Positions 1-64,000 of a stretch of 64,000 bases of DNA are shown here, piece by piece. The first letter of the stretch is position 1; the number at the start of each line of letters is the position of its first letter. The stretch spans positions 124,001 through 188,000 of the forward strand of contig NZ_JABEPQ010000001.1 of the NCBI RefSeq assembly GCF_013041615.1, given 5' to 3'. The notes under the pieces were generated by a model. The model worked only from the letters and a program-made list of their open reading frames with translations. It did not search any database and was not told the origin of the DNA. The translations under genes were made by a program, and so were the position numbers. The DNA is from Knoellia koreensis (GTDB lineage Bacteria > Actinomycetota > Actinomycetes > Actinomycetales > Dermatophilaceae).

Positions 1-183
<183 letters not shown>

Positions 184-191
184 CGGCTGCG

Positions 192-1109
192 TCAGAGGTT
201 GGTCGCCCAGTGCCGCCACGTCTGCGTGACGACCATGCCGACCCGCTCGTAGAGCCCGAGCGCGCCGGTCCGTGAGTCGGTCGACAGCTCGCTGACGGCG
301 CCGCCGTGCGCCCGGCCGCGTTCGAAGGCGTCGACGAGGAGGGCCCGGGCCAGCCCGCGTCCGCGCTCGTCGCGGCGGACCGCCAACTGGTCGACGTATG
401 CCGTGGTGCCGGCCAGGATCGTGAAGGCGACCCCCACGGGTGTCCCGGTCGGGTCGACGGTGAACCGCAGCTGCCACGGCTCGAAGCCCGGCCGCAGCAC
501 GATGTTGCTCGCCCAGTCCTCGAAGCTCGTCGGGTCGCGGTCGGGCCACTCGTTGAAGGCGTCCTCGATGAGCTGGTATGCCGTCCGTTCGTCACCGGGC
601 GCGAACTCGCGCAGCGTGTAGCCGTCGGGCAGCGGCTGCGGCTCGATGGTCCGGTCGCCGGGCACCTGGAGCACCCACGATGTCCACATCTGGTGGTAGC
701 CGCGGTCACGCAGGAACCGCTCCGGCGAGCTGTCGGCCGGTGCCGTCTGCCCGACGAGGCGCGACCCGCGGCCCCGGGCACAGTCCTCGACCCACCCGGC
801 CAGCCACGTCCCGAGACCGCGCCCACGGTGGTCCGGGTGCACCGCAGCCTCGGCCCGACGCCCCTTGAACACGTCTGCCGATGCCGCGAGCGTCTGCGTG
901 CCGTCCTTCTCGGTGTGGAAGATGCCGATGCTCTCGGTCGCCAGGTCGAAGCTCGGCCGGGCCCAGGCGCCCTGGATGTCCTCGACCTCGATCGCCGGCT
1001 CTCCGACGTCGACCTTCTCGGCCGCCTCGACCAGCGCGAGCACGGCAGGTGCGTCGTCAGGCACGTGCGGCCGCACGGCATACCTGGCAGGAAAACCCAT
1101 GGGGCACAT
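192..1109 (-). CDS. GNAT-family N-acetyltransferase, two-domain
   Basis: A 305-residue protein with two tandem GNAT folds. The N-terminal half carries an acetyl-CoA loop at about residues 90-105 (AAVHPDHRGRGLGTWLAGWV); the C-terminal half repeats it near residues 240-255 (LAVRRDERGRGLARALL), with the usual late motif GLYERVGM near the end. The twin-domain layout resembles the mycothiol synthase MshD family, but MshD-specific features cannot be confirmed here, so the substrate is unknown. An internal Met (fourth codon) is an alternative start. It lies 8 bp from the asd stop on the opposite strand, so the two genes converge. Confidence 0.8.
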   Translation of the reverse strand: MCPMGFPARYAVRPHVPDDAPAVLALVEAAEKVDVGEPAIEVEDIQGAWARPSFDLATESIGIFHTEKDGTQTLAASADVFKGRRAEAAVHPDHRGRGLGTWLAGWVEDCARGRGSRLVGQTAPADSSPERFLRDRGYHQMWTSWVLQVPGDRTIEPQPLPDGYTLREFAPGDERTAYQLIEDAFNEWPDRDPTSFEDWASNIVLRPGFEPWQLRFTVDPTGTPVGVAFTILAGTTAYVDQLAVRRDERGRGLARALLVDAFERGRAHGGAVSELSTDSRTGALGLYERVGMVVTQTWRHWATNL

Positions 1110-1142
1110 CGTGGCTGGCGGACGAGCAGCCGCGCACCTGGT

Positions 1143-1940
1143 TTACCCGTCGGTGAAGGACCAGCCGCGCTCGGCGAGCTGCTCGCCCAGGAGCCGGATC
1201 GCGTACGGGCCGACACCGTGCAACGCCGCCAGGTCGGCCTCGCGCCAGGTGCGCACCTGCTCGAGCGTCCAGACACCTTGGGCACGCAGGGCGCGCGTGG
1301 CGGGCGCTCCGATGCGGGGGAGCGGCGTGCCCTCGGGCGGGGCTTCGCGGTCGGTGCGCGGCGCGCCCGACTCGGCGTCGACCACCGCCGCACCGCGCGG
1401 CGAGAGCCGGTAGCCGATGTCGAGCGACTCGGTCAGCCCGAGCTCCTTGAGTTTGCGCACGTCCTTCTTGAAGTCGAGCGTCTCGCGCCCCAGCTCGGCG
1501 GCCAGGTCGGGCGCTCGGACCGTGGGCCGCTGGTCGATGATTGCCAGCGTCGCCCGGGTCCACGGCCCGATCTTCGAGGCGGCGTCGAGCCGGTCGAGCC
1601 GGGTCCGGATCGTCTCGATCTCGGCGGCGTCGGGCACCGCGTTGCGCAGCTCCTCGCGCGGGTCGGCTCCCGCGTGCCTGAGTCCCACACGCCAGACCGG
1701 CTTGTCGGCCTTCGCCTCGAGCATGCCGCGCAGCTCCTTGAGCGACGCGGCGCCGGCCCGCTTGGCGTCGGCGGCCGTGATCCGCGACGCGGCGACCTGC
1801 TCGACGCTGGTCACCTCGACCACGCCGACACGGGTGCGCAGCTTCGTGCCGACGAGGACGCGCGGCCGGTCCCACCGCCGGAACGCGAGGTCGACCTCGC
1901 CCGCCTTGATCGTCGCGAGCGTGTCGGGCCGGATCATCAT
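1143..1940 (-). CDS. ASCH-like domain protein with winged-helix middle and C-terminal helix-hairpin-helix
   Basis: About 265 residues. Residues 1-75 look like an ASCH/PUA-type RNA-binding fold (IRPDTLATIKAGEVDLAFRRW, then a V-G-T-K-L-R strand and an R-I-T-AAD element). A middle helical part (about 120-180) looks winged-helix-like (P-T-V-R-A-P-D-L-A-A-E-L-G then KKLKELGL). The last 60 residues form a helix-hairpin-helix (TRALRAQGVWTLEQVRTW, then LAALHGVGPYAIRLL). The combination suggests a nucleic-acid-binding protein; ASCH alone is common, the HhH fusion less so. I chose the first of two adjacent ATGs; a TTG three codons upstream is possible. It is divergent from leuA. Confidence 0.65.
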   Translation of the reverse strand: MMIRPDTLATIKAGEVDLAFRRWDRPRVLVGTKLRTRVGVVEVTSVEQVAASRITAADAKRAGAASLKELRGMLEAKADKPVWRVGLRHAGADPREELRNAVPDAAEIETIRTRLDRLDAASKIGPWTRATLAIIDQRPTVRAPDLAAELGRETLDFKKDVRKLKELGLTESLDIGYRLSPRGAAVVDAESGAPRTDREAPPEGTPLPRIGAPATRALRAQGVWTLEQVRTWREADLAALHGVGPYAIRLLGEQLAERGWSFTDG

Positions 1941-1956
1941 GCAAGGCAACCTACCG

Positions 1957-2004
1957 AGTTGAGTGCCTGAGACCGACCCATGGGGAGTTCTCAGGCACTC
2001 AACT
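1957..2004. repeat. 16-bp perfect inverted repeat hairpin, CCC-AT-GGGG centre
   Basis: Arms AGTTGAGTGCCTGAGA (1957-1972) and its exact complement (1989-2004) enclose a 16-nt loop containing CCCATGGGG. It lies between divergent genes, where a terminator is not expected, and belongs by design (outer arms plus CCC..GGG centre) with the hairpins at 29941, 34496, 34540 and 37938. The mode of action is unknown. Confidence 0.75.
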
Positions 2005-2033
2005 TGGGAGTCCAGATGGTGGCGACGATGGAC

Positions 2034-2055
2034 GTATGCCGGCCACGCGGCATAC
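2034..2055. repeat. Hairpin built from the GTATGCCG octamer
   Basis: GTATGCCG (2034-2041) and CGGCATAC (2048-2055) face each other across 6 nt, just upstream of the leuA leader peptide. Similar pairs are at 3949, 31035 and 57914. Confidence 0.7.
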
Positions 2056-2064
2056 CCTCGACGC

Positions 2065-2109
2065 GTGCGTCACTCGCGCCTCCTCCTTCGCCGCCGCGGC
2101 GGGGCCTGA
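2065..2109 (+). promoter_or_regulatory. leuA leader peptide (leucine attenuator)
   Basis: A GTG-started 14-codon frame reads MRHSRLLLRRRGGA followed by TGA. It holds three consecutive leucine codons (CTC CTC CTT) 88 bp upstream of the leuA start. Short leader peptides with runs of regulatory codons ahead of leuA are known in Streptomyces and Corynebacterium, where ribosome stalling on the Leu codons controls termination. GC-rich pairing segments follow directly (GCGGCGGGGC against GCCGCCCC around 2096-2127). The leader assignment rests on the Leu run, position and gene context; the exact alternative stems are inferred. Confidence 0.7.
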
Positions 2110-2152
2110 CCGATCAGCCGCCCCTCGTCGCGGAGTTCGCGTTGCCGGCTGA

Positions 2153-3943
<1,791 letters not shown>

Positions 3944-3948
3944 GGTGA

Positions 3949-3979
3949 GGTATGCCGCGGGCTCGCCCCGCGGCATACC
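3949..3979 (+). terminator. Hairpin downstream of leuA built on GGTATGCCG
   Basis: Arms GGTATGCCGCGGG (3949-3961) and its exact complement (3967-3979) with a 5-nt loop start 6 bp after the leuA stop. There is no T-run, so it is a probable transcript end or 3' stabiliser and not a classical terminator. Confidence 0.6.
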
Positions 3980-4033
3980 CCCGCCCGCGGTGCGACGCCG
4001 TTTGGGGTCGGCGGGGGCGGGTAGGGGCTGCGC

Positions 4034-4531
4034 ATGAGCGAAGTGACGAAGTCCGTAGACGTCGACGTCCCCGTGCGCACCGCTTACGACCAGTGGACGC
4101 AGTTCGAGACGTTCCCGCAGTTCATGAGTGGCGTGGAGTCGATCACGCAGGTCGACGACAAGCGCAACCACTGGGTCACCAACATCGCCGGCGTGGAGCG
4201 CGAGTTCGACACCGAGATCACCGAGCAGCACCCCGACGAACGCATTGCATGGAAGAGCGTGGACGGCGACGCCAGGCACGCCGGTGTCGTGACGTTCCAC
4301 CGCCTCGATGAGGGCAGGACCCGCGTGACGGTGCAGCTGGACTGGGAGCCATCAGGTCTGGTCGAGAAGATCGGCTCGGCGGTGAACATCGACGACCGTC
4401 AGGTCAGCCGTGACCTCGAGCGTTTCAAGGAGTTCGTCGAGGGCCGCGGCACCGAGACGGGCTCGTGGCGCGGCGACGTCGAGCCGGGCACCGGCGACGT
4501 CACGCGTGGCGACGGCGGCACGACGCCCTAG
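4034..4531 (+). CDS. SRPBCC-family (cyclase/dehydrase-like) protein
   Basis: A 165-residue START/SRPBCC fold. The N-terminus (SEVTKSVDVDVPVRTAYDQW) gives the first strand and the helix with W/F contacts, followed by QFETFPQFMSGVESITQ and the WKS and VTFHRLDEG strands of the lipid-binding cup. The last 25 residues are a Gly/Asp/Thr-rich tail. Such proteins bind hydrophobic ligands; the ligand here is unknown. Its TAG stop overlaps the TAG of the opposite-strand alkB fragment, so the two genes converge end to end. Confidence 0.75.
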   Translation: MSEVTKSVDVDVPVRTAYDQWTQFETFPQFMSGVESITQVDDKRNHWVTNIAGVEREFDTEITEQHPDERIAWKSVDGDARHAGVVTFHRLDEGRTRVTVQLDWEPSGLVEKIGSAVNIDDRQVSRDLERFKEFVEGRGTETGSWRGDVEPGTGDVTRGDGGTTP

Positions 4532-4942
4532 CGAACGCCCCTGGGGCGGAACTGGATCGAGATGCGCGGGCCGACGGGCTCGCTGGTCTTGGGGATCGCG
4601 TGGTCCCAGGTGCGCTGGCACGAGCCGCCCATGACCACCAGGTCTCCGTGGCCGAGCGAGAACCCGATCGACTCGCCGCCACCGCGCGGGCGCAGCTTGA
4701 GGGTGCGGGCCGACCCGACGGAGAGGATCGCGACCATGGTGTCGAGGTCCTTCGCGCGGCCGATGCGGTCGCCGTGCCAAGCCACCGAGTCGCGGCCGTC
4801 GCGGTAGAGGCACATGCCGGAGGTGACGAACCGCTCACCCAGCTCCGCGGCATACCTGCGGCTCAGCTGCTCGCGCGCCTCGACGAGCACCGGGTGGGGG
4901 AGCGTCTCGCCCTCCTCGTAGAACTTGAGGAGCCGGGGGACG
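4528..4942 (-). pseudogene. alkB: alkB homologue, 3' part (separated by the mobile element)
   Basis: This frame holds the C-terminal two thirds of an AlkB-type 2-oxoglutarate/Fe(II) dioxygenase that repairs alkylated bases. It runs from RLLKFYEEGETLPHP through the iron ligands in AWHGDRIGR, the later ligand His in WDHAIPKT, and the 2-oxoglutarate-binding PRISIQFRPRG at the end. All catalytic residues are on this part. The N-terminus is missing: the frame runs into unrelated sequence at about 4943, and the missing 75 codons lie at 15497-15720 in the same frame. An internal GTG near 4890 could start a 120-residue remnant, but the fold would be incomplete. Confidence 0.85.
4937..4942. other. Element junction core (att site, left)
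   Basis: GGGACG is shared with 15497-15502. Sequence to the left continues alkB; sequence to the right is element. The crossover dinucleotide cannot be fixed from the sequence alone. Confidence 0.7.
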
Positions 4943-5548
4943 CCGAGGGTTTCCTATTGACGGTTTACCTCGTGCTCACGGGCTGCCACAGACTCATGAG
5001 AACGGTTCTCATTTGCGACCTGTCTGCCCGTACAGACAGCGAGACGCCATGCCGCTTCGGAGGACGAGAGAAGGGGGGGAGGGGGGTCCGAGGCGGCTCG
5101 AGGCGTGGCGCTGCGCGAGCCTCTCACGGCCTGCCACGATGCCCGGCGACCTCGGCCACCTCGAGGCGCTGCGCGCCCGTCAGCGGCGGCGAGAGCGACG
5201 CGGCGAGAGCGCTCGACGACGACGGCGACGACGGCCTCGACGACGGGCGCGACGTCGACCTCGACGAGAGCCACGACGACGGGCTCGACGACGGCCACGG
5301 CCACGACGACGACGGGCTCGAGGGCGCTCCTCTCGCGGCCTCTCGCGGGCGCTCACGGGCTCGAGGTGCTCGCGCTCGACGAGGGCCAGGACGACGCGGG
5401 AGACGGGGCGCACGGGCGCGAGGAGGGCGGGGTCGACGCCGGGCTCGAGGGGTGGGGGATCTCCCCGCGAGGAGGTAGGGGGTATGCCGCGCCGAGAGGG
5501 TAGGGGCCTCCGCCCGGCGCTCGAGGTGGGGGCCTATCGTCAGCGCTC
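4943..5548. other. Element left-end region without a confident gene
   Basis: About 600 bp. The outer 100 bp hold a Zur-like palindrome (4998-5012) and an inverted repeat CTGTCTG/CAGACAG (5020-5039), possibly a recombinase arm or promoter site. 5205-5330 is a GAC/CTC-rich low-complexity tract. Read on the plus strand it would encode an Asp/Gly run with scattered His; on the minus strand a Val/Ala/Glu run. Neither reading has a convincing start, ribosome site or known domain, so no gene is called. Confidence 0.5.
4998..5012. promoter_or_regulatory. Zur-box-like palindrome inside the mobile element
   Basis: TGAGAACGGTTCTCA is a perfect 7-1-7 palindrome (extendable by one base each side) that fits the actinobacterial Zur pattern TGRNAANGNTTNYCA. 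It resembles the two boxes at the znuA start of this same window. The gene it would control is not clear. Confidence 0.45.
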
Positions 5549-5839
5549 GTGAGGCTGCACCACTACACCAACGAGGCAGGGGCTCGAGGCATCGAGGCTC
5601 GAGGGTTCGCGGTCTCGCACGTCGGCGACTCGGCGGGGCGCTCATGGTTCACGGACGGCGTCGACTCCTTCGTCGCCACGGGCTCGCGCGAGTGGCGCGT
5701 CACGGTCGAGATCCCCGACGACGTCGCCGAGGCATACCGCTATCGGTTCGAGGACGGGACGCCGTACCTCGGCAACTACCTCGTGCCGTGGGAGGTCGTG
5801 AACGCATACCGGCCCTTCACGGTCGAGCGCCTCACCTAG
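5549..5839 (+). CDS. Small protein with an ADP-ribosyltransferase-like HYT motif
   Basis: A 96-residue protein with GTG start. The opening MRLHHYTNEAGARGIEARGF followed by GRSWFTD resembles the first strand and helix of small ADP-ribosyltransferase-fold families (HYT...G..I...G). The C-terminal part VTVEIPDDVAEAYRYRFEDG and YLVPWEVVNAYRP would supply the remaining strands. A catalytic Glu cannot be assigned. It is one of only two plus-strand genes in the element and is followed 8 bp later by a hairpin. The ART relation is a motif impression; it may act as a toxin, a phage-type modifier or neither. Confidence 0.6.
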   Translation: MRLHHYTNEAGARGIEARGFAVSHVGDSAGRSWFTDGVDSFVATGSREWRVTVEIPDDVAEAYRYRFEDGTPYLGNYLVPWEVVNAYRPFTVERLT

Positions 5840-5847
5840 GACGCGAA

Positions 5848-5880
5848 GAGGCCCGCCTCCCACGCGGAGAGACGGGCCTC
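5848..5880. terminator. GAGGCCCG-armed hairpin
   Basis: GAGGCCCG (5848-5855) pairs with CGGGCCTC (5873-5880), with further pairing of CCTCC to GGAG inside. It lies between the ends of the converging genes 5549-5839 and 5894-6064 and could terminate both. Confidence 0.7.
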
Positions 5881-5893
5881 GGTGCTCGCGGTG

Positions 5894-6064
5894 CTACATC
5901 TGCCCGAGGGCGCGTGTGCGGGCCTTGCGCTCCTGCGAGGCCTCGGCAGCCTGCACCGCCTCGGCGATCAGGTCGCGGTGCCATGCCGCGTGACGGGCGC
6001 TGTCCTTGACGGCAGCGCCGCACACCTCGCACCCGTTAGCCGCCTCGAGTCGTGCGTCTGACAC
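5894..6064 (-). CDS. 56-residue zinc-finger-like protein
   Basis: A small GTG-started frame encoding a 56-residue protein beginning VSDARLEAANGCEVCGAAVK and ending in a charged helix rich in Ala, Glu and Arg. The CEVCG pair followed by two His (RHAAWH) could bind one zinc. A purine-rich GAGGGGAGCAGGGGAA stretch precedes the start. It is bracketed by two hairpins with the same GAGGCCCG arms (5848-5880 and 6165-6200), which makes it a separate transcription unit in the element. Function unknown; similar short CxxC proteins are common in actinophages. Confidence 0.6.
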   Translation of the reverse strand: MSDARLEAANGCEVCGAAVKDSARHAAWHRDLIAEAVQAAEASQERKARTRALGQM

Positions 6065-6164
6065 TTCCCCTGCTCCCCTCCTCGTGATGCCGCGACGGAT
6101 GCGCGGCGGGACGTTGGGAACGATAGCCGGTCGCGCCGACGCACTAGCGGAGCCGAAACGACGA

Positions 6165-6200
6165 GAGGCCCGCCTCCCCCGCGACAGGGAGACGGGCCTC
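6165..6200. terminator. GAGGCCCG-armed hairpin
   Basis: Same 8-nt arms as the hairpin at 5848-5880 (GAGGCCCG and CGGGCCTC) with a different loop. It lies 23 bp past the last gene of the seven-gene minus-strand module and probably ends that transcript. Confidence 0.7.
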
Positions 6201-6223
6201 GGCTCGTGCTGGTGGTGGTGCGG

Positions 6224-6532
6224 TCAGTAGTCGCGGCCCTCGGCGCGGAGGACGTCCTCGAAGCGCGAGAGGATCTCGCCCGCGCCTCGGAGGTCGTCGG
6301 CGTCGACATGCCCGGCGAGCCACAGCCCGCGCACGACGTCGGCGGCGGGGTCGTCGAGCGACGGCCCGAGGGGCGACGGGACGAACTGCCAGGACGCGGG
6401 CACCTCCTCGCCCTCGGCGTGCAGCGTGTCCGCGATGGCGAAGTGCCACGCGAGGGAGACGCCCCACGGGTCGAGGGCGAGGTCGCCTTGCCTCACCTCG
6501 TCGAGGAGGAGGCGCACACCACGGGCGCTCAC
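6224..6532 (-). CDS. Hypothetical protein, last gene of the seven-gene module
   Basis: 102 residues from a GTG whose TG is shared with the TGA of the gene upstream (GTGA overlap). The protein begins MSARGVRLLLDEVRQGDLAL and contains WGVSLAWHFAIADTLHAEG and a Pro-rich middle, ending LSRFEDVLRAEGRDY. It is acidic with no signal peptide or membrane segment. I do not recognise a family. Being the last gene of a chain in which every stop overlaps the next start, it should be translated together with the others. Confidence 0.6.
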   Translation of the reverse strand: MSARGVRLLLDEVRQGDLALDPWGVSLAWHFAIADTLHAEGEEVPASWQFVPSPLGPSLDDPAADVVRGLWLAGHVDADDLRGAGEILSRFEDVLRAEGRDY

Positions 6533-6768
6533 GAGAGCACCTCGGCGGGGCAGCGCGAGCCCGCGAGGAGCGAGCCGCACCCATCACACGAGGAGCGAGC
6601 GAACTCGACGTGCTCGCCCTCGCCGTCGCACACCACGACGACGAGGCCCTCGACGGCCTCGAGGGGCGCGGGCTCGGTTGCGGGGCAGTAGTGCTCGTGC
6701 CCGCTGGTGTCCGCGTTGGCGGCTGCAGAGGTGCAGCACGCACAGAGGAGGAGCGGCGTCGCGGTCAT
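6529..6768 (-). CDS. 79-residue cysteine-rich protein
   Basis: The protein opens MTATPLLLCACCTSAAANAD and has a second cysteine cluster SSCDGCGSLLAGSRC near the C-terminus, with HEHYCPA between them. The CxCC and CxxC pairs could hold one or two zinc ions. The ATG overlaps the stop of the preceding gene by 4 nt, and its own stop overlaps the following GTG. Function unknown. The N-terminal stretch is mildly hydrophobic but too polar for a clear signal peptide. Confidence 0.6.
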   Translation of the reverse strand: MTATPLLLCACCTSAAANADTSGHEHYCPATEPAPLEAVEGLVVVVCDGEGEHVEFARSSCDGCGSLLAGSRCPAEVLS

Positions 6769-6965
6769 CGGCCCCCCTCCTCGTCGACCGGGCGGAGGTG
6801 CTCGCGGAGAGCGCGCACCACGGCACCACCCGCGAGGCGAACGCGGACCATGCCGGGCTCGAAGGGCACCGGCCCGAGGACGGTCACGCGCTGCACGCGG
6901 TAGGTCATGCGCGTCACGCCGAACGACACACGGCCCGAGGGGATCTCCCACACGACGGCGCTCAT
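6765..6965 (-). CDS. 66-residue hypothetical protein
   Basis: A small basic protein starting MSAVVWEIPSGRVSFGVTRM with alternating hydrophobic strands (VQRVTVLGPVPF, MVRVRLAGGAVV), suggesting a compact beta fold. Both ends overlap neighbouring genes by 4 nt. I recognise no family. Overlap on both sides and frame-consistent codon use support it as a real gene. Confidence 0.55.
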   Translation of the reverse strand: MSAVVWEIPSGRVSFGVTRMTYRVQRVTVLGPVPFEPGMVRVRLAGGAVVRALREHLRPVDEEGGR

Positions 6966-7519
6966 CGGTCGCCCTCCTCGAGGATCTCGGCGACGGCGGC
7001 GCGGGCCTCGTCACGGTGGGCGAGGTAGAGAGCGCGGCCCTCGGCCTCGACGTCGTCGACCTCGTCGAGGTCGCCCTCGTCGTCGAGGCCCTCGGCTGCA
7101 GCCTTGACGAGGAGGAGCGCGAGGCGGCGCGCCACGGCCTCGAGGAGGACGGAGGCGGCGTAGGTGAGCCCGTCGCCCTCGCCCCACTCCTCGGCGGCGG
7201 GTGCGAGCGGCTCGGCCAGGAGCCCGACCTCGTCGGCGTAGCCGTCCTGCCAGAGGCAGAGGTCGGCGAAGGCGCGCCACCGCCCGTAGGTGTTCACGGG
7301 GAGGGCCTCGCGGGCCACCTCCTCGACGTGGTGCTCGAGGTCGCCGGGGGTGTCGAGGACGTCGTCGCGGAGCCGCTCGGCGATGTCGTCGCGGACGCCG
7401 AGGAGGAACACCGCGCCGGGACTGTCGCGGCGGTCAGGGTCTCCCACCTCGGCGAGCCGGGCGAGCGTGTAAACGTCGAGGGCCTCGAGGTCGAGGCGCT
7501 CGGGGCATGCGGTGGTCAT
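6962..7519 (-). CDS. 185-residue acidic hypothetical protein
   Basis: The largest gene of the coupled module. It starts MTTACPERLDLEALDVYTLA and is strongly acidic with long predicted helices: the middle contains DDIAERLRDDVLDTPGDLEH, the C-terminus GDLDEVDDVEAEGRALYLAH. No membrane segment and no known motif is seen. The sequence also contains a GTGTAAAC site (7467-7474) in codons for Val-Tyr-Thr. Start and stop each overlap neighbours by 4 nt. Confidence 0.6.
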   Translation of the reverse strand: MTTACPERLDLEALDVYTLARLAEVGDPDRRDSPGAVFLLGVRDDIAERLRDDVLDTPGDLEHHVEEVAREALPVNTYGRWRAFADLCLWQDGYADEVGLLAEPLAPAAEEWGEGDGLTYAASVLLEAVARRLALLLVKAAAEGLDDEGDLDEVDDVEAEGRALYLAHRDEARAAVAEILEEGDR

Positions 7520-7779
7520 CGGTTCCCCTCTCGGCGGGCCTTGCGCTGTGCAGCGATGGCGGGACGGTTGGCGGCGTAGTAGCGGGCGACGGCGGCGCGG
7601 TTCTCGCGGCGCGCGGTCTCGGGCTCGCGCTCGGCCCGCTCGCGGACGATGGCGGCGGAGCACGGGCGGCAGTAGACGCGGAGCCCGTCGGCGCGGGTGC
7701 GGTCCTTGCCGAACGCGGAGCGGTCGAGGGTGCTCTCGCAACGCGGGCAGGTCTTGAGGTCGCGGCCAGTCGCTTTCAT
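7516..7779 (-). CDS. Zinc-ribbon protein resembling phage endonuclease VII N-terminal regions
   Basis: 87 residues. The N-terminal half CPRCESTLDRSAFGKDRTRA followed by DGLRVYCRPCS gives a CxxC...CxxC zinc ribbon of the type found in phage recombination-endonuclease VII-like and related accessory proteins. The C-terminal half is a basic helix (RENRAAVARYYAANRPAIAA). The His/Asn catalytic part of endonuclease VII is absent, so nuclease activity is not implied; nucleic-acid binding is likely. Start and stop overlap neighbours by 4 nt. A related ribbon is in the gene at 11762-12421. Confidence 0.65.
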   Translation of the reverse strand: MKATGRDLKTCPRCESTLDRSAFGKDRTRADGLRVYCRPCSAAIVRERAEREPETARRENRAAVARYYAANRPAIAAQRKARREGNR

Positions 7780-8042
7780 CGGGCACCGCCTCGAGCTCGA
7801 GCGTCGGCGTCGGTCCACCGTCGGCGGCGCTCGGCGAGAAGGACGGTCACGACGGCCCCGTCGCGGGCCACGACGACGCCGAGGTCGCCCCGCTGGTGGA
7901 CGCGGCCTCGGTCGCTGCCGTAGACGACGGAGGCGTCGCGGACGGTCTCGACGACGTCGGCCCACGAGACGCCACGGGCGCTCATCTTGGCGAGGGAGTG
8001 AGCCGTCGGGCGGAGCCGCTCGGCGTCGGCGCGGAGGCTCAC
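7776..8042 (-). CDS. DUF4258-like protein
   Basis: 88 residues. The segment RPTAHSLAKMSARGVSWADV followed by VVETVRDASVVYG and a strand pair GDLGVVVARDGAVVTVLLAE matches the DUF4258 pattern (H..ekM..RgIs..dV...l...), a small fold distantly related to RelE/BrnT-type toxins. Many members sit beside antitoxins, but no obvious antitoxin is paired here: the neighbours are a 64-residue membrane protein upstream and the zinc-ribbon gene downstream. Overlaps of 4 nt on both sides place it in the seven-gene module. Confidence 0.6.
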   Translation of the reverse strand: MSLRADAERLRPTAHSLAKMSARGVSWADVVETVRDASVVYGSDRGRVHQRGDLGVVVARDGAVVTVLLAERRRRWTDADARARGGAR

Positions 8043-8233
8043 GCGGCCACCTCCTCGAGGAGGGCGGCGGCAAGGGCCAGGACGGCGAGCCCGGCGAGGA
8101 GGAGAGCGTCGCGGATCTCGGCGAGGCGGGAGTCGCGACGCCCGGCGAGCGGGTCGGACACAAGCGGGCGCGGCTGGCGGGCGGCGGCGACGAGGTCGAG
8201 GGCCTCGGCGGTGTGGCGGTCAAAGGCGGTCAT
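8039..8233 (-). CDS. 64-residue single-span membrane protein, first gene of the module
   Basis: The first gene of the seven-gene coupled operon (8233 down to 6224). It begins MTAFDRHTAEALDLVAAARQ and ends in a hydrophobic helix (DALLLAGLAVLALAAALLEE), so it is probably a tail-anchored membrane protein. The 20 nt around its start (plus strand GTCATGGCTGGCGGGCTCCT, 8229-8248) are identical to those around the recombinase start at 15427-15446, with AGGAG as the ribosome site. Function unknown. Confidence 0.6.
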   Translation of the reverse strand: MTAFDRHTAEALDLVAAARQPRPLVSDPLAGRRDSRLAEIRDALLLAGLAVLALAAALLEEVAA

Positions 8234-8258
8234 GGCTGGCGGGCTCCTATCTGTGGGG

Positions 8259-8299
8259 CCTCCCCGCGCCCGAGGGGTCGAGACTCGAGCGCGGGGAGG
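8259..8299. terminator. 11-bp GC-rich hairpin
   Basis: CCTCCCCGCGC (8259-8269) and GCGCGGGGAGG (8289-8299) lie just beyond the stop of the minus-strand gene 8318-8962 and before the next minus-strand operon, as expected for a terminator between units. Confidence 0.65.
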
Positions 8300-8317
8300 G
8301 GACTAGCGGGGGAGGTG

Positions 8318-8962
8318 TCAGGCGGCGGCGCTGGTGCCCTTGTAGGTGTCCTGACAGGTGGCGCTGGTGGGCGTCGCGGTCGCGGACGCGGGCAGCGGGG
8401 AGAGGAGGACGGACGCGCCCTCGGCGAGCGTCCATGCGACGCCGTCGGCGTCGGTGCCGTCGTCGCGGGTGATCTTCACGCCGACGTAGGCGATCCGTCC
8501 GGCCTCCATGAAGGTCTTGCAGCCCTTCGTGAGGGTTGCGGTGTAGCCCTCGGGGAGGCCGGGGAGGGACAGGCCCGAGACGTAGCCGGGACGGGTGCCG
8601 GTCGCGGAGACGGAGCCATCCCAGGCATAGGACTCGCCGGGGAAGAACTCGAGCCCGCTCGGGAGGGACAGCACACCGCTCGTGACGGTCGGCGCGGTCT
8701 TCGTGGTGGTCGTCGTCGCGGTGCTGTTGAGGGCGAGGCCCTGTGTCGTCCACATGCCGACGAACTTCCCCGTCGAGCCGTTGCCTCGGATGTTGGCGTG
8801 ACCGAAGAAGGCTGCGAGGGCTGCGCCCATGCTGGCGACGAGGAGGAAGGACAGCGCGCCGGTGACGAGGCGGGCGCGGCGTGTTGTCGGGCGGAGGACG
8901 GCGAGCGGGGAGCGGCGCGCGGTGTGGCGAGCGCTGCGGGTTGTCGCGGGGGTGGTGCTCAT
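8318..8962 (-). CDS. Predicted membrane-anchored or secreted protein of the element
   Basis: 214 residues. After a basic Thr/Arg-rich N-terminus a hydrophobic segment at about 33-54 (LVTGALSFLLVASMGAALAA) can act as a signal anchor or long signal peptide. The rest is Thr/Ser/Gly-rich, predicted beta, with two cysteines (GCKTFMEAG and ATCQDTYKG) that could form a disulfide. The layout resembles proteins with SipW-type signal peptides and other surface or pilin-like subunits, but no specific family is recognised and no dedicated signal peptidase is present in the element. It has its own promoter region, divergent from the XRE regulator, and a terminator hairpin behind it. Confidence 0.6.
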   Translation of the reverse strand: MSTTPATTRSARHTARRSPLAVLRPTTRRARLVTGALSFLLVASMGAALAAFFGHANIRGNGSTGKFVGMWTTQGLALNSTATTTTTKTAPTVTSGVLSLPSGLEFFPGESYAWDGSVSATGTRPGYVSGLSLPGLPEGYTATLTKGCKTFMEAGRIAYVGVKITRDDGTDADGVAWTLAEGASVLLSPLPASATATPTSATCQDTYKGTSAAA

Positions 8963-9053
8963 GATCTGAGGTGCTCCTCGTGTGTCGGGATTGGGTATCT
9001 CGTGCCGAGATCCCGGAACGGACATACGGACCATAAGCCACCGGGGAGACAAG

Positions 9054-9091
9054 GTAAAGACTCCACAGAGGCGGCGTCGTGTCGTCTTTAC
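9054..9091. promoter_or_regulatory. Inverted repeat between the XRE gene and the secreted-protein gene
   Basis: GTAAAGAC (9054-9061) and GTCTTTAC (9084-9091) flank 22 nt in the 163-bp divergent region 8963-9125. The position suits an operator for the neighbouring XRE regulator, which would control itself and the divergent gene. Confidence 0.5.
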
Positions 9092-9125
9092 GGAACCGTG
9101 ACGGAAGGGCCTACTCTGTGCGCTT

Positions 9126-9383
9126 GTGAAGAACGAGGGGACCGACCTGCGCGAGGTCGCCGCGCCGAACCTGCGAGCCCTGCGAGCGCGGAAGCGCTGG
9201 CGGCAGGCAGACCTAGCCGAGGCCGCGCGGATGGCGCGCTCGACGCTCGCCGAGGTCGAGGCCGGGAAGCGGCGGCTCTATGTCGACGAGGCGGTCGACA
9301 TCTGCGCGGCCCTCGGCTGCACGCTGGCGGATCTCCTCGCCGGGGATGAGTGCGCCGACGCGAGGAAGGCCCTCGGGATCTAG
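9126..9383 (+). CDS. XRE-family helix-turn-helix regulator
   Basis: 85 residues with GTG start. The whole protein is one Cro/CI-type HTH: NLRALRARKRWRQADLAEAA gives helices 1-2 and MARSTLAEVEAGKRRLYVDE the recognition helix with the typical S-T-L-A-E-V-E-A-G-K pattern, then a third pair of helices (ICAALGCTLADLLAGD). No ligand or oligomerisation domain is present. It is one of two plus-strand genes in the element and faces the secreted-protein gene across an inverted repeat. A role as the element's repressor is likely but inferred from position and fold. Confidence 0.85.
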   Translation: MKNEGTDLREVAAPNLRALRARKRWRQADLAEAARMARSTLAEVEAGKRRLYVDEAVDICAALGCTLADLLAGDECADARKALGI

Positions 9384-9393
9384 CCAGGCGGGC

Positions 9394-9401
9394 GTGTAAA
9401 C
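9394..9401. promoter_or_regulatory. GTGTAAAC site
   Basis: GTGTAAAC lies 10 bp after the XRE gene stop. The same octamer is at 7467-7474 and as an inverted pair at 13800-13817. Candidate binding site of an element-encoded regulator. Confidence 0.35.
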
Positions 9402-9408
9402 GACGAAA

Positions 9409-9461
9409 GCCGCCCCATCCTGTCGAGGAGCCCGCCAAGGCTGGCGACAGGATGAGGCGGC
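9409..9461. terminator. Strong bidirectional hairpin after the XRE gene
   Basis: GCCGCC plus CATCCTGTCG (9409-9425) pairs with CGACAGGATG plus GGCGGC (9445-9461), one base bulged on each side. It separates the plus-strand XRE gene from the oncoming minus-strand gene 9549-10088. Confidence 0.75.
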
Positions 9462-9548
9462 AGGGGTCGAGTCTAGGCGGCGTCGAGGTCGACGGGCGCG
9501 GGATCGGGGATGCCGAGGGCTACGTCTTCGCGATGGGGCCTAGCGGGC

Positions 9549-10088
9549 TCACGCGGACTCGAGGACGGCCTCGCGGAGGTCGGCGAGCGTGTCCTCGTCG
9601 AGCGGCTCGACGCCGTCGAGGCCGGGCTCCTCGTCGGGCTCCTCGAGCGACCATGCGCGGAGGCGGTAGCGCTCGATGGCCTCCTCGCGGAGGCGGCGGT
9701 GATCCTCGAGGGCGGCGCGCTGGCGCTCGCGGTACTCGAGCACCTCGGCGGGAGCCATGCGGACGAGGTCGCCCGCCTCGACGGCGGCGTCGACTAGGCG
9801 CGTGTCGCGGGCGAGGGTGCGAAGGCCCCAGGCACGCGCGGCCATGCGCTCGCCGTGGAAGAGGCCACGGCCACGGAGGCGACGCTCGACGATCTCGCGG
9901 AGCACCTCGAGCGCGCCGTCGCGGCCCTCGAACGCATAGGCGAAACGCACGCGGTCCACGTTGTCAGGGTTGCCGAGGACGGTCTCCTCGAGGGGGTGCA
10001 GCGGTCGAGGGCCTCGAGCGACGCGGAGGGCGCGGCGCTGCGCGTTGGCTGCGAGGTCGACGAGGGAGGGCGGGGTCTCGGGGAGCAT
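9549..10088 (-). CDS. 179-residue hypothetical protein
   Basis: Begins MLPETPPSLVDLAANAQRRA and is largely helical and highly charged, with an Arg-rich N-terminal half (LREIVERRLRGRGLFHGERM) and an acidic C-terminal tail (EEPDEEPGLDGVEPLDEDTL). It may bind nucleic acid through the basic half; no known domain is recognised. The leader AAGGACTTTCGCT before the ATG is a degenerate form of the leader found at two other genes of the element. It is the last gene of the 10663-9549 module. Confidence 0.55.
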   Translation of the reverse strand: MLPETPPSLVDLAANAQRRALRVARGPRPLHPLEETVLGNPDNVDRVRFAYAFEGRDGALEVLREIVERRLRGRGLFHGERMAARAWGLRTLARDTRLVDAAVEAGDLVRMAPAEVLEYRERQRAALEDHRRLREEAIERYRLRAWSLEEPDEEPGLDGVEPLDEDTLADLREAVLESA

Positions 10089-10115
10089 TAGCGAAAGTCC
10101 TTCACTGACAGGGGT

Positions 10116-10283
10116 TTACGTCTCGGAGGCGATGCGGTCGCGGAGGGTGCCGACGTCGGAGACGAGGGCGCGGGCCGTCGCCTCGAGCCGGTCGAGGACG
10201 TCGTCGAGCGGCTCCTCTGCGAGGGGAGGGCGCGACACGGGGACGAGGCGAACGACGTTGTGGGGCAACGGATCGGGGATCAT
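10116..10283 (-). CDS. 55-residue helical protein
   Basis: A short frame whose ATG overlaps the TGA of the preceding gene (ATGA). It begins MIPDPLPHNVVRLVPVSRPP and continues with an amphipathic helix DDVLDRLEATARALVSDVGT. This suggests a small coiled-coil or dimeric partner of the 127-residue protein upstream. No family recognised; the 4-nt overlap is the main support. Confidence 0.5.
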   Translation of the reverse strand: MIPDPLPHNVVRLVPVSRPPLAEEPLDDVLDRLEATARALVSDVGTLRDRIASET

Positions 10284-10663
10284 GCGCCCCACCGCCCGGC
10301 GTTGGCCGCGCGGGTAGCGCGCTCGACATCGACCTCGTCGAGAGCCCGCCCGAGGCTCGCGAGGATGCGCTCGTTAGTCAGGAGGTGGCCCACCTCAGCG
10401 AGCACGGCCTCGGAGCGCATGCGACAGGTGACGTACACGGCACCGGAGGACGACACGCGCTTGTAATGCGGGGGAAGGCGGAGCGCGTCGAGGATCTCGT
10501 CGGCGCGCTGCTCGGCCTCGGGAACGTCGACCATGACGAACGTGAGGACGAGGTGCGGCATCTCCTTTTTGCGGGTGCGGGCCATTGCTCGCCCGTAGGC
10601 GTCGAGCATGGCAGCGATCCACTCGCGGTCAGACTGCGAGAGGTTGAGAGGGTGTGCGGTCAT
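10280..10663 (-). CDS. 127-residue hypothetical protein, first gene of its module
   Basis: Begins MTAHPLNLSQSDREWIAAML. The middle shows alternating strands and helices: EMPHLVLTFVMVDVPEAEQR, then HYKRVSSSGAVYVTCRM, then helices to the end. A small alpha/beta fold seems likely; no catalytic motif is identified. Its start region (plus strand CATGGGTGAGAGTCCTTGTC, 10661-10680) is identical to that of the gene at 11762-12421, which suggests shared translational control or duplication of the leader. Confidence 0.55.
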   Translation of the reverse strand: MTAHPLNLSQSDREWIAAMLDAYGRAMARTRKKEMPHLVLTFVMVDVPEAEQRADEILDALRLPPHYKRVSSSGAVYVTCRMRSEAVLAEVGHLLTNERILASLGRALDEVDVERATRAANAGRWGA

Positions 10664-10695
10664 GGGTGAGAGTCCTTGTCTTGCAATGGAAACGG

Positions 10696-10748
10696 GAGAG
10701 GCCCACCCGAGAAGCGTTGCAGGGCAACGATCCTCGAGCGGGCCTCTC
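10696..10748. terminator. GAGAGGCCC-armed hairpin
   Basis: GAGAGGCCC (10696-10704) pairs with GGGCCTCTC (10740-10748), enclosing a second stem CGTTGC/GCAACG. It lies between the minus-strand modules ending at 10767 and starting at 10663. Confidence 0.7.
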
Positions 10749-10766
10749 GGTGTCGGATCGAGGTGG

Positions 10767-10991
10767 TCAGCCTCGGATGCGGCGAGCGCGGGCGCGGTTC
10801 GAGCCCTCAGACGTCGAGAGGACGAACTCCTCGACGGAGACGCCCGCCTCTCGGGCCTTGCGCTCGGCGATGATCCGGCGCGGGGTGCTCATCGTCGCGA
10901 GGATGGCTCGAGCGACCGCGCCGTCGTCAGAGGCGACGCCGCCTCGGATGCTCGCGGCGATCTCGGCGGCGGTGCGCTTGTCGGCGCTCAT
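10767..10991 (-). CDS. 74-residue hypothetical protein
   Basis: Begins MSADKRTAAEIAASIRGGVA and ends in a basic tail NRARARRIRG. Helical throughout: TPRRIIAERKAREAGVSVEE followed by EFVLSTSEG resembles a short ribbon-helix or antitoxin-like pattern, but no family can be assigned. Its start overlaps the stop of the 247-residue gene by 4 nt. Confidence 0.5.
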   Translation of the reverse strand: MSADKRTAAEIAASIRGGVASDDGAVARAILATMSTPRRIIAERKAREAGVSVEEFVLSTSEGSNRARARRIRG

Positions 10992-11731
10992 GCGCGGCCA
11001 CCACGACGGCGGGCGCGGTGCGCGGCGGCGTGGGCGTCCTTCGCCCTCTCGGCCTCGGCCTCGAGGTCGGTGCCCAGGACGACGGCCTCGCCGCTCTCGG
11101 CAGCCTGTCGCACGAGGTCGCGAGGAGCGATGCGGACGGCGTCGCCGATGTCGCGGAGGCGCTGGTCGAGCCCGACGACGCGGCGCTCGCCCGTCGGCGA
11201 GGCGTAGGCGAAGTGACCACGGCCCACGGTGCGCGAGGTCTCGGGGCGGACGCCCACGACGTTAGCGAGGGCCTCCCGCTCGCGCACGGCCTCCTCGAGC
11301 GCCTCGAGGGCCTCGAGGGCGCGGGCGTCGGCGTCGAGGTAGCGCTCGCGGGTGACGGCGAGGGCGGCGTCGCGGCGCTCGCCCGTCCACGCGGCCCACT
11401 GTGCGGCGACGTAGGCCTTGCCCGCTGCGGTGGCGCGGCGCTCGGCGGTGCGAGCGACTAGGCGCTCGTGGGCGGTCGCGGCCTCGCGCTCGGCGAGCCA
11501 GAGGTCGCGAGCGTCGCCCGACGGGGCGGGGTGCGCGTCGGTGTAGGCGCGCACGGCGGCGTTGTGGGCGCGGTGCGCCTCGACGGAGGCCTCGCGGGCC
11601 TCCTGCCATGCGGCGTACTCGTCAGCCACGCCGAGAGCCTCGCGCACGGCCTCCGGGGCGATGCGCTGCAGCCCGTCGCCGGGGCGGTAGTCAGCGGGAG
11701 GGCAGGGGAGCCAAACGTGAGAAGCGGTCAT
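10988..11731 (-). CDS. 247-residue coiled-coil-rich hypothetical protein
   Basis: Begins MTASHVWLPCPPADYRPGDG. Most of the protein (about residues 40-170) is Ala/Glu/Arg-rich helix with heptad character (EAATAHERLVARTAERRATA; LEALEALEEAVREREALANV). A shorter beta part then follows (RTVGRGHFAYASPTGERRVV), then another helix to a basic tail. It looks like a structural or DNA-associated protein; no known domain seen. The leader before the ATG is a variant of the element's repeated GGACTC leader. Confidence 0.55.
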   Translation of the reverse strand: MTASHVWLPCPPADYRPGDGLQRIAPEAVREALGVADEYAAWQEAREASVEAHRAHNAAVRAYTDAHPAPSGDARDLWLAEREAATAHERLVARTAERRATAAGKAYVAAQWAAWTGERRDAALAVTRERYLDADARALEALEALEEAVREREALANVVGVRPETSRTVGRGHFAYASPTGERRVVGLDQRLRDIGDAVRIAPRDLVRQAAESGEAVVLGTDLEAEAERAKDAHAAAHRARRRGGRA

Positions 11732-11761
11732 GATGGGTGAGTCCTGTTCTGTGAGAGGGCA

Positions 11762-12421
11762 TTACGAGAGGGAGAAGCCACGACGCGGCCCGTAGGGGCG
11801 TCCGTAGCGGCTGCGCGGGACGTAGGCGCGCTCACGCTCGGTGCGCTCGTCGCGGTAACGGGGATCGGTGGCGCGCTTGTCGCGAGCCTCAGCGGCGCGG
11901 CACTCGCGGCACTTGGCGAGCGGGCGACCGTTGGCGCGGTGCGTGAAGTCGTCGACAGAGCGCTCGCGGCCACACGGCCCGGCGCACGCCTTGACGGGGC
12001 GGGGCTCGGTGCCGACAGGGGCTCGACGGGGAGCGCGGAGGAGGTCGAGCGGGAGCGGCTGGCGCGGGATCTCCTCGACGATCTCCTCGAGGCTGTCGTC
12101 GTCGAGGTCGACGAGGATGCCGTCATCCCAAGCGAGGTCGACGTCGTCGTCGAGGTGCAGGAGCCCGACGACGGCGGTAACGGTGCCACCGTGGCGGACG
12201 AGGCGGAGGGCCTCGGTGTGGTCAAGGGCGGCGATCTCGTCGAGCGCGCGCCCGAAGGCGTGGAGCCCGAGGTCGAGCCCGGCCTCGCGGCAGAGGGTGA
12301 ACAGGTCGCGGCGCGAGAGGCGCACGGCGACGGCGTCGGGCTCGGCGTAGTCGTCAGGGAGCGGGCGGGCGGCGACGTGGAGGAGCGCACGCGCGGTGCG
12401 CTGCGTAGCGGTGAGGCTCAT
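11762..12421 (-). CDS. 219-residue protein with C-terminal zinc ribbon
   Basis: The N-terminal 140 residues are helical and acidic (LFTLCREAGLDLGLHAFGRA; LDDDVDLAWDDGILVDLDDD). The C-terminal part carries a CxxxC...CxxC ribbon: CAGPCGRERSVDDFTHRANG, then CRECRAAEARDKRATDP, then a basic Arg/Tyr tail. The ribbon pattern parallels the protein at 7516-7779 and many actinophage accessory proteins. It probably binds nucleic acid; activity unknown. Its leader is the 20-nt sequence shared with 10661-10680. Confidence 0.6.
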   Translation of the reverse strand: MSLTATQRTARALLHVAARPLPDDYAEPDAVAVRLSRRDLFTLCREAGLDLGLHAFGRALDEIAALDHTEALRLVRHGGTVTAVVGLLHLDDDVDLAWDDGILVDLDDDSLEEIVEEIPRQPLPLDLLRAPRRAPVGTEPRPVKACAGPCGRERSVDDFTHRANGRPLAKCRECRAAEARDKRATDPRYRDERTERERAYVPRSRYGRPYGPRRGFSLS

Positions 12422-12911
12422 GGGTGAGAGTCCTTGTCATGGTGGGGTGTCCTTTCATGGGGCGACCGGGCGCGCTTGCGACCGGGGCGCACGGCCTCTA
12501 GGCGCGTGCTGGCGGCGGGGCGGGCAGCGTTGCGAGAGTGAGGCCCTCGACGTCGCGGCGACGCCGAGGGCCTCGGACCCATCACAAGAGCGGCCACCCA
12601 TAGCCGCCTCACCTCCCCTCGAGGGGGAGGGAGTCAAAGGGGGTGTCTCCCGCGCGGGCGCGGGCGGAGGGACTTGGAGGTGACGAACCCACGCGGGAGA
12701 CGGTGTCGCGGCCTCACCTACAGAGACGCGACGGAGGAGGGCCTCCCCCGTCCGCTCGACGCGCTGCCAGATACGCGGAGGGACGGGGGAGGCGGTGCTC
12801 GAGGCGGAGCGGCTCGACGCCCTGCTCCCATGACCAAATGAGGAAGGGCGGAGCGGCTCGACGCGCTCGAGCGGCTCGAGCGCGAGGAAGGACTCTCGCG
12901 GGCTCGAGGGA
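12422..12911. other. Non-coding segment with hairpin, purine palindrome and 18-bp direct repeats
   Basis: About 490 bp without a convincing gene. 12540-12574 is a perfect GAGGCCCTCG hairpin with an inner GTCGC/GCGAC stem. 12612-12630 is the near-palindrome CCTCCCCTCGAGGGGGAGG. 12803-12820 and 12847-12864 are identical 18-bp direct repeats (GGCGGAGCGGCTCGACGC), followed by partial copies. This may be a leader, a regulatory region or an origin-like locus. Confidence 0.5.
12540..12574. terminator. GAGGCCCTCG-armed hairpin
   Basis: GAGGCCCTCG (12540-12549) and CGAGGGCCTC (12565-12574) pair perfectly, upstream of the minus-strand gene 11762-12421; it likely ends transcription from the unit starting near 13178. 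Confidence 0.65.
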
Positions 12912-13178
12912 CTAGCGGAGGATGTCGCGGGCGGCGCCCTCGACGAGGGCGTCGAGACGGGCCAGGAGCCCGGCAGCCTCCTCGAAGTCGTGACGGGCGA
13001 CGGCGTCGCCGATGGCGGCGTGTATCTCGCGGCTCTCGGCGACGAACCGGGCGCGCTCGTCTGCGCGTTGCTCGCGGTACTCGGCGACGCGGTGAGCGGC
13101 GCGGCAGAAGCGCGCCCCGTGGGCCTCCTGTGAGGCGTCGAGCGGTCGCGAGCACCTGCGGTAGGCGCAGGGCGTCAT
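12912..13178 (-). CDS. 88-residue zinc-finger protein of actinophage type
   Basis: Begins MTPCAYRRCSRPLDASQEAH and continues GARFCRAAHRVAEYRE. This C..(4)C...C..H pattern with aromatic residues is the form seen in many small actinobacterial and phage proteins that resemble a one-zinc treble clef. The C-terminal half is a helix pair (AIGDAVARHDFEEAAGLLAR). It is the first gene downstream of the element's large non-coding region and lies closest to the recombinase. Function unknown; DNA binding, possibly a recombination directionality factor, is conceivable but not supported by more than size and position. Confidence 0.6.
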   Translation of the reverse strand: MTPCAYRRCSRPLDASQEAHGARFCRAAHRVAEYREQRADERARFVAESREIHAAIGDAVARHDFEEAAGLLARLDALVEGAARDILR

Positions 13179-13271
13179 GGTGCCTCCTAGGCGTGTGGTG
13201 GCCCGTGTGGGCGTATGTACGGACGGAGGCCGAAAGAGAAGCCGCCCGAGGTGGGCGGCGTTGCATACGGG

Positions 13272-13293
13272 CCTCTATGGGATACGTCTGTGA
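13272..13293. repeat. 22-bp direct repeat, copy 1
   Basis: Contains CTCTATGGGATACGTCTGTG; identical copy at 13430-13451, 158 bp away. Confidence 0.8.
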
Positions 13294-13429
13294 GGGGTGC
13301 CGGATCGGCTCACGTTTGCCGGAAAGTCTCACGCACTGAGACGACGGCCTCGACGGCGGCAGGGCGCGAGAGGCGGGTCTCTACAGGGGAGGTGTCCGCG
13401 ATGGTGCCTAGCGGCTCACGCGCACTCGC

Positions 13430-13451
13430 CCTCTATGGGATACGTCTGTGA
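13430..13451. repeat. 22-bp direct repeat, copy 2
   Basis: Identical to 13272-13293. The 30 bp just before it (from about 13398) resemble 9530-9560 elsewhere in the element (both read CGCGATGGNGCCTAGCGG). Confidence 0.8.
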
Positions 13452-13617
13452 CGTTGGGGCACAACGGGTTTCGGCCAAACCTGCAGGTCAGAGGGCATGT
13501 ATTTTGCCCGCCGAGGGTGGGTGCGGCTCACTCGCGTTACCGCTTCGTTACAGGCCATCTGCAGCCGGAGCGGCCTCGTGCCGCACCGGTGAGGCGGCGG
13601 GCGGCGGGCTCCTAGCT

Positions 13618-13731
13618 AAACCTCACCCATAGGGGGGACACGGGAGCAATCCCCATTAGGGGGGATGCTTTTTGTCGAGTATCAGTCAGTTACAGGAAAT
13701 GCCTCCCGTGTTCCCCCTATGGGTGAGGTTT
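13618..13731. repeat. Long inverted repeat with AT-richer centre
   Basis: The left arm 13618-13648 (AAACCTCACCCATAGGGG onward) matches the complement of 13700-13731 with one substitution and one single-base difference in length. The 51-nt centre is AT-richer than its surroundings and contains its own hairpin ATCCCC-attag-GGGGGAT followed by GCTTTTTG, which looks like a rho-independent terminator. This could be a replication-origin cruciform or a structured non-coding RNA. Confidence 0.75.
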
Positions 13732-13799
13732 CAAGGCACCTCGAGCCGCCCCTCCCCGCGTCGCACCTCGGCCCGGCGCGGCTCGCCCTCCCGCGAGGC

Positions 13800-13817
13800 G
13801 TGTAAACGGGTTTACAC
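13800..13817. promoter_or_regulatory. GTGTAAAC palindrome
   Basis: GTGTAAACGGGTTTACAC has two 8-bp arms across a GG centre. Single copies of GTGTAAAC occur at 7467 and 9394. A likely operator for a dimeric element regulator. Confidence 0.55.
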
Positions 13818-13961
13818 GGCCCGGCACGGGCTCGAGGAGGAGCGGCGCGGCCTCGAGGACGCCCGCTCGCGGCCCGTCAGCGGCTCGAGGGCCTCGGGCA
13901 CGACAGAGGCCCTCCTCGGCCTGCAGCGGCGCGGGGAGGGCCTCGACGAGGGCCAGGAGGA

Positions 13962-15431
13962 CTAGGCGACGATGCGCGAGCCGCCCTCGGCGTCGGGAGC
14001 GATGCCGCGAGGGTGCGCGGGCTGCGCGACGAGGGTTACCCGCGAGGCGTCGAGCCCGTGGACACCTCGACGGCCCTTGGACACGGTCAGGACCGCGACG
14101 TTGGCGGAGAGGAGGGCGCGGCGCGCCTCGACGTCGCCCGCCTCCCACGTCTCGCGGAAGGTCGAGCCCGTGCCGACGAGGGCGACCTCGGGGGAGGACG
14201 CGGCGGAGCGGAGGGCGGCGCGGCGCTCCTTGAGCGAGGCGAGGCGAGCCATGAGGGAAGCGACGTCGGCGTCGTCCTCGCCGAGGGCTGCCGTCGTCTC
14301 GGCGACCGCGCGCTCGACGTCGGCGAGGTCGGCGGCGCTGGCGCTCTCGGTCTCGGTGAGGGTGAACACCTCCGCGTCGCCCACGGCCTCGAGGAAGACG
14401 CGCTCGACGTACTCCTCGACGCGCTCGGCGTTCACGGAGACGCCGGGGCAGACGCCTCCGTCGCCCTTGCGGCTGCAGACATAGGAGACGATCCCCTTGC
14501 CGTCGCTGCGGACGTAGAGCGGCGAGCCGCACGCGGCGCAACGGATGACGCCCGACAGGAGCCGCGCGGCGCGGCGACGCTGCGGTCGCACCTCCTCGCC
14601 CTTGGCGGGCACGAGGAGCGCGCGGAGGCGGTGCCAGGAGTCGCCGTCGAGGATCGGCTCGAAGATCTCAGCGGGGAGCCCGTCCTCGCCGCGCACCACC
14701 TCGCCGCGATGGGTCACGCGCCCGAGGATGGCGTCGGAGGTGAGGACGCCGAGGAGCACCGTCCGCGACCACCGCTTGCCGCTCTTGGACGGGATCTCGC
14801 GGGCGTTGAGGTCGTGGGCGACGGCGTAGACGGTCTCCCCGTCGAGGACGCGGCGCGCGGCCTCGCGGATCACCTCGGCCTCCGTGGGCTCGATGACGAG
14901 GACGCGGCCCGGCCCGTCAGGGTTCGGCGCGGAGACGTAGCCGTATGGGCGCTGCCCGCCCGCGTACCGGCCCGAGGTGCGGAGAGCCGCGAGGGAGGAC
15001 AGGACACGGGTGCGTGTGTTCTCCCGCTCCATGCGCGCCACCTCGGCGAGCACAGAGGCGATGATGCGCCACGCGGGCTGTGACGAGGCGAGCCCGTCGC
15101 GGTCGGCGATGAAGAGAGCCGAGGGGCGCTCGTCGAGCACCTCGATAAGCGCGGCGAGAGCGCCGAGGCCCTGTCGACTCCACCTGTCGAACTTCCACAC
15201 CGCGAGGACGTCGGCCTCGCCGTCGCGGAGCATGCGGAGGGCCTCGTCGGCGTTGGCGCGGGCCTTGCCGCCCGAGACGCCGTCGTCGGCCAGGACGCGG
15301 ACGACGTCCCATCCCTCGCGCTCGGCGCGGAGGCGGAGGTCGGCCTCCTGCCTCGCGATAGAGGTAGAGGCGTCGTCGCTCGAGGACAGACGGACGTAGA
15401 GGACGGCGCGGGGCGTGGGCTTGCGGGTCAT
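13962..15431 (-). CDS. Large serine recombinase (integrase)
   Basis: 489 residues from ATG 15431 (the frame stays open 14 codons upstream, but AGGAG precedes this ATG). The N-terminal resolvase domain starts RAVLYVRLSSSDD with the nucleophile Ser at about residue 16 and continues with the SRQGLGAL and MERENTRTR segments (about 100-150). The recombinase domain follows (GGQRPYGYV; LNAREIPSKSGKRWS), then a zinc ribbon CAACGSPLYVRSDGKGIVSY followed by VCSRKGDGGVC, then a coiled-coil stretch of the type used for synapsis control. It catalyses site-specific integration at attB inside alkB, 66 bp away. No recognisable directionality factor is adjacent. Confidence 0.93.
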   Translation of the reverse strand: MTRKPTPRAVLYVRLSSSDDASTSIARQEADLRLRAEREGWDVVRVLADDGVSGGKARANADEALRMLRDGEADVLAVWKFDRWSRQGLGALAALIEVLDERPSALFIADRDGLASSQPAWRIIASVLAEVARMERENTRTRVLSSLAALRTSGRYAGGQRPYGYVSAPNPDGPGRVLVIEPTEAEVIREAARRVLDGETVYAVAHDLNAREIPSKSGKRWSRTVLLGVLTSDAILGRVTHRGEVVRGEDGLPAEIFEPILDGDSWHRLRALLVPAKGEEVRPQRRRAARLLSGVIRCAACGSPLYVRSDGKGIVSYVCSRKGDGGVCPGVSVNAERVEEYVERVFLEAVGDAEVFTLTETESASAADLADVERAVAETTAALGEDDADVASLMARLASLKERRAALRSAASSPEVALVGTGSTFRETWEAGDVEARRALLSANVAVLTVSKGRRGVHGLDASRVTLVAQPAHPRGIAPDAEGGSRIVA

Positions 15432-15496
15432 GGCTGGCGGGCTCCTGTCGTGCTGGTGGTGCGGAGCCGCCACAGTACCGCAGTTAGGAGAGTCTT

Positions 15497-15502
15497 GGGA
15501 CG
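15497..15502. other. Element junction core (att site, right)
   Basis: GGGACG, as at 4937-4942. To its right alkB codons continue into the N-terminal part; to its left is element sequence. Confidence 0.7.
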
Positions 15503-15720
15503 TCGACGACGCGTTCGTACATCTCGCGGCGCTCGGCCTTCCACGGCACGTCGCGGTGGAGCACGTCGAAGAGCCCGTCCGCGCCGCCGAGCCAGCCCGG
15601 TCGGTAGTCGACCCACGCGCCGCGGGTGAGCGTTGTGCGGGTCAGACCCGAGCCCAGGTCGTGCAGGACGATGTCGTCACCGGTGTCGAGGAGCGAGGCC
15701 TGCCATGCCGTTGCCGTCAT
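15497..15720 (-). pseudogene. alkB: alkB homologue, 5' part (separated by the mobile element)
   Basis: Codes for the first 75 residues of the AlkB protein (MTATAWQASLLDTGDDIVLH through RREMYERVVDVP), then reads RLS and a stop in element sequence. The pattern WVDYRPGWL...LFDVLHRDVPW is the usual N-terminal lid of actinobacterial AlkB. The metal and 2-oxoglutarate residues lie on the other fragment (4528-4942). The reading frame is the same on both sides of the core, so excision would restore the gene; while integrated, the repair enzyme is presumably inactive. Confidence 0.85.
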
Positions 15721-15753
15721 GGTGACAGCGTACGCCTTGTTCGAACGAATGTG

Positions 15754-16254
15754 CTAGTGCGTGGCGGAGGCTTCGGTGAGGCGGTCGAGCTCGGCGGTCA
15801 GCTCGCGACGCAGGTCGTCGTGCTGCGGGCCGAGCACCGTCTCCGGCGCTGGGTCGCTCCAGCGCTCGCCGGGGTGCATCCACACCGGTTTCGGCGCGAC
15901 GTCGCCCTCCCAGTCGTAGCGCGGCCACACGTGCGCATGCAGGAACGCGTCAGTGTTGCCGAGGATCTCGTAGTTGACGCGCCGGAACGCCGAGTCGCGG
16001 CGCGAGCAGACGACATGGACCGCCTCGCCGAGTCGGTCCATGTCGTCGAGGAACGCCAGCCGTCGCTCCCGCGGCAGGTCGGTGAGCCGGTCGATGCCGG
16101 GGGTGTCCGAGATGAGCACGCTGTAGCCCGGGATGAACTGCACGTCGCCGATGCACGCGAACCCGGCGGACAGGCGGCGTAGCACCGACGGGTTCTCGCC
16201 GCGCAGTGCGGCGCCGACGCGGTCACGGGTCCAGTCGAGCGGCTCGGCGGTCAT
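15754..16254 (-). CDS. HIT-family protein (diadenosine-tetraphosphate-hydrolase-like)
   Basis: 166 residues. HIT-type nucleotide hydrolases use an H-x-H-x motif; here FLHAHVWPRYDWEGD near residue 115 supplies two His, the third position being Trp-Pro, a variant seen in actinobacterial proteins annotated as Ap4A hydrolase-like. The upstream FIPGYSVLISDTPGIDRLTD corresponds to the family's substrate strand. It probably hydrolyses or transfers nucleotides; the substrate is unproven. It is divergent from the small membrane-protein gene at 16279. Confidence 0.75.
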   Translation of the reverse strand: MTAEPLDWTRDRVGAALRGENPSVLRRLSAGFACIGDVQFIPGYSVLISDTPGIDRLTDLPRERRLAFLDDMDRLGEAVHVVCSRRDSAFRRVNYEILGNTDAFLHAHVWPRYDWEGDVAPKPVWMHPGERWSDPAPETVLGPQHDDLRRELTAELDRLTEASATH

Positions 16255-16278
16255 GGGCCGTGACGATAACGTCGTTGC

Positions 16279-16407
16279 ATGACAAGAGGCGGGAGGCCGG
16301 CTCGCGACGACCGGCAGGAACGCAACTTCGCACGCGGCATACTCGCCGGCGCCCTTGCCATCGCCATCGTCGTCGCCATCGTGGTGGTCGCGGCCCAGCT
16401 GGGCTGA
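16279..16407 (+). CDS. 42-residue single-pass membrane protein
   Basis: Reads MTRGGRPARDDRQERNFARG followed by a 22-residue hydrophobic helix made of Ile, Val and Ala, ending AAQLG and TGA. A basic N-terminus ahead of one helix predicts an N-in membrane protein. It lies in the gap between the HIT gene (divergent) and tenA (convergent). Too short to classify; frame, start spacing and a clean membrane segment support it. It contains one GGCATAC motif copy. Confidence 0.5.
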   Translation: MTRGGRPARDDRQERNFARGILAGALAIAIVVAIVVVAAQLG

Positions 16408-16420
16408 CCGCCGGACGAGC

Positions 16421-17068
16421 TCAGACCGGCCACGCCTCCAGGCGCATCGGCGCGTCCCAGAACATCCACTCGTAGCGCGCGGCCGTCGTGAACGCCTCGT
16501 GCATCCGCGCCACCACGGCGGGCGAGGACTCGGCCGCGACCCGGTCGACGATCTCCCGAGCCCGCGCGGTCGAAGCGGCGAATTCCGGGTCGCCGTAGGT
16601 GGCGATCCAGTCGCCGAACGCGTGCCCGCCCGGGTCGCCGACCCGCTCGCGCATCCGACGACCCACGTCGTCGTAGATCCAGAAGCACGGCAGGATCCCC
16701 GCGACGAGAGCCGGATAGCAGCCGCCGCCGGCAAGAGACCAGAGGTATGCCGTGTAGGCCCGACAGGTGGGCGAGGGCGTCGCCCCGGCGAGGTCGGCGA
16801 CGTGGGCGGCGTGCAGCTCACGCTCGACAACGACGGTCGTGCGCGCCGACTGGGCCCAGAAGATGAGGTCGTCGGGGTCGGTCGACTGGCTCGCCGCGGC
16901 GGCCAGGACCCGGCCGTAGTCGGCGAGGTAGAGCGCGTCCTGGGCGAGGTAGTGGCGGAACACCCCTTGGTCGAGCGACCCATCCGCGAGGCTGGTGAGG
17001 AACGGTAGCTCGTCGATGGCCACGCGGATGTCGGCGATGGCCGACCAGGCATCCGTCGAGAACGTCAT
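16421..17068 (-). CDS. tenA: TenA family aminopyrimidine aminohydrolase (thiaminase II-like)
   Basis: 215 residues, the usual TenA length. TenA hydrolyses 4-amino-5-aminomethyl-2-methylpyrimidine to HMP for thiamine salvage. The helical bundle shows FLTSLADGSLDQGVFRHYLA (entry helix), the substrate pocket region FWAQSARTTVVVERELHAAH, and LPCFWIYDDVGRRM containing the catalytic Cys of the TenA_C type, then GDWIATYGDPEFA and a late MFWDAPM segment. It is the last gene of the thiM-thiE-thiD-tenA operon, its start overlapping the thiD stop by 4 nt. Confidence 0.88.
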   Translation of the reverse strand: MTFSTDAWSAIADIRVAIDELPFLTSLADGSLDQGVFRHYLAQDALYLADYGRVLAAAASQSTDPDDLIFWAQSARTTVVVERELHAAHVADLAGATPSPTCRAYTAYLWSLAGGGCYPALVAGILPCFWIYDDVGRRMRERVGDPGGHAFGDWIATYGDPEFAASTARAREIVDRVAAESSPAVVARMHEAFTTAARYEWMFWDAPMRLEAWPV

Positions 17069-17877
17069 CGGCTGCTCCAGAGCTGGTGGAAGTGGTGGAC
17101 GGGGCCGGGCCCGTGGCCGATCTCGAGGTCGCGGGCGGCCTCGAGTGCGCCGGTGAGCCAGTGCTTGGCGTCGCGCACCGCGGGCAGCCAGCCGTCGCGC
17201 TGGGGGAGCAGGGCGGCGATGGCGGACGACAGGGAGCAGCCGGTGCCGTGGGTGTTGTGGGTGTCGATGCGCGGCTCGGTCAGCTCGACCGCGTCCCTCG
17301 GGCCGTCGGCCCACACGTCGACCGCCTGGGCGCCGGTTGCATGACCGCCCTTGAGGAGTACGCGCTTTGCGCCGAGGTCGATCAACTGCCTTGCCTGCCA
17401 ACGCATTTCGTCCACTGAGCTGGCTGGCTCGGCATCGAGCAGGACGGCCGCCTCGTGGAGGTTTGGCGTGACCGCACCGGCGAGGGGAACGAGTCGCCGC
17501 ATGGCCGCGACCGCGTCGTCGTCGAGCAGCCGCGAGCCACTCGTCGACACCATCACGGGATCGAGCACGACTGGGCAGTCGAGCACATCGTCGACGAGCC
17601 GCGCCACCTCCTCGACGATCTCGGCCGTGGCCAGCATGCCGATCTTCACGGCGTCGACGCGCACGTCGTCGACCAGGGTCGTGACCTGCTCGCGCACGAA
17701 CTCCGGGGGCACGACGTGGACCCCGGTCACGCCGCGGGTGCTCTGGGCAGTGAGGGCCGTCATCGCCGCGCAGCCGTAGGCGCCGAGCGCACTGAAGGTC
17801 TTGAGGTCGGCCTGGATTCCCGCCCCACCGGACGGGTCGCTGCCCGCAATCGACAGGGCGACCGGTGGGCGGGTCAT
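17065..17877 (-). CDS. thiD: Hydroxymethylpyrimidine/phosphomethylpyrimidine kinase
   Basis: 270 residues. ThiD phosphorylates HMP and HMP-P with ATP. Diagnostic segments are ALSIAGSDPSGGAGIQADLK at the N-terminus, PVVLDPVMVSTSGSRLL in the middle, the nucleotide motif VLLKGGHATG and THNTHGTGCSLSSAIAALLP with the catalytic Cys/Gly anion hole near residue 215. The start ATG overlaps the thiE stop (ATGA). An upstream in-frame GTG/ATG inside thiE is less likely. Works with ThiM and ThiE to rebuild thiamine phosphate from salvaged moieties. Confidence 0.95.
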   Translation of the reverse strand: MTRPPVALSIAGSDPSGGAGIQADLKTFSALGAYGCAAMTALTAQSTRGVTGVHVVPPEFVREQVTTLVDDVRVDAVKIGMLATAEIVEEVARLVDDVLDCPVVLDPVMVSTSGSRLLDDDAVAAMRRLVPLAGAVTPNLHEAAVLLDAEPASSVDEMRWQARQLIDLGAKRVLLKGGHATGAQAVDVWADGPRDAVELTEPRIDTHNTHGTGCSLSSAIAALLPQRDGWLPAVRDAKHWLTGALEAARDLEIGHGPGPVHHFHQLWSSR

Positions 17878-18530
17878 ACCGGCGCCTCCCACTCGGCACG
17901 CAGCTCCCGGGCGGCGGTCTCCGGGTCAGGCGTCCCGCAGATGGCGCTGATCACGGCGATGCCCTGTGCGCCGGTGCCGACGAGCCGCCGCACGCGGGGT
18001 GGGTGGATGCCCCCGATGAGGACGCACGGCCAGGGGCTCACCGAGGCGACCTCGAACGCCGTGCGCACGCCGCCGGCCGGCGCGTGGTTGGGCTTGCTCG
18101 GGGTCGGCCACACCGGCCCGACTCCCAGGTAGTCGACCGCGTCGCCCAGTGGGCGGGCCGCCTCGACCATCTCGGATGTCTGCACCGACAGGCCGAGCAG
18201 GGCGTTGGGCCCGATCGCCTCGCGGGCGGCAACCACGTCACCGTCGCCCTGGCCGAGGTGCACGCCCTGGGCGCCGATGGGTGCGACGAGGTGCGGCCGG
18301 TCGTTGACGATGAGCGGTATGCCGTGTGGCGCAACGGATCTCACGAGTCGCCGACCGAGGTCGACGAGCTCGTCGTCGGATGCCGCCGGGTCGCGCAGCT
18401 GCACGCAGGTGACCCCGCCACGGGCGGCCGCTTCGACAGTCCTGACCACGCCGTCCGGGCCGCCACACAGGGCAGTGTCGGTGACGAGGTAGAGGGTGAG
18501 GTCCAGAGGCGGTCGCACGGAGGACCTCAC
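17874..18530 (-). CDS. thiE: Thiamine-phosphate synthase
   Basis: 218 residues, a TIM barrel that couples HMP-PP with thiazole phosphate. Seen: [85 protein letters not shown] and the phosphate loop [11 protein letters not shown] near the end. The start is a GTG sharing bases with the thiM TGA. It fits tightly between thiM and thiD, so the pathway enzymes are translated as one unit. Confidence 0.94.
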
Positions 18531-19351
18531 GAGACGCGCACGCGGGAGGCGAGCTGGTCAGGAGTCAGGAGCTCGAGAGCATCGAGCAGATGCACGGCGA
18601 AGCTGCCCGGCCCCTGGGCCTGGGCAGCGGCCTCGTCGGCGGCCACCGTGAGGTGAGCCGTCGCGGCACTCGCGGCGAGCAGCGGGTCGTCCGTGCATGC
18701 GGCATACGCAGCCATGAGGGCGCCGAGCGCGCACCCCACGCCGGTCACCTTGGTCAGCCACGGGTGGCCGTTGGACAGGCGCACGAGGCGGGTGGCGTTG
18801 AGGACGTGGTCGACCTCGCCGCTGACGGCGACGACCCGGACGCGGTCGGTGAGGCCGCGGGCCGCGTCCACCGCGGCCTCGGGTGCGTCGGTGCTGTCCA
18901 CCCCGCGCCCACCCGTGCCACCGGCGAGGGCCAGCACCTCGCTCGGGTTGCCGCGCACCACCGTCGGGCCAAGCGCCACCAGCTCGTGGGCGAGGTCGGT
19001 GCGCCAGGCGAGTCCGCCGGCGGCGACCGGGTCGAGGACCCACGGTGTGCCGGCCGCGCCCGCCGCCGCGACGGCTGCCCGCATGGCGGCGACCGTGTCG
19101 TCCTGCGGCGTGCCCAGGTTGACCAGCAGGCCGCTCGCGACCCGGGCGAAGCCGCCCGCCTCGTGCGGGTTGTCGACCATCGCCGGTGCGGCACCGGCCG
19201 CGAGCAGCACGTTGGCGGTCCAGTTCTGCACGACCGTGTTGGTGATGCACTGCACCAGCGGGGTCGCGCCGCGCAGGGCCTCGAGCGTGGTGGCCAGCTG
19301 GTCGGCGGTGACGGTGGTGTCGGCCGAATTGGGTGGGGTCGATGGCGTCAT
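18527..19351 (-). CDS. thiM: Hydroxyethylthiazole kinase
   Basis: 274 residues from the ATG at 19351. ThiM phosphorylates the thiazole alcohol for salvage. Motifs: [20 protein letters not shown] near the N-terminus, [14 protein letters not shown], the magnesium/ATP region [29 protein letters not shown], and the C-terminal catalytic [20 protein letters not shown]. The frame stays open upstream through the riboswitch to a TTG at 19486, but that extension is RNA aptamer and not protein. First gene of the thiamine salvage operon. Confidence 0.94.
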
Positions 19352-19359
19352 CGGTGACG

Positions 19360-19436
19360 TCCCTTCGCTAGTTCTAGCTAGATCAGGTTCGACGGGTGTG
19401 ATCTCAGCCGTGCGCCGCACGGCACCCCGCGTCAGT
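19360..19436 (-). promoter_or_regulatory. TPP riboswitch (THI element)
   Basis: On the minus strand the order is ACGCGGGGTGCCG, a short GC hairpin, GGCTGAGATCACACCC, GAACCTGATCTAG and CTAGCGAAGGGA, 8 nt before the thiM ATG. These are the conserved blocks of the thiamine-pyrophosphate aptamer (P2/P3 and the pyrophosphate-binding P4/P5 half). The short distance to the ATG and the absence of a T-run favour translational control of thiMED-tenA. Confidence 0.95.
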
Positions 19437-19493
19437 TCCGACCCTACGGCACGGCATACGAGCAAACGAGTCCGGTCTTGCGACAATGGGTGG

Positions 19494-20225
19494 GTGCCCC
19501 TCTACCGCGACGAAGGCATCGTCCTGCGCACCCAGAAGCTGGGTGAGGCGGACCGCATCGTCACGCTCCTGACCAGGGGGCTCGGCAAGGTGCGCGTCGT
19601 CGGCAAGGGCGTGCGGCGCACCAAGAGTCGTTTCGGGGCCCGGCTCGAACCCGGCATGCACGTGGATGTCCAGTGCTACGAAGGGCGTTCGCTCGACACG
19701 GTGACCCAGGCCGAGTGCCTCGACGCGTGGGGCCACATCCTGGCTCGCGACTACACGACGTGGACCGCTGCCACCGCGATGCTCGAGATCGCCGACCGCC
19801 TCACCGAGGAGCGCGAGGTGACCGTGCAGCAGTACCTCCTGCTCGCCGGCGCCCTGCGCTCGATGTCGGACGGGGTGCACGACGCGGGGCTCGTCCTCGA
19901 TGCCTACCTGCTGCGCGCGCTCGCCATCGCCGGGTGGGCGCCCAGCTTCCACGACTGTGCCCGGTGTGGCGCGCCGGGTCCGCACCGGGCGTTCAACCTC
20001 GCCTCGGGCGGCACGGTCTGCCCGGTATGCCGTCCGCCCGGCTCGGCCGCGCCGGCGCCGGAGACGCTGGGCCTCCTGGCGGCGTTGCTCGCCGGCGACT
20101 GGGTCATCGCCGACGCCTCCGACCCGCGCCACCGCCGCGAGGCGAGCGGCCTCGCGACGGCGTTCCTCCAGTGGCACCTCGAGCGCGGCATCCGCTCGCT
20201 GCGGCTCGTCGACCGCACCGGCTGA
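19494..20225 (+). CDS. recO: DNA repair protein RecO
   Basis: 243 residues from GTG 19494. RecO anneals single strands and loads RecA with RecR. The N-terminal OB fold reads [20 protein letters not shown], then [20 protein letters not shown] and [15 protein letters not shown]. The C-terminal helical part has a zinc finger [19 protein letters not shown] then CPVC near residues 162-183. Length and order match actinobacterial RecO. It is divergent from thiM; recO and uppS near each other is conserved in mycobacteria. Confidence 0.94.
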
Positions 20226-20232
20226 GCGGCGC

Positions 20233-20721
20233 TCAGCCCGGACTACCCACCGCGGCCAGCACGTCGTCCCGTTCGCAGGCCTGGGCGAAGGCGGCGATCC
20301 GGCGCCGGATCTCCCGGCCCAGCAGCCACGAGCCCACCGGGTGACCGACAAACCGCAACCAGCGCGGCCGCACCGAGAACGTGTACTTCCACGTGGCCAG
20401 TGTGCCCTCGATGCCGTCGCGCCCCTCCGCGCGGAACCGCCACCCACCGCCGAACTGGTCGAAGAACCACGGACCCTCGACCATCGTCATCCCGACGTTG
20501 GTGGGTGGGTGGTACGACACGTACTCGCTCGTCATGGCCGGCCCGAGCCGCGCGAAGGTGCGGGTCTGCACGCCCTTGCCCGGCGCCGTGGCGCCGCCGA
20601 GGAAGAACTGCCTGCGGATGAACGGGTCCCAGCTCAGCCGCAGCTCGCCCGTCGTCTGGGAGACGGCGAAGGCCGTGGCGGGCGGCACGGGCACCCACAC
20701 CTGCTCGCTCACCTGTGGCAT
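20233..20721 (-). CDS. SRPBCC-family protein
   Basis: 162 residues with a polyketide-cyclase/START-like fold: MPQVSEQVWVPVPPATAFAV (first strand and helix), then ELRLSWDPFIRRQFFLGGAT and EYVSYHPPTNVGMTMVEGPW and WRFRAEGRDGIEGTLATWKY as the paired strands, closing with the long helix GREIRRRIAAFAQACE. Such proteins bind lipid-like ligands; none can be named. It is convergent with recO (7 bp apart) and divergent from uppS. Confidence 0.75.
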   Translation of the reverse strand: MPQVSEQVWVPVPPATAFAVSQTTGELRLSWDPFIRRQFFLGGATAPGKGVQTRTFARLGPAMTSEYVSYHPPTNVGMTMVEGPWFFDQFGGGWRFRAEGRDGIEGTLATWKYTFSVRPRWLRFVGHPVGSWLLGREIRRRIAAFAQACERDDVLAAVGSPG

Positions 20722-20774
20722 CCCGGCACCCTAGCCGGGTGGCCCTGCACCGGCGGTGACCGCGACGCGACACA

Positions 20775-21572
20775 ATGGCGCGCGTGAGAGGTGACCACGC
20801 GGCATACGCCAAGCCCTTTGCGCACCCCAGCGGGGCGCAGCCCCCGGCGATCCCGCGCGAGCTGGTGCCGAACCACGTTGCCGTGGTGATGGACGGCAAC
20901 GGGCGTTGGGCCAACCAGCGAGGTCTCGCGCGCACCAAGGGACACGAGGCGGGGGAGGCCGCACTGCTCGACGTGGTGGCCGGGGCGATCGAGATGGGCG
21001 TGGGTCACCTGTCTGCCTACGCCTTCTCGACCGAAAACTGGAAGCGGTCGCCGGAGGAGGTGCGCTTCCTCATGGGGTTCAACCGCGACGTGATCCGGCG
21101 GCGGCGCGACCAGCTGCACGAGTGGGGCGTGCGGATGCGCTGGGTCGGCCGCCGGCCACGCCTCTGGGGCTCGGTCATCAAGGAGCTCGAGGTCGCCCAG
21201 GAGCTCACGAAGGACAACACCGGGCTGACGCTGTACTTCTGTGTCAACTACGGCGGGCGGGCCGAGCTCGGTGACGCCGTGCAGCGGATCGCCGAACAGG
21301 TGCAGCGCGGCAAGCTCAAGCCGGGCTCGATCGACGAGCGCACCATCGCGCGGTACCTGCCCGAGCCGGACATGCCCGACGTCGACCTGTTCGTGCGGTC
21401 GTCGGGGGAGCAGCGGACGAGCAACTTCCTGCTGTGGCAGAGCGCCTACGCCGAGATGGTCTTCCAGGACACGTTGTGGCCGGACTACTCGCGCCTCGAC
21501 CTGTGGCGCGCGATCGAGACGTATGCCGCGCGCGACCGTCGCTACGGCGGCGCGGTCGACACTTCGGGGTAG
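20775..21572 (+). CDS. uppS: Isoprenyl diphosphate synthase (cis-prenyltransferase)
   Basis: 265 residues. Makes the polyprenyl diphosphate carrier for cell-wall lipid intermediates. [20 protein letters not shown] contains the catalytic Asp at residue 40; [29 protein letters not shown] (SxxNWxR-type), [15 protein letters not shown] and [20 protein letters not shown] then YAEM..F...LWPD are the family signature blocks in order. Length fits the actinobacterial decaprenyl-type enzymes. It stands between recO and the GH101 gene. Confidence 0.95.
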
Positions 21573-21680
21573 CCAAAACGCGCAATCCGATTCGTCACTT
21601 TCTCGACCATTTCTCCCACCTGCTCCTACGGTGCCGACAGAGCAACGGTGCTCGCCTCATCCCCCCCTTGGAGGTAGGTC

Positions 21681-24600
21681 GTGGGACGCACGCACACAGG
21701 TGTGCTGGCAGTCGGGCTCTCGGGAGCCCTCCTCATCTCGACGATGGCAACCGGGGCGGCCGCCGCGCCCCTGCCGCGGGCCGTGCCGGGCGGCGGCGCA
21801 CAGGCGGCGGCAAGCGTCGACCCGCTCGCGGTCACCGTGCCGGACGGGGCGCCGACCATCAGTGACGGCACCCTGACGGTTCGCACGCACCCGGACTTCC
21901 CCCAGGTGGTGGACTACCGCCTCGGCGGCAAGCAGCTCGCCGGGCGCTACGGCGGCGCGCTCACCTCGATCACCGTCGACGGGGTCGCCCAGCCCGTCAC
22001 GGTCGGCACGCCGACGACGTCGGCCGACTCGGTGAGCTACCCGGTCACGTTCGACCAGCTTCCGGGCGCCTCACTCACCGCCGTGATCTCGGTCAAGGAC
22101 GGTGCCATGACCTATGCGCTGAGGAAGATCACCGACCCGCAGCGCCGCCTGAACCGCATCGCCATCCCCGACCTCGACCTGGTGTCGGTGAGCGCAACGG
22201 ACCCGAAGTCGCAGATCATGGCGACCACGCTCAGCGTCGACCGGGGCAAGCCGGGCGACAAGCTCATCACCGTGGCCGGTGCCGAGGAACAGGCCGGCAA
22301 GGACTGGATGGTCACGGCCAACGACTCCGGGCTGGCGGCCGGGTTCGAGACCAACGCCATCGGTGACAACACCACGACAAGCGTCGGCGCGAATGCCAAC
22401 CGTTTCGCGCACCGCATCCACACGGTCGACGGAGTGCGCGTCGGCAGCGTCGCCGCCGCCGAGTGGACCTACCGCGCACAGGCCATCTCGACCTATGACG
22501 ACGGCTCGGGCATCGGCGTCGACCCCGACCCGCGCATCACCGTCAAGATCACCGGCGACGCCAACACCGACGGCGTGGTCAGCTGGCAGGACGGCGCCAT
22601 CGCCACCCGTGACATCCTCACGCCCTTCATCGGCCAGGACGACGTCAAGAACTACGTCATCCCACGCATCCCCTTCAACATCGTGTCGCAGGCGACCCAC
22701 CCGTTCCTGCGGACCCTCGACGACACCAAGCGCATCTCCCTGGCCACCGACAACCTCGGCCAGCAGGCGCTGCTCAAGGGGTACCAGGCCGAAGGGCACG
22801 ACTCCGCCCAGGGCGACTACGGCGACAACTACAACCAGCGTGCCGGTGGCCTGAAGGACCTCAAGACCCTCGTCGCCGAGGGCAAGAACTGGAACGCGAC
22901 GTTCGGCGTCCACGTCAACGCGACCGAGTCCTACTCGGAAGCGAACGCGTTCAGCGACGAGCTGCTGTACATGCCGCCGCGCAAGGCCTGGGGCTGGATG
23001 AACCAGGCGTACTACATGAACAACCAGAAGGACCTCGCCACCGGCAACGTCTTCGAGCGCCTCGCCGAGCTGCGCAAGGACTTCCCGGCGGACTCGAACC
23101 TCAACTGGCTCTACTGGGACGTCTACTACCCGCGCGGCTGGGAGGGCAACCGGTTCGCGAACGAGGTGCTGAAGCAGGGCTGGCGGGTCAGCTCGGAGTG
23201 GTCCTACTCCCTGCCGCAGGCCAACACGTGGTCGCACTGGGCCAACGACGAGAACTACGGCGGCAGCACCAACAAGGGCATCAACTCCCAGCTCGCGAGG
23301 TTCGTCCAGAACTCCTACCGCGACACGTGGAACCCCGAGCCCAAGCTCGGCAACCCGAACGCCGTCGAGTTCGAGGGCTGGACCGGCCACAACGACTACA
23401 ACGCCTTCATCAAGAACGTGTGGGAGCGCAACCTGCCCACCAAATTCCTCCAGCGCTCGGACATCATGCGCTGGGAGGACAAGCGGATCGCGTTCGAGAA
23501 CGGCACCGTCGTCACCTCACCGCTGGAGAGCATCGACGGCCGCACCGTGCCCACCAACCGCACCATCACCTACGACGGTGCGACGGTCTACGACCAGGGC
23601 CGCTACCTGCTGCCGTGGAAGGACGGCGGCAAGGACCGCCTCTACTACTGGAACCCCGGCGGCGCCGCTGCCACCTGGCAGCTGACCGACGCCTGGCAGG
23701 GCCAGCAGTCCCTCGCCCTCTACAAGCTCACCGACACCGGCCGCGTCAAGGTCGCCGATGTTTCTGTCAGCGGCGGCCGGGTGAACCTCCCCGCCACGGC
23801 CGAGGGCACGGCATACGTGCTCTATCCGGCGTCCGCCGTCCCGGCGGCCAAGGCCCCGAACTGGGGTCAGGGCAGCGGCATCAAGGACCCCGGCTTCTTC
23901 TCCGAGAGCCTCGACGCCTACAAGACCTCGGGCGCCGTCTCGATCATCAAGAACAGCCGGGGCAACCCGCAGGCGGTCCTCGGCGCCGAGGAGTCGTCCA
24001 TCGGCCAGCAGCTGCGTCTGCCAGCCGGCACGTACAGCCTCTGGGCGTGGGTGGAGGTCGAGCCGGGCAAGACCCGCAAGGTCACCGTCCAGGCCACGGG
24101 TGACGCCAATGCGGTCGGCTACCAACAGGGCACCACCGGCCGAGTGGCCACCACGATCACCTCGTCGTCGGCTCGCAACTCCACCGCCTCCGACGAGCTC
24201 CTCGGCACCTACTTCCAGCGCGTGCCGGTGAAGTTCAGCACCCAGGGCGGCCCGGTCAACCTGTCCATCCGCGCCGAAGCCGGTGCCGCGAGGGTGCGGG
24301 TCGACGACCTGCGGGTCGTGCCGTGGCAGGTGCCGGCCAAGACCGGGGCGGTCGCCGACACGGTGATGTTCGAGGACTTCGAGGACGTCGACACCGGCTA
24401 CTGGCCGTTCGTCACCGGCACGGCCAACGCGGGCGGCGACGCGCGCACCCAGCTGGCCAAGCGGCACGCGCCCTACTCGCAGTCGGGTTGGTACGGCCTC
24501 ACGTCCAACGGCGCCAGCACCGCGACGGAGGGCCAGAAGTACCTCGACAACGCGCTCGACGGCGACTGGTCGCTCATGGCCAACCAGGAGAACGGCGGCC

Positions 24601-25745
24601 TGATCCTGCGCACCACCGCAGCGTCGCTGCCAACGCAGGTCGGGCACAGCTATCGGATGACGTTCGACTACCAGGCGGCCTACGACGGCGACTACTCCGT
24701 CGTCCTCGGCAAGGACACGCCGAACGGTGCCGCCTGGAAGGAGAACATCGAGCGCACCGTGCCGCTGCCACAGGCTCGTGGCAAGGGGTGGCGCCTCGGT
24801 GACCAGGTGGGCAGTGGCACCAAGCAGTTCAGCCTCGAGTTCTCCACGCTCGACGCGACCCCGACGTTCGTCGGCATCACCAAGTCCGGCGGCAACATCC
24901 AGGGCAACCTCGTCATCGACAACGTCCGGCTGGTCGACCTCGGCGCCCGCCCGGTCGCCTCGGTCGAGGCGAAGGCCGCGGCGGATTCGCCCGAGGGGAA
25001 GGTGGCCCTCGACGTCACGACCAAGGTCAGCGTCGCGGCGGGCACGGCCACGGACGTCGTCCACACCCTCACCGGGCCGGCCGGCTGGCAGGTGACCCGG
25101 GTGGGTGGCACCAGCCCGACCCAGGCCTCCGCGACGCAGCCGTCGACCGTCATCTGGCGGGTCCTGGTGCCGGAGGGCTCGGTGGCCGGTGAGCTCACCT
25201 TCCGGGCCACGTGGCGCTACCAGGGTGGGAGCGGCTCGAGCAGCGCCACTTACCGGTTCGACCCGGCCAACCGTCCGCTTGCCAACCCGATCGGCGGCAG
25301 CGACCTGCGTGTCGCCGGCTTCTCGTCGCAGCAGGCGGAGGGTGAGCCGGAAGGCAGCGGGGTGGCCACCGCGGCCGTCGACGGCGACGTGAGCACCTAC
25401 TGGCACACCCAGTGGGACCCCACCGAGGCGCAGTACCCGCACGACATCACCCTCCAGGTCGCCAAGGCTGGCGTCGCCACCTGCCAGCTGAGCGAGTTCG
25501 AGTACACCGCCCGCCAGAACGCCGCCAACGGCCGGATCAAGGGCTACCAGGTGTTCGTGTCGACCGACGGCCAGAACTGGGGAAACCCAGTCGCCAGAGG
25601 CGATTTCGCTGACGTCCTCACTCCGCAGGTCGTGCGCTTCCCAGCCAAGGGCGGCACCTACGTCAAGCTCGTCGGCACGTCGTCGATGAACGGCGCGGCG
25701 TTCGGCGGCGCGGCCGAGCTGCGGCTGGGAGGAGTCTGCAGCTGA
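21681..25745 (+). CDS. Secreted endo-alpha-N-acetylgalactosaminidase (GH101)
   Basis: 1354 residues from GTG 21681 (GGAGG seven nt upstream). A signal peptide of about 28 residues ends TGAAAAP. A beta-supersandwich N-domain (about 50-280) precedes the catalytic barrel (about 330-600) with LNWLYWDVYYPRGWEGNRF, whose Asp (about 479) fits the nucleophile, and WRVSSEWSYSLPQANTWSHW, whose Glu (about 505) fits the acid/base. A beta domain, galactose-binding-like modules and a C-terminal F5/8-type carbohydrate module (about 1215-1354) follow. The enzyme releases Gal-GalNAc from mucin-type O-glycans. No sortase motif or membrane anchor is seen. Confidence 0.9.
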   Translation: MGRTHTGVLAVGLSGALLISTMATGAAAAPLPRAVPGGGAQAAASVDPLAVTVPDGAPTISDGTLTVRTHPDFPQVVDYRLGGKQLAGRYGGALTSITVDGVAQPVTVGTPTTSADSVSYPVTFDQLPGASLTAVISVKDGAMTYALRKITDPQRRLNRIAIPDLDLVSVSATDPKSQIMATTLSVDRGKPGDKLITVAGAEEQAGKDWMVTANDSGLAAGFETNAIGDNTTTSVGANANRFAHRIHTVDGVRVGSVAAAEWTYRAQAISTYDDGSGIGVDPDPRITVKITGDANTDGVVSWQDGAIATRDILTPFIGQDDVKNYVIPRIPFNIVSQATHPFLRTLDDTKRISLATDNLGQQALLKGYQAEGHDSAQGDYGDNYNQRAGGLKDLKTLVAEGKNWNATFGVHVNATESYSEANAFSDELLYMPPRKAWGWMNQAYYMNNQKDLATGNVFERLAELRKDFPADSNLNWLYWDVYYPRGWEGNRFANEVLKQGWRVSSEWSYSLPQANTWSHWANDENYGGSTNKGINSQLARFVQNSYRDTWNPEPKLGNPNAVEFEGWTGHNDYNAFIKNVWERNLPTKFLQRSDIMRWEDKRIAFENGTVVTSPLESIDGRTVPTNRTITYDGATVYDQGRYLLPWKDGGKDRLYYWNPGGAAATWQLTDAWQGQQSLALYKLTDTGRVKVADVSVSGGRVNLPATAEGTAYVLYPASAVPAAKAPNWGQGSGIKDPGFFSESLDAYKTSGAVSIIKNSRGNPQAVLGAEESSIGQQLRLPAGTYSLWAWVEVEPGKTRKVTVQATGDANAVGYQQGTTGRVATTITSSSARNSTASDELLGTYFQRVPVKFSTQGGPVNLSIRAEAGAARVRVDDLRVVPWQVPAKTGAVADTVMFEDFEDVDTGYWPFVTGTANAGGDARTQLAKRHAPYSQSGWYGLTSNGASTATEGQKYLDNALDGDWSLMANQENGGLILRTTAASLPTQVGHSYRMTFDYQAAYDGDYSVVLGKDTPNGAAWKENIERTVPLPQARGKGWRLGDQVGSGTKQFSLEFSTLDATPTFVGITKSGGNIQGNLVIDNVRLVDLGARPVASVEAKAAADSPEGKVALDVTTKVSVAAGTATDVVHTLTGPAGWQVTRVGGTSPTQASATQPSTVIWRVLVPEGSVAGELTFRATWRYQGGSGSSSATYRFDPANRPLANPIGGSDLRVAGFSSQQAEGEPEGSGVATAAVDGDVSTYWHTQWDPTEAQYPHDITLQVAKAGVATCQLSEFEYTARQNAANGRIKGYQVFVSTDGQNWGNPVARGDFADVLTPQVVRFPAKGGTYVKLVGTSSMNGAAFGGAAELRLGGVCS

Positions 25746-25754
25746 GGCCCGCGC

Positions 25755-26585
25755 TCATGCCGGACCGGGCCGCGCACCACGCGGTCCGGTCCGGGACGGC
25801 GGCACGACGTGCAGCTCGACGCCAGCACTGCGGAACTGCTCGAGCTCCCCGTCGGGGCAGCCCGAGTCGGTGACGAGCACGTCGATCTCGGCGAGGTCGG
25901 CCATCCGCGCGCGGGTGACCCGCCCGGCCTTGGACGAGTCGACGACCGCGATGACACGGGCGGCCCGCTCGATCAGCGTGTGGTTGATCCGCGCCTCCGT
26001 CTCGTCGTGGGTGGTGAGGCCGCCGTGGGCACTGATGCCGTCCGCGCCGACCACGGCCGTGTCGATGTCGACGGTGCGCAGCGTGGCCTCGGCGAGCTGG
26101 CCCACCAGCTCGAGGGAGTTGCTGCGCAGCATGCCGCCGCCGATGAGCACCCGGGCACGGCCGTGCTCGGCCGCGCGCAGGCCGATGCTGAGCGAGTTGG
26201 TGATGATCGTGAGGTCGGTGCGGGACGCCAGTGCGTGCACCACCTCACCGGTCGTGGTGCCTCCGGTGAGCCCGACGGTATGCCGCCCGGCCGGCACGAG
26301 CGTGGCGGCCACCCCCGCGATGCGGGCCTTGGTGTCACGGTTGCGGGCGTCGCGCAGCGCGACCGGCACCTCGAGGTCGCCGTGGACCGCCCGGACCGCG
26401 CCGTGGGTGCGCTCCACCAGCCCTTGCGCGGCAAGCAGCGCGACGTCGCGACGGATCGTGGCCTCGGACGCATCGAGCAGCTCGGCCAGGCTCGACAAGG
26501 GCAGGTGACCGCGCTCGTCGAGCAGCTCGAGGAGCGCCACGATCCTGTTCGTCCGCTTCCGGGACGGCACGCCGAAACCACTCAC
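25755..26585 (-). CDS. DeoR-family transcriptional regulator (AgaR-like)
   Basis: 276 residues from GTG 26585. N-terminal DeoR HTH: KRTNRIVALLELLDERGHLP then LAELLDASEATIRRDVALLA and QGLVERTHGAV. C-terminal sugar-phosphate sensor fold: VGLTGGTTTGEVVHALASRT, IITNSLSIGLRAAEHG, VGADGISAHGGLTTHDETEA and VVDSSKAG. These are the usual DeoR/AgaR blocks. It is tail to tail with the GH101 gene 9 bp away, so control of amino-sugar or galactose catabolism is plausible, but no kinase or transporter is adjacent. Confidence 0.88.
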   Translation of the reverse strand: MSGFGVPSRKRTNRIVALLELLDERGHLPLSSLAELLDASEATIRRDVALLAAQGLVERTHGAVRAVHGDLEVPVALRDARNRDTKARIAGVAATLVPAGRHTVGLTGGTTTGEVVHALASRTDLTIITNSLSIGLRAAEHGRARVLIGGGMLRSNSLELVGQLAEATLRTVDIDTAVVGADGISAHGGLTTHDETEARINHTLIERAARVIAVVDSSKAGRVTRARMADLAEIDVLVTDSGCPDGELEQFRSAGVELHVVPPSRTGPRGARPGPA

Positions 26586-26662
26586 GACCCTGATCCTGCC
26601 GTGAACCCGCCGATGCTGCCGTGGCGGTCGCGGCATGGAGGACGCCCCTGTCGGCCGGGGGA

Positions 26663-27061
26663 CTACTTCACCCTCGAGCAGTCGGTGCAGGTGCCGACGA
26701 TCTCGACCGTGTGCTCCACGTCCGAAAACCCGTGTGCCGCACTGACTTTCGCGGCCCACGTCTCCACAGCCGGACCCTCGATCTCGACCGCCTTGCCGCA
26801 CACGCGGCATACGAGGTGGTGGTGGTGTCCGGTCGAGCAGGCGCGGTAGACGGCCTCGCCCTCCTCGGTGCGCACGACGTCGATCTCGCCGTCGGCGGCC
26901 ATCGACTGGAGGTTGCGGTAGACGGTCGCGAGACCGACCGAGTCACCGCCCTCGCGCAGGCGCGCGTGCAGCTCCTGGGCGGACTGGAACTCCGCGCTCT
27001 GGGCCAGGGCGGCCGCGACGGCAGCCCGCTGGCGGGTGGGGCGCCGGGAGGTGGTGGTCAT
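26663..27061 (-). CDS. zur: Zinc uptake regulator Zur (Fur family)
   Basis: 132 residues. Winged-helix N-domain TRQRAAVAAALAQSAEFQSA with LATVYRNLQSMAADGEIDVV, then the metal domain: GEAVYRACSTGHHHHLVCRV with CRVCG and a final CTDC pair, the structural zinc CxxC...CxxC of the family. The HHHH cluster and downstream H/E residues suit regulatory zinc. It is the last gene of znuACB-zur, its ATG overlapping the znuB stop, and Zur boxes overlap the operon start. Fur-family relatives sense other metals, but the operon decides for zinc. Confidence 0.92.
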   Translation of the reverse strand: MTTTSRRPTRQRAAVAAALAQSAEFQSAQELHARLREGGDSVGLATVYRNLQSMAADGEIDVVRTEEGEAVYRACSTGHHHHLVCRVCGKAVEIEGPAVETWAAKVSAAHGFSDVEHTVEIVGTCTDCSRVK

Positions 27062-28038
27062 GCCCGGGTTCCTTCCTTCTCGTGCTCGTCCCAGTGGCCC
27101 TCGTGGGCGGCGTGCCGGTGGCCGTCGTGGACGTAGTCGACGTGGTCGCCGTGGGGGACGGCCGGGTGGCCGCAGGCCGGGCCGTGCTCGTGCTCGTGGC
27201 GTTCGGCGCGCCGGTGCTGGTGGGCGCGCGCCCGGGCGACGCCACCGGTCGCGACGGCCACGACCACGAAGGCGGCGATGGCGAGCAGCACGATGGTGCC
27301 GCCGGACGGCGTCTCGGCGTAGTAGGACGTGACGACACCGCCGACGCTCGCGAGCACCCCGACCAGCACCGCCCAGCGCACCGACGCGCGGAACGACCGG
27401 CCGAGCAGCTGCGCCGTGGCGTTGGGGATGATCATGAGCGCCGAGATGAGCAGCAGGCCGACGACGCGCATCGACACCACGACCGTCACCGCGGTCAGGA
27501 TCGCGAGGGTGATGTTGAGCCCGGTGACGGGCAAGCCGGACGCCCGTGCGTACTCCTCGTCGTTGGCCACCGCGAACAGCCACGGTCGCAGTAGCGACGT
27601 CACCAGCAGCACGACGACGGCCAGCGCCGCGAACACCCACAGGTCGCGTTGGTCGGCCGTGGTGATGGCACCGAAGAGGTATGCCGTGAGGCTGGCGGGC
27701 GAGCTCGACGGGGACTTGGCGATGAGAACGACACCGGCGGCGATGCCGCCGTAGAACATCACGGCCAGGGCGATGTCGCCGCTGGTGCGCCCGCGCCCGC
27801 GGATCACCTCGATCGCGATGGCGGCGGCGACGGCTGCGACGAGAGCGGTGAAGACCGGCGCCGACCCGGTGAGGACGCCCACCGCGACACCGGCGAGGGC
27901 GACGTGACCCATGCCGTCACCGATGAGTGACAGCCGGCGCTGGACGAGGAAGACACCCACGAGGGGAGCGGCGATGCCGACGAGCAGCGCCGCGACGAGG
28001 GCCTGGCGCATGAAGTCCAGGGCGAGGATCTCGCTCAT
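27058..28038 (-). CDS. znuB: Zinc ABC transporter permease
   Basis: 326 residues of the ABC-3 permease type with about eight membrane helices: MSEILALDFMRQALVAALLV, GDGMGHVALAGVAVGVLTGS (the conserved cytoplasmic coupling loop), ARASGLPVTGLNITLAILTA, VVGLLLISALMIIPNATAQL. The last 55 residues leave the membrane and are His-rich (RAHQHRRAERHEHEHGPACG; HEGHWDEHEKEG), a likely zinc-binding tail. ATGA overlaps join it to znuC above and zur below. Confidence 0.92.
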   Translation of the reverse strand: MSEILALDFMRQALVAALLVGIAAPLVGVFLVQRRLSLIGDGMGHVALAGVAVGVLTGSAPVFTALVAAVAAAIAIEVIRGRGRTSGDIALAVMFYGGIAAGVVLIAKSPSSSPASLTAYLFGAITTADQRDLWVFAALAVVVLLVTSLLRPWLFAVANDEEYARASGLPVTGLNITLAILTAVTVVVSMRVVGLLLISALMIIPNATAQLLGRSFRASVRWAVLVGVLASVGGVVTSYYAETPSGGTIVLLAIAAFVVVAVATGGVARARAHQHRRAERHEHEHGPACGHPAVPHGDHVDYVHDGHRHAAHEGHWDEHEKEGTRA

Positions 28039-28892
28039 GGTGTGGTCCTCCGTCGCGGGTCGAGCGGGCCGGCGCCCGGTGCGCCGGGCAGGGGGTGCCG
28101 GCCCGGGTCGGGGTGGTGATCCGGGTCGAGCTCGTCGTCGTGGTGGTGCCCGTTGTGGTGGTCGGCCCGCGTGTGGTCCTCCCCGGAGTGGAACTCCTGG
28201 GGCGTCCCGTCGAAGCCGATCCGGCCGGCTCGCACGACGACGATGCGGGTGACGACGTCCTCGAGGGCCTCGAGCTCGTGGGTGACGATCAGCATCGTCG
28301 TGCCCCTGGCGGCGAGCTTGGCCAGGACCTGCGCGAGGACCTCCTGGTTGGCCGTGTCGACGCCTGCGGTGGGCTCGTCCATGAGCAGCACGTCGGGCTC
28401 GGACGCCAGCGCGCGGGCGATGAGGACACGGCGCTGCTGCCCGCCCGAAAGGGTGGCCACGTCGGTGCCGGCCCGATCGGCGAGCCCGACGACCTCGAGC
28501 TCGCGGTCGACGATCGCACTGTCGGTTGCCTTGTGCCAGAACGGTTTCCACCACTTGTGCCGGGTGAGCCTCCCGACCGCGACGATCTCGCGGACCGTGG
28601 CGCGCACGGACGCCGACAGCGTGTGTCGCTGCGGCACGTAGCCGATGCGCCAGTGCTGGTCGAACTTGTCCGCCGGCTCGCCGAAGAGGCGCACCGTGCC
28701 GCCGAGCCGCTCGGTCAGCCCGAGCAGCCCGCGGACGAGCGTCGACTTGCCGGAGCCGTTGGGGCCGAGGACTGCGACGACCTCACCCGGCTCGACCGAC
28801 AGGGTGACACCCGAGAGGACGCGCCGGTCGGCATACCCGAAGGACGCGTTCTCGAGCTGGATCACGGGCGCGCCGCCCTGGGTGCCGTTCAT
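28035..28892 (-). CDS. znuC: Zinc ABC transporter ATP-binding protein
   Basis: 285 residues. Walker A VLGPNGSGKSTLVRGLLGL near residue 40, Q-loop YVPQRHTL, signature LSGGQQRRVLIARALASEPD, Walker B VLLMDEPTAGVD and the switch His in IVTHELEAL. As in ZnuB the C-terminal extension (about 230-285) is His/Asp-rich (HNGHHHDDELDPDHHPDPGR). The ATG at 28892 overlaps the znuA stop; an in-frame ATG six nt upstream is also possible. Supplies energy for ZnuB. Confidence 0.93.
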   Translation of the reverse strand: MNGTQGGAPVIQLENASFGYADRRVLSGVTLSVEPGEVVAVLGPNGSGKSTLVRGLLGLTERLGGTVRLFGEPADKFDQHWRIGYVPQRHTLSASVRATVREIVAVGRLTRHKWWKPFWHKATDSAIVDRELEVVGLADRAGTDVATLSGGQQRRVLIARALASEPDVLLMDEPTAGVDTANQEVLAQVLAKLAARGTTMLIVTHELEALEDVVTRIVVVRAGRIGFDGTPQEFHSGEDHTRADHHNGHHHDDELDPDHHPDPGRHPLPGAPGAGPLDPRRRTTP

Positions 28893-29875
28893 GTGCATTC
28901 CTGTCCCGTGCGCAGGGTGGTGAGGTTGGACCGCATCACCGAGGGGTAGTCGTGGCCGGCCGACTCGCTGGTGATGCCTTCGAGCGGGTCGAGCACGGCG
29001 ACGCGGGTGCCCGTCTCGCGGGCGATGGTGCGGGCGACGTCGGGGGACACGAGCACCTCGGAGTAGATGGTCGTGACGCCGGTCTGGCGGACGTGCGCGA
29101 CGATGCGCGCAAGGCTGGCGGGGTCGGGCTCGGACTCCGGGTCGAGGCCGGTGATCGACTCCTGGTGCAGGTCGTAGCGCTCCGAGAGATAGCCGAACGC
29201 GGCGTGGGAGGTGACGAGGTCGCGGTTGGCGCAGGTCGCGAGGCCGGTGCGGAACTCGCCGTCGAGGGTCGTCATGGCGGCCCGGAAGCGCTGCGCGCCT
29301 GCCGCGTATGCCGCGGTGCCGGCCGGGTCCTTGGCGCTCAGCTCGCGGGCGATGGCGTCGCCGACGTCGGCGTAGCGGACGGGGTCGAGCCAGAAGTGCG
29401 GGTCGAGGGGTCCGTGGTCGTGGCCGTCGTCGGTGCTGTGCTCGTCGTGCCCGCGGGCCAGGTCCTGCGGCTGCTCGGGGTCGTGGCCGTCGCCCTCGTC
29501 GCTGGCGGGCAGGTCGAGGTGGGCGGCAGGCGCGACGTCGAAGGAGTGGTCCTTGGCCTCCCGCTCGACCGCCTGGTCCACGGCGGGCTGGAACCCACTC
29601 AGGTAGACGACGAGGTCGGACAGGGCGACCCGGCCGACCTGGCGCGGGGTGAGCTCGAGGTCGTGCGGCTCGGCGCCCGGCTTGGTGAGGTTCGAGACGT
29701 CGACGCGCTCGCCCCCGATCTGGGCGACGGCGTACTGGAGCGGGTAGAACGCGGCGACCACCTCGAGCCGCCCGTCCTTCCCACCGTCGGCCGCCGGCCC
29801 CCCGGTGGCGCCGCAGCCGGAGACCATGGCGACGGCGAGGACCGCGGCGGCCAGGCCGGGGAGACGGGGTGACAT
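28889..29875 (-). CDS. znuA: Zinc-binding lipoprotein (cluster A-1 substrate-binding protein)
   Basis: 328 residues from ATG 29875. Signal peptide with lipobox VSGC near residue 21. Binding protein blocks: VAAFYPLQYAVAQIGGERVD with PGAEPHDLELTPRQ (first His ligand), then a His/Asp-rich flexible loop (ARGHDEHSTDDGHDHGPLDP), DPHFWLDPVRYADVGDAIA, VTSHAAFGYLSERYDL and the late YSEVLVSP. The His-rich loop is the mark of zinc over manganese binders. Two Zur boxes cover the start region. An upstream ATG (29890) would lie inside a box and is less likely. Confidence 0.93.
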   Translation of the reverse strand: MSPRLPGLAAAVLAVAMVSGCGATGGPAADGGKDGRLEVVAAFYPLQYAVAQIGGERVDVSNLTKPGAEPHDLELTPRQVGRVALSDLVVYLSGFQPAVDQAVEREAKDHSFDVAPAAHLDLPASDEGDGHDPEQPQDLARGHDEHSTDDGHDHGPLDPHFWLDPVRYADVGDAIARELSAKDPAGTAAYAAGAQRFRAAMTTLDGEFRTGLATCANRDLVTSHAAFGYLSERYDLHQESITGLDPESEPDPASLARIVAHVRQTGVTTIYSEVLVSPDVARTIARETGTRVAVLDPLEGITSESAGHDYPSVMRSNLTTLRTGQECT

Positions 29876-29911
29876 GACAATGATTCTCAAATGAAATGAG
29901 AACCATTGTCA
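29875..29911 (-). promoter_or_regulatory. Two Zur boxes at the znuA start
   Basis: TGACAATGATTCTCA (29875-29889) and TGAGAACCATTGTCA (29897-29911) both fit the actinobacterial Zur pattern and are near-inverse copies of each other, 7 nt apart. They would block transcription of znuACB-zur when zinc is ample. Confidence 0.85.
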
Positions 29912-29940
29912 AACGCTGAGGGCCCCGGCCTGTCGACCTC

Positions 29941-29976
29941 TGCAACCTGAACCCCCTATGGGGCGCTCAGGTTGCA
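29941..29976. repeat. 36-nt hairpin repeat, copy 1
   Basis: Arms TGCAACCTGA and TCAGGTTGCA with an inner CCCC-TAT-GGGG. All 36 nt are identical to 34540-34575. It lies between the znuA promoter and the end of the gene 30004-30282. Confidence 0.85.
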
Positions 29977-30003
29977 GTGCGGGTCGGGCCGCAGTGGGGT
30001 CTG

Positions 30004-30282
30004 TCAGCGGGGGAACGCCTGGGTCAAGGTGATGGCGATCGCGATGAGCACCACCGTGATCCGGCCCATCCGAGCGCCCATGTCCAGCGCCGGCCAGCCG
30101 AGGTAGAGGGTCCAAGTGAGGAACAGCACGACCGGCACGAGCAGCAGCCAGCCGGGGGCGGGGAGCAGGATCCCGCCGACCATGAGCGCGAGCACGATGA
30201 GGAACGGCACCGCGCGCGGCATCCCGTTGAGCGCCTTCACGACGGGAAGGCTGGCGGACTCGATGCGTTCGCGGGTCGTCAC
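30004..30282 (-). CDS. 92-residue two-span membrane protein
   Basis: GTG start. After a polar MTTRERIESASLPVVKALNG the protein has hydrophobic helices AVPFLIVLALMVGGILLPAP and WLLLVPVVLFLTWTLYLGWP and a third weaker one near the end (ITVVLIAIAITLTQAF). Conserved-looking Pro-Gly turns separate them. No enzymatic motif. Probably a small actinobacterial membrane protein of unknown function. The region 30283-30416 upstream is AT-richer and carries the promoter of the divergent FMN reductase gene. Confidence 0.65.
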   Translation of the reverse strand: MTTRERIESASLPVVKALNGMPRAVPFLIVLALMVGGILLPAPGWLLLVPVVLFLTWTLYLGWPALDMGARMGRITVVLIAIAITLTQAFPR

Positions 30283-30416
30283 CCGGGAAGCGTACGGGTC
30301 GGGCCAGCCGCCCCGTGGAACCGGGGCGGGGCGGCCCCTCGGAATAGCGACCGCAACCTCGTGGTTAGGTCGACTAATCATTCAAAATTCAACGAATAGC
30401 CTGAAGGAAGCCCATC

Positions 30417-31004
30417 ATGGCAACCGCCACCCGCCCGCTCGTCACTGTCGTCGTCGGCAGCACCCGCCCGATCCGGGTGGGTGACCAGATCACCCAGGCC
30501 CTCGCGCCGGTCATCGCCGAGGAGGCGGACGCCCGGGTCGAGGTCGTCGACCTGCGCGACCTCGACCTGCCGCTGCTCGACGAGCCCCGCATGCCGGCCC
30601 TCGGAGACTACGCCCACGACCACACCAAGGACTGGGCCCGCACCATCGAGGCCAGCGACGCCGTGGTCATCGTGTCGCCCCAGTACAACGGCGGCTACCC
30701 GGCCGGGCTCAAGAACGCCATCGACTTCCTCTACGCGGAGTGGAAGGAGCGCCCGGTCCTCATCGTCACCTACGGCGGCCACGGCGGCGGCATGTCCGGC
30801 GCCCAGCTGCGGCACGTGCTCGAGTTCATCGGCGCTGCGGTCCTGCCCGAGAACGTCGAGATCACCCTCAAGCCCGAGTTCTACGACGCCGACTGGCGGC
30901 TCGTCGACGCGCAGGCCGCGGTGGCCGAGGCGCTGCCGGCGCTCCGTGAGGCCGCCGGCCTGCTCGGCGAACGGGCCCGCGAGGACGAGCGCGTCAGCGC
31001 CTGA
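30417..31004 (+). CDS. NADPH-dependent FMN reductase (NAD(P)H oxidoreductase)
   Basis: 195 residues with a flavodoxin-like fold: [20 protein letters not shown] contains the FMN phosphate loop (GSTRPIRVG), [20 protein letters not shown] the FMN ring motif [14 protein letters not shown], and [20 protein letters not shown] the late flavin loop. Such enzymes reduce flavins, quinones or chromate. The promoter region holds AT-rich sequence with TTAGGTCGACTAA (30364-30376), possibly an operator. A GTATGCCG hairpin follows the gene. Confidence 0.88.
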
Positions 31005-31034
31005 GACTCGGCGCCGCACCGGCGCCAACCAGAC

Positions 31035-31081
31035 GTATGCCGGGTGGCCGGCCCATGGGAGCGGGCCGCCACCCGGCATAC
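31035..31081. terminator. Hairpin with GTATGCCGGGTGGCCGGCCC arm
   Basis: 31035-31054 pairs with 31063-31081 (one unpaired base), about 20 bp, between the FMN reductase stop and glyS. Another pairing of GTATGCCG with CGGCATAC at the ends of the stem. Confidence 0.65.
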
Positions 31082-31123
31082 CCATGTCTGGCCCGGGCCA
31101 CGCGCGCAAGTAACCTTGCCCGC

Positions 31124-32536
<1,413 letters not shown>

Positions 32537-32556
32537 CCCGACTGCTCGGCGTCTCG

Positions 32557-32600
32557 TTCGAGGTAAAAACGCCGGGGATCACCGGCGTTTTTACCTCGAA
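32557..32600. terminator. Perfect 19-bp terminator with A/T-run arms
   Basis: TTCGAGGTAAAAACGCCGG (32557-32575) and its exact complement (32582-32600) enclose 6 nt. The right arm holds ACCGGCGTTTTTACC, so GC stem plus T-run works as a rho-independent terminator, and symmetrically on the other strand. Confidence 0.85.
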
Positions 32601-32681
32601 TCGGGGATTGGCCGGTGCTGACGCCAACCTTTCGCACCCTCCCGCGCGTTCAGGGGGAGAATCGATGCGGAAGGGGCGGCG

Positions 32682-33200
32682 ATGCGACGCGAGGTCGACG
32701 AGGACTTCACCCGCTACGTGCGGGCACGCCAGCACACGCTGTTACGGGCGGCATACCTCGTCTGTGGTGACGCCCACCTGGCCGAGGACCTGCTGCAGGG
32801 GGCGTTCGCCAAGCTGGCCATGCGCTGGGAGCGGCTGCGCGCCGACAACCCGGACGCGTACGTGCGGCGGATCCTCTACCACGACGCCATCTCCTCGTGG
32901 CGGCGCACGCGGCGCGAGCACGTGCTGGAGGTGCTGCCCGAGACCGAGCCGTGGCGCAGGGACGAGTCGGCGGCCGCGGCCGAGCGGCTCGACCTCGAAC
33001 GTGCGCTCGCGACCCTGACGCCCAAGCAACGGGCCGTCGTGGTGCTGCGGTTCTTCGAGGACCGCACCGAGCGCGACACCGCCGAGGTGCTCGGCGTCTC
33101 CGTCGGCACCGTCAAGAGCCAGAGCCACGCAGCGTTGGCGCGCCTGCGCGAGTCCATTCCCAATCTCGCGCCCAGCCTCACCGGAGGTGAGCAGCCATGA
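32682..33200 (+). CDS. SigE-family RNA polymerase sigma factor (ECF type)
   Basis: 172 residues. Region 2 reads FTRYVRARQHTLLRAAYLVC with GDAHLAEDLLQGAFAKLAMR, including the DAEDLLQ-like helix for -10 recognition; region 4 reads ALATLTPKQRAVVVLRFFED with TAEVLGVSVGTVKSQSHAAL as the -35 helix-turn-helix. The SigE-type SWRRTR segment ends region 2. It overlaps the next gene by 4 nt (ATGA), a standard sigma/partner pair. Confidence 0.9.
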   Translation: MRREVDEDFTRYVRARQHTLLRAAYLVCGDAHLAEDLLQGAFAKLAMRWERLRADNPDAYVRRILYHDAISSWRRTRREHVLEVLPETEPWRRDESAAAAERLDLERALATLTPKQRAVVVLRFFEDRTERDTAEVLGVSVGTVKSQSHAALARLRESIPNLAPSLTGGEQP

Positions 33201-34483
33201 CCGACCGTGACCTGACCGGCCTGCTCGAGCGGGCCAGCGCCGACCTGCCCGAGGTGGACTTCGCGAGTGACGCGTGGGCGGATGCGTATGCCGCGCAGTC
33301 GCGTCGGCGTCGCCGGCTCACCACCGGGGTGGGCGCCGTTGCCGCCGCCGCGCTCGCGGTGGGGGCGGTTCAGATCTGGGGGAGCGACGGGAGCGCGAAC
33401 CGCACGCCGACGCCGGGGGTCACCGCCACGACGCCACCGGTGACGGGCACGCTCGCCGACGGCACGGCATACGCCGAACTCCCTTTGGAGGGAAAGGAAT
33501 CCGAGCTGCCGCAGCTCGACGTCGGCCTGCCGAAGCTCATCGACACCAGTCGCCCGAGGATGATGCAGAGCGCGCTGCGCGGTGAACCTCCCACGGTCGT
33601 CGGGGTGACTCTCGAGCCGACGACACCTGAGCTGAAGGCATACCGGGTGTTGCTGATCCGACCGAGCGGCGAGCTGCTCGAGGTCGACGGCCTGACGCTC
33701 AAGCCGGTGCGGGACACCGGTGGCAACGAGGCAATGCCGTTGGGTACCAGGACGATTGGTGGCGGGGGGATGGTGGCGTTCCCGCAGCCGGGCGAGGTTG
33801 TCGTCGTCGATCGTCGCGGCGAAGTGACCCGTTTCCCGGTGCCGTCCGAGTACGTGCAGGAGGTGTCGTGGACGCCGTCCAACGACTCGGTCGTGATCCG
33901 CAGCGACGACGGCAAGGTCTGGACCCTCGACCCGTGGAAGCCCGGTGCGAAGGCGGTCGAGGTGGTCGACACCCTGGCCACGGGCGTGACAGGTCTGCGG
34001 GTCGCCGAGGAGAACCGGTCGCTCAGCGTCACGTGGAACGACCTCGTCACCGGCAAGCGGGCAGGGCAGCGCACCATCGGCGCGCCCGTCTACGAGTTGT
34101 GGCAGCGGCCCGTCGGGTCGGCGACGTGGGTGGCGTCAGGCGCGTTCTTCGACCAGGCGCTCACATCCGAGGTGATCCGGCGCGGCAACGGGCCGATCTA
34201 CCAGGGCGTGGTTGCCGTTCCACTAGAGCGGGGGAAGGCCAAGCTGCTGCTCGCGCCGGAGAATCCCGACGGGCAGGAGGGCCGCTACAAGGGGTGCTGC
34301 ACCCCGCTGGCCTGGTGGAACGCCTCGACCGTGCTGCTCCAGACCAACGGCTCGCACCCGTCGTGGATCCTCGCGTGGAACGTCGACACCGGTCAGGTGT
34401 CGAAGGTGACCCGCATCGCCTACGACCCGAAGACCGACGTCGCACCACCGCGGCTCGCGCTCAACATCGGCTGGCGCTACTGA
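33197..34483 (+). CDS. Membrane-anchored partner protein of the sigma factor (putative anti-sigma)
   Basis: 428 residues. The first 45 residues are cytoplasmic (MTDRDLTGLLERASADLPEV...), then RRRRRLTTGVGAVAAAALAV forms one membrane helix and the remaining 360 residues are outside. The extracytoplasmic part shows beta-propeller-like repeats (GEVTRFPVPSEYVQEVSWTP; IRSDDGKVWTLDPWKPGAKA). Overlap with the sigma gene suggests an anti-sigma or signal-sensing role, but no zinc-binding anti-sigma HxxxCxxC motif is present, so this is inference from context. Confidence 0.65.
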   Translation: MTDRDLTGLLERASADLPEVDFASDAWADAYAAQSRRRRRLTTGVGAVAAAALAVGAVQIWGSDGSANRTPTPGVTATTPPVTGTLADGTAYAELPLEGKESELPQLDVGLPKLIDTSRPRMMQSALRGEPPTVVGVTLEPTTPELKAYRVLLIRPSGELLEVDGLTLKPVRDTGGNEAMPLGTRTIGGGGMVAFPQPGEVVVVDRRGEVTRFPVPSEYVQEVSWTPSNDSVVIRSDDGKVWTLDPWKPGAKAVEVVDTLATGVTGLRVAEENRSLSVTWNDLVTGKRAGQRTIGAPVYELWQRPVGSATWVASGAFFDQALTSEVIRRGNGPIYQGVVAVPLERGKAKLLLAPENPDGQEGRYKGCCTPLAWWNASTVLLQTNGSHPSWILAWNVDTGQVSKVTRIAYDPKTDVAPPRLALNIGWRY

Positions 34484-34495
34484 CTCCCTGGACCC

Positions 34496-34533
34496 GTGCA
34501 ACCTGAGCGCCCTCTGGGTGGGTCAGGTTGCAC
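34496..34533. repeat. Hairpin repeat related to the 36-nt family
   Basis: Arms GTGCAACCTGA and TCAGGTTGCAC with a divergent centre (CCC-TCT-GGG). It lies 12 bp after a gene end and 6 bp before the next hairpin; the flanking genes converge. Confidence 0.8.
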
Positions 34534-34539
34534 CAAGCC

Positions 34540-34575
34540 TGCAACCTGAACCCCCTATGGGGCGCTCAGGTTGCA
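34540..34575. repeat. 36-nt hairpin repeat, copy 2
   Basis: All 36 nt are identical to 29941-29976. Between converging genes, where a terminator would serve both. Confidence 0.85.
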
Positions 34576-34591
34576 GGCGGGTGGGCGGGAG

Positions 34592-36499
34592 TCAGCCGGT
34601 GTGGTGCACCTCCTGGAGGCCGTAGACCGGGGTGTCGATGCCCTCGTAGCGAGCCTTGAGCTGGAGCGCCAGGTAGAGCGAGTAGTGGCGCGACTGGTGC
34701 AGGTTGCCGCCGTGCATCCACAGGTTCGTGACCTGCGTCGGCTTCCACATGTTGCGTTGCTCGCCCTCCCACGGGCCGGGGTCCTTGGTGGTGTCCGAGC
34801 CCAGGCCCCAGCACTTGCCCAGCCGGTCCGCGGTCTCCTGGTCGACGAGGTCGGCCACCCACCCGTTCATCGAGTTGTAACCGGTCGCGAAGACGACCAC
34901 GTCGGCGGGCAGCTCGGTGCCGTCGGCGAGCACCAGGGCGTCCTGAGTGAGGTGGTCGACCTGGCCATGGACCAGCTTCACGTCACCGTTCGCGACGAGG
35001 TCCGCGGCGCCGACGTCGATGTAGTAGCCCGAGCCGCGGCGCAGGTACTTCATGAACAGGCCGGACCCGTCGTCGCCCCAGTCGTGCCAGAAACCCGACG
35101 CCTCGAGCCGCTCGTAGAAGTCCTTGTCGACCTCGGCCATCTTCTCGTAGGCGGGGATCTGGAACGTGTGCAGGATCCGGTAGGGGAGCGAGGCGAAGAT
35201 GAGATCGGCCTTCTCGGTCGTCACGCCGGCGGCCACAGCGCGCTCGGAGTAGAGGTCGCCCAGGCCGTACTCCATGAGGCTGGCGCTCTTGACGATGTGG
35301 GTCGACGAACGCTGCACCATGGTCACGTCCGCGCCGTGCTCCCACAGGGCTCCGCAGATGTCGAAGCTGGAGTTGTTGCTGCCGATCACGACGGCCCTCT
35401 TGCCGGCATACCGGTCCGGCCCGGGGTGCTGGGACGAGTGGTGCACGTCGCCCTGGAACACATCAATGCCCGGCACCTCGGGGATCCGCGGTTTGCCTGA
35501 CATGCCCGTGGCGAAGACCAGCTGGGTGGGCGTGAGCGTGAGCCGCTCGCCGTCGCGGTCGACCTCGACGGTCCACTTCTGGTCGTCTTCGGACCACCGC
35601 GCCGACAGCGCGCGCGTCTTCGACCAGTACGGCACCTCCATGATCTTGACGTAGCTCTCCAGCCAGTCGCCGATCTTGTCCTTGGGCGCGAACACCGGCC
35701 AGTTGTCGGGGAACTTGAGGTAGGGCAGGTGGTCGTACCAGACGGGGTCGTGCAGGCACAGCGACTTGTAGCGGCCGCGCCACTGGTCGCCGGGCCGGTC
35801 ATGGGCGTCCACCACGAGCGACGGCACGCCGAGCTGGCGCAGCCGCGCACCCATCGCGATGCCACCCTGCCCGCCGCCGATGACGAGGACGTACGGCTGC
35901 TCGGTGGTGCCGAGCGTGCTCTCCTCGAGCTCGCGCTTCTCCTTCCAGGTGCGGCGGTCCTTGTCGATGCCGTGCTCGGCACCCATGGGCCGCTTGGGTC
36001 CGCGAGGCTCCTCGTGCCCCGTGAGCTCCTGCAACGTGGTGAGCAGCGTCCAGGCGCGGTCCTCACCGTCCTCCTCGACGAGCCGGAGCAGCCCGCCGCC
36101 GCGACCGACCGCCGTGTCGAAGGACAGCCACGCCGTCACTACACCGTCGTCCTGCGTCGGTGGCTCGGTCGTCGAGAAGCCTTGCGCCGCAGTCTGTTTC
36201 GCGGTCTGCGTCACCAGGTCGGCCACCTGGTCGCGGCCCTCGACGGTCTTGATGTTCCACGTGAACGCCACGAGGTCGCGCCAGTAGCTGTCGGTCGCGA
36301 ACAGTGCGGCCACGCCCTGCGCGTCGTCCGCCGCCAGTGCCGACTCGAACTTCGCGAGCCACGCGTCGACGCGTGCCGCCGGGTCCGTGCCCGTCGTGTC
36401 GGTGGCATCCGTGCCCGTCGTGTCGGTGGCAGGGGGGTATGCCGCCTGGTCGGCGGCGCGGTCGGGCTCGACCGTCTCTCGGGCTGGGGCCTGGGTCAT
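34592..36499 (-). CDS. Flavin-containing monooxygenase with N-terminal NTF2-like domain
   Basis: 635 residues from ATG 36499. Residues about 45-170 form a SnoaL/NTF2-like domain (VDAWLAKFESALAADDAQGV; FTWNIKTVEGRDQVADLV). The flavoprotein part follows: FAD Rossmann motif YVLVIGGGQGGIAMGARLRQ near residue 205, DAHDRPGDQWRGRYKSLCLH, the FATGMSGKPRIPEVPG link, a second nucleotide fold KRAVVIGSNNSSFDICGALW for NADPH, and VFATGYNSMNGW near the end. This layout suits Baeyer-Villiger or FMO-type oxygenation of an unknown organic substrate. It is divergent from a GAF regulator, its likely controller. Confidence 0.85.
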   Translation of the reverse strand: MTQAPARETVEPDRAADQAAYPPATDTTGTDATDTTGTDPAARVDAWLAKFESALAADDAQGVAALFATDSYWRDLVAFTWNIKTVEGRDQVADLVTQTAKQTAAQGFSTTEPPTQDDGVVTAWLSFDTAVGRGGGLLRLVEEDGEDRAWTLLTTLQELTGHEEPRGPKRPMGAEHGIDKDRRTWKEKRELEESTLGTTEQPYVLVIGGGQGGIAMGARLRQLGVPSLVVDAHDRPGDQWRGRYKSLCLHDPVWYDHLPYLKFPDNWPVFAPKDKIGDWLESYVKIMEVPYWSKTRALSARWSEDDQKWTVEVDRDGERLTLTPTQLVFATGMSGKPRIPEVPGIDVFQGDVHHSSQHPGPDRYAGKRAVVIGSNNSSFDICGALWEHGADVTMVQRSSTHIVKSASLMEYGLGDLYSERAVAAGVTTEKADLIFASLPYRILHTFQIPAYEKMAEVDKDFYERLEASGFWHDWGDDGSGLFMKYLRRGSGYYIDVGAADLVANGDVKLVHGQVDHLTQDALVLADGTELPADVVVFATGYNSMNGWVADLVDQETADRLGKCWGLGSDTTKDPGPWEGEQRNMWKPTQVTNLWMHGGNLHQSRHYSLYLALQLKARYEGIDTPVYGLQEVHHTG

Positions 36500-36686
36500 C
36501 TGCGCCTCCACGTCGTTGTGGTCGTCGTTGGGGTCGTCCTCGATCGGATCTCGGCCGCTGGCTGGACCGGATCGCCATGGCTAGGCTGATCTGAACCGAT
36601 CACACACCGAGGTGTGCCGCGGCGACAGGGTTGCAAGACGTTGCAGCGACGCCAGCGCCGAACCGGCGACGCCTCAGGAGGCCGTC

Positions 36687-37934
36687 ATGTCGACCGCGGA
36701 CCACGAGGCTCACCGCACCCGTGACCGCGTGCTGTCGCGACCCGCAGGCGGCGCATCATCCCGGTCGGCCACCGCCGCACCGCGGCGGGAGATCGCCGCA
36801 TCCTGGCGGCGGGTCGCCGCGACCGGGCTCGACCCCGGTGCGGGTGCTGCGATCGTCCCCCTCGTGGAGGCCGACCTCGAGCGCCGGCGCGAGGAGAGCG
36901 GTCTGCGCGAGCTGATCCCCAAGCTCACCACCTCGCTGGCCTCGGTCATCGACGCCGGACAGCTCGTCGTCGTGGCCGACCCGCAGGGGCGCGTCCTGTG
37001 GCGGCTCGGTGGCACCGGGGTGCGCAGGCTGGCCGACCACCTGGGGTTCGTCGACGGGTCGGCCTGGACCGAGGCCAACGTCGGCACCAACGCGATCGGC
37101 ACCGCGCTGGTGCTCGGCCAGGCGGTGCAGGTGCGGGGTGCGGAGCACTTCGTCGAGTCGCACACCCGGTGGGGCTGCGCGGCCGCACCCCTCACCGACC
37201 CCTGGACGGGCCGCGTGGTGGGGGTGCTCGATGTCAGCGGACCCTCGGCCGGCCTGCACCCGGCCGAGCTCGCCCTCGTCGAGCTCACCTCCCGGCTCAC
37301 CTCGATGGAGCTGCTCGAACGCCGCCGGGCCGAGCTCGACCGCCTCCGCGCGAGCGCCGCACCGCTGCTGTCACGAGTCGACGGCGACGCCCTTGCGGTC
37401 GACCGGTACGGCCGGCTGGCGGCCTTCGTCGGCAGCCGGGCTCCCGAACGCGTGGCGCTCCCCGACGAGATGGCACCCGGTGCCGTGTGGTTGCCGGCCG
37501 TCGGCCCAGCCACCGCTGAGCCGCTCGGCGACGGCTGGCTCCTTCGGCTCGGCGCGGCCACCGACGAGGTGGCGTCCACCCTCGTGCTGGACCTCGTGGG
37601 TGACCCGAGCGTGCGCGTCCGCGGCACCTCCGGCGAGTGGTCCCGCCAGCTGTCCACGCGGCATACCGAGATCCTCCTGTCCCTGGTCGAGGCGGGCGCT
37701 CAGGGACGCACCGCGGCTCAGCTCGCCGTGGACCTCTTCGACTCGCCCGACCCGATGGTGACGGTGCGCGCCGAGATGTCGCGGCTGCGCAGGGTACTCG
37801 GCAGTGTCCTGCTGTCCTCGCCCTATCGGCTGGCGCCCGCCGTGGCGACGGTCCTGCGCCTGCCCGACGACCCGCGCGACCTGTTGCCGCGCAGCAGCGC
37901 TCCCGTGGTGCAGCGCCGCCGGCGCACGCGCTGA
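36687..37934 (+). CDS. GAF-domain transcriptional regulator (AcoR-like N-part, no AAA domain)
   Basis: 415 residues. An N-terminal helical part (REIAASWRRVAATGLDPG) precedes a GAF sensor (about 75-225: VVVADPQGRVLWRLGGTGVR; GSAWTEANVGTNAIGTALVL; WGCAAAPLTDPWTGRVVGVL). The C-terminus carries a winged-helix-like domain (STRHTEILLSLVEAGAQGRT; VTVRAEMSRLRRVLGSVLL). The sigma-54-type ATPase of true AcoR is missing, as in many actinobacterial relatives. Start chosen at the ATG behind CAGGAGG. It faces the monooxygenase gene across 187 bp and probably regulates it in response to a small ligand. Confidence 0.8.
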   Translation: MSTADHEAHRTRDRVLSRPAGGASSRSATAAPRREIAASWRRVAATGLDPGAGAAIVPLVEADLERRREESGLRELIPKLTTSLASVIDAGQLVVVADPQGRVLWRLGGTGVRRLADHLGFVDGSAWTEANVGTNAIGTALVLGQAVQVRGAEHFVESHTRWGCAAAPLTDPWTGRVVGVLDVSGPSAGLHPAELALVELTSRLTSMELLERRRAELDRLRASAAPLLSRVDGDALAVDRYGRLAAFVGSRAPERVALPDEMAPGAVWLPAVGPATAEPLGDGWLLRLGAATDEVASTLVLDLVGDPSVRVRGTSGEWSRQLSTRHTEILLSLVEAGAQGRTAAQLAVDLFDSPDPMVTVRAEMSRLRRVLGSVLLSSPYRLAPAVATVLRLPDDPRDLLPRSSAPVVQRRRRTR

Positions 37935-37937
37935 ACC

Positions 37938-37972
37938 CGCAATGTGAACCCCTATGGGGCGACCAGGTTGCG
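37938..37972. repeat. Degenerate copy of the CCCCTATGGGG hairpin family
   Basis: Starts 3 bp after a stop codon. The centre CCCCTATGGGG is perfect and the outer ends CGCAA and TTGCG pair, but the middle of the arms has decayed. Confidence 0.6.
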
Positions 37973-38044
37973 CTGACAGACGTCATGGGGGAGTCGTGAC
38001 GGTCGTGTGACGTCGCGGTGGGCACACAGCCACACAGTGGTGGC

Positions 38045-39004
38045 ATGACATCAACGACCCAGACGCAGAACCGCCCGCCTGCGCCGGTCCGAGGGGCCAC
38101 CACCATCCCCGCGGTCGAGTTGGCCGGGCTGACCAAGAGCTTTGGCACGGTGCGTGCCGTGCGGGGGATCGACCTCACCGTCCGCCCCGGCGAGATCGTC
38201 GCCTTCCTCGGCCCGAACGGCGCCGGCAAGACGACCACCATCGACATGATGCTGGGCCTGTCCCAGCCCGACAGGGGCACCGCCCGTGTCTACGGCATGG
38301 ACCCGCAGGCCGCGGTCCGGCACGGACTCATCTCGGCCGTCATGCAGACCGGTGGGCTGCTCAAGGACCTCACGGCGCGCGAGACGCTCGAGCTGACCGC
38401 CAGCCTGTTCAGCGACACCAAGCCGATCAGCGAGGTCATGACCCGCGCCGGCATCGCCGACATCGGCGACCGTCGTGTCGGCAAGTGCTCAGGCGGCCAG
38501 CAGCAGCGGCTGCGCTTCGCCATGGCGCTCCTGCCCGACCCCGAGCTGCTCGTCCTCGACGAGCCCACCACCGGTATGGACGTGACCGGCCGTCGCGACT
38601 TCTGGCAGGCCATCCGGCAGGACGCCGAGCAGGGCCGCACCGTCCTCTTCGCCACGCACTACCTCGAGGAGGCCGACGCGTATGCCGACCGCATCGTCCT
38701 GGTCGCGCACGGCCGGGTTGTCGCCGACGGCACCGCCAGCGAGGTCAAGGCCATCGTCTCGGGGCGCACCGTGCGCGCGACCTTGCCCGACGCGGATCTG
38801 GTTGCGCTCCAAGCACTTCCGGGCGTCGAGTCGGTGGAGGTGCGCGGTGACTCGGTGCTCATCGCCTCCCGTGACAGCGACTCCGTCGCGCGCCACCTCC
38901 TGACCAACACCGGCGCCCGCGACCTCGAGATCACCTCTCGCGGCCTCGAGGACGCCTTCATCTCCCTCACCGCCGACCCCGACTCCGAAGGAACCCAGTC
39001 ATGA
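38045..39004 (+). CDS. ABC-2 exporter ATP-binding protein
   Basis: 319 residues. Walker A VAFLGPNGAGKTTTIDMMLG near residue 57, Q-loop SAVMQTGGLL, signature CSGGQQQRLRFAMALLPDPE, Walker B LLVLDEPTTGMD and switch His FATHYLEEADAYADRI. The C-terminal domain (about 235-319) is the DrrA/CcmA-type extension. Makes the ATPase for the permease that follows with a 4-nt overlap. With the sensor kinase and regulator downstream the set resembles antibiotic- or lipid-responsive exporters such as LnrLMN/LnrJK; the substrate is unknown. Confidence 0.9.
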   Translation: MTSTTQTQNRPPAPVRGATTIPAVELAGLTKSFGTVRAVRGIDLTVRPGEIVAFLGPNGAGKTTTIDMMLGLSQPDRGTARVYGMDPQAAVRHGLISAVMQTGGLLKDLTARETLELTASLFSDTKPISEVMTRAGIADIGDRRVGKCSGGQQQRLRFAMALLPDPELLVLDEPTTGMDVTGRRDFWQAIRQDAEQGRTVLFATHYLEEADAYADRIVLVAHGRVVADGTASEVKAIVSGRTVRATLPDADLVALQALPGVESVEVRGDSVLIASRDSDSVARHLLTNTGARDLEITSRGLEDAFISLTADPDSEGTQS

Positions 39005-39807
39005 CCACCGCCGTGCCTGACACCCTGCCCAATGTCGTTGCACCGCAACGAAAGGTCCCGCCAATGGGCGGCCTCAACGTGACCCTCTTGAAGCTCGAGG
39101 TGCGGCGCATGCTGCGCAACCGCCGCACCCTGGTCTTCTCGGTCGTGATGCCCGTGATGTTCTACGTCATCTTCGGCACCGGGAAGTCGTACTCGAATGA
39201 GAACGCCGGTCACGGCAACGTTGCCGCACTCATCATGGTCAGCATGGCGCTCTACGGTGCGATGCTCTCCACCACGGGCGGCGGCGCCATGGTCGCCGTC
39301 GAACGCAGCCAGGGCTGGAGCCGGCAGCTGCGCCTCACCCCACTCACGCCCGCGGCATACATCGCGGTGAAGGTGCTGTGCGCCATGTTGCTCGGCGCCG
39401 TCTCCATCGCGGTCACGTATGCCGCGGGGAGCTTCACCGGTGCCCACATGCAGACGTCCGCGTGGGTCGGCACGGCGCTGATCGCCTGGGTGGGGTCGCT
39501 CGTCTTTGCGGCCTTCGGTGTCTTCATGGGCTACCTGCTGCCGAGCGAGAACGTCATGCAGATCATCGGGCCGGGGCTCGCGCTGTTCGCCTTCCTCGGC
39601 GGGTTGTTCATGCCCCTGGACCAGATGGGCGACACGTTCCAGACGATCGCGAAGTTCACCCCCATGTATGGCCTGAGCCAGCTGGCGCACTGGCCGCTGA
39701 CCGGCGAGGCGCCCGGGGTGGCCGCGGTCGTGAACGTGGTGGTCTGGCTGGCGGTCTTCGCGGGAGGCGCGGCATGGCGGTTCCGGCGCGACACCGCGAG
39801 GGTCTGA
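39001..39807 (+). CDS. ABC-2 exporter permease
   Basis: 268 residues with six predicted membrane helices: RRTLVFSVVMPVMFYVIFGT, NVAALIMVSMALYGAMLSTT, YIAVKVLCAMLLGAVSIAVT, WVGSLVFAAFGVFMGYLLPS, IIGPGLALFAFLGGLFMPLD, VVNVVVWLAVFAGGAAWRFR. The amphipathic helix before the first span (LKLEVRRMLRNRR) is typical. ATGA overlap with the ATPase gene. Forms a homodimeric channel with it. Confidence 0.88.
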   Translation: MTTAVPDTLPNVVAPQRKVPPMGGLNVTLLKLEVRRMLRNRRTLVFSVVMPVMFYVIFGTGKSYSNENAGHGNVAALIMVSMALYGAMLSTTGGGAMVAVERSQGWSRQLRLTPLTPAAYIAVKVLCAMLLGAVSIAVTYAAGSFTGAHMQTSAWVGTALIAWVGSLVFAAFGVFMGYLLPSENVMQIIGPGLALFAFLGGLFMPLDQMGDTFQTIAKFTPMYGLSQLAHWPLTGEAPGVAAVVNVVVWLAVFAGGAAWRFRRDTARV

Positions 39808-39822
39808 TCGCCAGCGTCCTGC

Positions 39823-39870
39823 GCTCACTCACGGATCCCTTCTCTGAGAGGCTGGGGTCCGTGAGTGAGC
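39823..39870 (+). promoter_or_regulatory. Inverted repeat over the histidine-kinase start codon
   Basis: GCTCACTCACGGA (39823-39835) pairs exactly with TCCGTGAGTGAGC (39858-39870), whose GTG (39861) is the start codon of the kinase. Folding would hide the start; it may set kinase translation below that of the transporter or stop transcription after the permease. Confidence 0.6.
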
Positions 39871-41051
39871 ACAACCCGCGCCCGGACGACGACCGGCCCT
39901 GGGGCAGCCGGATGGTCGGCTTCCTGTTCGCCGGGATCTGGCTGGTGTTCCTGTCCGACGCGTTCAACGCGGCGTGGCGCCAGCGGCAGGACCTGCGTGC
40001 CGACGGCGGGCTGGTCGTCCTCACCCTGTTCGTCATCCTCTACCTCGTCCACTTCGCCCACTTGCGGTCGGCGTTCTGGGGGCTCAACGGACCGACGGCG
40101 ACCTACCGGTGGTTCATCAGCCGCACCGGGCTGCTCTCGTGGCTGGGACTGCTGGTCCTCGCCATGCTCGCGCCCGTCATGGTCGGCCAGGAGGGGGCGG
40201 CGACGTGGGTGTTCCTCGCCGTCTCGGGGCTGTGGACCTTCCGGCTGCGCGTGGGCATCGCGATCGGCGTCGTGCTCGTGGCGGTCTACGAGTTCCTCAC
40301 CTTCCACGTCTCCGGCTGGTCCCACAACGTCAGCATCAGCATGTCGATCGTGCTGGCCATGGCCGCCGTCACCGGCGGCATGCTGGCGGCCCAGCGTCAG
40401 CGGGCCCTGGCGGAGGCGCGGGAGGACAACGCCCGGCTCGCGATCCAGGAGGAGCGCAACCGGATGGCCCGCGACGTGCACGACATCCTCGGCCACAGCC
40501 TCACCGTCATCACGGTGAAGGCCGAGCTCGCCTCGCGGCTGCTGGAGGTCAGCCCCGAGCGGGCACGTGCCGAGGTCGACGACCTCGAGCGGCTTGCGCG
40601 CGACGCCCTGGCCGACGTGCGCCAGGCCGTGGCAGGCTTCCGCGACATGTCGCTGCCGGGCGAGCTCGCCCGCGCCCGTACGTCCCTCGCCGCCGCTGGC
40701 ATCGAGGCGCAGCTGCCCAACGCCACCGACGCCGTGCCGACCGAGCTGCGTGAGGTGTGCGCCTGGGCCCTGCGCGAGGGCGTCACCAACGTGATCCGGC
40801 ACAGTGCGGCGAGCACGTGCACCGTCACCCTCAGCGAACGCGGCATCACCGTGGCGGACGACGGCCTCGGCCCCGACAGCAGCAGCTCGCCACCGGGTAC
40901 CGGCCTGCTCGGCCTGGAGGAGCGGGCGCTCGCGGTCGGCGCCACGCTGCGGACCCGCCGCCTGCAGCCGCACGGCTTCGAGCTGTCGGTCCTGACCAGC
41001 GAACCCGGTGCGCGGCCCGCGCCCCAGCACGACGACAAGGTGGAAGCATGA
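39861..41051 (+). CDS. Two-component sensor histidine kinase (DesK/NarX type)
   Basis: 396 residues from GTG 39861. Four to five membrane helices in the first 175 residues (MVGFLFAGIWLVFLSDAFNA ... SMSIVLAMAAVTGGMLAA), then the HisKA_3 dimerisation helix RNRMARDVHDILGHSLTVIT with phospho-acceptor His at about residue 207, and the ATPase domain (ALREGVTNVIRHSAASTCTV N-box; ITVADDGLGP; GTGLLGLEERALAVGATL). No large external sensor, so the signal is probably in the membrane. Stop overlaps the regulator ATG. Confidence 0.92.
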   Translation: MSEHNPRPDDDRPWGSRMVGFLFAGIWLVFLSDAFNAAWRQRQDLRADGGLVVLTLFVILYLVHFAHLRSAFWGLNGPTATYRWFISRTGLLSWLGLLVLAMLAPVMVGQEGAATWVFLAVSGLWTFRLRVGIAIGVVLVAVYEFLTFHVSGWSHNVSISMSIVLAMAAVTGGMLAAQRQRALAEAREDNARLAIQEERNRMARDVHDILGHSLTVITVKAELASRLLEVSPERARAEVDDLERLARDALADVRQAVAGFRDMSLPGELARARTSLAAAGIEAQLPNATDAVPTELREVCAWALREGVTNVIRHSAASTCTVTLSERGITVADDGLGPDSSSSPPGTGLLGLEERALAVGATLRTRRLQPHGFELSVLTSEPGARPAPQHDDKVEA

Positions 41052-41656
41052 CGATCCGGCTGCTCCTGGCCGACGACCAGGCCCTGGTGCGGGGCGCCCT
41101 CGCGACCCTGCTCGACCTCGAGCCAGACATGGAGGTGGTGTCCGAGGTCGGTACGGGCGACGAGGTGGTCGCGGCCGCGCAGTCCAGCAACCCGGACGTC
41201 GCCCTGCTCGACGTCGAGATGCCCGGTATGGACGGCATCGCCGCCACCGCCGCACTGCACGACGCGATGCCCCGCGTGCGAGTGCTCATCGTCACGACCT
41301 TCGGGCGCCCCGGTTTCCTGCGTCGGGCGCTGCAGGCGGGCGCGAGCGGGTTCGTCGTCAAGGACACCCCGGCGCGGCAGCTGGCCGAGGCGGTGCGGCG
41401 GGTGCACTCCGGACTGCGCGTCGTCGACCCCGCGCTCGCCGCCGACTCGCTGGCCGGGGGAGAGTCGCCCCTGACCGCGCGGGAGACCGAGGTGCTCGTG
41501 GCGGCCCGCGGCGGAGGTTCGGTCGCCGACATCGCCAGGCAGGTGTCGCTCACGGAGGGCACCGTGCGCAACCACCTCTCGTCGGCCATCGGCAAGACGA
41601 TGGCGCGCAACCGCGCCGACGCCGTCCGCATCGCCGACGAGTTCGGCTGGCTGTAG
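41048..41656 (+). CDS. Two-component response regulator, NarL/LuxR family
   Basis: 202 residues. Receiver with acidic pair Asp9/Asp10 (LLLADDQALVRG), phospho-acceptor Asp55 (VALLDVEMPGMDG), and Lys in FVVKDTPA near residue 105. LuxR HTH at the end: LTARETEVLVAARGGGSVAD with SLTEGTVRNHLSSAIGKTMA. Overlaps the kinase gene by 4 nt. The operon exporter-kinase-regulator suggests it activates the exporter in response to a membrane-active compound. Confidence 0.93.
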   Translation: MTIRLLLADDQALVRGALATLLDLEPDMEVVSEVGTGDEVVAAAQSSNPDVALLDVEMPGMDGIAATAALHDAMPRVRVLIVTTFGRPGFLRRALQAGASGFVVKDTPARQLAEAVRRVHSGLRVVDPALAADSLAGGESPLTARETEVLVAARGGGSVADIARQVSLTEGTVRNHLSSAIGKTMARNRADAVRIADEFGWL

Positions 41657-41721
41657 ACGTTCACTCGAGCTGACCACCGACCTTCCCGCGGTGGTGGTAC
41701 GCCTCGACCTGGGGCTCCGAC

Positions 41722-42561
41722 CTAGCCGGCGTCCGGACCGAACCGCTCCCAGACCTGGTCGGCCTCCTCGGAGCGGCCGTTGTGGTCGAGGAACTGGGCC
41801 AGGGCGCTGGCCGCCTCGACCCGGGCCTGCGTGTTCTGCGACTCGCTGAGGTCGGAGAGGGCGTCTCGCAACGTCGTCTCCGCCTCCCGGGTGCGGCCGG
41901 CGCCGGCGAGGTAGCGGCCCCGGTCGACCCGCACCATCGCGGCCACCTCGAGTGAGAGCGGCACCAGAGCGGCCTCACTGTCCTCGGCCCGCTTCACCGC
42001 TTCGGGGAACCGTCCCAGGTCGGCGAGGACCGAGGCGGTCTGGCGGTTGACCATGGCACCGATGTAGTCCTCGTCGACCGTGGCGTCGATCTCCTGGTCA
42101 CGTTGCAGCGCAACGGTTTCCGACAGCGCTGAATCGAGGATGGGCAAGCCCTCGGCGACCTCTCCGGACAATGCCAGGGTCGCGCCCCGAGCTCGCCTGC
42201 AGGCGAGGAAGAGGTTCAGGTCACCGGTCTGCGCGGCATACGGGGTCGCCTTCTCGTAGAGGCCGGAAGCCTCGTCGAGGTCTCCGAGGTCCCACGACGC
42301 CTCGGCCGCCCGGTGGAAGGCGTGTCCTGTCTCGTTGGTGCGCTTCTGGAGCTGGTAGGCGGCTGCGGCGTCGAGGAACGCGCGCCGGGCGGAGCCGGGT
42401 TCGCTGAGCGCGCTGAGCGCGTTCCCGAGGCCCCAGTAGGCAGGCCCGAGGGAGTCGGGTTCGACGTCGCGGAGCACGGCGATCGCGGACTCGATCGCCT
42501 CGGCGCCCTCGAGGGGTCGCCCCGTCTCGGTGGCGGCGAGCCCGTAGTAGCGCTGCGCCAC
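41722..42561 (-). pseudogene. TPR-repeat protein, probably 5'-truncated
   Basis: 279 codons from a GTG at 42561, or longer in an open frame without a good start. Repeated helix pairs of TPR type: YYGLAATETGRPLEGAEAIE, GPAYWGLGNALSALSEPGSA, SWDLGDLDEASGLYEKATPY, RQTASVLADLGRFPEAVKRA, VRVDRGRYLAGAGRTREAET, ASALAQFLDHNGRSEEADQV. The first visible repeat begins within a helix, and the putative start abuts a 19-bp inverted repeat and the HNH gene, so the N-terminal part (often HTH or ATPase in such proteins) seems lost. Proteins of this design act as scaffolds; function unknown. Confidence 0.6.
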
Positions 42562-42594
42562 CGCTCTCCGGCAGGCAAGACTGAGGCATGACGA

Positions 42595-42639
42595 TGTCCA
42601 CCCGGATCCTGTTCTGCTGCAACAGAATCCGTGTGGACA
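42595..42639. repeat. Imperfect 19-bp inverted repeat
   Basis: TGTCCACCCGGATCCTGTT (42595-42613) matches the complement of 42621-42639 at 17 of 19 positions, across 7 nt. It lies between the broken TPR gene and the HNH gene; it could be a terminator or the trace of the insertion that placed the HNH gene. Confidence 0.65.
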
Positions 42640-42656
42640 AGGCCTTGCATCACTGT

Positions 42657-42672
42657 TCGAACAACTGTACGA
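42657..42672 (+). promoter_or_regulatory. SOS box (LexA site)
   Basis: TCGAACAACTGTACGA differs at one base from the actinobacterial SOS pattern TCGAAC-N4-GTTCGA and ends 7 nt before the ATG of the HNH gene. 13E12-type genes in mycobacteria are known LexA targets. Confidence 0.75.
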
Positions 42673-42679
42673 TGCGGGT

Positions 42680-44182
42680 ATGACAACAACCGCCCCGGGC
42701 CGCAGCGCCGTGCAGCAGGTGCAGGACCTGCTACGCGCCCTGGCCCGGGTGGACGGTGCCGGGATGGACGACGCAGCCCGGGTCGACCTGATCACCACGA
42801 TGGAGCAGCTCAAGGGCGCAGCAGCGGCGGCGCAGGCCAGAGTCACGGTCGCCTTCGCGGACTCCCAGCTCGCCGACACGGCGGACGAAACCCTGCGCGA
42901 ACGGGCGCAGGCCCGTCGGTCCGTGCACGCCCAGGTCGCACTCGCCCGCCGGGCCTCACCCTCCCTGGGTGACCGGTACGTCGGCGCCGCCCGCGCCCTC
43001 GTGGGCGAGATGCCCGCCACCATGACCCTGCTCACCGCAGGCACCATCGGCGAGGACGCCGCGGTCGAGCTCGTCACTGCCACCGCCGCCACGACCGTGG
43101 AGGTGCGCCGTGAAACCGACCGGCGCCTCGCCGGACCCGGCGGTCCCGCCGGGCAGGTCAGTCCACGCCGCCTTGGACAGCTCGGCCGTGCCGTGGTCGC
43201 CGAGCTCGACGCCGCCGGTGTCGTCGCCAGGAACGAGCGCGCCGTGGCGTCCCGTCGGGTCACCTGTCGGCCCGCCCCGGACGGAATGGCCTACCTCACC
43301 GTGCTCGGGCCGATGCACGAGACCGTCGGCGCCTTCGCCGCACTGAAGAAGCACGCCGCGACCGTCATGGCTGGCCGCGACCCCGCGGGCGAACTACCCC
43401 AGGGCAGGCACGACGGCGCCATCATGGCCGACACCGCCCTGCGCCAGCTGTCCGGCCGCCGTCTCGGTCAGGTGCAGCCCGTCGCGGTCCAGCTCGTCAT
43501 GACCGACCGCGCCCTGACCGGTATCGGCAACCCGGACCGGTCCGTCATGGAGCCTGCCCGCATGGTCGGCCACGGACCCGTGCCGGCCCCCACGGCCAGG
43601 TCCTGGCTCCGCAGCCACCAGCGTCGCTCGCCAGGGGAGACCGCCGAGCAGGCCCACGTGTGGGTCCGCCGCGCCTTCACCGAACCCTCAGGCCGCGACC
43701 TGGTTGCCATGGAGTCCAAAGCCGCCCTGTTCCCACCTGCCCTTGTGGATTACCTGGTCCTGCGTGACGACACCTGCGCCACGCCGTGGTGCGAAGCACC
43801 CATCGCCCACGCTGACCACATCACCCCCCGGCACGCCGGTGGCCGCTCCACCGCCGCCAACGGCCAAGGGCTGTGCGCCCACTGCAACCTGACCAAGGAA
43901 GCACCCGGCTGGCACCACGAGGTCACCGCCACCGGAGTCCATCACCCCAACGAGGGGCCCCACACGGTCCGGATCACCACACCCACAGGGCACACCTACG
44001 ACTCCACGGCACCGCCAGTCCTTGGCCGCCACTGGCAACCGCCGCTCCCAGACACGGATCGATGGCCCGGCTACGACCCAGACCTGTGCGACCCGGAGAC
44101 CGGCGCGCCTCTTGACATCGACTGGGCCGAGGTCGCCCGCATCCAGTACGACCTCTACGAACCGCACGGCACCGCGGCGTGA
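42680..44182 (+). CDS. DUF222/HNH endonuclease-domain protein (13E12 repeat family)
   Basis: 500 residues. The DUF222 part covers about residues 20-330 (RVDLITTMEQLKGAAAAAQA; RARSVHAQVALARRASPSLG-like segment), typical of the multicopy 13E12 family. The HNH domain is near residues 365-410: CATPWCEAPIAHADHITPRH, AGGRSTAANGQGLCAHCNLT with the H-H-N and CxxC zinc pairs. Such proteins are DNA-damage-inducible in mycobacteria; their biological job is unsettled. The SOS box sits just ahead of the start, and a truncated TPR gene lies on the other side. Confidence 0.9.
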   Translation: MTTTAPGRSAVQQVQDLLRALARVDGAGMDDAARVDLITTMEQLKGAAAAAQARVTVAFADSQLADTADETLRERAQARRSVHAQVALARRASPSLGDRYVGAARALVGEMPATMTLLTAGTIGEDAAVELVTATAATTVEVRRETDRRLAGPGGPAGQVSPRRLGQLGRAVVAELDAAGVVARNERAVASRRVTCRPAPDGMAYLTVLGPMHETVGAFAALKKHAATVMAGRDPAGELPQGRHDGAIMADTALRQLSGRRLGQVQPVAVQLVMTDRALTGIGNPDRSVMEPARMVGHGPVPAPTARSWLRSHQRRSPGETAEQAHVWVRRAFTEPSGRDLVAMESKAALFPPALVDYLVLRDDTCATPWCEAPIAHADHITPRHAGGRSTAANGQGLCAHCNLTKEAPGWHHEVTATGVHHPNEGPHTVRITTPTGHTYDSTAPPVLGRHWQPPLPDTDRWPGYDPDLCDPETGAPLDIDWAEVARIQYDLYEPHGTAA

Positions 44183-44186
44183 GGGC

Positions 44187-45020
44187 TCAGCCCGTGGCGA
44201 CGGGGCGGGTCGGGTCGGTGATCCAGTCGCTCCACGAGCCGACGTAGAGCCCCGCGTCGACGCCGGCTTCGTGCAGTGCGAGCACCTCGTGCGCGGCCGT
44301 GACGCCGGACCCGCAGTAGACCCCGACCCGCTGCCCTGCGCGAACTCCCATACGGGAGAACAGCTCTCGCAACTGATCGGCCGCCAAGAACCTGCCGTCG
44401 GCTCCGGCGTTGTCGGTCGTGGGTGCGTTGACCGCGCCGGGGATGTGGCCGGCCACGGGGTCGATCGGCTCGGTCTCGCCGCGGAACCGTTCCGGCGCGC
44501 GGGCGTCGAGGAGTATGCCGTCGCGAGCCACCTTCGCGGCCTCATCGGCGTCGAGGAGTGCACCCGCCGAGTCGTCGACCGCGGCCTCGAACGTCCCGTC
44601 ACCGGGCGGGGGCACCTCGGTCGTCACCGGTCCACCGGCCGCACGCCAGGCCGTGAGCCCGCCGTCGAGCACCCGGACATCCGCCAGCCCGAAGTGGCGC
44701 AGCACCCACCAGGCGCGTGCCGCGGCATACGACGGTCCCTGGTCGTAGACCACGACGCGTGAGCCGGCGTCGACGCCGCACCGCCGCATCGCCTCCTGCA
44801 CGGCGTGGGCCGTGGGCAGCGGGTGCCGACCGCCCGGCCCGGGCGGTCCGGCGAGCTCGGCGTCGAGGTCGACGTGGTGGGCCCCGGGCAGGTGCCCGGC
44901 CGTGTAGAGGTCGCGCCCCGGGGGCCCGGCGGCGCTGGTGAGGTTCCACTGGACGTCGACGACGACGAGGCCGTCGAGCCCCTCCGCGACGAGGTCCTCA
45001 GCACTGACGAGCGCGCTCAT
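44187..45020 (-). CDS. sseA: Sulfurtransferase (tandem rhodanese domains)
   Basis: 277 residues with two rhodanese folds: residues 5-120 inactive (VVDVQWNLTSAAGPPGRDLY; GHLPGAHHVDLDAELAG; VVVYDQGPSYAAARAWWVLR lacks a Cys) and residues 150-275 active (ILLDARAPERFRGETEPIDP; GHIPGAVNAPTTDN; VGVYCGSGVTAAHEVLALHE with the catalytic Cys in CGSGVTA). It transfers sulfane sulfur to cyanide or thiols; CGSGVTA is the mercaptopyruvate-type loop. The symbol is by analogy. Divergent from the hydrolase gene. Confidence 0.88.
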   Translation of the reverse strand: MSALVSAEDLVAEGLDGLVVVDVQWNLTSAAGPPGRDLYTAGHLPGAHHVDLDAELAGPPGPGGRHPLPTAHAVQEAMRRCGVDAGSRVVVYDQGPSYAAARAWWVLRHFGLADVRVLDGGLTAWRAAGGPVTTEVPPPGDGTFEAAVDDSAGALLDADEAAKVARDGILLDARAPERFRGETEPIDPVAGHIPGAVNAPTTDNAGADGRFLAADQLRELFSRMGVRAGQRVGVYCGSGVTAAHEVLALHEAGVDAGLYVGSWSDWITDPTRPVATG

Positions 45021-45065
45021 GCGCCACAGTCAACACCCACGCAGCCCCGACGTAGCGTGGTCCTC

Positions 45066-45779
45066 GTGAGCACCGCCCGGCTCGTCCTCGTCCACGGCAC
45101 GCGGCTGAGCCACACCCAGTGGGCGCCCTACAACGGGCTCTTCCCGCACTTCGAGGTCGTCACGCCCGACCTGCCCGGCCACGGTGCCCGGACCGGCGAG
45201 CGGTTCACGACGGACGCCGCGGTCGAGGCCATCGCGGACGCGGTCGACGGCGGCGACGAGGCCCTGCCCACGGTCGTCGCCGGTCACTCGCTCGGTGGCT
45301 ACATGGCGATGGCGTATGCCGCCCAGCACCCCGATCGCCTCGCCGGTCTCGTGACGATCGGGGCGGCCGCCGTCCCCGCCGGCCCCGGCGCCGCGGCATA
45401 CCGGCTCCTCGGCCGTGCCCTCGAGCGCTCCGGCGACGAGCGCGCCGGCGCCTTCGCCAACCGCGTCATCGCGCGCCTCACCTCCGAGCAGACCCTCGCC
45501 CTGGTCACCGCGGGCGGCACCACCTACGCGGCGACCCGCGACGCGTGGGCGGCGGTCATGGCGGGCGGTCGGCCCGAGCTGCTCGCGCGGGTGCGCTGCC
45601 CCGTGCTCGTCGTGGGTGGGCAACTCGACCAGCTGGCGATCCAGAGCAGGAGGTATGCCGCGGCGGCACCTCGCGGACGCCGCGTCATCGTGCCGCGCGC
45701 GACCCACTTCCTGCCGCTCACCCATGTCGACGTGGTGGCGCGGATCCTGCGCGACTTCGTCGACGAGGTGGTGCCCTGA
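45066..45779 (+). CDS. Alpha/beta-fold hydrolase
   Basis: 237 residues from GTG. LVLVHGTRLSHTQWAPYNGL gives the oxyanion loop, TVVAGHSLGGYMAMAYAAQH the nucleophile elbow (Ser in GHSLGG near residue 79), CPVLVVGGQLDQLAIQSRRY the acid (Asp), and VPRATHFLPLTHVDVVARIL the catalytic His near the end. A small soluble esterase or peroxidase-type hydrolase; substrate unknown. 15 bp upstream of dusB. Confidence 0.88.
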   Translation: MSTARLVLVHGTRLSHTQWAPYNGLFPHFEVVTPDLPGHGARTGERFTTDAAVEAIADAVDGGDEALPTVVAGHSLGGYMAMAYAAQHPDRLAGLVTIGAAAVPAGPGAAAYRLLGRALERSGDERAGAFANRVIARLTSEQTLALVTAGGTTYAATRDAWAAVMAGGRPELLARVRCPVLVVGGQLDQLAIQSRRYAAAAPRGRRVIVPRATHFLPLTHVDVVARILRDFVDEVVP

Positions 45780-45794
45780 GATACTGGCCGCGCC

Positions 45795-47006
45795 ATGACG
45801 ACGACCGCCCCCGCCCGCGCCGCCCCGGTGCTGCCGCCGCTGCAGATCGGGCGGCACACGATCGAGTCGCCGGTGGTGCTGGCGCCGATGGCGGGCATCA
45901 CCAACCGGGCGTTCCGCAAGCTGTGCCGCGAGTACGGCACCGAGGGGCTCGCGGCCGGTGGCGCCAGCGGCGCGACCTCGCTCTATGTGAGCGAGATGAT
46001 CACGTCGCGTGCGCTCGTCGAGCGCACGCCGGAGTCGATGCGGCTCATCGAGCACGACCCGCAGGAGAACCCGCGTTCGATCCAGCTCTACGGTGTCGAC
46101 CCCGCCACCGTCGCCGCTGCTGTGCGGATGCTCGTCACGGAGGACCGCGCCGACCACATCGACCTCAACTTCGGCTGCCCCGTCCCCAAGGTGACGCGCA
46201 AGGGTGGCGGGGCGGCGCTGCCGTGGAAACGTGACCTCTTCGAGGCGATCGTCACGGGCGCCGTCCGCGAGGCGAGCCCGTATGCCGTGCCCGTCACCGT
46301 GAAGATGCGCGTCGGGATCGACGCGGACCACGTGACGTACCTCGAGGCAGGACTCATCGCCGAGCGCGCGGGCGTCGCGGCCGTCGCGTTGCACGGCCGC
46401 ACCGCCTCGCAGGCCTACTCCGGCCAGGCGGACTGGACCGCGATCGCCCGCCTCAAGGAGACGGTGCGCACGATCCCCGTGCTCGGTAACGGCGACATCT
46501 GGTCGGCCGAGGACGCGGTGCGGATGGTCCACGAGACCGGCTGCGACGGCGTGGTCGTGGGGCGCGGGTGCCTTGGCCGGCCGTGGCTGTTCACCGACCT
46601 GGCAGCGGCCTTCGCCGGCAGCCAGGTGCGAGTGCGCCCGACCCTCGGCGAGGTGACCGCCACGCTGCGCCGCCACGCGGCATACCTCGTCGACTTCTAT
46701 GGTGACGAGTTCAAGGCCTGCCGCGACATCCGCAAGCACATCGCTTGGTACCTCAAGGGTTTTCCCGCCGGGTCGACGGTGCGCAACCAGCTCGCCCTGG
46801 TCGACTCGCTCGAGGCCCTCGACGCGCTGATCGCGACGATGGACCCGGCCGCACCCTGGCCCGGCGACGCCGCCGAGGGGCAGCGCGGCCGGGCCGGGTC
46901 ACCGCGGGTCGTGGCGCTTCCGGACGGCTGGCTGCGCAGCCGCGAGCTCAGCGACGAGCACCGGCGCGCGGTCGCCGAGGCCGAGCTGTCGGTCAGCGGC
47001 GGCTGA
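45795..47006 (+). CDS. dusB: tRNA-dihydrouridine synthase B
   Basis: 403 residues. Reduces uridines in the tRNA D-loop with FMN and NADPH. IESPVVLAPMAGITNRAFRK is the FMN-binding start of the TIM barrel, IDLNFGCPVPKVTRKGGGAA the active-site loop with catalytic Cys, VTVKMRVGID, VALHGRTASQAYSGQADWTA and PVLGNGDIWSAEDAVRMVHE with GVVVGRGCLGRPWLFTDL complete the barrel, and the C-terminal helical domain binds tRNA. A small extra loop (TEGLAAGGASGATS) at about residue 50 is unusual for the family. Confidence 0.95.
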   Translation: MTTTAPARAAPVLPPLQIGRHTIESPVVLAPMAGITNRAFRKLCREYGTEGLAAGGASGATSLYVSEMITSRALVERTPESMRLIEHDPQENPRSIQLYGVDPATVAAAVRMLVTEDRADHIDLNFGCPVPKVTRKGGGAALPWKRDLFEAIVTGAVREASPYAVPVTVKMRVGIDADHVTYLEAGLIAERAGVAAVALHGRTASQAYSGQADWTAIARLKETVRTIPVLGNGDIWSAEDAVRMVHETGCDGVVVGRGCLGRPWLFTDLAAAFAGSQVRVRPTLGEVTATLRRHAAYLVDFYGDEFKACRDIRKHIAWYLKGFPAGSTVRNQLALVDSLEALDALIATMDPAAPWPGDAAEGQRGRAGSPRVVALPDGWLRSRELSDEHRRAVAEAELSVSGG

Positions 47007-47027
47007 GCACCGGCAGTCCTGCGGGGT

Positions 47028-47579
47028 TCAGCTGGCGCCGCCGTGCGACAGCGACTCGAGCAATGCGTTGTTGAACGCGGGGATGTCATCGGGCTTGCGG
47101 CTGGTGATCAGGTTGCCGTCCTGGACGACCTCCTGGTCGACCCACTCGGCACCGGCGTTGCGCAGGTCCGTCTGCAGGCTCGGCCACGATGTCAGGGTCT
47201 TGCCCTGGACGACGTCTGCCTCGATGAGGGTCCATGGGGCGTGGCAGATGGCCGCCACGGTCTTGCCGGAGGCGAGGAAGTCGCGTACGAACGCCACGGC
47301 GTCCTCGTCGGTGCGCAGGGCATCGGGGTTGGCCACGCCACCGGGCAGGACGAGGGCGTCGTAGTCGTCGACCTTGGCGTCCTTGATCGCCTTGTCGACC
47401 TTGCGCTTCTCCGCCTTGTCCAGGTGGTCGAAGGTCTGCACCTCACCGGTCTGCACGCTGAGCAGCTCGGGGGTGGCTCCGGCCTGTTCAACAGCCGCCC
47501 ACGGCTCGGTCAGCTCGACCCGCTCGATGCCCTCGTTGGCCACGAGGAACGCCACCTTCTTCTGGTTCAGATCGCTCAT
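47028..47579 (-). CDS. DJ-1/PfpI-family protein (type 1 glutamine amidotransferase-like)
   Basis: 183 residues. VAFLVANEGIERVELTEPWA carries the conserved Glu, DDYDALVLPGGVANPDALRT the flavodoxin-like loop and ASGKTVAAICHAPWTLIEAD the nucleophile elbow with catalytic Cys-His (ICHAPW). C-terminal LITSRKPDDIPAFNNALLES matches PfpI/YhbO proteins (deglycase or stress proteases by annotation). Convergent with dusB, divergent direction from nothing else nearby. Confidence 0.88.
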   Translation of the reverse strand: MSDLNQKKVAFLVANEGIERVELTEPWAAVEQAGATPELLSVQTGEVQTFDHLDKAEKRKVDKAIKDAKVDDYDALVLPGGVANPDALRTDEDAVAFVRDFLASGKTVAAICHAPWTLIEADVVQGKTLTSWPSLQTDLRNAGAEWVDQEVVQDGNLITSRKPDDIPAFNNALLESLSHGGAS

Positions 47580-47679
47580 GCTTCAACCCTGCGAAAGGCT
47601 GCTCGCACTCGCAATCCGAGCACGGTGTCGTCCTGCGCACCGGACGTCGAGGACGTGGTTGACCAGGCTGGCGCGGGGC

Positions 47680-49095
47680 TCATCCGGCTGACAGCGCCTC
47701 GCTGAGCCGTCGCACCGCCTCGGGGGCTCGCCGGGTCGTGATGTGCCGGAACCCCAGCGCCAGACCCTGCACCGGCTCCTGCTGGACGTACCGCGGCGAC
47801 AGCGGCTCGACTCCGACGCCGCGCCGGGCCGCTGCCGCCACCACCTCCACGTCCGAACGCGACTGGTCCACCAGCCGGGTGCAGACGTGCAGCCCCGCGA
47901 CGGAAGGGAGCACCTCCAGGGTCCCCGCGGCATACCTCTCCACCGCGGTGAGTAACGCCTCGCGACGTTCGCCATAGATCTTGGTGGCCTTGCGGGTGTG
48001 GGCGGCGAGCAGGCCCTCGGACATGAACCGCTCCATGGCGCCCTGGGTGACCGCGTCGCCCTGCCAGTCGGTGAGCAGCTTGGCCTCGCGCAGCGCCGGC
48101 TGCAGCGACTGGGGCGCGACGAGGTAGCCGATCCGCAGCATCGGCATCAGCACCTTGGAGAACGACCCGACGTAGACGACCCGGCCGTCACGGTCGAAGC
48201 TCTGCAGCGGCGCGAGCGGGCGTCCGTCGAACCGGAACTCGCTGTCGTAGTCGTCTTCCACGATGACGGCGTCGTGACGAGCAGCCCACTCCAGCAACGC
48301 AGTTCGTCGCCGAAGCGACATGACGGCGCCGGTGGGGAACTGGTGCGAAGGCGTGACATAGACGAGCCGGGCGCCGCGGGGGATGGCGTCGACGACGATG
48401 CCCTCGTCGTCGACGGGCACCCCTGCGACCTTGGCGCCGTGCGAGGCGAACAGTCGCACGGCGGCGGTGTATCCGGGGTCCTCGACCGCCGCCACGTCGC
48501 CGGGGGAGAGCATCACCCGGGCGACCACGTCGAGGCCCTGTTGCGCCCCGTTGGTGAGGAGCACGTCGTCACCGCTGGCGACCACCGAGCGTGACACCCC
48601 GAGGTGGCGGGCGATCTGCGCCTGCAGGCCCGGGTGCCCCTTGCCGTCGTAGGCAGGCTCGGCCTGCAGGGACGGGCGCAGGGTCGCCGACACCAGACGC
48701 CGCCACACCGGCAGCGGGAAGAGGGCGGTGTCCGGGCCGCCGACGGACAGGTCGAGCTCGAGCGGCGGCGAGTCCGGCACCGGCGCGGGCAACGACTGCC
48801 AGATGGGGCGCGGGCGCACGTCACCGCCGGGAGCGGTGCGCGGCCGGGCCGGCCGCACGTCCGCGCTGACGAAGGTGCCGGCGCCCACGCGCGACTCCAG
48901 GTAGCCCTCGGCGACGAGCCGGTCGTATGCCGTCGCGACGGTGCCGCGCGCGACGCCCAGTTCGCTGGCGAAGGCACGGGTCGGGGGCAGCCGTTCACCG
49001 GCGGGCAGCCGGCCGCTGGCGATGCCCTCGAGCAGGTGCTGGTAGATCTGGGTGGCCCGGTCGCCGGGACCGTCGAACCGCAGCAGCAGGTCCAT
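47680..49095 (-). CDS. MocR/PdxR-type regulator (GntR HTH plus aminotransferase domain)
   Basis: 471 residues. GntR winged helix at 1-70 (RATQIYQHLLEGIASGRLPA; LPPTRAFASELGVARGTVAT; DRLVAEGYLESRVGAGTFV), then a fold-type I aminotransferase domain: VASGDDVLLTNGAQQGLDVV, VAAVEDPGYTAAVRLFASHG, VIVEDDYDSEFRFDGRPLAP and VVYVGSFSKVLMPMLRIGYL with the PLP Lys in SFSK. MocR proteins sense PLP or amino acids; the divergent neighbour is an amino-acid permease, its likely target along with itself. Confidence 0.92.
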   Translation of the reverse strand: MDLLLRFDGPGDRATQIYQHLLEGIASGRLPAGERLPPTRAFASELGVARGTVATAYDRLVAEGYLESRVGAGTFVSADVRPARPRTAPGGDVRPRPIWQSLPAPVPDSPPLELDLSVGGPDTALFPLPVWRRLVSATLRPSLQAEPAYDGKGHPGLQAQIARHLGVSRSVVASGDDVLLTNGAQQGLDVVARVMLSPGDVAAVEDPGYTAAVRLFASHGAKVAGVPVDDEGIVVDAIPRGARLVYVTPSHQFPTGAVMSLRRRTALLEWAARHDAVIVEDDYDSEFRFDGRPLAPLQSFDRDGRVVYVGSFSKVLMPMLRIGYLVAPQSLQPALREAKLLTDWQGDAVTQGAMERFMSEGLLAAHTRKATKIYGERREALLTAVERYAAGTLEVLPSVAGLHVCTRLVDQSRSDVEVVAAAARRGVGVEPLSPRYVQQEPVQGLALGFRHITTRRAPEAVRRLSEALSAG

Positions 49096-49108
49096 GCGCC
49101 CACCCTAG

Positions 49109-49160
49109 ATTGGCCCAATCAGCTTGCCCAGCACTGGCCCTTCTGCCCAGTCCAATGGGC
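49109..49160. promoter_or_regulatory. Candidate MocR operator region
   Basis: The 80-bp gap between the divergent MocR and permease genes holds ATTGGCCCAAT (49109-49119, palindromic), ACTGGCCC and CCAATGGG (ending about 49159), similar half-sites spaced as expected for a regulator that binds repeated motifs. Confidence 0.55.
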
Positions 49161-49175
49161 CCGCAGGCTGGAGCC

Positions 49176-50546
49176 ATGACCCAGGACAGCGACACCGCCT
49201 GCGCCACCGAGATGCTCACCCGCGACCGGAGGAGCAGCCAGGCCAGCGACTCCACCGACCCCGCGCCCGGCGCTGCGCCGACCGGCTCGCTCACCATCCC
49301 GCAGGGGAGCGCGCTGGCGATCAGCGCCGTCCTCGGGACGGGCGTCATCACCCTGCCCGCCATCGCCGCCGGGATCGCCGGGCCGGCGTCGCTGGTGGCC
49401 TGGCTGGCGCTCGTGCTGCTCTCGGTCCCGCTCGCCAGCACGTTCGCGGCGATGGGGGCGCGGTTCCCGGACGGTGGCGGCGTCTCGACCTACGTGGGGC
49501 GGGCGTTCGGTCGGCGCGCCTCGGCCGCCGTGGGGTGGTGCTTCTTCTTCGCGGTGCCGGTGGGCGCCCCGCCGGCGTCGCTCATGGCCGGCGGCTACGT
49601 CGCCGACGTCGTGGGTGGCGGTCACCGGACCGCTGTCGCGGTGGCGGTGTGCCTGATCCTCGGTGTCGCCCTCCTCAACGCGGCCGGGCTGCGGCTGTCG
49701 GGGCGGGTGCAGCTGGTCATGACCGGCACGCTGGCCGCGCTCATGGTGGTCACGGTGGTCACCGCGCTGCCGCACGCCCGGCTCGGCAACCTCACGCCGT
49801 TCGCGCCGCACGGCTGGTCGGCGGTGGGGCCGGCCGCGGCGCTGCTCGTCTGGGGCTTCGCCGGGTGGGAGGCCGTGGCCTCGCTCGCCGGTGACTACCG
49901 CCGGCCCGGTCGCGACGTGCCGCGGGCGACCGGTGTCGCCCTCGTGGTGGTCGGTGTCCTCTACCTGGCGCTCGCCGCCACAAGCCTGCTCGTGCTCGGT
50001 GCCGCGACGGGCGACAGCCAGGCACCGCTGTCCGACCTGCTCGCCGCCGGCGTGGGTGGGCAGGTGCGCGCCGTCACCGCAGCCGTGGCGGTGCTGCTCA
50101 CCTTCGGCGCGATGAACGCCTACTACGCCGGTGGCTCCCGGCTGGGTGCCTCGCTCGCACGGGAAGGTGCGCTCCCGGCATACCTGGCACGGGGGAGCGG
50201 ACCGGGGGAGGTGCCGCGTCGCGCCCTGGCGCTCATCGCCGTGGAGTCGCTTGCGGGGCTGGTGGTCAGTGAGGTGCTGGGGCTTGGCTTCACGCCGCTG
50301 ATGCTCCTGGCGACGGGCTGCTTCACCCTCGTCTACGTCCTCGGCACGGGGGCGGCGGTGCGGCTGCTGCCGCGCGGCACCCGGGTCTGGTGGACCGCAC
50401 TCGTCGCGCTCGCCTCGGTGCTCGTCCTGCTCGTCATGAACGGCTGGCACGTGCTGTGGGCGCTCGGGGTCGCTGTCGCGGCGGTGGGCTACGTTTCGTA
50501 CCGTGAGCGCGCGAGGGCAGGTCGGAACGCCCGGCGGGACACCTGA
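49176..50546 (+). CDS. APC-family amino-acid permease
   Basis: 456 residues with about twelve membrane helices after a 40-residue polar N-terminus. The first helix motif SLTIPQGSALAISAVLGTGV followed by ITLPAIAAGIAGP is the APC substrate-site GTG(V/I) pattern; later GVSTYVGRAFGRRASAAVGW, LLVWGFAGWEAVASLAGDYR with RRPGRDVPRATGVAL are family features of YjeH-like/putrescine or neutral amino-acid exporters and permeases. Divergent from the MocR regulator. Direction of transport is unknown. Confidence 0.88.
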   Translation: MTQDSDTACATEMLTRDRRSSQASDSTDPAPGAAPTGSLTIPQGSALAISAVLGTGVITLPAIAAGIAGPASLVAWLALVLLSVPLASTFAAMGARFPDGGGVSTYVGRAFGRRASAAVGWCFFFAVPVGAPPASLMAGGYVADVVGGGHRTAVAVAVCLILGVALLNAAGLRLSGRVQLVMTGTLAALMVVTVVTALPHARLGNLTPFAPHGWSAVGPAAALLVWGFAGWEAVASLAGDYRRPGRDVPRATGVALVVVGVLYLALAATSLLVLGAATGDSQAPLSDLLAAGVGGQVRAVTAAVAVLLTFGAMNAYYAGGSRLGASLAREGALPAYLARGSGPGEVPRRALALIAVESLAGLVVSEVLGLGFTPLMLLATGCFTLVYVLGTGAAVRLLPRGTRVWWTALVALASVLVLLVMNGWHVLWALGVAVAAVGYVSYRERARAGRNARRDT

Positions 50547-51180
50547 GCGGCCGGCGCTGTTCTTCGCCGGTCCCGAGGAGTTCCGCGCCTGGCTCGAGGC
50601 CAACCATGACACCGAGACCGAGCTGTGGATGGGCCTGCGCAAGAAGCACGTCGCCGACCGCGGTCTCACCTGGGAGCAGGCCGTCCGTGAGGCCCTGTGC
50701 TTCGGCTGGATCGACTCGGTTGCGCAACGCATCGACGACGATGCGGTCCGCCAGCGCTGGACGCCGCGCAAGCCGGGCAGCAACTGGTCGACGATCAACA
50801 TCAAGGCGGTCGAGGAGCTCACCGCGGCCGGGCGCATGCACCCCGCCGGGCTCGCCGCGTTCGCGTTGCGACGCGAGGACCGTTCGGGTGTCTACGCCTA
50901 CGAGAACCGCGACCGCGAGCTGCCGCCGCAGTATGCCGCGGTGCTGGCTGCCGATGCCGCGGCCAGTGCGTTCTGGGCGGAGGCGACACCGAGCTACCGC
51001 AAGCTTGCGACCAACTGGGTGCTGACCGCCAAGCAGGAGGTCACCCGCGAGAAACGGCTCGCCCAGCTGGTTGCGGACAGCGCCGCCGGTCGGCTGATCC
51101 CGTCGCAGCGCTACGGGGACCAGCCCAAGTGGGTCGAGCGCGCTGCCGCCGCTGCCCGAGCGGCCGGGACGACGGCCTAG
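50503..51180 (+). CDS. YdeI/OmpD-associated-family protein
   Basis: 225 residues from a GTG overlapping the permease end by 44 nt. FAGPEEFRAWLEANHDTETE LWMG-type N-part, then GLTWEQAVREALCFGWIDSV and WTPRKPGSNWSTINIKAVEE LT are the recurring blocks of this family, which some annotate as bacteriocin-protection. The C-terminus ends KQEVTREKRLAQLVADSAAG with basic residues. Molecular function is not established. Start could lie a few codons further in. Confidence 0.8.
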   Translation: MSARGQVGTPGGTPERPALFFAGPEEFRAWLEANHDTETELWMGLRKKHVADRGLTWEQAVREALCFGWIDSVAQRIDDDAVRQRWTPRKPGSNWSTINIKAVEELTAAGRMHPAGLAAFALRREDRSGVYAYENRDRELPPQYAAVLAADAAASAFWAEATPSYRKLATNWVLTAKQEVTREKRLAQLVADSAAGRLIPSQRYGDQPKWVERAAAAARAAGTTA

Positions 51181-51190
51181 GCTCGGCTGC

Positions 51191-52420
51191 GTGGGTTACA
51201 CCGAGGTCGACCGGGAGCGCTGGGTGCGGGAGGACCCCGTCACCAAGCGCGCCGACCGCGACGACTTCGCCCGCGACCGCGCCCGCCTGCTCCACTCGGC
51301 CTCGCTGCGCCGCCTGTCCGCCAAGACCCAGGTCGTCCAGCCCGGCGACGACGACTTCGTCCGCAACCGGCTCACGCACAGCCTCGAGGTCGCGCAGATC
51401 GGCCGCGAGTTCGGTGCGGCCCTCGGCTGCAACGCCGATGTCGTCGACACGGCCTGCCTCGCGCACGACCTCGGCCACCCGCCCTTCGGCCACAACGGCG
51501 AGCAGGCCCTCGACGCCGTCGCCGAAGGCATTGGTGGCTTCGAGGGCAACGCCCAGACCCTGCGCCTCCTCACCCGCCTCGAGCCCAAGCGGATCCACGC
51601 CGACGGTCGCCCCGCCGGCCTCAACCTCACCAGGGCAAGTCTCGACGCCGCCACCAAGTACCCCTGGCCCCGGGGCGAAGGCCCTTGGCCCACAACGAAG
51701 TTCGGCGTCTACGCGGACGACCTGCCCGTCTTCGAGTGGTTCCGTGCCGGCCGCCCCGACGGCGAGCGCTGCATCGAGGCCGACGTCATGGACTGGTCCG
51801 ACGACGTCGCCTACTCAGTGCACGACGTCGAGGACGCCATCGCCTCGGGTCGCCTCGACGTGCGTCGCCTTCGCGACACGACTGACGTCGACTCGGTCCT
51901 TGCCGTGGCGACCGGGGTGTATGCCGCGGACCTGGGTGCCGACGCGATGGGGGCTGCGCTGGGACGGGTTCTCGCCACCGGACTGGTGCCGGCGGCATAC
52001 GACGGCTCCCGGGGCGACCGGGCAGCCCTCAAGGACATGACCTCCCAGCTCATCGGCCGCTTCGTCCAGGCCGTCGAGCTGGCGACGATGGAGCGCCACG
52101 GACCCGGCCCGCTCACCCGCTACGACGCGCCCCTGGTCGTGCCCGACGAGACGCGCGCCGAGTGCGCGGTGCTCAAGGCCGTCGCGGCCCACTTCGTCAT
52201 GAACGCCCAGGAGCGGATCGATGTCATGGCCGCCCAGCGCGAGGTGGTGCGCGACCTCGTCCGGGGCTACCTCGACGACCCGGTCGCTCGCCTCGACCCC
52301 GACCTGCTGGCGGACTGGAAGGCCGCCGACTCCGACGCCACGGCGCTGCGCGTCGTCGTCGACCAGGTCGCCTCGCTCACCGACGTGCGCGCCCTGCACC
52401 TCCACGACGCCTGGTCCTGA
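51191..52420 (+). CDS. dgt: Deoxyguanosinetriphosphate triphosphohydrolase-like protein
   Basis: 409 residues from GTG. HD-domain enzyme that removes triphosphate from dNTPs: RNRLTHSLEVAQIGREFGAA (first metal His), VVDTACLAHDLGHPPFGHNG (HD and phosphate residues), DVMDWSDDVAYSVHDVEDAI (last Asp), with the upstream ASLRRLSAKTQVVQ motif. Located just before dnaG, as in mycobacteria, where it is thought to trim nucleotide pools around replication. Confidence 0.93.
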   Translation: MGYTEVDRERWVREDPVTKRADRDDFARDRARLLHSASLRRLSAKTQVVQPGDDDFVRNRLTHSLEVAQIGREFGAALGCNADVVDTACLAHDLGHPPFGHNGEQALDAVAEGIGGFEGNAQTLRLLTRLEPKRIHADGRPAGLNLTRASLDAATKYPWPRGEGPWPTTKFGVYADDLPVFEWFRAGRPDGERCIEADVMDWSDDVAYSVHDVEDAIASGRLDVRRLRDTTDVDSVLAVATGVYAADLGADAMGAALGRVLATGLVPAAYDGSRGDRAALKDMTSQLIGRFVQAVELATMERHGPGPLTRYDAPLVVPDETRAECAVLKAVAAHFVMNAQERIDVMAAQREVVRDLVRGYLDDPVARLDPDLLADWKAADSDATALRVVVDQVASLTDVRALHLHDAWS

Positions 52421-52525
52421 GACGTCCGTCCTGACACGCTGAGCGGGTATGGCCGAAACGCTTGCCAGTGGAGCCGTCCCTGTGCGCCAATGGTGCATCA
52501 GAGTCACTGTGGAGGGGAGGCCGCC

Positions 52526-52849
52526 ATGAGCACCGTGGACGGAGAAGTGACCAAGGTCGTGGGGTACCCGCGCGTCGCCGGTGACCCGGTGGCGTCGGTC
52601 GTCTTGAGCGTGCCGCCCTCCCCAGCCGCGAGGACGAAGCTGTGGTGGCTGGTCGCCGGGGTCGTCCCGTTCCTCGTGCCGTTCGCGGTGTGGGCGACGG
52701 TGTCCTACTGGCGTATGCCGCGCAGCGAGTCCCGCTGGAGGCTCCTCGCTGCGGTCGTGCTGGTCCTCGAGCTGGCCAACTTCGTCGGCTTCATGATCTA
52801 CGGCTACGGCCGCCACTATCTCGTACCGCCGGTGCCCGACTACCTCTGA
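52526..52849 (+). CDS. 107-residue two-span membrane protein
   Basis: ATG behind GGAGGGGAGG. A polar N-terminal 35 residues (MSTVDGEVTKVVGYPRVAGD) is followed by two helices, LWWLVAGVVPFLVPFAVWAT and LLAAVVLVLELANFVGFMIY, and a short tail. Not recognised as a known family. It sits between dgt and dnaG with its own ribosome site. Confidence 0.65.
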   Translation: MSTVDGEVTKVVGYPRVAGDPVASVVLSVPPSPAARTKLWWLVAGVVPFLVPFAVWATVSYWRMPRSESRWRLLAAVVLVLELANFVGFMIYGYGRHYLVPPVPDYL

Positions 52850-52889
52850 CGGACCCTGCGCCTAGACTCGCCCTCGACAAGGAGGGCCA

Positions 52890-54857
52890 GTGGCGGGTCG
52901 GATCAAGGCCGACGACATCGCGCTCGTCAAGGAGCGCACGTCGATCGAGGACGTCGTGCGCGAGCACGTCACCCTGCGCCCGGCCGGCCCCGGCTCGATG
53001 AAGGGGCTGTGCCCGTTCCACGACGAGAAGACGCCGTCGTTCAACATCCGCCCGGCCGTGGGTGCGTGGCACTGCTTCGGGTGCGGCGAGGGCGGCGACG
53101 TCATCTCGTTCGTGCAGAAGGTCGAGCACCTCACCTTCACCGAGTCGGTCGAGCGCCTCGCCTCCAAGCTCGGCATGGAGCTGCACTACGAGGAGGGTGG
53201 TGGCCCCCGCGACCGGGGCCCCTCGCTCGGGCAGCGCTCCCGGCTCGTCGAGGCGCACCGCGTCGCCCAGGAGTTCTACCTCGAGCGGCTGCTCGACACG
53301 TCCTCCGGCGAGGCGCGGGTGGGGCGCGACTTCCTGCGTGGCCGCGGGTTCGACGGTGAGGCTGCGAAGCACTTCGGCGTCGGGTTCGCCCCCCGCGGTG
53401 GCGAGGAGCTGACGCGGCACCTGCGGGCCAAGGGCTTCAGCGACGACGAGCTCGTCGCGGGAGGGCTGAGCGGACGGGGGAGCCGCGGGCTCTACGACCG
53501 GTTCCGGGGGCGGCTCATGTGGCCGATCCGCGACATCACGGGCGACACCGTGGGTTTCGGCGCGCGTCGGCTCTTCGACGACGACCGGATCGCCGCCAAG
53601 TACCTCAACACCTCCGAGACCGCGATCTACAAGAAGTCGACGGTCCTCTACGGCCTCGACCTCGCCAAGAAGTCGATCGCGGGGGAGCGCAAGGCCGTCA
53701 TCGTCGAGGGCTACACCGACGTCATGGCCTGCCACCTCGCCGGCGTCGAGGGCGCGGTCGCGACGTGTGGCACGGCGTTCGGCACCGACCACATCAAGGT
53801 GCTGCGCCGCATCCTGCGCGACGAGGCCGACCTCGCACCCGCCAAGGTGGTGTTCACCTTCGACGGCGACGCCGCCGGGCAGAAGGCCGCGATGAAGGCG
53901 TTCGGTGACGACCAGCGTTGGGCCTCCCAGTCGTTCGTGGCCGTGGCCGACGGCGGCATGGACCCCTGTGACCTGCGGATGGCCAGCGGCGACGACGCCG
54001 TGCGCCACCTCATCGACGACGCCGTGCCGATGTTCGAGTTCGCGGTCCGCACCACCATCGCCCGCTACGACATGGCCACCGCCGAGGGCCGCGTCCAGGC
54101 CATGCGCGCCGCCGCCCCCATCGTCAACAGCATCCGCGACAGCTCAATGCGCCCCGAGTACATCCGCACCGTCGCCGGGTGGATCGGGGTCGAGGTCGAG
54201 CAGGTGCGCGCCGAGGTCGCCCGCGCCGGTCGCATGGCCGCCCGCGACGCAGAGAAGGGCGACAAGGCGCGGGACGCACAGACGGCGGGGGGCCAGGCAC
54301 GCCCTGACGCCGACGTCGTCCCCGAGCCGTCGGAGCAGGAGGCCCGCGCCGCCCTGCCAACCCCGGACCTGCGTGACCCCGTGGTCTTCGTCGAACGCCA
54401 GCTGCTCCAGACCCTTCTGCAGTACCCCGGCAGCTTCGAGCCCGCCGACATCGACACGATCGAGCCTGATGCCTTCACCGCCCCCGCCCACCGCGCGGTC
54501 TTCGACGGGGTGCGCGGCGCCGGCGGTCCGCAGGTTGGGCTCTCGGCCAAGGCCTGGGCCGACCGGGTCACCGAGGCCTCACCGCTGTCGGTCCACGGCC
54601 TCGTCGCCGAGCTCGCCGTCGCCCCGCTGCCGACCCGCATGGACAAGTCCACCGGGCTGCCCGAACGCCGTTACGTCTCAGCCCTGCTCACCCGCGTCCA
54701 GGAGGTCTCCCTGACCCGCCAGATCGCCGACGCCATGTCGGCCATGCGCCGGATGGCCGCCGACCAGCACAGCGACGCCGCGCAGGCGCGTGAGCTGAGC
54801 GGCCGGCTCCAGGACCTGCAGCGCGAGCTGGCCCAGCTGCGCGACCAGGCGTCGTGA
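52890..54857 (+). CDS. dnaG: DNA primase
   Basis: 655 residues from GTG. Zinc-binding CHC2 domain: GLCPFHDEKTPSFNIRP with Cys41, His44, Cys62 and Cys65 (HCFGCGEGGDV). RNA-polymerase/TOPRIM core: KAVIVEGYTDVMACHLAGVE near residue 270 and VVFTFDGDAAGQKAAMKAFG near residue 327 supply the acidic metal sites. The C-terminal helicase-binding domain covers about 480-650 (FVERQLLQTLLQYPGSFEPA). Makes RNA primers for lagging-strand synthesis. It overlaps the next gene by 4 nt. Confidence 0.96.
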   Translation: MAGRIKADDIALVKERTSIEDVVREHVTLRPAGPGSMKGLCPFHDEKTPSFNIRPAVGAWHCFGCGEGGDVISFVQKVEHLTFTESVERLASKLGMELHYEEGGGPRDRGPSLGQRSRLVEAHRVAQEFYLERLLDTSSGEARVGRDFLRGRGFDGEAAKHFGVGFAPRGGEELTRHLRAKGFSDDELVAGGLSGRGSRGLYDRFRGRLMWPIRDITGDTVGFGARRLFDDDRIAAKYLNTSETAIYKKSTVLYGLDLAKKSIAGERKAVIVEGYTDVMACHLAGVEGAVATCGTAFGTDHIKVLRRILRDEADLAPAKVVFTFDGDAAGQKAAMKAFGDDQRWASQSFVAVADGGMDPCDLRMASGDDAVRHLIDDAVPMFEFAVRTTIARYDMATAEGRVQAMRAAAPIVNSIRDSSMRPEYIRTVAGWIGVEVEQVRAEVARAGRMAARDAEKGDKARDAQTAGGQARPDADVVPEPSEQEARAALPTPDLRDPVVFVERQLLQTLLQYPGSFEPADIDTIEPDAFTAPAHRAVFDGVRGAGGPQVGLSAKAWADRVTEASPLSVHGLVAELAVAPLPTRMDKSTGLPERRYVSALLTRVQEVSLTRQIADAMSAMRRMAADQHSDAAQARELSGRLQDLQRELAQLRDQAS

Positions 54858-55372
54858 TGGCGCTGTTCGCCAAGCGCCAGCCGTCGCTGCCCGACGCCGC
54901 CCGGTCGGCCGCCGGACTGGCCAAGGGCGAGAAGGTGCTCGCCTGGGCGACCGAGGAGCCCACGGGCGTGGTCGTCATCGCGACCAGATACGGCCTGTAT
55001 GCCGTGTCACCGGCCGGGGAGCGCCTGCTCGGCAAGCCGTGGCACGAGGTCGATGCCGGCTCGTGGAACCCCGAGACGGGTCAGCTCACGGTCACCTGGG
55101 TCGACCGGTCCCGGCCGAGCCAGTGGGCCCTGGGTGAGACCTCGCTCCTGCCCGAGACATTGCGCGAGCGGGTCCAGGCCAGCGTCGTGCTGGCCCAGCA
55201 GGTCGACCTCGGCCCGCGTCGTCGCGGCCGGGCCGTGATCCGGCAGGACCTCGCCACCGGCGACCTGCTGGAGCAGCAGCTGCGGGGCCGCGGCGCCCGC
55301 CCCGACGACGCGGAGCTCACGCGGGCGCTCGGCGACGCGGCGGCATACCTGCGCGAACAGGTCGGGCGCTAG
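54854..55372 (+). CDS. Conserved hypothetical protein downstream of dnaG
   Basis: 172 residues, GTGA overlap with dnaG (start GTG 54854 or the ATG three nt later). Residues 20-60 are beta-rich (KGEKVLAWATEEPTGVVVIA; TRYGLYAVSPAGERLLGKPW), then VDAGSWNPETGQLTVTWVDR and a helical C-terminus. I recognise it as the small protein often found after dnaG in actinobacteria, function unknown. No signal or membrane segment. Confidence 0.7.
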   Translation: MMALFAKRQPSLPDAARSAAGLAKGEKVLAWATEEPTGVVVIATRYGLYAVSPAGERLLGKPWHEVDAGSWNPETGQLTVTWVDRSRPSQWALGETSLLPETLRERVQASVVLAQQVDLGPRRRGRAVIRQDLATGDLLEQQLRGRGARPDDAELTRALGDAAAYLREQVGR

Positions 55373-56031
55373 CCCAGCGCCGGCAGGAGCTCGCGCACGC
55401 GCTCGGGCAGGCCGTCCCCGGGCACCCGGCCGGTACCGACCAGCACCGCTTCCGTGTCCGACCAGTCGGCCGGCAACGGTTCGCCGACGATGGCCTCGAT
55501 GGTCTGCCTGGCCAGTGCGAGCCCCGGCGCGGGTGGCGCCACGGGGGAGTCGAGGTCGAGCTGGTGGATGACGTCCTCGACCACCCAGATCGTGAGGAAG
55601 TCCCCCGCGGTGAAGACGCAGTCCTGCCACAGGTAGTGGCCCTCGGTGAGGTTGTGGACGCCCCGGTCCACCATCGCAGCCACGTCGCGCAGCTGCTCCA
55701 ACGCCGAGGACGGTCGCAGGTAGGCCGAGGCCCGGCGACGCTGCGACATCAGGGTGGCCACGGGGTCGTCGTCGCCGTACTGCTCGGTGAACACCGCCCA
55801 GTAGCTCGCCGCGTCGACGGTGGTGGGACGGTCGGCCCGCGACACCAGCCCGCCGAGCATCTCGGCCCACCCGCCCACGACGTGGACGACCACGTCGAGC
55901 CGCGACCAGCCGTGGCACCGCGAGGCGCCCAGGAGGTCGTACTCCGACAGCGCGACCGTGGCCTCGACGAACCGGTTGACGCTGTCGCGCGCGGTGTCCC
56001 TGACCGTCTCCAGCTCGACCGTGAGTGGCAT
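55369..56031 (-). CDS. Maleylpyruvate isomerase N-terminal-like (mycothiol-dependent, DinB-fold) protein
   Basis: 220 residues. DinB-like four-helix start: LETVRDTARDSVNRFVEATV, then SRCHGWSRLDVVVHVVGGWA with the metal-ligand His pair typical of the mycothiol-dependent maleylpyruvate isomerase N-domain (C.GWS...V..HV.GG). Helices continue (LEQLRDVAAMVDRGVHNLTE; FTAGDFLTIWVVEDVIHQLD with another His). Such proteins use mycothiol as cofactor; the reaction here is unknown. Convergent with the preceding gene (stops overlap by 4 nt). Confidence 0.75.
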   Translation of the reverse strand: MPLTVELETVRDTARDSVNRFVEATVALSEYDLLGASRCHGWSRLDVVVHVVGGWAEMLGGLVSRADRPTTVDAASYWAVFTEQYGDDDPVATLMSQRRRASAYLRPSSALEQLRDVAAMVDRGVHNLTEGHYLWQDCVFTAGDFLTIWVVEDVIHQLDLDSPVAPPAPGLALARQTIEAIVGEPLPADWSDTEAVLVGTGRVPGDGLPERVRELLPALG

Positions 56032-56141
56032 GGCGCCCACGCTACGCCTCGTCACCGACAGCGTCGCCGGGCCGTTTTCAGAACCGGCCGCTTCCTTTGC
56101 TATGGTTGCGCAGCGCCGACGGCGGAACCGCCGAAGGTCAT

Positions 56142-56214
56142 TCCCCCGTAGCTCAATTGGCAGAGCATTCGACTGTTAATCGAAGGGTTGTTGGTTCGAG
56201 TCCAACCGGGGGAG
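56142..56214 (+). tRNA. tRNA-Asn (anticodon GTT)
   Basis: Cloverleaf: acceptor TCCCCCG/CGGGGGA, D-arm GCTC..GAGC, anticodon stem TTCGA/TCGAA with loop CTGTTAA (anticodon GTT at 56175-56177), T-arm GTTGG-TTCGAGT-CCAAC. The discriminator is G; the CCA end is not encoded. 73 nt. Confidence 0.97.
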
Positions 56215-56220
56215 CAGACA

Positions 56221-56252
56221 CGAAGGCCGGGTCCGATCGGACCCGGCCTTCG
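56221..56252. terminator. 15-bp perfect hairpin after tRNA-Asn
   Basis: CGAAGGCCGGGTCCG (56221-56235) and its exact complement (56238-56252) with a 2-nt centre. It terminates the tRNA transcript, and perhaps also the oncoming glu operon on the other strand. Confidence 0.8.
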
Positions 56253-56284
56253 TCATTGCGTATGCCGCGTGGTTGCGCCCGCGG

Positions 56285-57208
56285 TCACCGGCCGGTCTCG
56301 GTGGGGTCGGTCTGCACGACGTCCTCCCCGCCCAGCGTCGACTCCTGGTCCACCGTCGCGGTGAGAGCGCCCGGGGTGGCCACGACAGCGCGGCCGCGGC
56401 GGGAGAGCCGGCGCTGCACGAGGGTCGCGAGCTTGGTCAGCGCGTAGTTCATGAGGATGAACAGGATGGCGCAGACGATGTACGCCGGAACCGTGTTGGA
56501 GAACGCCGACCCGAGGGTCTTGGACCAGGTGAGCAGCTCGCCGTAGGTCACGGCGTACCCGAGCGCGGAGTCCTTGAGGATCACGACGAACTGCCCGATC
56601 AGCGCGGGCAGCATCGCGGTCAGGGCCTGCGGCAGCTGGATCGAGCGCAGCACCTGGCTGGGCGTGAGGCCGATCGACAGGCCCGCCTCGCCCTGGCCCT
56701 TCGGCAGGGCGAAGACACCCGAGCGCACCAGCTCGGCGATGACCGAGCCGTTGTAGAGGGTGAGGCCGGTGACGACCGCCGCCAGCGGGGCCGTGTCGGC
56801 CGAGAAGAACGACGTCTGCGTGTAGATGCCGAAGTAGGCGAAGATCATCATCAGCAGCACAGGCACTGCGCGGAAGAACTCGACGACGATGCCGCACACC
56901 CAACGGACGGGCGCGAGCTGCGAGAGTCGCCCGATGCCGAAGACGAGGCCGAACACCCCGGCGAACACGATCGAGATCGCGGCCGCCTTGAGCGTGCCCA
57001 CCAGGCCCTTGAGCAGGTAGTCACGCCACACCGACCGGTCGGTGACGAACGGTTCCCACATCGAGGCCTGGAGCTGGTTGGCGGTGTACATCTTGCGCAC
57101 CACGACGGCGAGGATCGCGACCAGCAGGATGACCCCGACCACGGTGAGCAGTGCGTGCCGGCGACGTGCCCTCGGGCCGGGTGCGTCGAACAGGACCGAG
57201 GCGCTCAT
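56285..57208 (-). CDS. gluD: Glutamate/polar amino-acid ABC transporter permease D
   Basis: 307 residues, about five membrane helices with the HisM-type motif: TLKAAAISIVFAGVFGLVFG; EFFRAVPVLLMMIFAYFGIY and the coupling EAGLSIGLTPSQVLRSIQLP QAL (EAA loop). A long cytoplasmic C-terminal tail (GALTATVDQESTLGGEDV) is an addition typical of actinobacterial GluD. Overlaps gluC by 4 nt; with GluC it forms the heterodimeric channel. Confidence 0.92.
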   Translation of the reverse strand: MSASVLFDAPGPRARRRHALLTVVGVILLVAILAVVVRKMYTANQLQASMWEPFVTDRSVWRDYLLKGLVGTLKAAAISIVFAGVFGLVFGIGRLSQLAPVRWVCGIVVEFFRAVPVLLMMIFAYFGIYTQTSFFSADTAPLAAVVTGLTLYNGSVIAELVRSGVFALPKGQGEAGLSIGLTPSQVLRSIQLPQALTAMLPALIGQFVVILKDSALGYAVTYGELLTWSKTLGSAFSNTVPAYIVCAILFILMNYALTKLATLVQRRLSRRGRAVVATPGALTATVDQESTLGGEDVVQTDPTETGR

Positions 57209-57873
57209 CGCTTCACCGCCAGGCGTCGCGACAGGCTGGTGAACCCGACCCCGAGGGGCAGCGTGAGGATCACGAAGCCGAGGGCGAAGATCGCGAAGAT
57301 GGCGAACGAGCCGCCCTCGTTCTCGATGATCTTCTGCATCAGGCTCGCGGCCTCAGCGGAGACGATGACTGCGGCCACTGTGGTGTTCTTGATCAGCGCG
57401 ATCAGCACCGAGCCGAGCGGCGCGATCGAACCGCGGAAGGCCTGCGGCAGGATCACCTCGCGCATCGTCTGCCCGAAGGTCAGCCCGACCGACCGGGCGG
57501 CCTCGGCCTGACCGGCCGGCACGGTGTTCACGCCGGAGCGGATCGCCTCGCACACGAAGGCGCCGTGGTAGACGGCGATGACGACGATCGCCCAGCGGAT
57601 CGCGTTCTGGGTGATGTCCTGGGAGAGCGAGACACCCAGGATGTAGGTGATGCCGAGCACGCTCATCACCATGAGCAGGGTGAGCGGTGTGTTCCGGAAG
57701 ATGTTGACGTACGACGTCCCGATGAACCGCATGACGGCCACCGGGGACACGCGCATCACTGCGGCGATCGTCCCCAGGACGAGGGCTCCGAGGCCGCCGA
57801 AGAAGGACAGCTTGATGGTCCACCAGAACGCCCGGAGGATGTCCGGGCCGTAGGTGCTCAGGATGTCACCCAT
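57205..57873 (-). CDS. gluC: Glutamate/polar amino-acid ABC transporter permease C
   Basis: 222 residues. ATG chosen at 57873 (an upstream in-frame ATG lies nine nt away). Membrane helices with IKLSFFGGLGALVLGTIAAV, NIFRNTPLTLLMVMSVLGIT (FRNTPL), and the EAA coupling loop EAARSVGLTFGQTMREVILP QAF, then LIALIKNTTVAAVIVSAE. Second gene block of gluABCD after the intercistronic hairpin. Partners GluD. Confidence 0.92.
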   Translation of the reverse strand: MGDILSTYGPDILRAFWWTIKLSFFGGLGALVLGTIAAVMRVSPVAVMRFIGTSYVNIFRNTPLTLLMVMSVLGITYILGVSLSQDITQNAIRWAIVVIAVYHGAFVCEAIRSGVNTVPAGQAEAARSVGLTFGQTMREVILPQAFRGSIAPLGSVLIALIKNTTVAAVIVSAEAASLMQKIIENEGGSFAIFAIFALGFVILTLPLGVGFTSLSRRLAVKR

Positions 57874-57913
57874 GCAGCGCACCTTCCGTTGTAGGAGAAG
57901 GGGATTGACGCCA

Positions 57914-57951
57914 AGGTATGCCGCCCGCTCGGGCGAGCGGGCGGCATACCT
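57914..57951. repeat. 18-bp hairpin between gluB and gluC, GTATGCCG arms
   Basis: AGGTATGCCGCCCGCTCG (57914-57931) and its exact complement (57934-57951) in the 93-bp gluB-gluC gap. It may raise the stability of the gluB mRNA relative to gluCD. Confidence 0.8.
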
Positions 57952-57966
57952 CCGCGGTTTTCAGGC

Positions 57967-58809
57967 TCAGGAGCAGGGGTCGGGCTTCGGCGGGTTGAGC
58001 GCCTTGTCGACCTGGAAGCCGGCCGGCCCGAGGTTGGCGTCGACCGCCTTCTGCCACTCGCCGGAGTCGACCATCTTGGTGAGCGCGTCGTCGATCTTCT
58101 TGCAGAGCTCGACGTCGCCCTTCTTGATGCCGACGCCGTAGCGCTCCTCGGAGAACGGCTTGCCGACGACCTTCAGCTTGCCCTTGTACTGGTCCTGCGC
58201 GGCGTAGCCGGCGAGGATCGTGTTGTCGGTCGTCAGCGCGTCGACGCCCTTGGCGACGAGCGCCGCGACGCACTCGGAGTAGGTGCCGAACTCCTGGAGC
58301 TGGACGCCGGGGTACTTGTCCTTGACCTTCTGCGCCGAGGTGGAGCCGGTGACCGAGCAGAGCTTCTTGCCGGTCAGCGAGTCGGGCCCGGTGATGGAGG
58401 AGTCGTCGGCGCGGACCAGCAGGTCCTGGCCGGCGATGAAGTACGGGCCGGCGAAGGACACGTCGGCCTTGCGCTTGTCGGTGATCGAGTAGGTCGCGAG
58501 GATCATGTTGACCTGGCCGGTCTTCAGCAGCGTCTCGCGCTGGGCCGACGGGGCCTGCACCCACTGGATGTCGCCCTCGTCGTGGCCGAGCTCCTTGGCG
58601 ACGTACTTGGCGACGTCGACGTCGAAGCCGGTGTAGTCGTTGCCCTCCTTGAGGCCGAGACCCGGCTGGTCGAACTTGATGCCGATCTTGAACGAGCCAC
58701 CGCCCCCGCCACCGCCGGAGCCGCCATCCTTCGCGCTGTCGCCGCATGCGGCCAGGCTGAGGGCGAGCACCGATGCGGCGGCGAGCGCGCCGATCTGGCG
58801 AATCTTCAT
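57967..58809 (-). CDS. gluB: Glutamate-binding lipoprotein
   Basis: 280 residues. Signal peptide KIRQIGALAAASVLALSLAA with lipobox LAAC near residue 22, then a Gly/Ser linker. Type 3 solute-binding fold: KFDQPGLGLKEGNDYTGFDV DVAKYVAKELG, VNMILATYSITDKRKADVSF AGPYF and GPDSLTGKKLCSVTGSTSAQ carry the amino-acid binding residues; two Cys (LCSV, SEC) may be bridged. Feeds GluCD. Spaced 29 bp from gluA. Confidence 0.93.
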   Translation of the reverse strand: MKIRQIGALAAASVLALSLAACGDSAKDGGSGGGGGGGSFKIGIKFDQPGLGLKEGNDYTGFDVDVAKYVAKELGHDEGDIQWVQAPSAQRETLLKTGQVNMILATYSITDKRKADVSFAGPYFIAGQDLLVRADDSSITGPDSLTGKKLCSVTGSTSAQKVKDKYPGVQLQEFGTYSECVAALVAKGVDALTTDNTILAGYAAQDQYKGKLKVVGKPFSEERYGVGIKKGDVELCKKIDDALTKMVDSGEWQKAVDANLGPAGFQVDKALNPPKPDPCS

Positions 58810-58838
58810 CTGTTTCCTCCTGTGGTGGGTGAACCGGC

Positions 58839-59579
58839 TCAGTGGGTGAGGATCTTGCCGAGGAAGTCCTTGGCCCGGTCGGACCGCGGTGCGGTGAAGA
58901 AGGTCTCGGGCTGGGCCTCCTCGACGATCTGGCCGTCGGCCATGAAGACGACCCGGTTGGCGGCCTTGCGGGCGAAGCCCATCTCGTGGGTGACGACGAC
59001 CATCGTCATGCCCTCCTTGGCGAGGCCGACCATGACGTCGAGGACCTCGTTGATCATCTCGGGGTCGAGCGCCGAGGTCGGCTCGTCGAAGAGCATCACC
59101 TTGGGGTCCATGGCCAGGGACCGGGCGATGGCGACGCGCTGCTGCTGGCCACCGGAGAGCTGGGCGGGGTACTTCTGGGCCTGCTGGGCGACCCCGACCC
59201 GCTCGAGCAGCTCCATCGCGCGCTTCTCGGCGTCCTTCTTGCCCTGCCCCCGGACCTTGACCGGCCCGAGCGTGACGTTGTCGAGGATCGTCTTGTGGGC
59301 GAAAAGGTTGAACGACTGGAACACCATGCCGACGTCGGCCCGCAGCTGCGCGAGCTCCTTGCCCTCCTCGGGGAGGGGCTTGCCGTCGATGGTGATGGTG
59401 CCGCTCTCGAACGTCTCGAGCCGGTTGATCGTCCGGCACAGCGTCGACTTGCCCGACCCCGACGGGCCGATGACGACGACGACCTCGCCCTTGCCGATCT
59501 GGAGGTTGATGTCCTGCAGGACGTGCAGGTCGCCGAAGTGCTTGTTGACGTCCTTGAGGACGACGAGTGGCTCCGTCAT
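58839..59579 (-). CDS. gluA: Glutamate/polar amino-acid ABC transporter ATP-binding protein
   Basis: 246 residues from ATG 59579. Walker [21 protein letters not shown] near residue 37, Q-loop [14 protein letters not shown], signature [20 protein letters not shown], Walker [16 protein letters not shown] and switch [19 protein letters not shown]. First gene of gluABCD, energises uptake of glutamate or related amino acids. Operon control sites are not evident in the short gap to glfT1. Confidence 0.95.
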
Positions 59580-59589
59580 GGACGGCAAC

Positions 59590-60564
59590 CTACCGCCCGG
59601 CGACTCCCGTGTGGTCCAACTGGGTCCGCTTGTCACCCAACGGCAACGTCCGCCGTGGGGGCCTGAACCGCTCGTGCCGGCCCGCTGACCAGCTGCGCCA
59701 CCACGCCGCCAGCGCTCCCGGGTCTCCTTGGGTGACCAAGTGGAACCACACGTACCTCACCGCATCCGGGGCGGCCCGCCAACGCAGGCCGGGCTGTGCG
59801 GTGAGGTACCCCAGGTTCCGGTAGGTCAGCTCGCGCTTGGCCGGGTCCTGCGGCACCAGGACGTGGGCGCGACCGCCCCACAGCGGCCGCCAGTCGTCAC
59901 GGCCCTGCGGGTGCTCGTACGTGGCGGCGACACAGGTGGCGAACCGGATGCCGCTGCGGCGCATCCGACGGTGCAGCTCGACCTCGTCGCCCCGGATGAA
60001 CAGCCTGGGGTCCGGCACACCCACGGCGTCCAGGGCGGCAGCGGAGAAGAGGGCGCCGTTGAACAGGTTGGCCGCACCCATCACCACGGCCGAGCGGCCG
60101 AGGTCGTCGACCCGGCGGGCCCAGCGCAGGCCCTGCCTCAGCGGGAAGGCCAGGCGCCCGGGGTCGGTCTCGTCGACGACGGCGGGGGAGACGGCGTCCA
60201 GCTGGTGGCTCTCGGCGCAGGTGAGGAGGCGGCCGAGGGTCCACGGGTCACCGGGTCGGCCGTCGTCGTCGGCCAGCCACACGGCATCGGCCCCCAGGGC
60301 GCGTGCGGTGAGTATGCCGTAGGCGTACCCACCCGCGCCCCCGAGGTTGGTGCGGGATGGCAGGTAGGTGTGGGGGAGCGGGCTGCCCTCGACGACCCGC
60401 CGCGTCTCGGCGTCGTCGGCGTTGTCGACGACGACCACGTGGTCGGGCGGGCGATGTTGGGCCGCAACGGATTCCAGGCAGCGGCGCAGCAGCTCGACCC
60501 GGCGGTGGGTCACCACCACGCACACCACTCGTCCGTCGACCAGCACGGCTCCGACCGTAGGCAT
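59590..60564 (-). CDS. glfT1: Galactofuranosyltransferase GlfT1-like
   Basis: 324 residues. GT2 fold: [80 protein letters not shown] (DxD-type metal site), [58 protein letters not shown]. This order of blocks matches mycobacterial GlfT1, which adds the first galactofuranose residues of the galactan on its lipid-linked acceptor. On the opposite strand to glf and glfT2 in the same cluster. Confidence 0.88.
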
Positions 60565-60711
60565 GGTGCGACATCGGGCAGGGACGCGCAGGTGAACGCC
60601 ACGTGACCGGTGGGCGGCCAGCCGGGTCCGAGCAGGCCCTTGGACCAACATCTGCCCCCCGGACACGGCGTGTTCACCCTGGCTTTCCCTGGCGTGCCTA
60701 GCGTCCGAACC

Positions 60712-64000
<3,289 letters not shown>

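Follow-up and report, generated by a model that had tools for sequence, protein, structure and literature searches.

A large serine integrase element splits alkB in Knoellia koreensis in an arrangement that would allow exact restoration of the gene

We found that an element of about 10.6 kb carrying a large serine integrase gene (int) interrupts alkB in Knoellia koreensis, within the 64,000-nt stretch of contig NZ_JABEPQ010000001.1 analysed here (the window). Taken as a whole, the account we regard as very probable is that the element inserted site-specifically, that alkB can be restored, that int stands behind the alkB promoter, and that the insertion, given two undecayed alkB halves, is either recent or can still be reversed. 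The initial annotation had placed the two alkB pieces at 4528–4942 and 15497–15720 on the same strand and in the same frame, and this held when the flanks of the element were joined, which gave a single uninterrupted reading frame on the minus strand, 210 aa long and with VVDVPRLLKFYEEG spanning the junction. The GGGACG that it saw at both junctions of a 10.56-kb element was likewise recovered, at 4937 and at 15497, with a spacing of 10,560 bp. Identity over 6 bp is weak by itself, and it is the join at the level of the gene that serves as evidence. A chance join was rejected because frame, length and ten sister genes agree. Read along the minus strand, the order is an upstream gene that by eye resembles a HIT-family hydrolase, the truncated alkB′, int, some 15 small ORFs and the remainder of alkB, which we take to be the catalytic half. 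The element has a G+C content of 73%, compared to 71% for the window. Pfam PF13532 (2OG-FeII_Oxy_2) matches the K. koreensis genome once, in the split gene, and a profile search therefore found no second AlkB of this family. Dyad symmetry was dropped as support for the att centres, as it was at chance level for both the predicted attP (12/22, reached by 935 of 5000 random sites) and the predicted attB (11/22, reached by 2025 of 5000). The features of the locus are collected in Table 1.

Table 1. Features of the split alkB locus and the inserted element (window coordinates).
Feature	Position	Strand	Basis or remark
alkB C-terminal part	4528..4942	-	Pfam PF13532, join, homologue search
Core GGGACG of attL	4937..4942	.	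Join and degenerate att pattern
96-aa ORF	5549..5839	+	No family
185-aa ORF	6962..7519	-	phrog_4239
244-aa ORF	8318..9052	-	No family, no phage match; signal-anchor-like start by eye
Cro/C1-type HTH regulator	9126..9383	+	Opposite strand to int; domain match
179-aa ORF	9549..10088	-	No family
127-aa ORF	10280..10663	-	G079 homologue, 32%, E 1e-5
247-aa ORF	10988..11731	-	Conserved in G079 element, 32%, E 1e-20
219-aa ORF	11762..12421	-	C-terminal Zn/HNH-like weak match, phrog_2340, E 0.0027
88-aa ORF	12912..13178	-	G079 homologue, 35%, E 9e-10
Long hairpin 3′ of int	13618..13731	-	114 nt, 29-nt arms, z -7.8; single copy in own genome
Large serine integrase gene int	13962..15431	-	489 aa from ATG 15431; Resolvase, Recombinase, Zn_ribbon_recom; phrog_95 integrase
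Truncated alkB′ ORF	15484..15720	-	78 codons, ends ...VVDVPRLS, TAA at 15486-15484
Core GGGACG of attR	15497..15502	.	Join and degenerate att pattern
Putative -10 element TACGCT	15727..15732	-	By eye from sister alignment
LexA/SOS-box-like site TAGCACATTCGTTCGA	15741..15756	-	Upstream of alkB, 10/12 consensus positions

Comparison with an empty alkB in sister strains had been proposed as a check, with relatives that all lack an intact alkB counting against the idea. With the joined 210-aa protein as query, and among the matches listed, alkB was present without internal stops in all ten other genomes of the genus, and the ten align ungapped over the 60 bp that precede and the 50 bp that follow the junction; one of them (L016) reads VDLPRL at the junction motif with its frame open. 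The sister G143 carries the predicted empty site inside alkB, identical at 19 of 19 bp and at 103 positions over 120 bp. A degenerate pattern covering attB, attP, attL and attR gave further matches in G147, within alkB, and in G146, elsewhere. In the K. koreensis assembly the same pattern matched solely the two predicted hybrid sites, attL and attR, and it found no excised form (attB or attP) there. A DNA search found no copy of the element in the ten sisters; in six of them it hit only short segments (36–126 bp), most of which belong to a repeat stretch of the CGACGACG type. On this comparison of sequences, site-specific integration at alkB is near certain.

Across the family, the same query had a match in 169 of 186 genomes, among the matches listed. 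The gene appears to be dispensable, because by the same listed matches it is missing from 17 of the 186 (9 of the 162 good ones). In each of the other 168 alkB-bearing genomes the best listed match was at E 2.1e-73 or better, and insertion at alkB looks unique to K. koreensis among the family genomes, because half a gene would probably not reach this value. To judge the age of the insertion we compared dN/dS in 19 pairs: the split alkB gave 0.15–0.27 against the ten sisters, and the gene of one sister (L008) gave 0.12–0.22 against the other nine. At columns invariant in the others, the split gene has 0 changes, and the sisters 0 to 8 each. Neither half thus appears to have decayed, suggesting either that the insertion is recent or that the gene is still under selection; these values fit both equally.

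The recombinase gene that had been noticed next to one junction proved to encode a protein with Resolvase, Recombinase and zinc ribbon domains, all three above the Pfam cut-offs, and we classify it from these as a phage-type large serine integrase. For its start, ATG 15431 (preceded by AGGAG at 15442–15446) is a better choice than GTG 15473, which the ORF list gives; this ATG lies 52 bp past the alkB′ stop on the same strand. Matches to Int at E 1e-40 or better occur in 6 of the 186 family genomes, and 5 of 396 genomes sampled from the order have one at 1e-90, K. koreensis included in both counts. The nearest full-length relatives are 50–54% identical, and a fragment in a viral contig (L056) reaches 70% over 185 residues. 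No alkB was found at the related loci L003–L007 and L042–L060, within flanks of 1.5 to 10 kb (less at contig ends). The gene at the 5′ side of the integrase could be named in 7 of the 13 related loci listed: a type II/IV secretion ATPase in L062 (Pfam) and in L003, L004 and L063 (by eye), a Mg-chelatase/ComM-like gene in L061 (Pfam) and L043 (by eye), and a luciferase-like oxidoreductase in L007 (Pfam). No Pfam family was obtained for two tested secretion-ATPase fragments or for that of L063. In all seven the neighbour is antiparallel to int, and the idea that these integrases generally capture promoters was rejected for that reason. The four loci with apparent Tad-like type II/IV secretion ATPase fragments beside int come from different genomes, and this gene may be a preferred target of the integrase group.

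Upstream of alkB is a site resembling a LexA/SOS box. The K. koreensis version, TAGCACATTCGTTCGA, has GCAC in place of GAAC and is thereby weakened, compared to TAGAACACCTGTTCGA in a sister; by pattern count alone it does not rise above chance in the window (3 matches with at most two mismatches, 1.67 expected). We scored the corresponding sites by the 12 positions of TCGAACN4GTTCGA at 30 loci, the best-scoring of the 169 alkB genomes. All 30 have an SOS-like box within about 45 bp upstream of alkB, with scores of 12 (5 loci), 11 (21), 10 (3) and 9 (1). In 27 of them no control tile of the same locus equals the score of the alkB box; in L015, L016 and L026 a control tile scores equal to or above it. 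Judged by its upstream box, alkB would belong to the LexA/SOS regulon. The canonical LexA box occurs at six places in the K. koreensis genome, where a reversed control pattern occurs at none, and imperfect boxes precede lexA, one of them sharing the TAGCAC half of the alkB box. In Streptomyces venezuelae, the accessible text of PMC9380542 describes alkB as a LexA target induced 11-fold, with a box that is experimentally validated though imperfect. Four of the six canonical boxes (L096, L097, L100 and L101) directly precede near-identical ORFs with an MVGTELL start, of which three match Pfam DUF222, two above the curated cut-off, and a fifth precedes a mycothiol-S-transferase/DinB-like gene.

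With an SOS-like box upstream of alkB′, and int on that strand 52 bp past its stop, int is probably transcribed from the damage promoter in the integrated state. A scan of 15300–15900 found no promoter- or terminator-like site between alkB′ and int, and it is a near-blind scan, as shuffled sequences give almost nothing either.

The remainder of the element holds few genes that can be named. Relatives of the 185-aa ORF, which has matches in 40 phage records, are labelled OCR-like antirestriction proteins in several Streptomyces phage records; no phage match was found for the 247-aa, 244-aa and 219-aa ORFs. No phage structural or packaging gene was found among 10 ORFs searched with Pfam and 10 with PHROGs, and by gene content the element would not be classed as a prophage. 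Nor was a relaxase or conjugation gene found among 10 ORFs (Pfam) and 10 ORFs (NCBIfam), and it would not be classed as an integrative conjugative or mobilizable element (ICE or IME). As to phage-satellite traits, no family could be named, and one ORF resembles the phage protein annotated as OCR-like antirestriction. PADLOC found no defence gene in 10 element proteins. At the DNA level, identity with a known phage was rejected (three phage records, the best covering 4%), as was identity with a known plasmid (no match), and viral contigs gave no confirmed relative either with single element proteins or with two-row alignments. With short identity at its ends and an empty site in relatives, it reads from its sequence as a site-specific integrative element. 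A perfect palindrome, TGAGAACGGTTCTCA, is seen by eye near its left end at 4998–5012 and may be an operator for the HTH regulator.

A related 11.3-kb element is present in another genus of the family (G079; L110 3258–14535). In common with the alkB element it holds int (36% identical), a long inverted repeat (L110 5378–5513), homologues of the 88-aa, 247-aa and 127-aa ORFs in the same order, and an HTH gene running opposite to int; an ORF at the position of the 219-aa ORF aligns with common motifs, yet has no tblastn match there. The G079 element differs in its target, a luciferase-like oxidoreductase gene of the Bac_luciferase family that runs antiparallel to int, and in its 11-bp end repeat. 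Its two copies, each the 11-mer TGCGGGTTGCG, are spaced 11,267 bp apart and coincide with the points at which the oxidoreductase gene is broken; another common 11-mer was set aside because it lies off these points. G079 was the one related locus in which the other half of the neighbour gene was searched. Because it has a partly colinear relative in another genus, we assign the alkB element on sequence to a small element family.

The hairpin 3′ of int recurs in this group. We scanned from about 75 to 520 bp past the end of the int gene or match under one scoring scheme, and a long inverted repeat followed int in 8 of 13 integrase loci, the window included and L004 left out, with scores of 19–33; among random window stretches 4 of 60 scored 18 or more, with a maximum of 21. 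All six phages examined (L111–L116) have a hairpin in the gap after int, scoring 19–24, and 1 of 156 control tiles scored 19 or more. The Kalimba hairpin overlaps an annotated minus-strand ORF, and that of Zeta1847 is composed of short repeats. In an alignment of eight phage and prophage hairpins, 15 of 32 pairs keep pairing through two-sided change; 23 pairs are lost in one or more of the sequences, and the covariation term reaches only -0.08. The kinship of the window and G079 hairpins with the others rests on position, because they share only 45–57% identity with them. The hairpin was rejected as a MITE, because it is single-copy in K. koreensis and a search of 28 other genomes found no further copy, and Rfam gave sub-threshold matches only. 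A 16-bp piece of its stem has a match in two viral contigs; by eye, the viral contig L106 has no matching hairpin. It may be an RNase III or other regulatory site. By eye, the direct repeat CTCTATGGGATACGTCTGTGA occurs twice at 13275–13460, within the 730-bp non-coding stretch that runs from the hairpin side of int to the 88-aa ORF.

The nearest phage integrases, 47–55% identical and also with a hairpin 3′ of int, are those of the Arthrobacter and Microbacterium phages Tweety19, Reedo, Amyev and Zeta1847, which unlike the alkB element are whole phages of 40–48 kb. Phages of clusters AZ and EH are described, in the accessible part of PMC8758107, as having a serine integrase and no known repressor. 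Closer in outline is SpyCIM1, an island in mutL of Streptococcus pyogenes whose excision is stimulated by mitomycin C, according to the accessible text of PMC3430984 and PMC4689407, and which likewise is a small phage-like island reversibly silencing a DNA repair gene. The insertion point of SpyCIM1 is the 5′ end of a pathogen's mutL, and there are measurements of its cycle, whereas the alkB element lies mid-gene, uses a large serine integrase and is read from sequence alone. In Vibrio splendidus 12B01 a mobile element similarly splits a repair gene, mutS, and its excision rejoins the pieces; per the available text, that element gives mutS a new start and leaves a 2-bp scar (PMC5296598), whereas the alkB element leaves no evident working alkB when integrated and its join is seamless on paper. 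Active-lysogeny prophages, phiSa3mw in hlb among them, inactivate a host gene by insertion, and excision would restore it, as stated in the accessible part of PMC6597384. These are prophages, whereas no phage structural gene was identified in the scanned ORFs of the alkB element, whose target is a repair gene. In the literature passages accessible to us, serine integrase, attB and alkB were not found together, save in one paper, where AlkB is named only as belonging to the family of a phage-encoded dioxygenase.

The integrase most likely inserted the element by recombining its attP with an attB located in codons 73–75 of alkB, GGGACG being common to the two sites, and this step is well supported. 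Because alkB′ is truncated to 78 codons and the catalytic half is promoterless, AlkB would be off in the integrated state. Recombination by large serine integrases is conservative, so that integrase together with a directionality factor would excise the element and restore alkB exactly; the integrase alone normally integrates, and excision requires the directionality factor. We place most confidence in the loss of AlkB on integration, less in the alkB promoter transcribing int, and least in seamless excision. How much regulation to read into this arrangement divides the possible explanations. The one that we consider probable is a simple recent insertion, in which the element happens to use an attB that falls within a dispensable gene; the strain would simply lack AlkB, and excision would not be under regulation. 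The family genomes without an alkB match, the three DNA_binding_1 (MGMT-type) genes that K. koreensis keeps, the apparent uniqueness of the insertion at alkB and the other genes beside other relatives all fit it, and nothing decisive stands against it, although the SOS-promoter layout would then be a coincidence.

That layout gives an anatomical argument, the SOS-like box and int behind its promoter, to the active-lysogeny-like switch proposed in the initial annotation, of which the site-specific split and a frame that exact excision would restore are supported, as are empty sites in sisters; excision and its regulation stay hypothetical, the assembly holding attL and attR only. In a damage-coupled form, release of LexA would open the alkB promoter, transcription would run through alkB′ into int and, with a directionality factor, the element would leave and alkB be restored. 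The canonical boxes and the imperfect boxes before lexA, the spacing and shared strand of alkB′ and int with no terminator-like site seen in the near-blind scan, the undecayed gene and the mitomycin C response of SpyCIM1 speak for it; we nevertheless think it unlikely, as no excision factor was identified in the element for an integrase that by itself normally integrates, the box is weakened to 10/12 in this strain, the related integrases are antiparallel to their neighbours, alkB is dispensable by its distribution, and the assembly holds no excised form. To the same doubtful degree we entertain a fuller version, with the recombinase wired to the SOS promoter, excision mending alkB under that promoter, reinsertion resetting the switch and the conserved hairpin tuning the int message, for example as an RNase III site. 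A dead element or an assembly artefact would suit the small size and the few functions named, and is very improbable given an integrase ORF intact with all three domains, a position within a 1.69-Mb contig and junctions that match the empty site of the sisters.

Switching of DNA repair genes by inserted elements has precedents in mutL and mutS. Even without a switch, the simple insertion adds alkB to the insertion targets that we found and outlines a small family of elements in which a hairpin recurs next to the integrase. If the switch is true, a damage-inducible promoter belonging to the interrupted gene would drive the recombinase directly, a minimal feedback circuit that would account for the element departing just as its host comes to need the gene.
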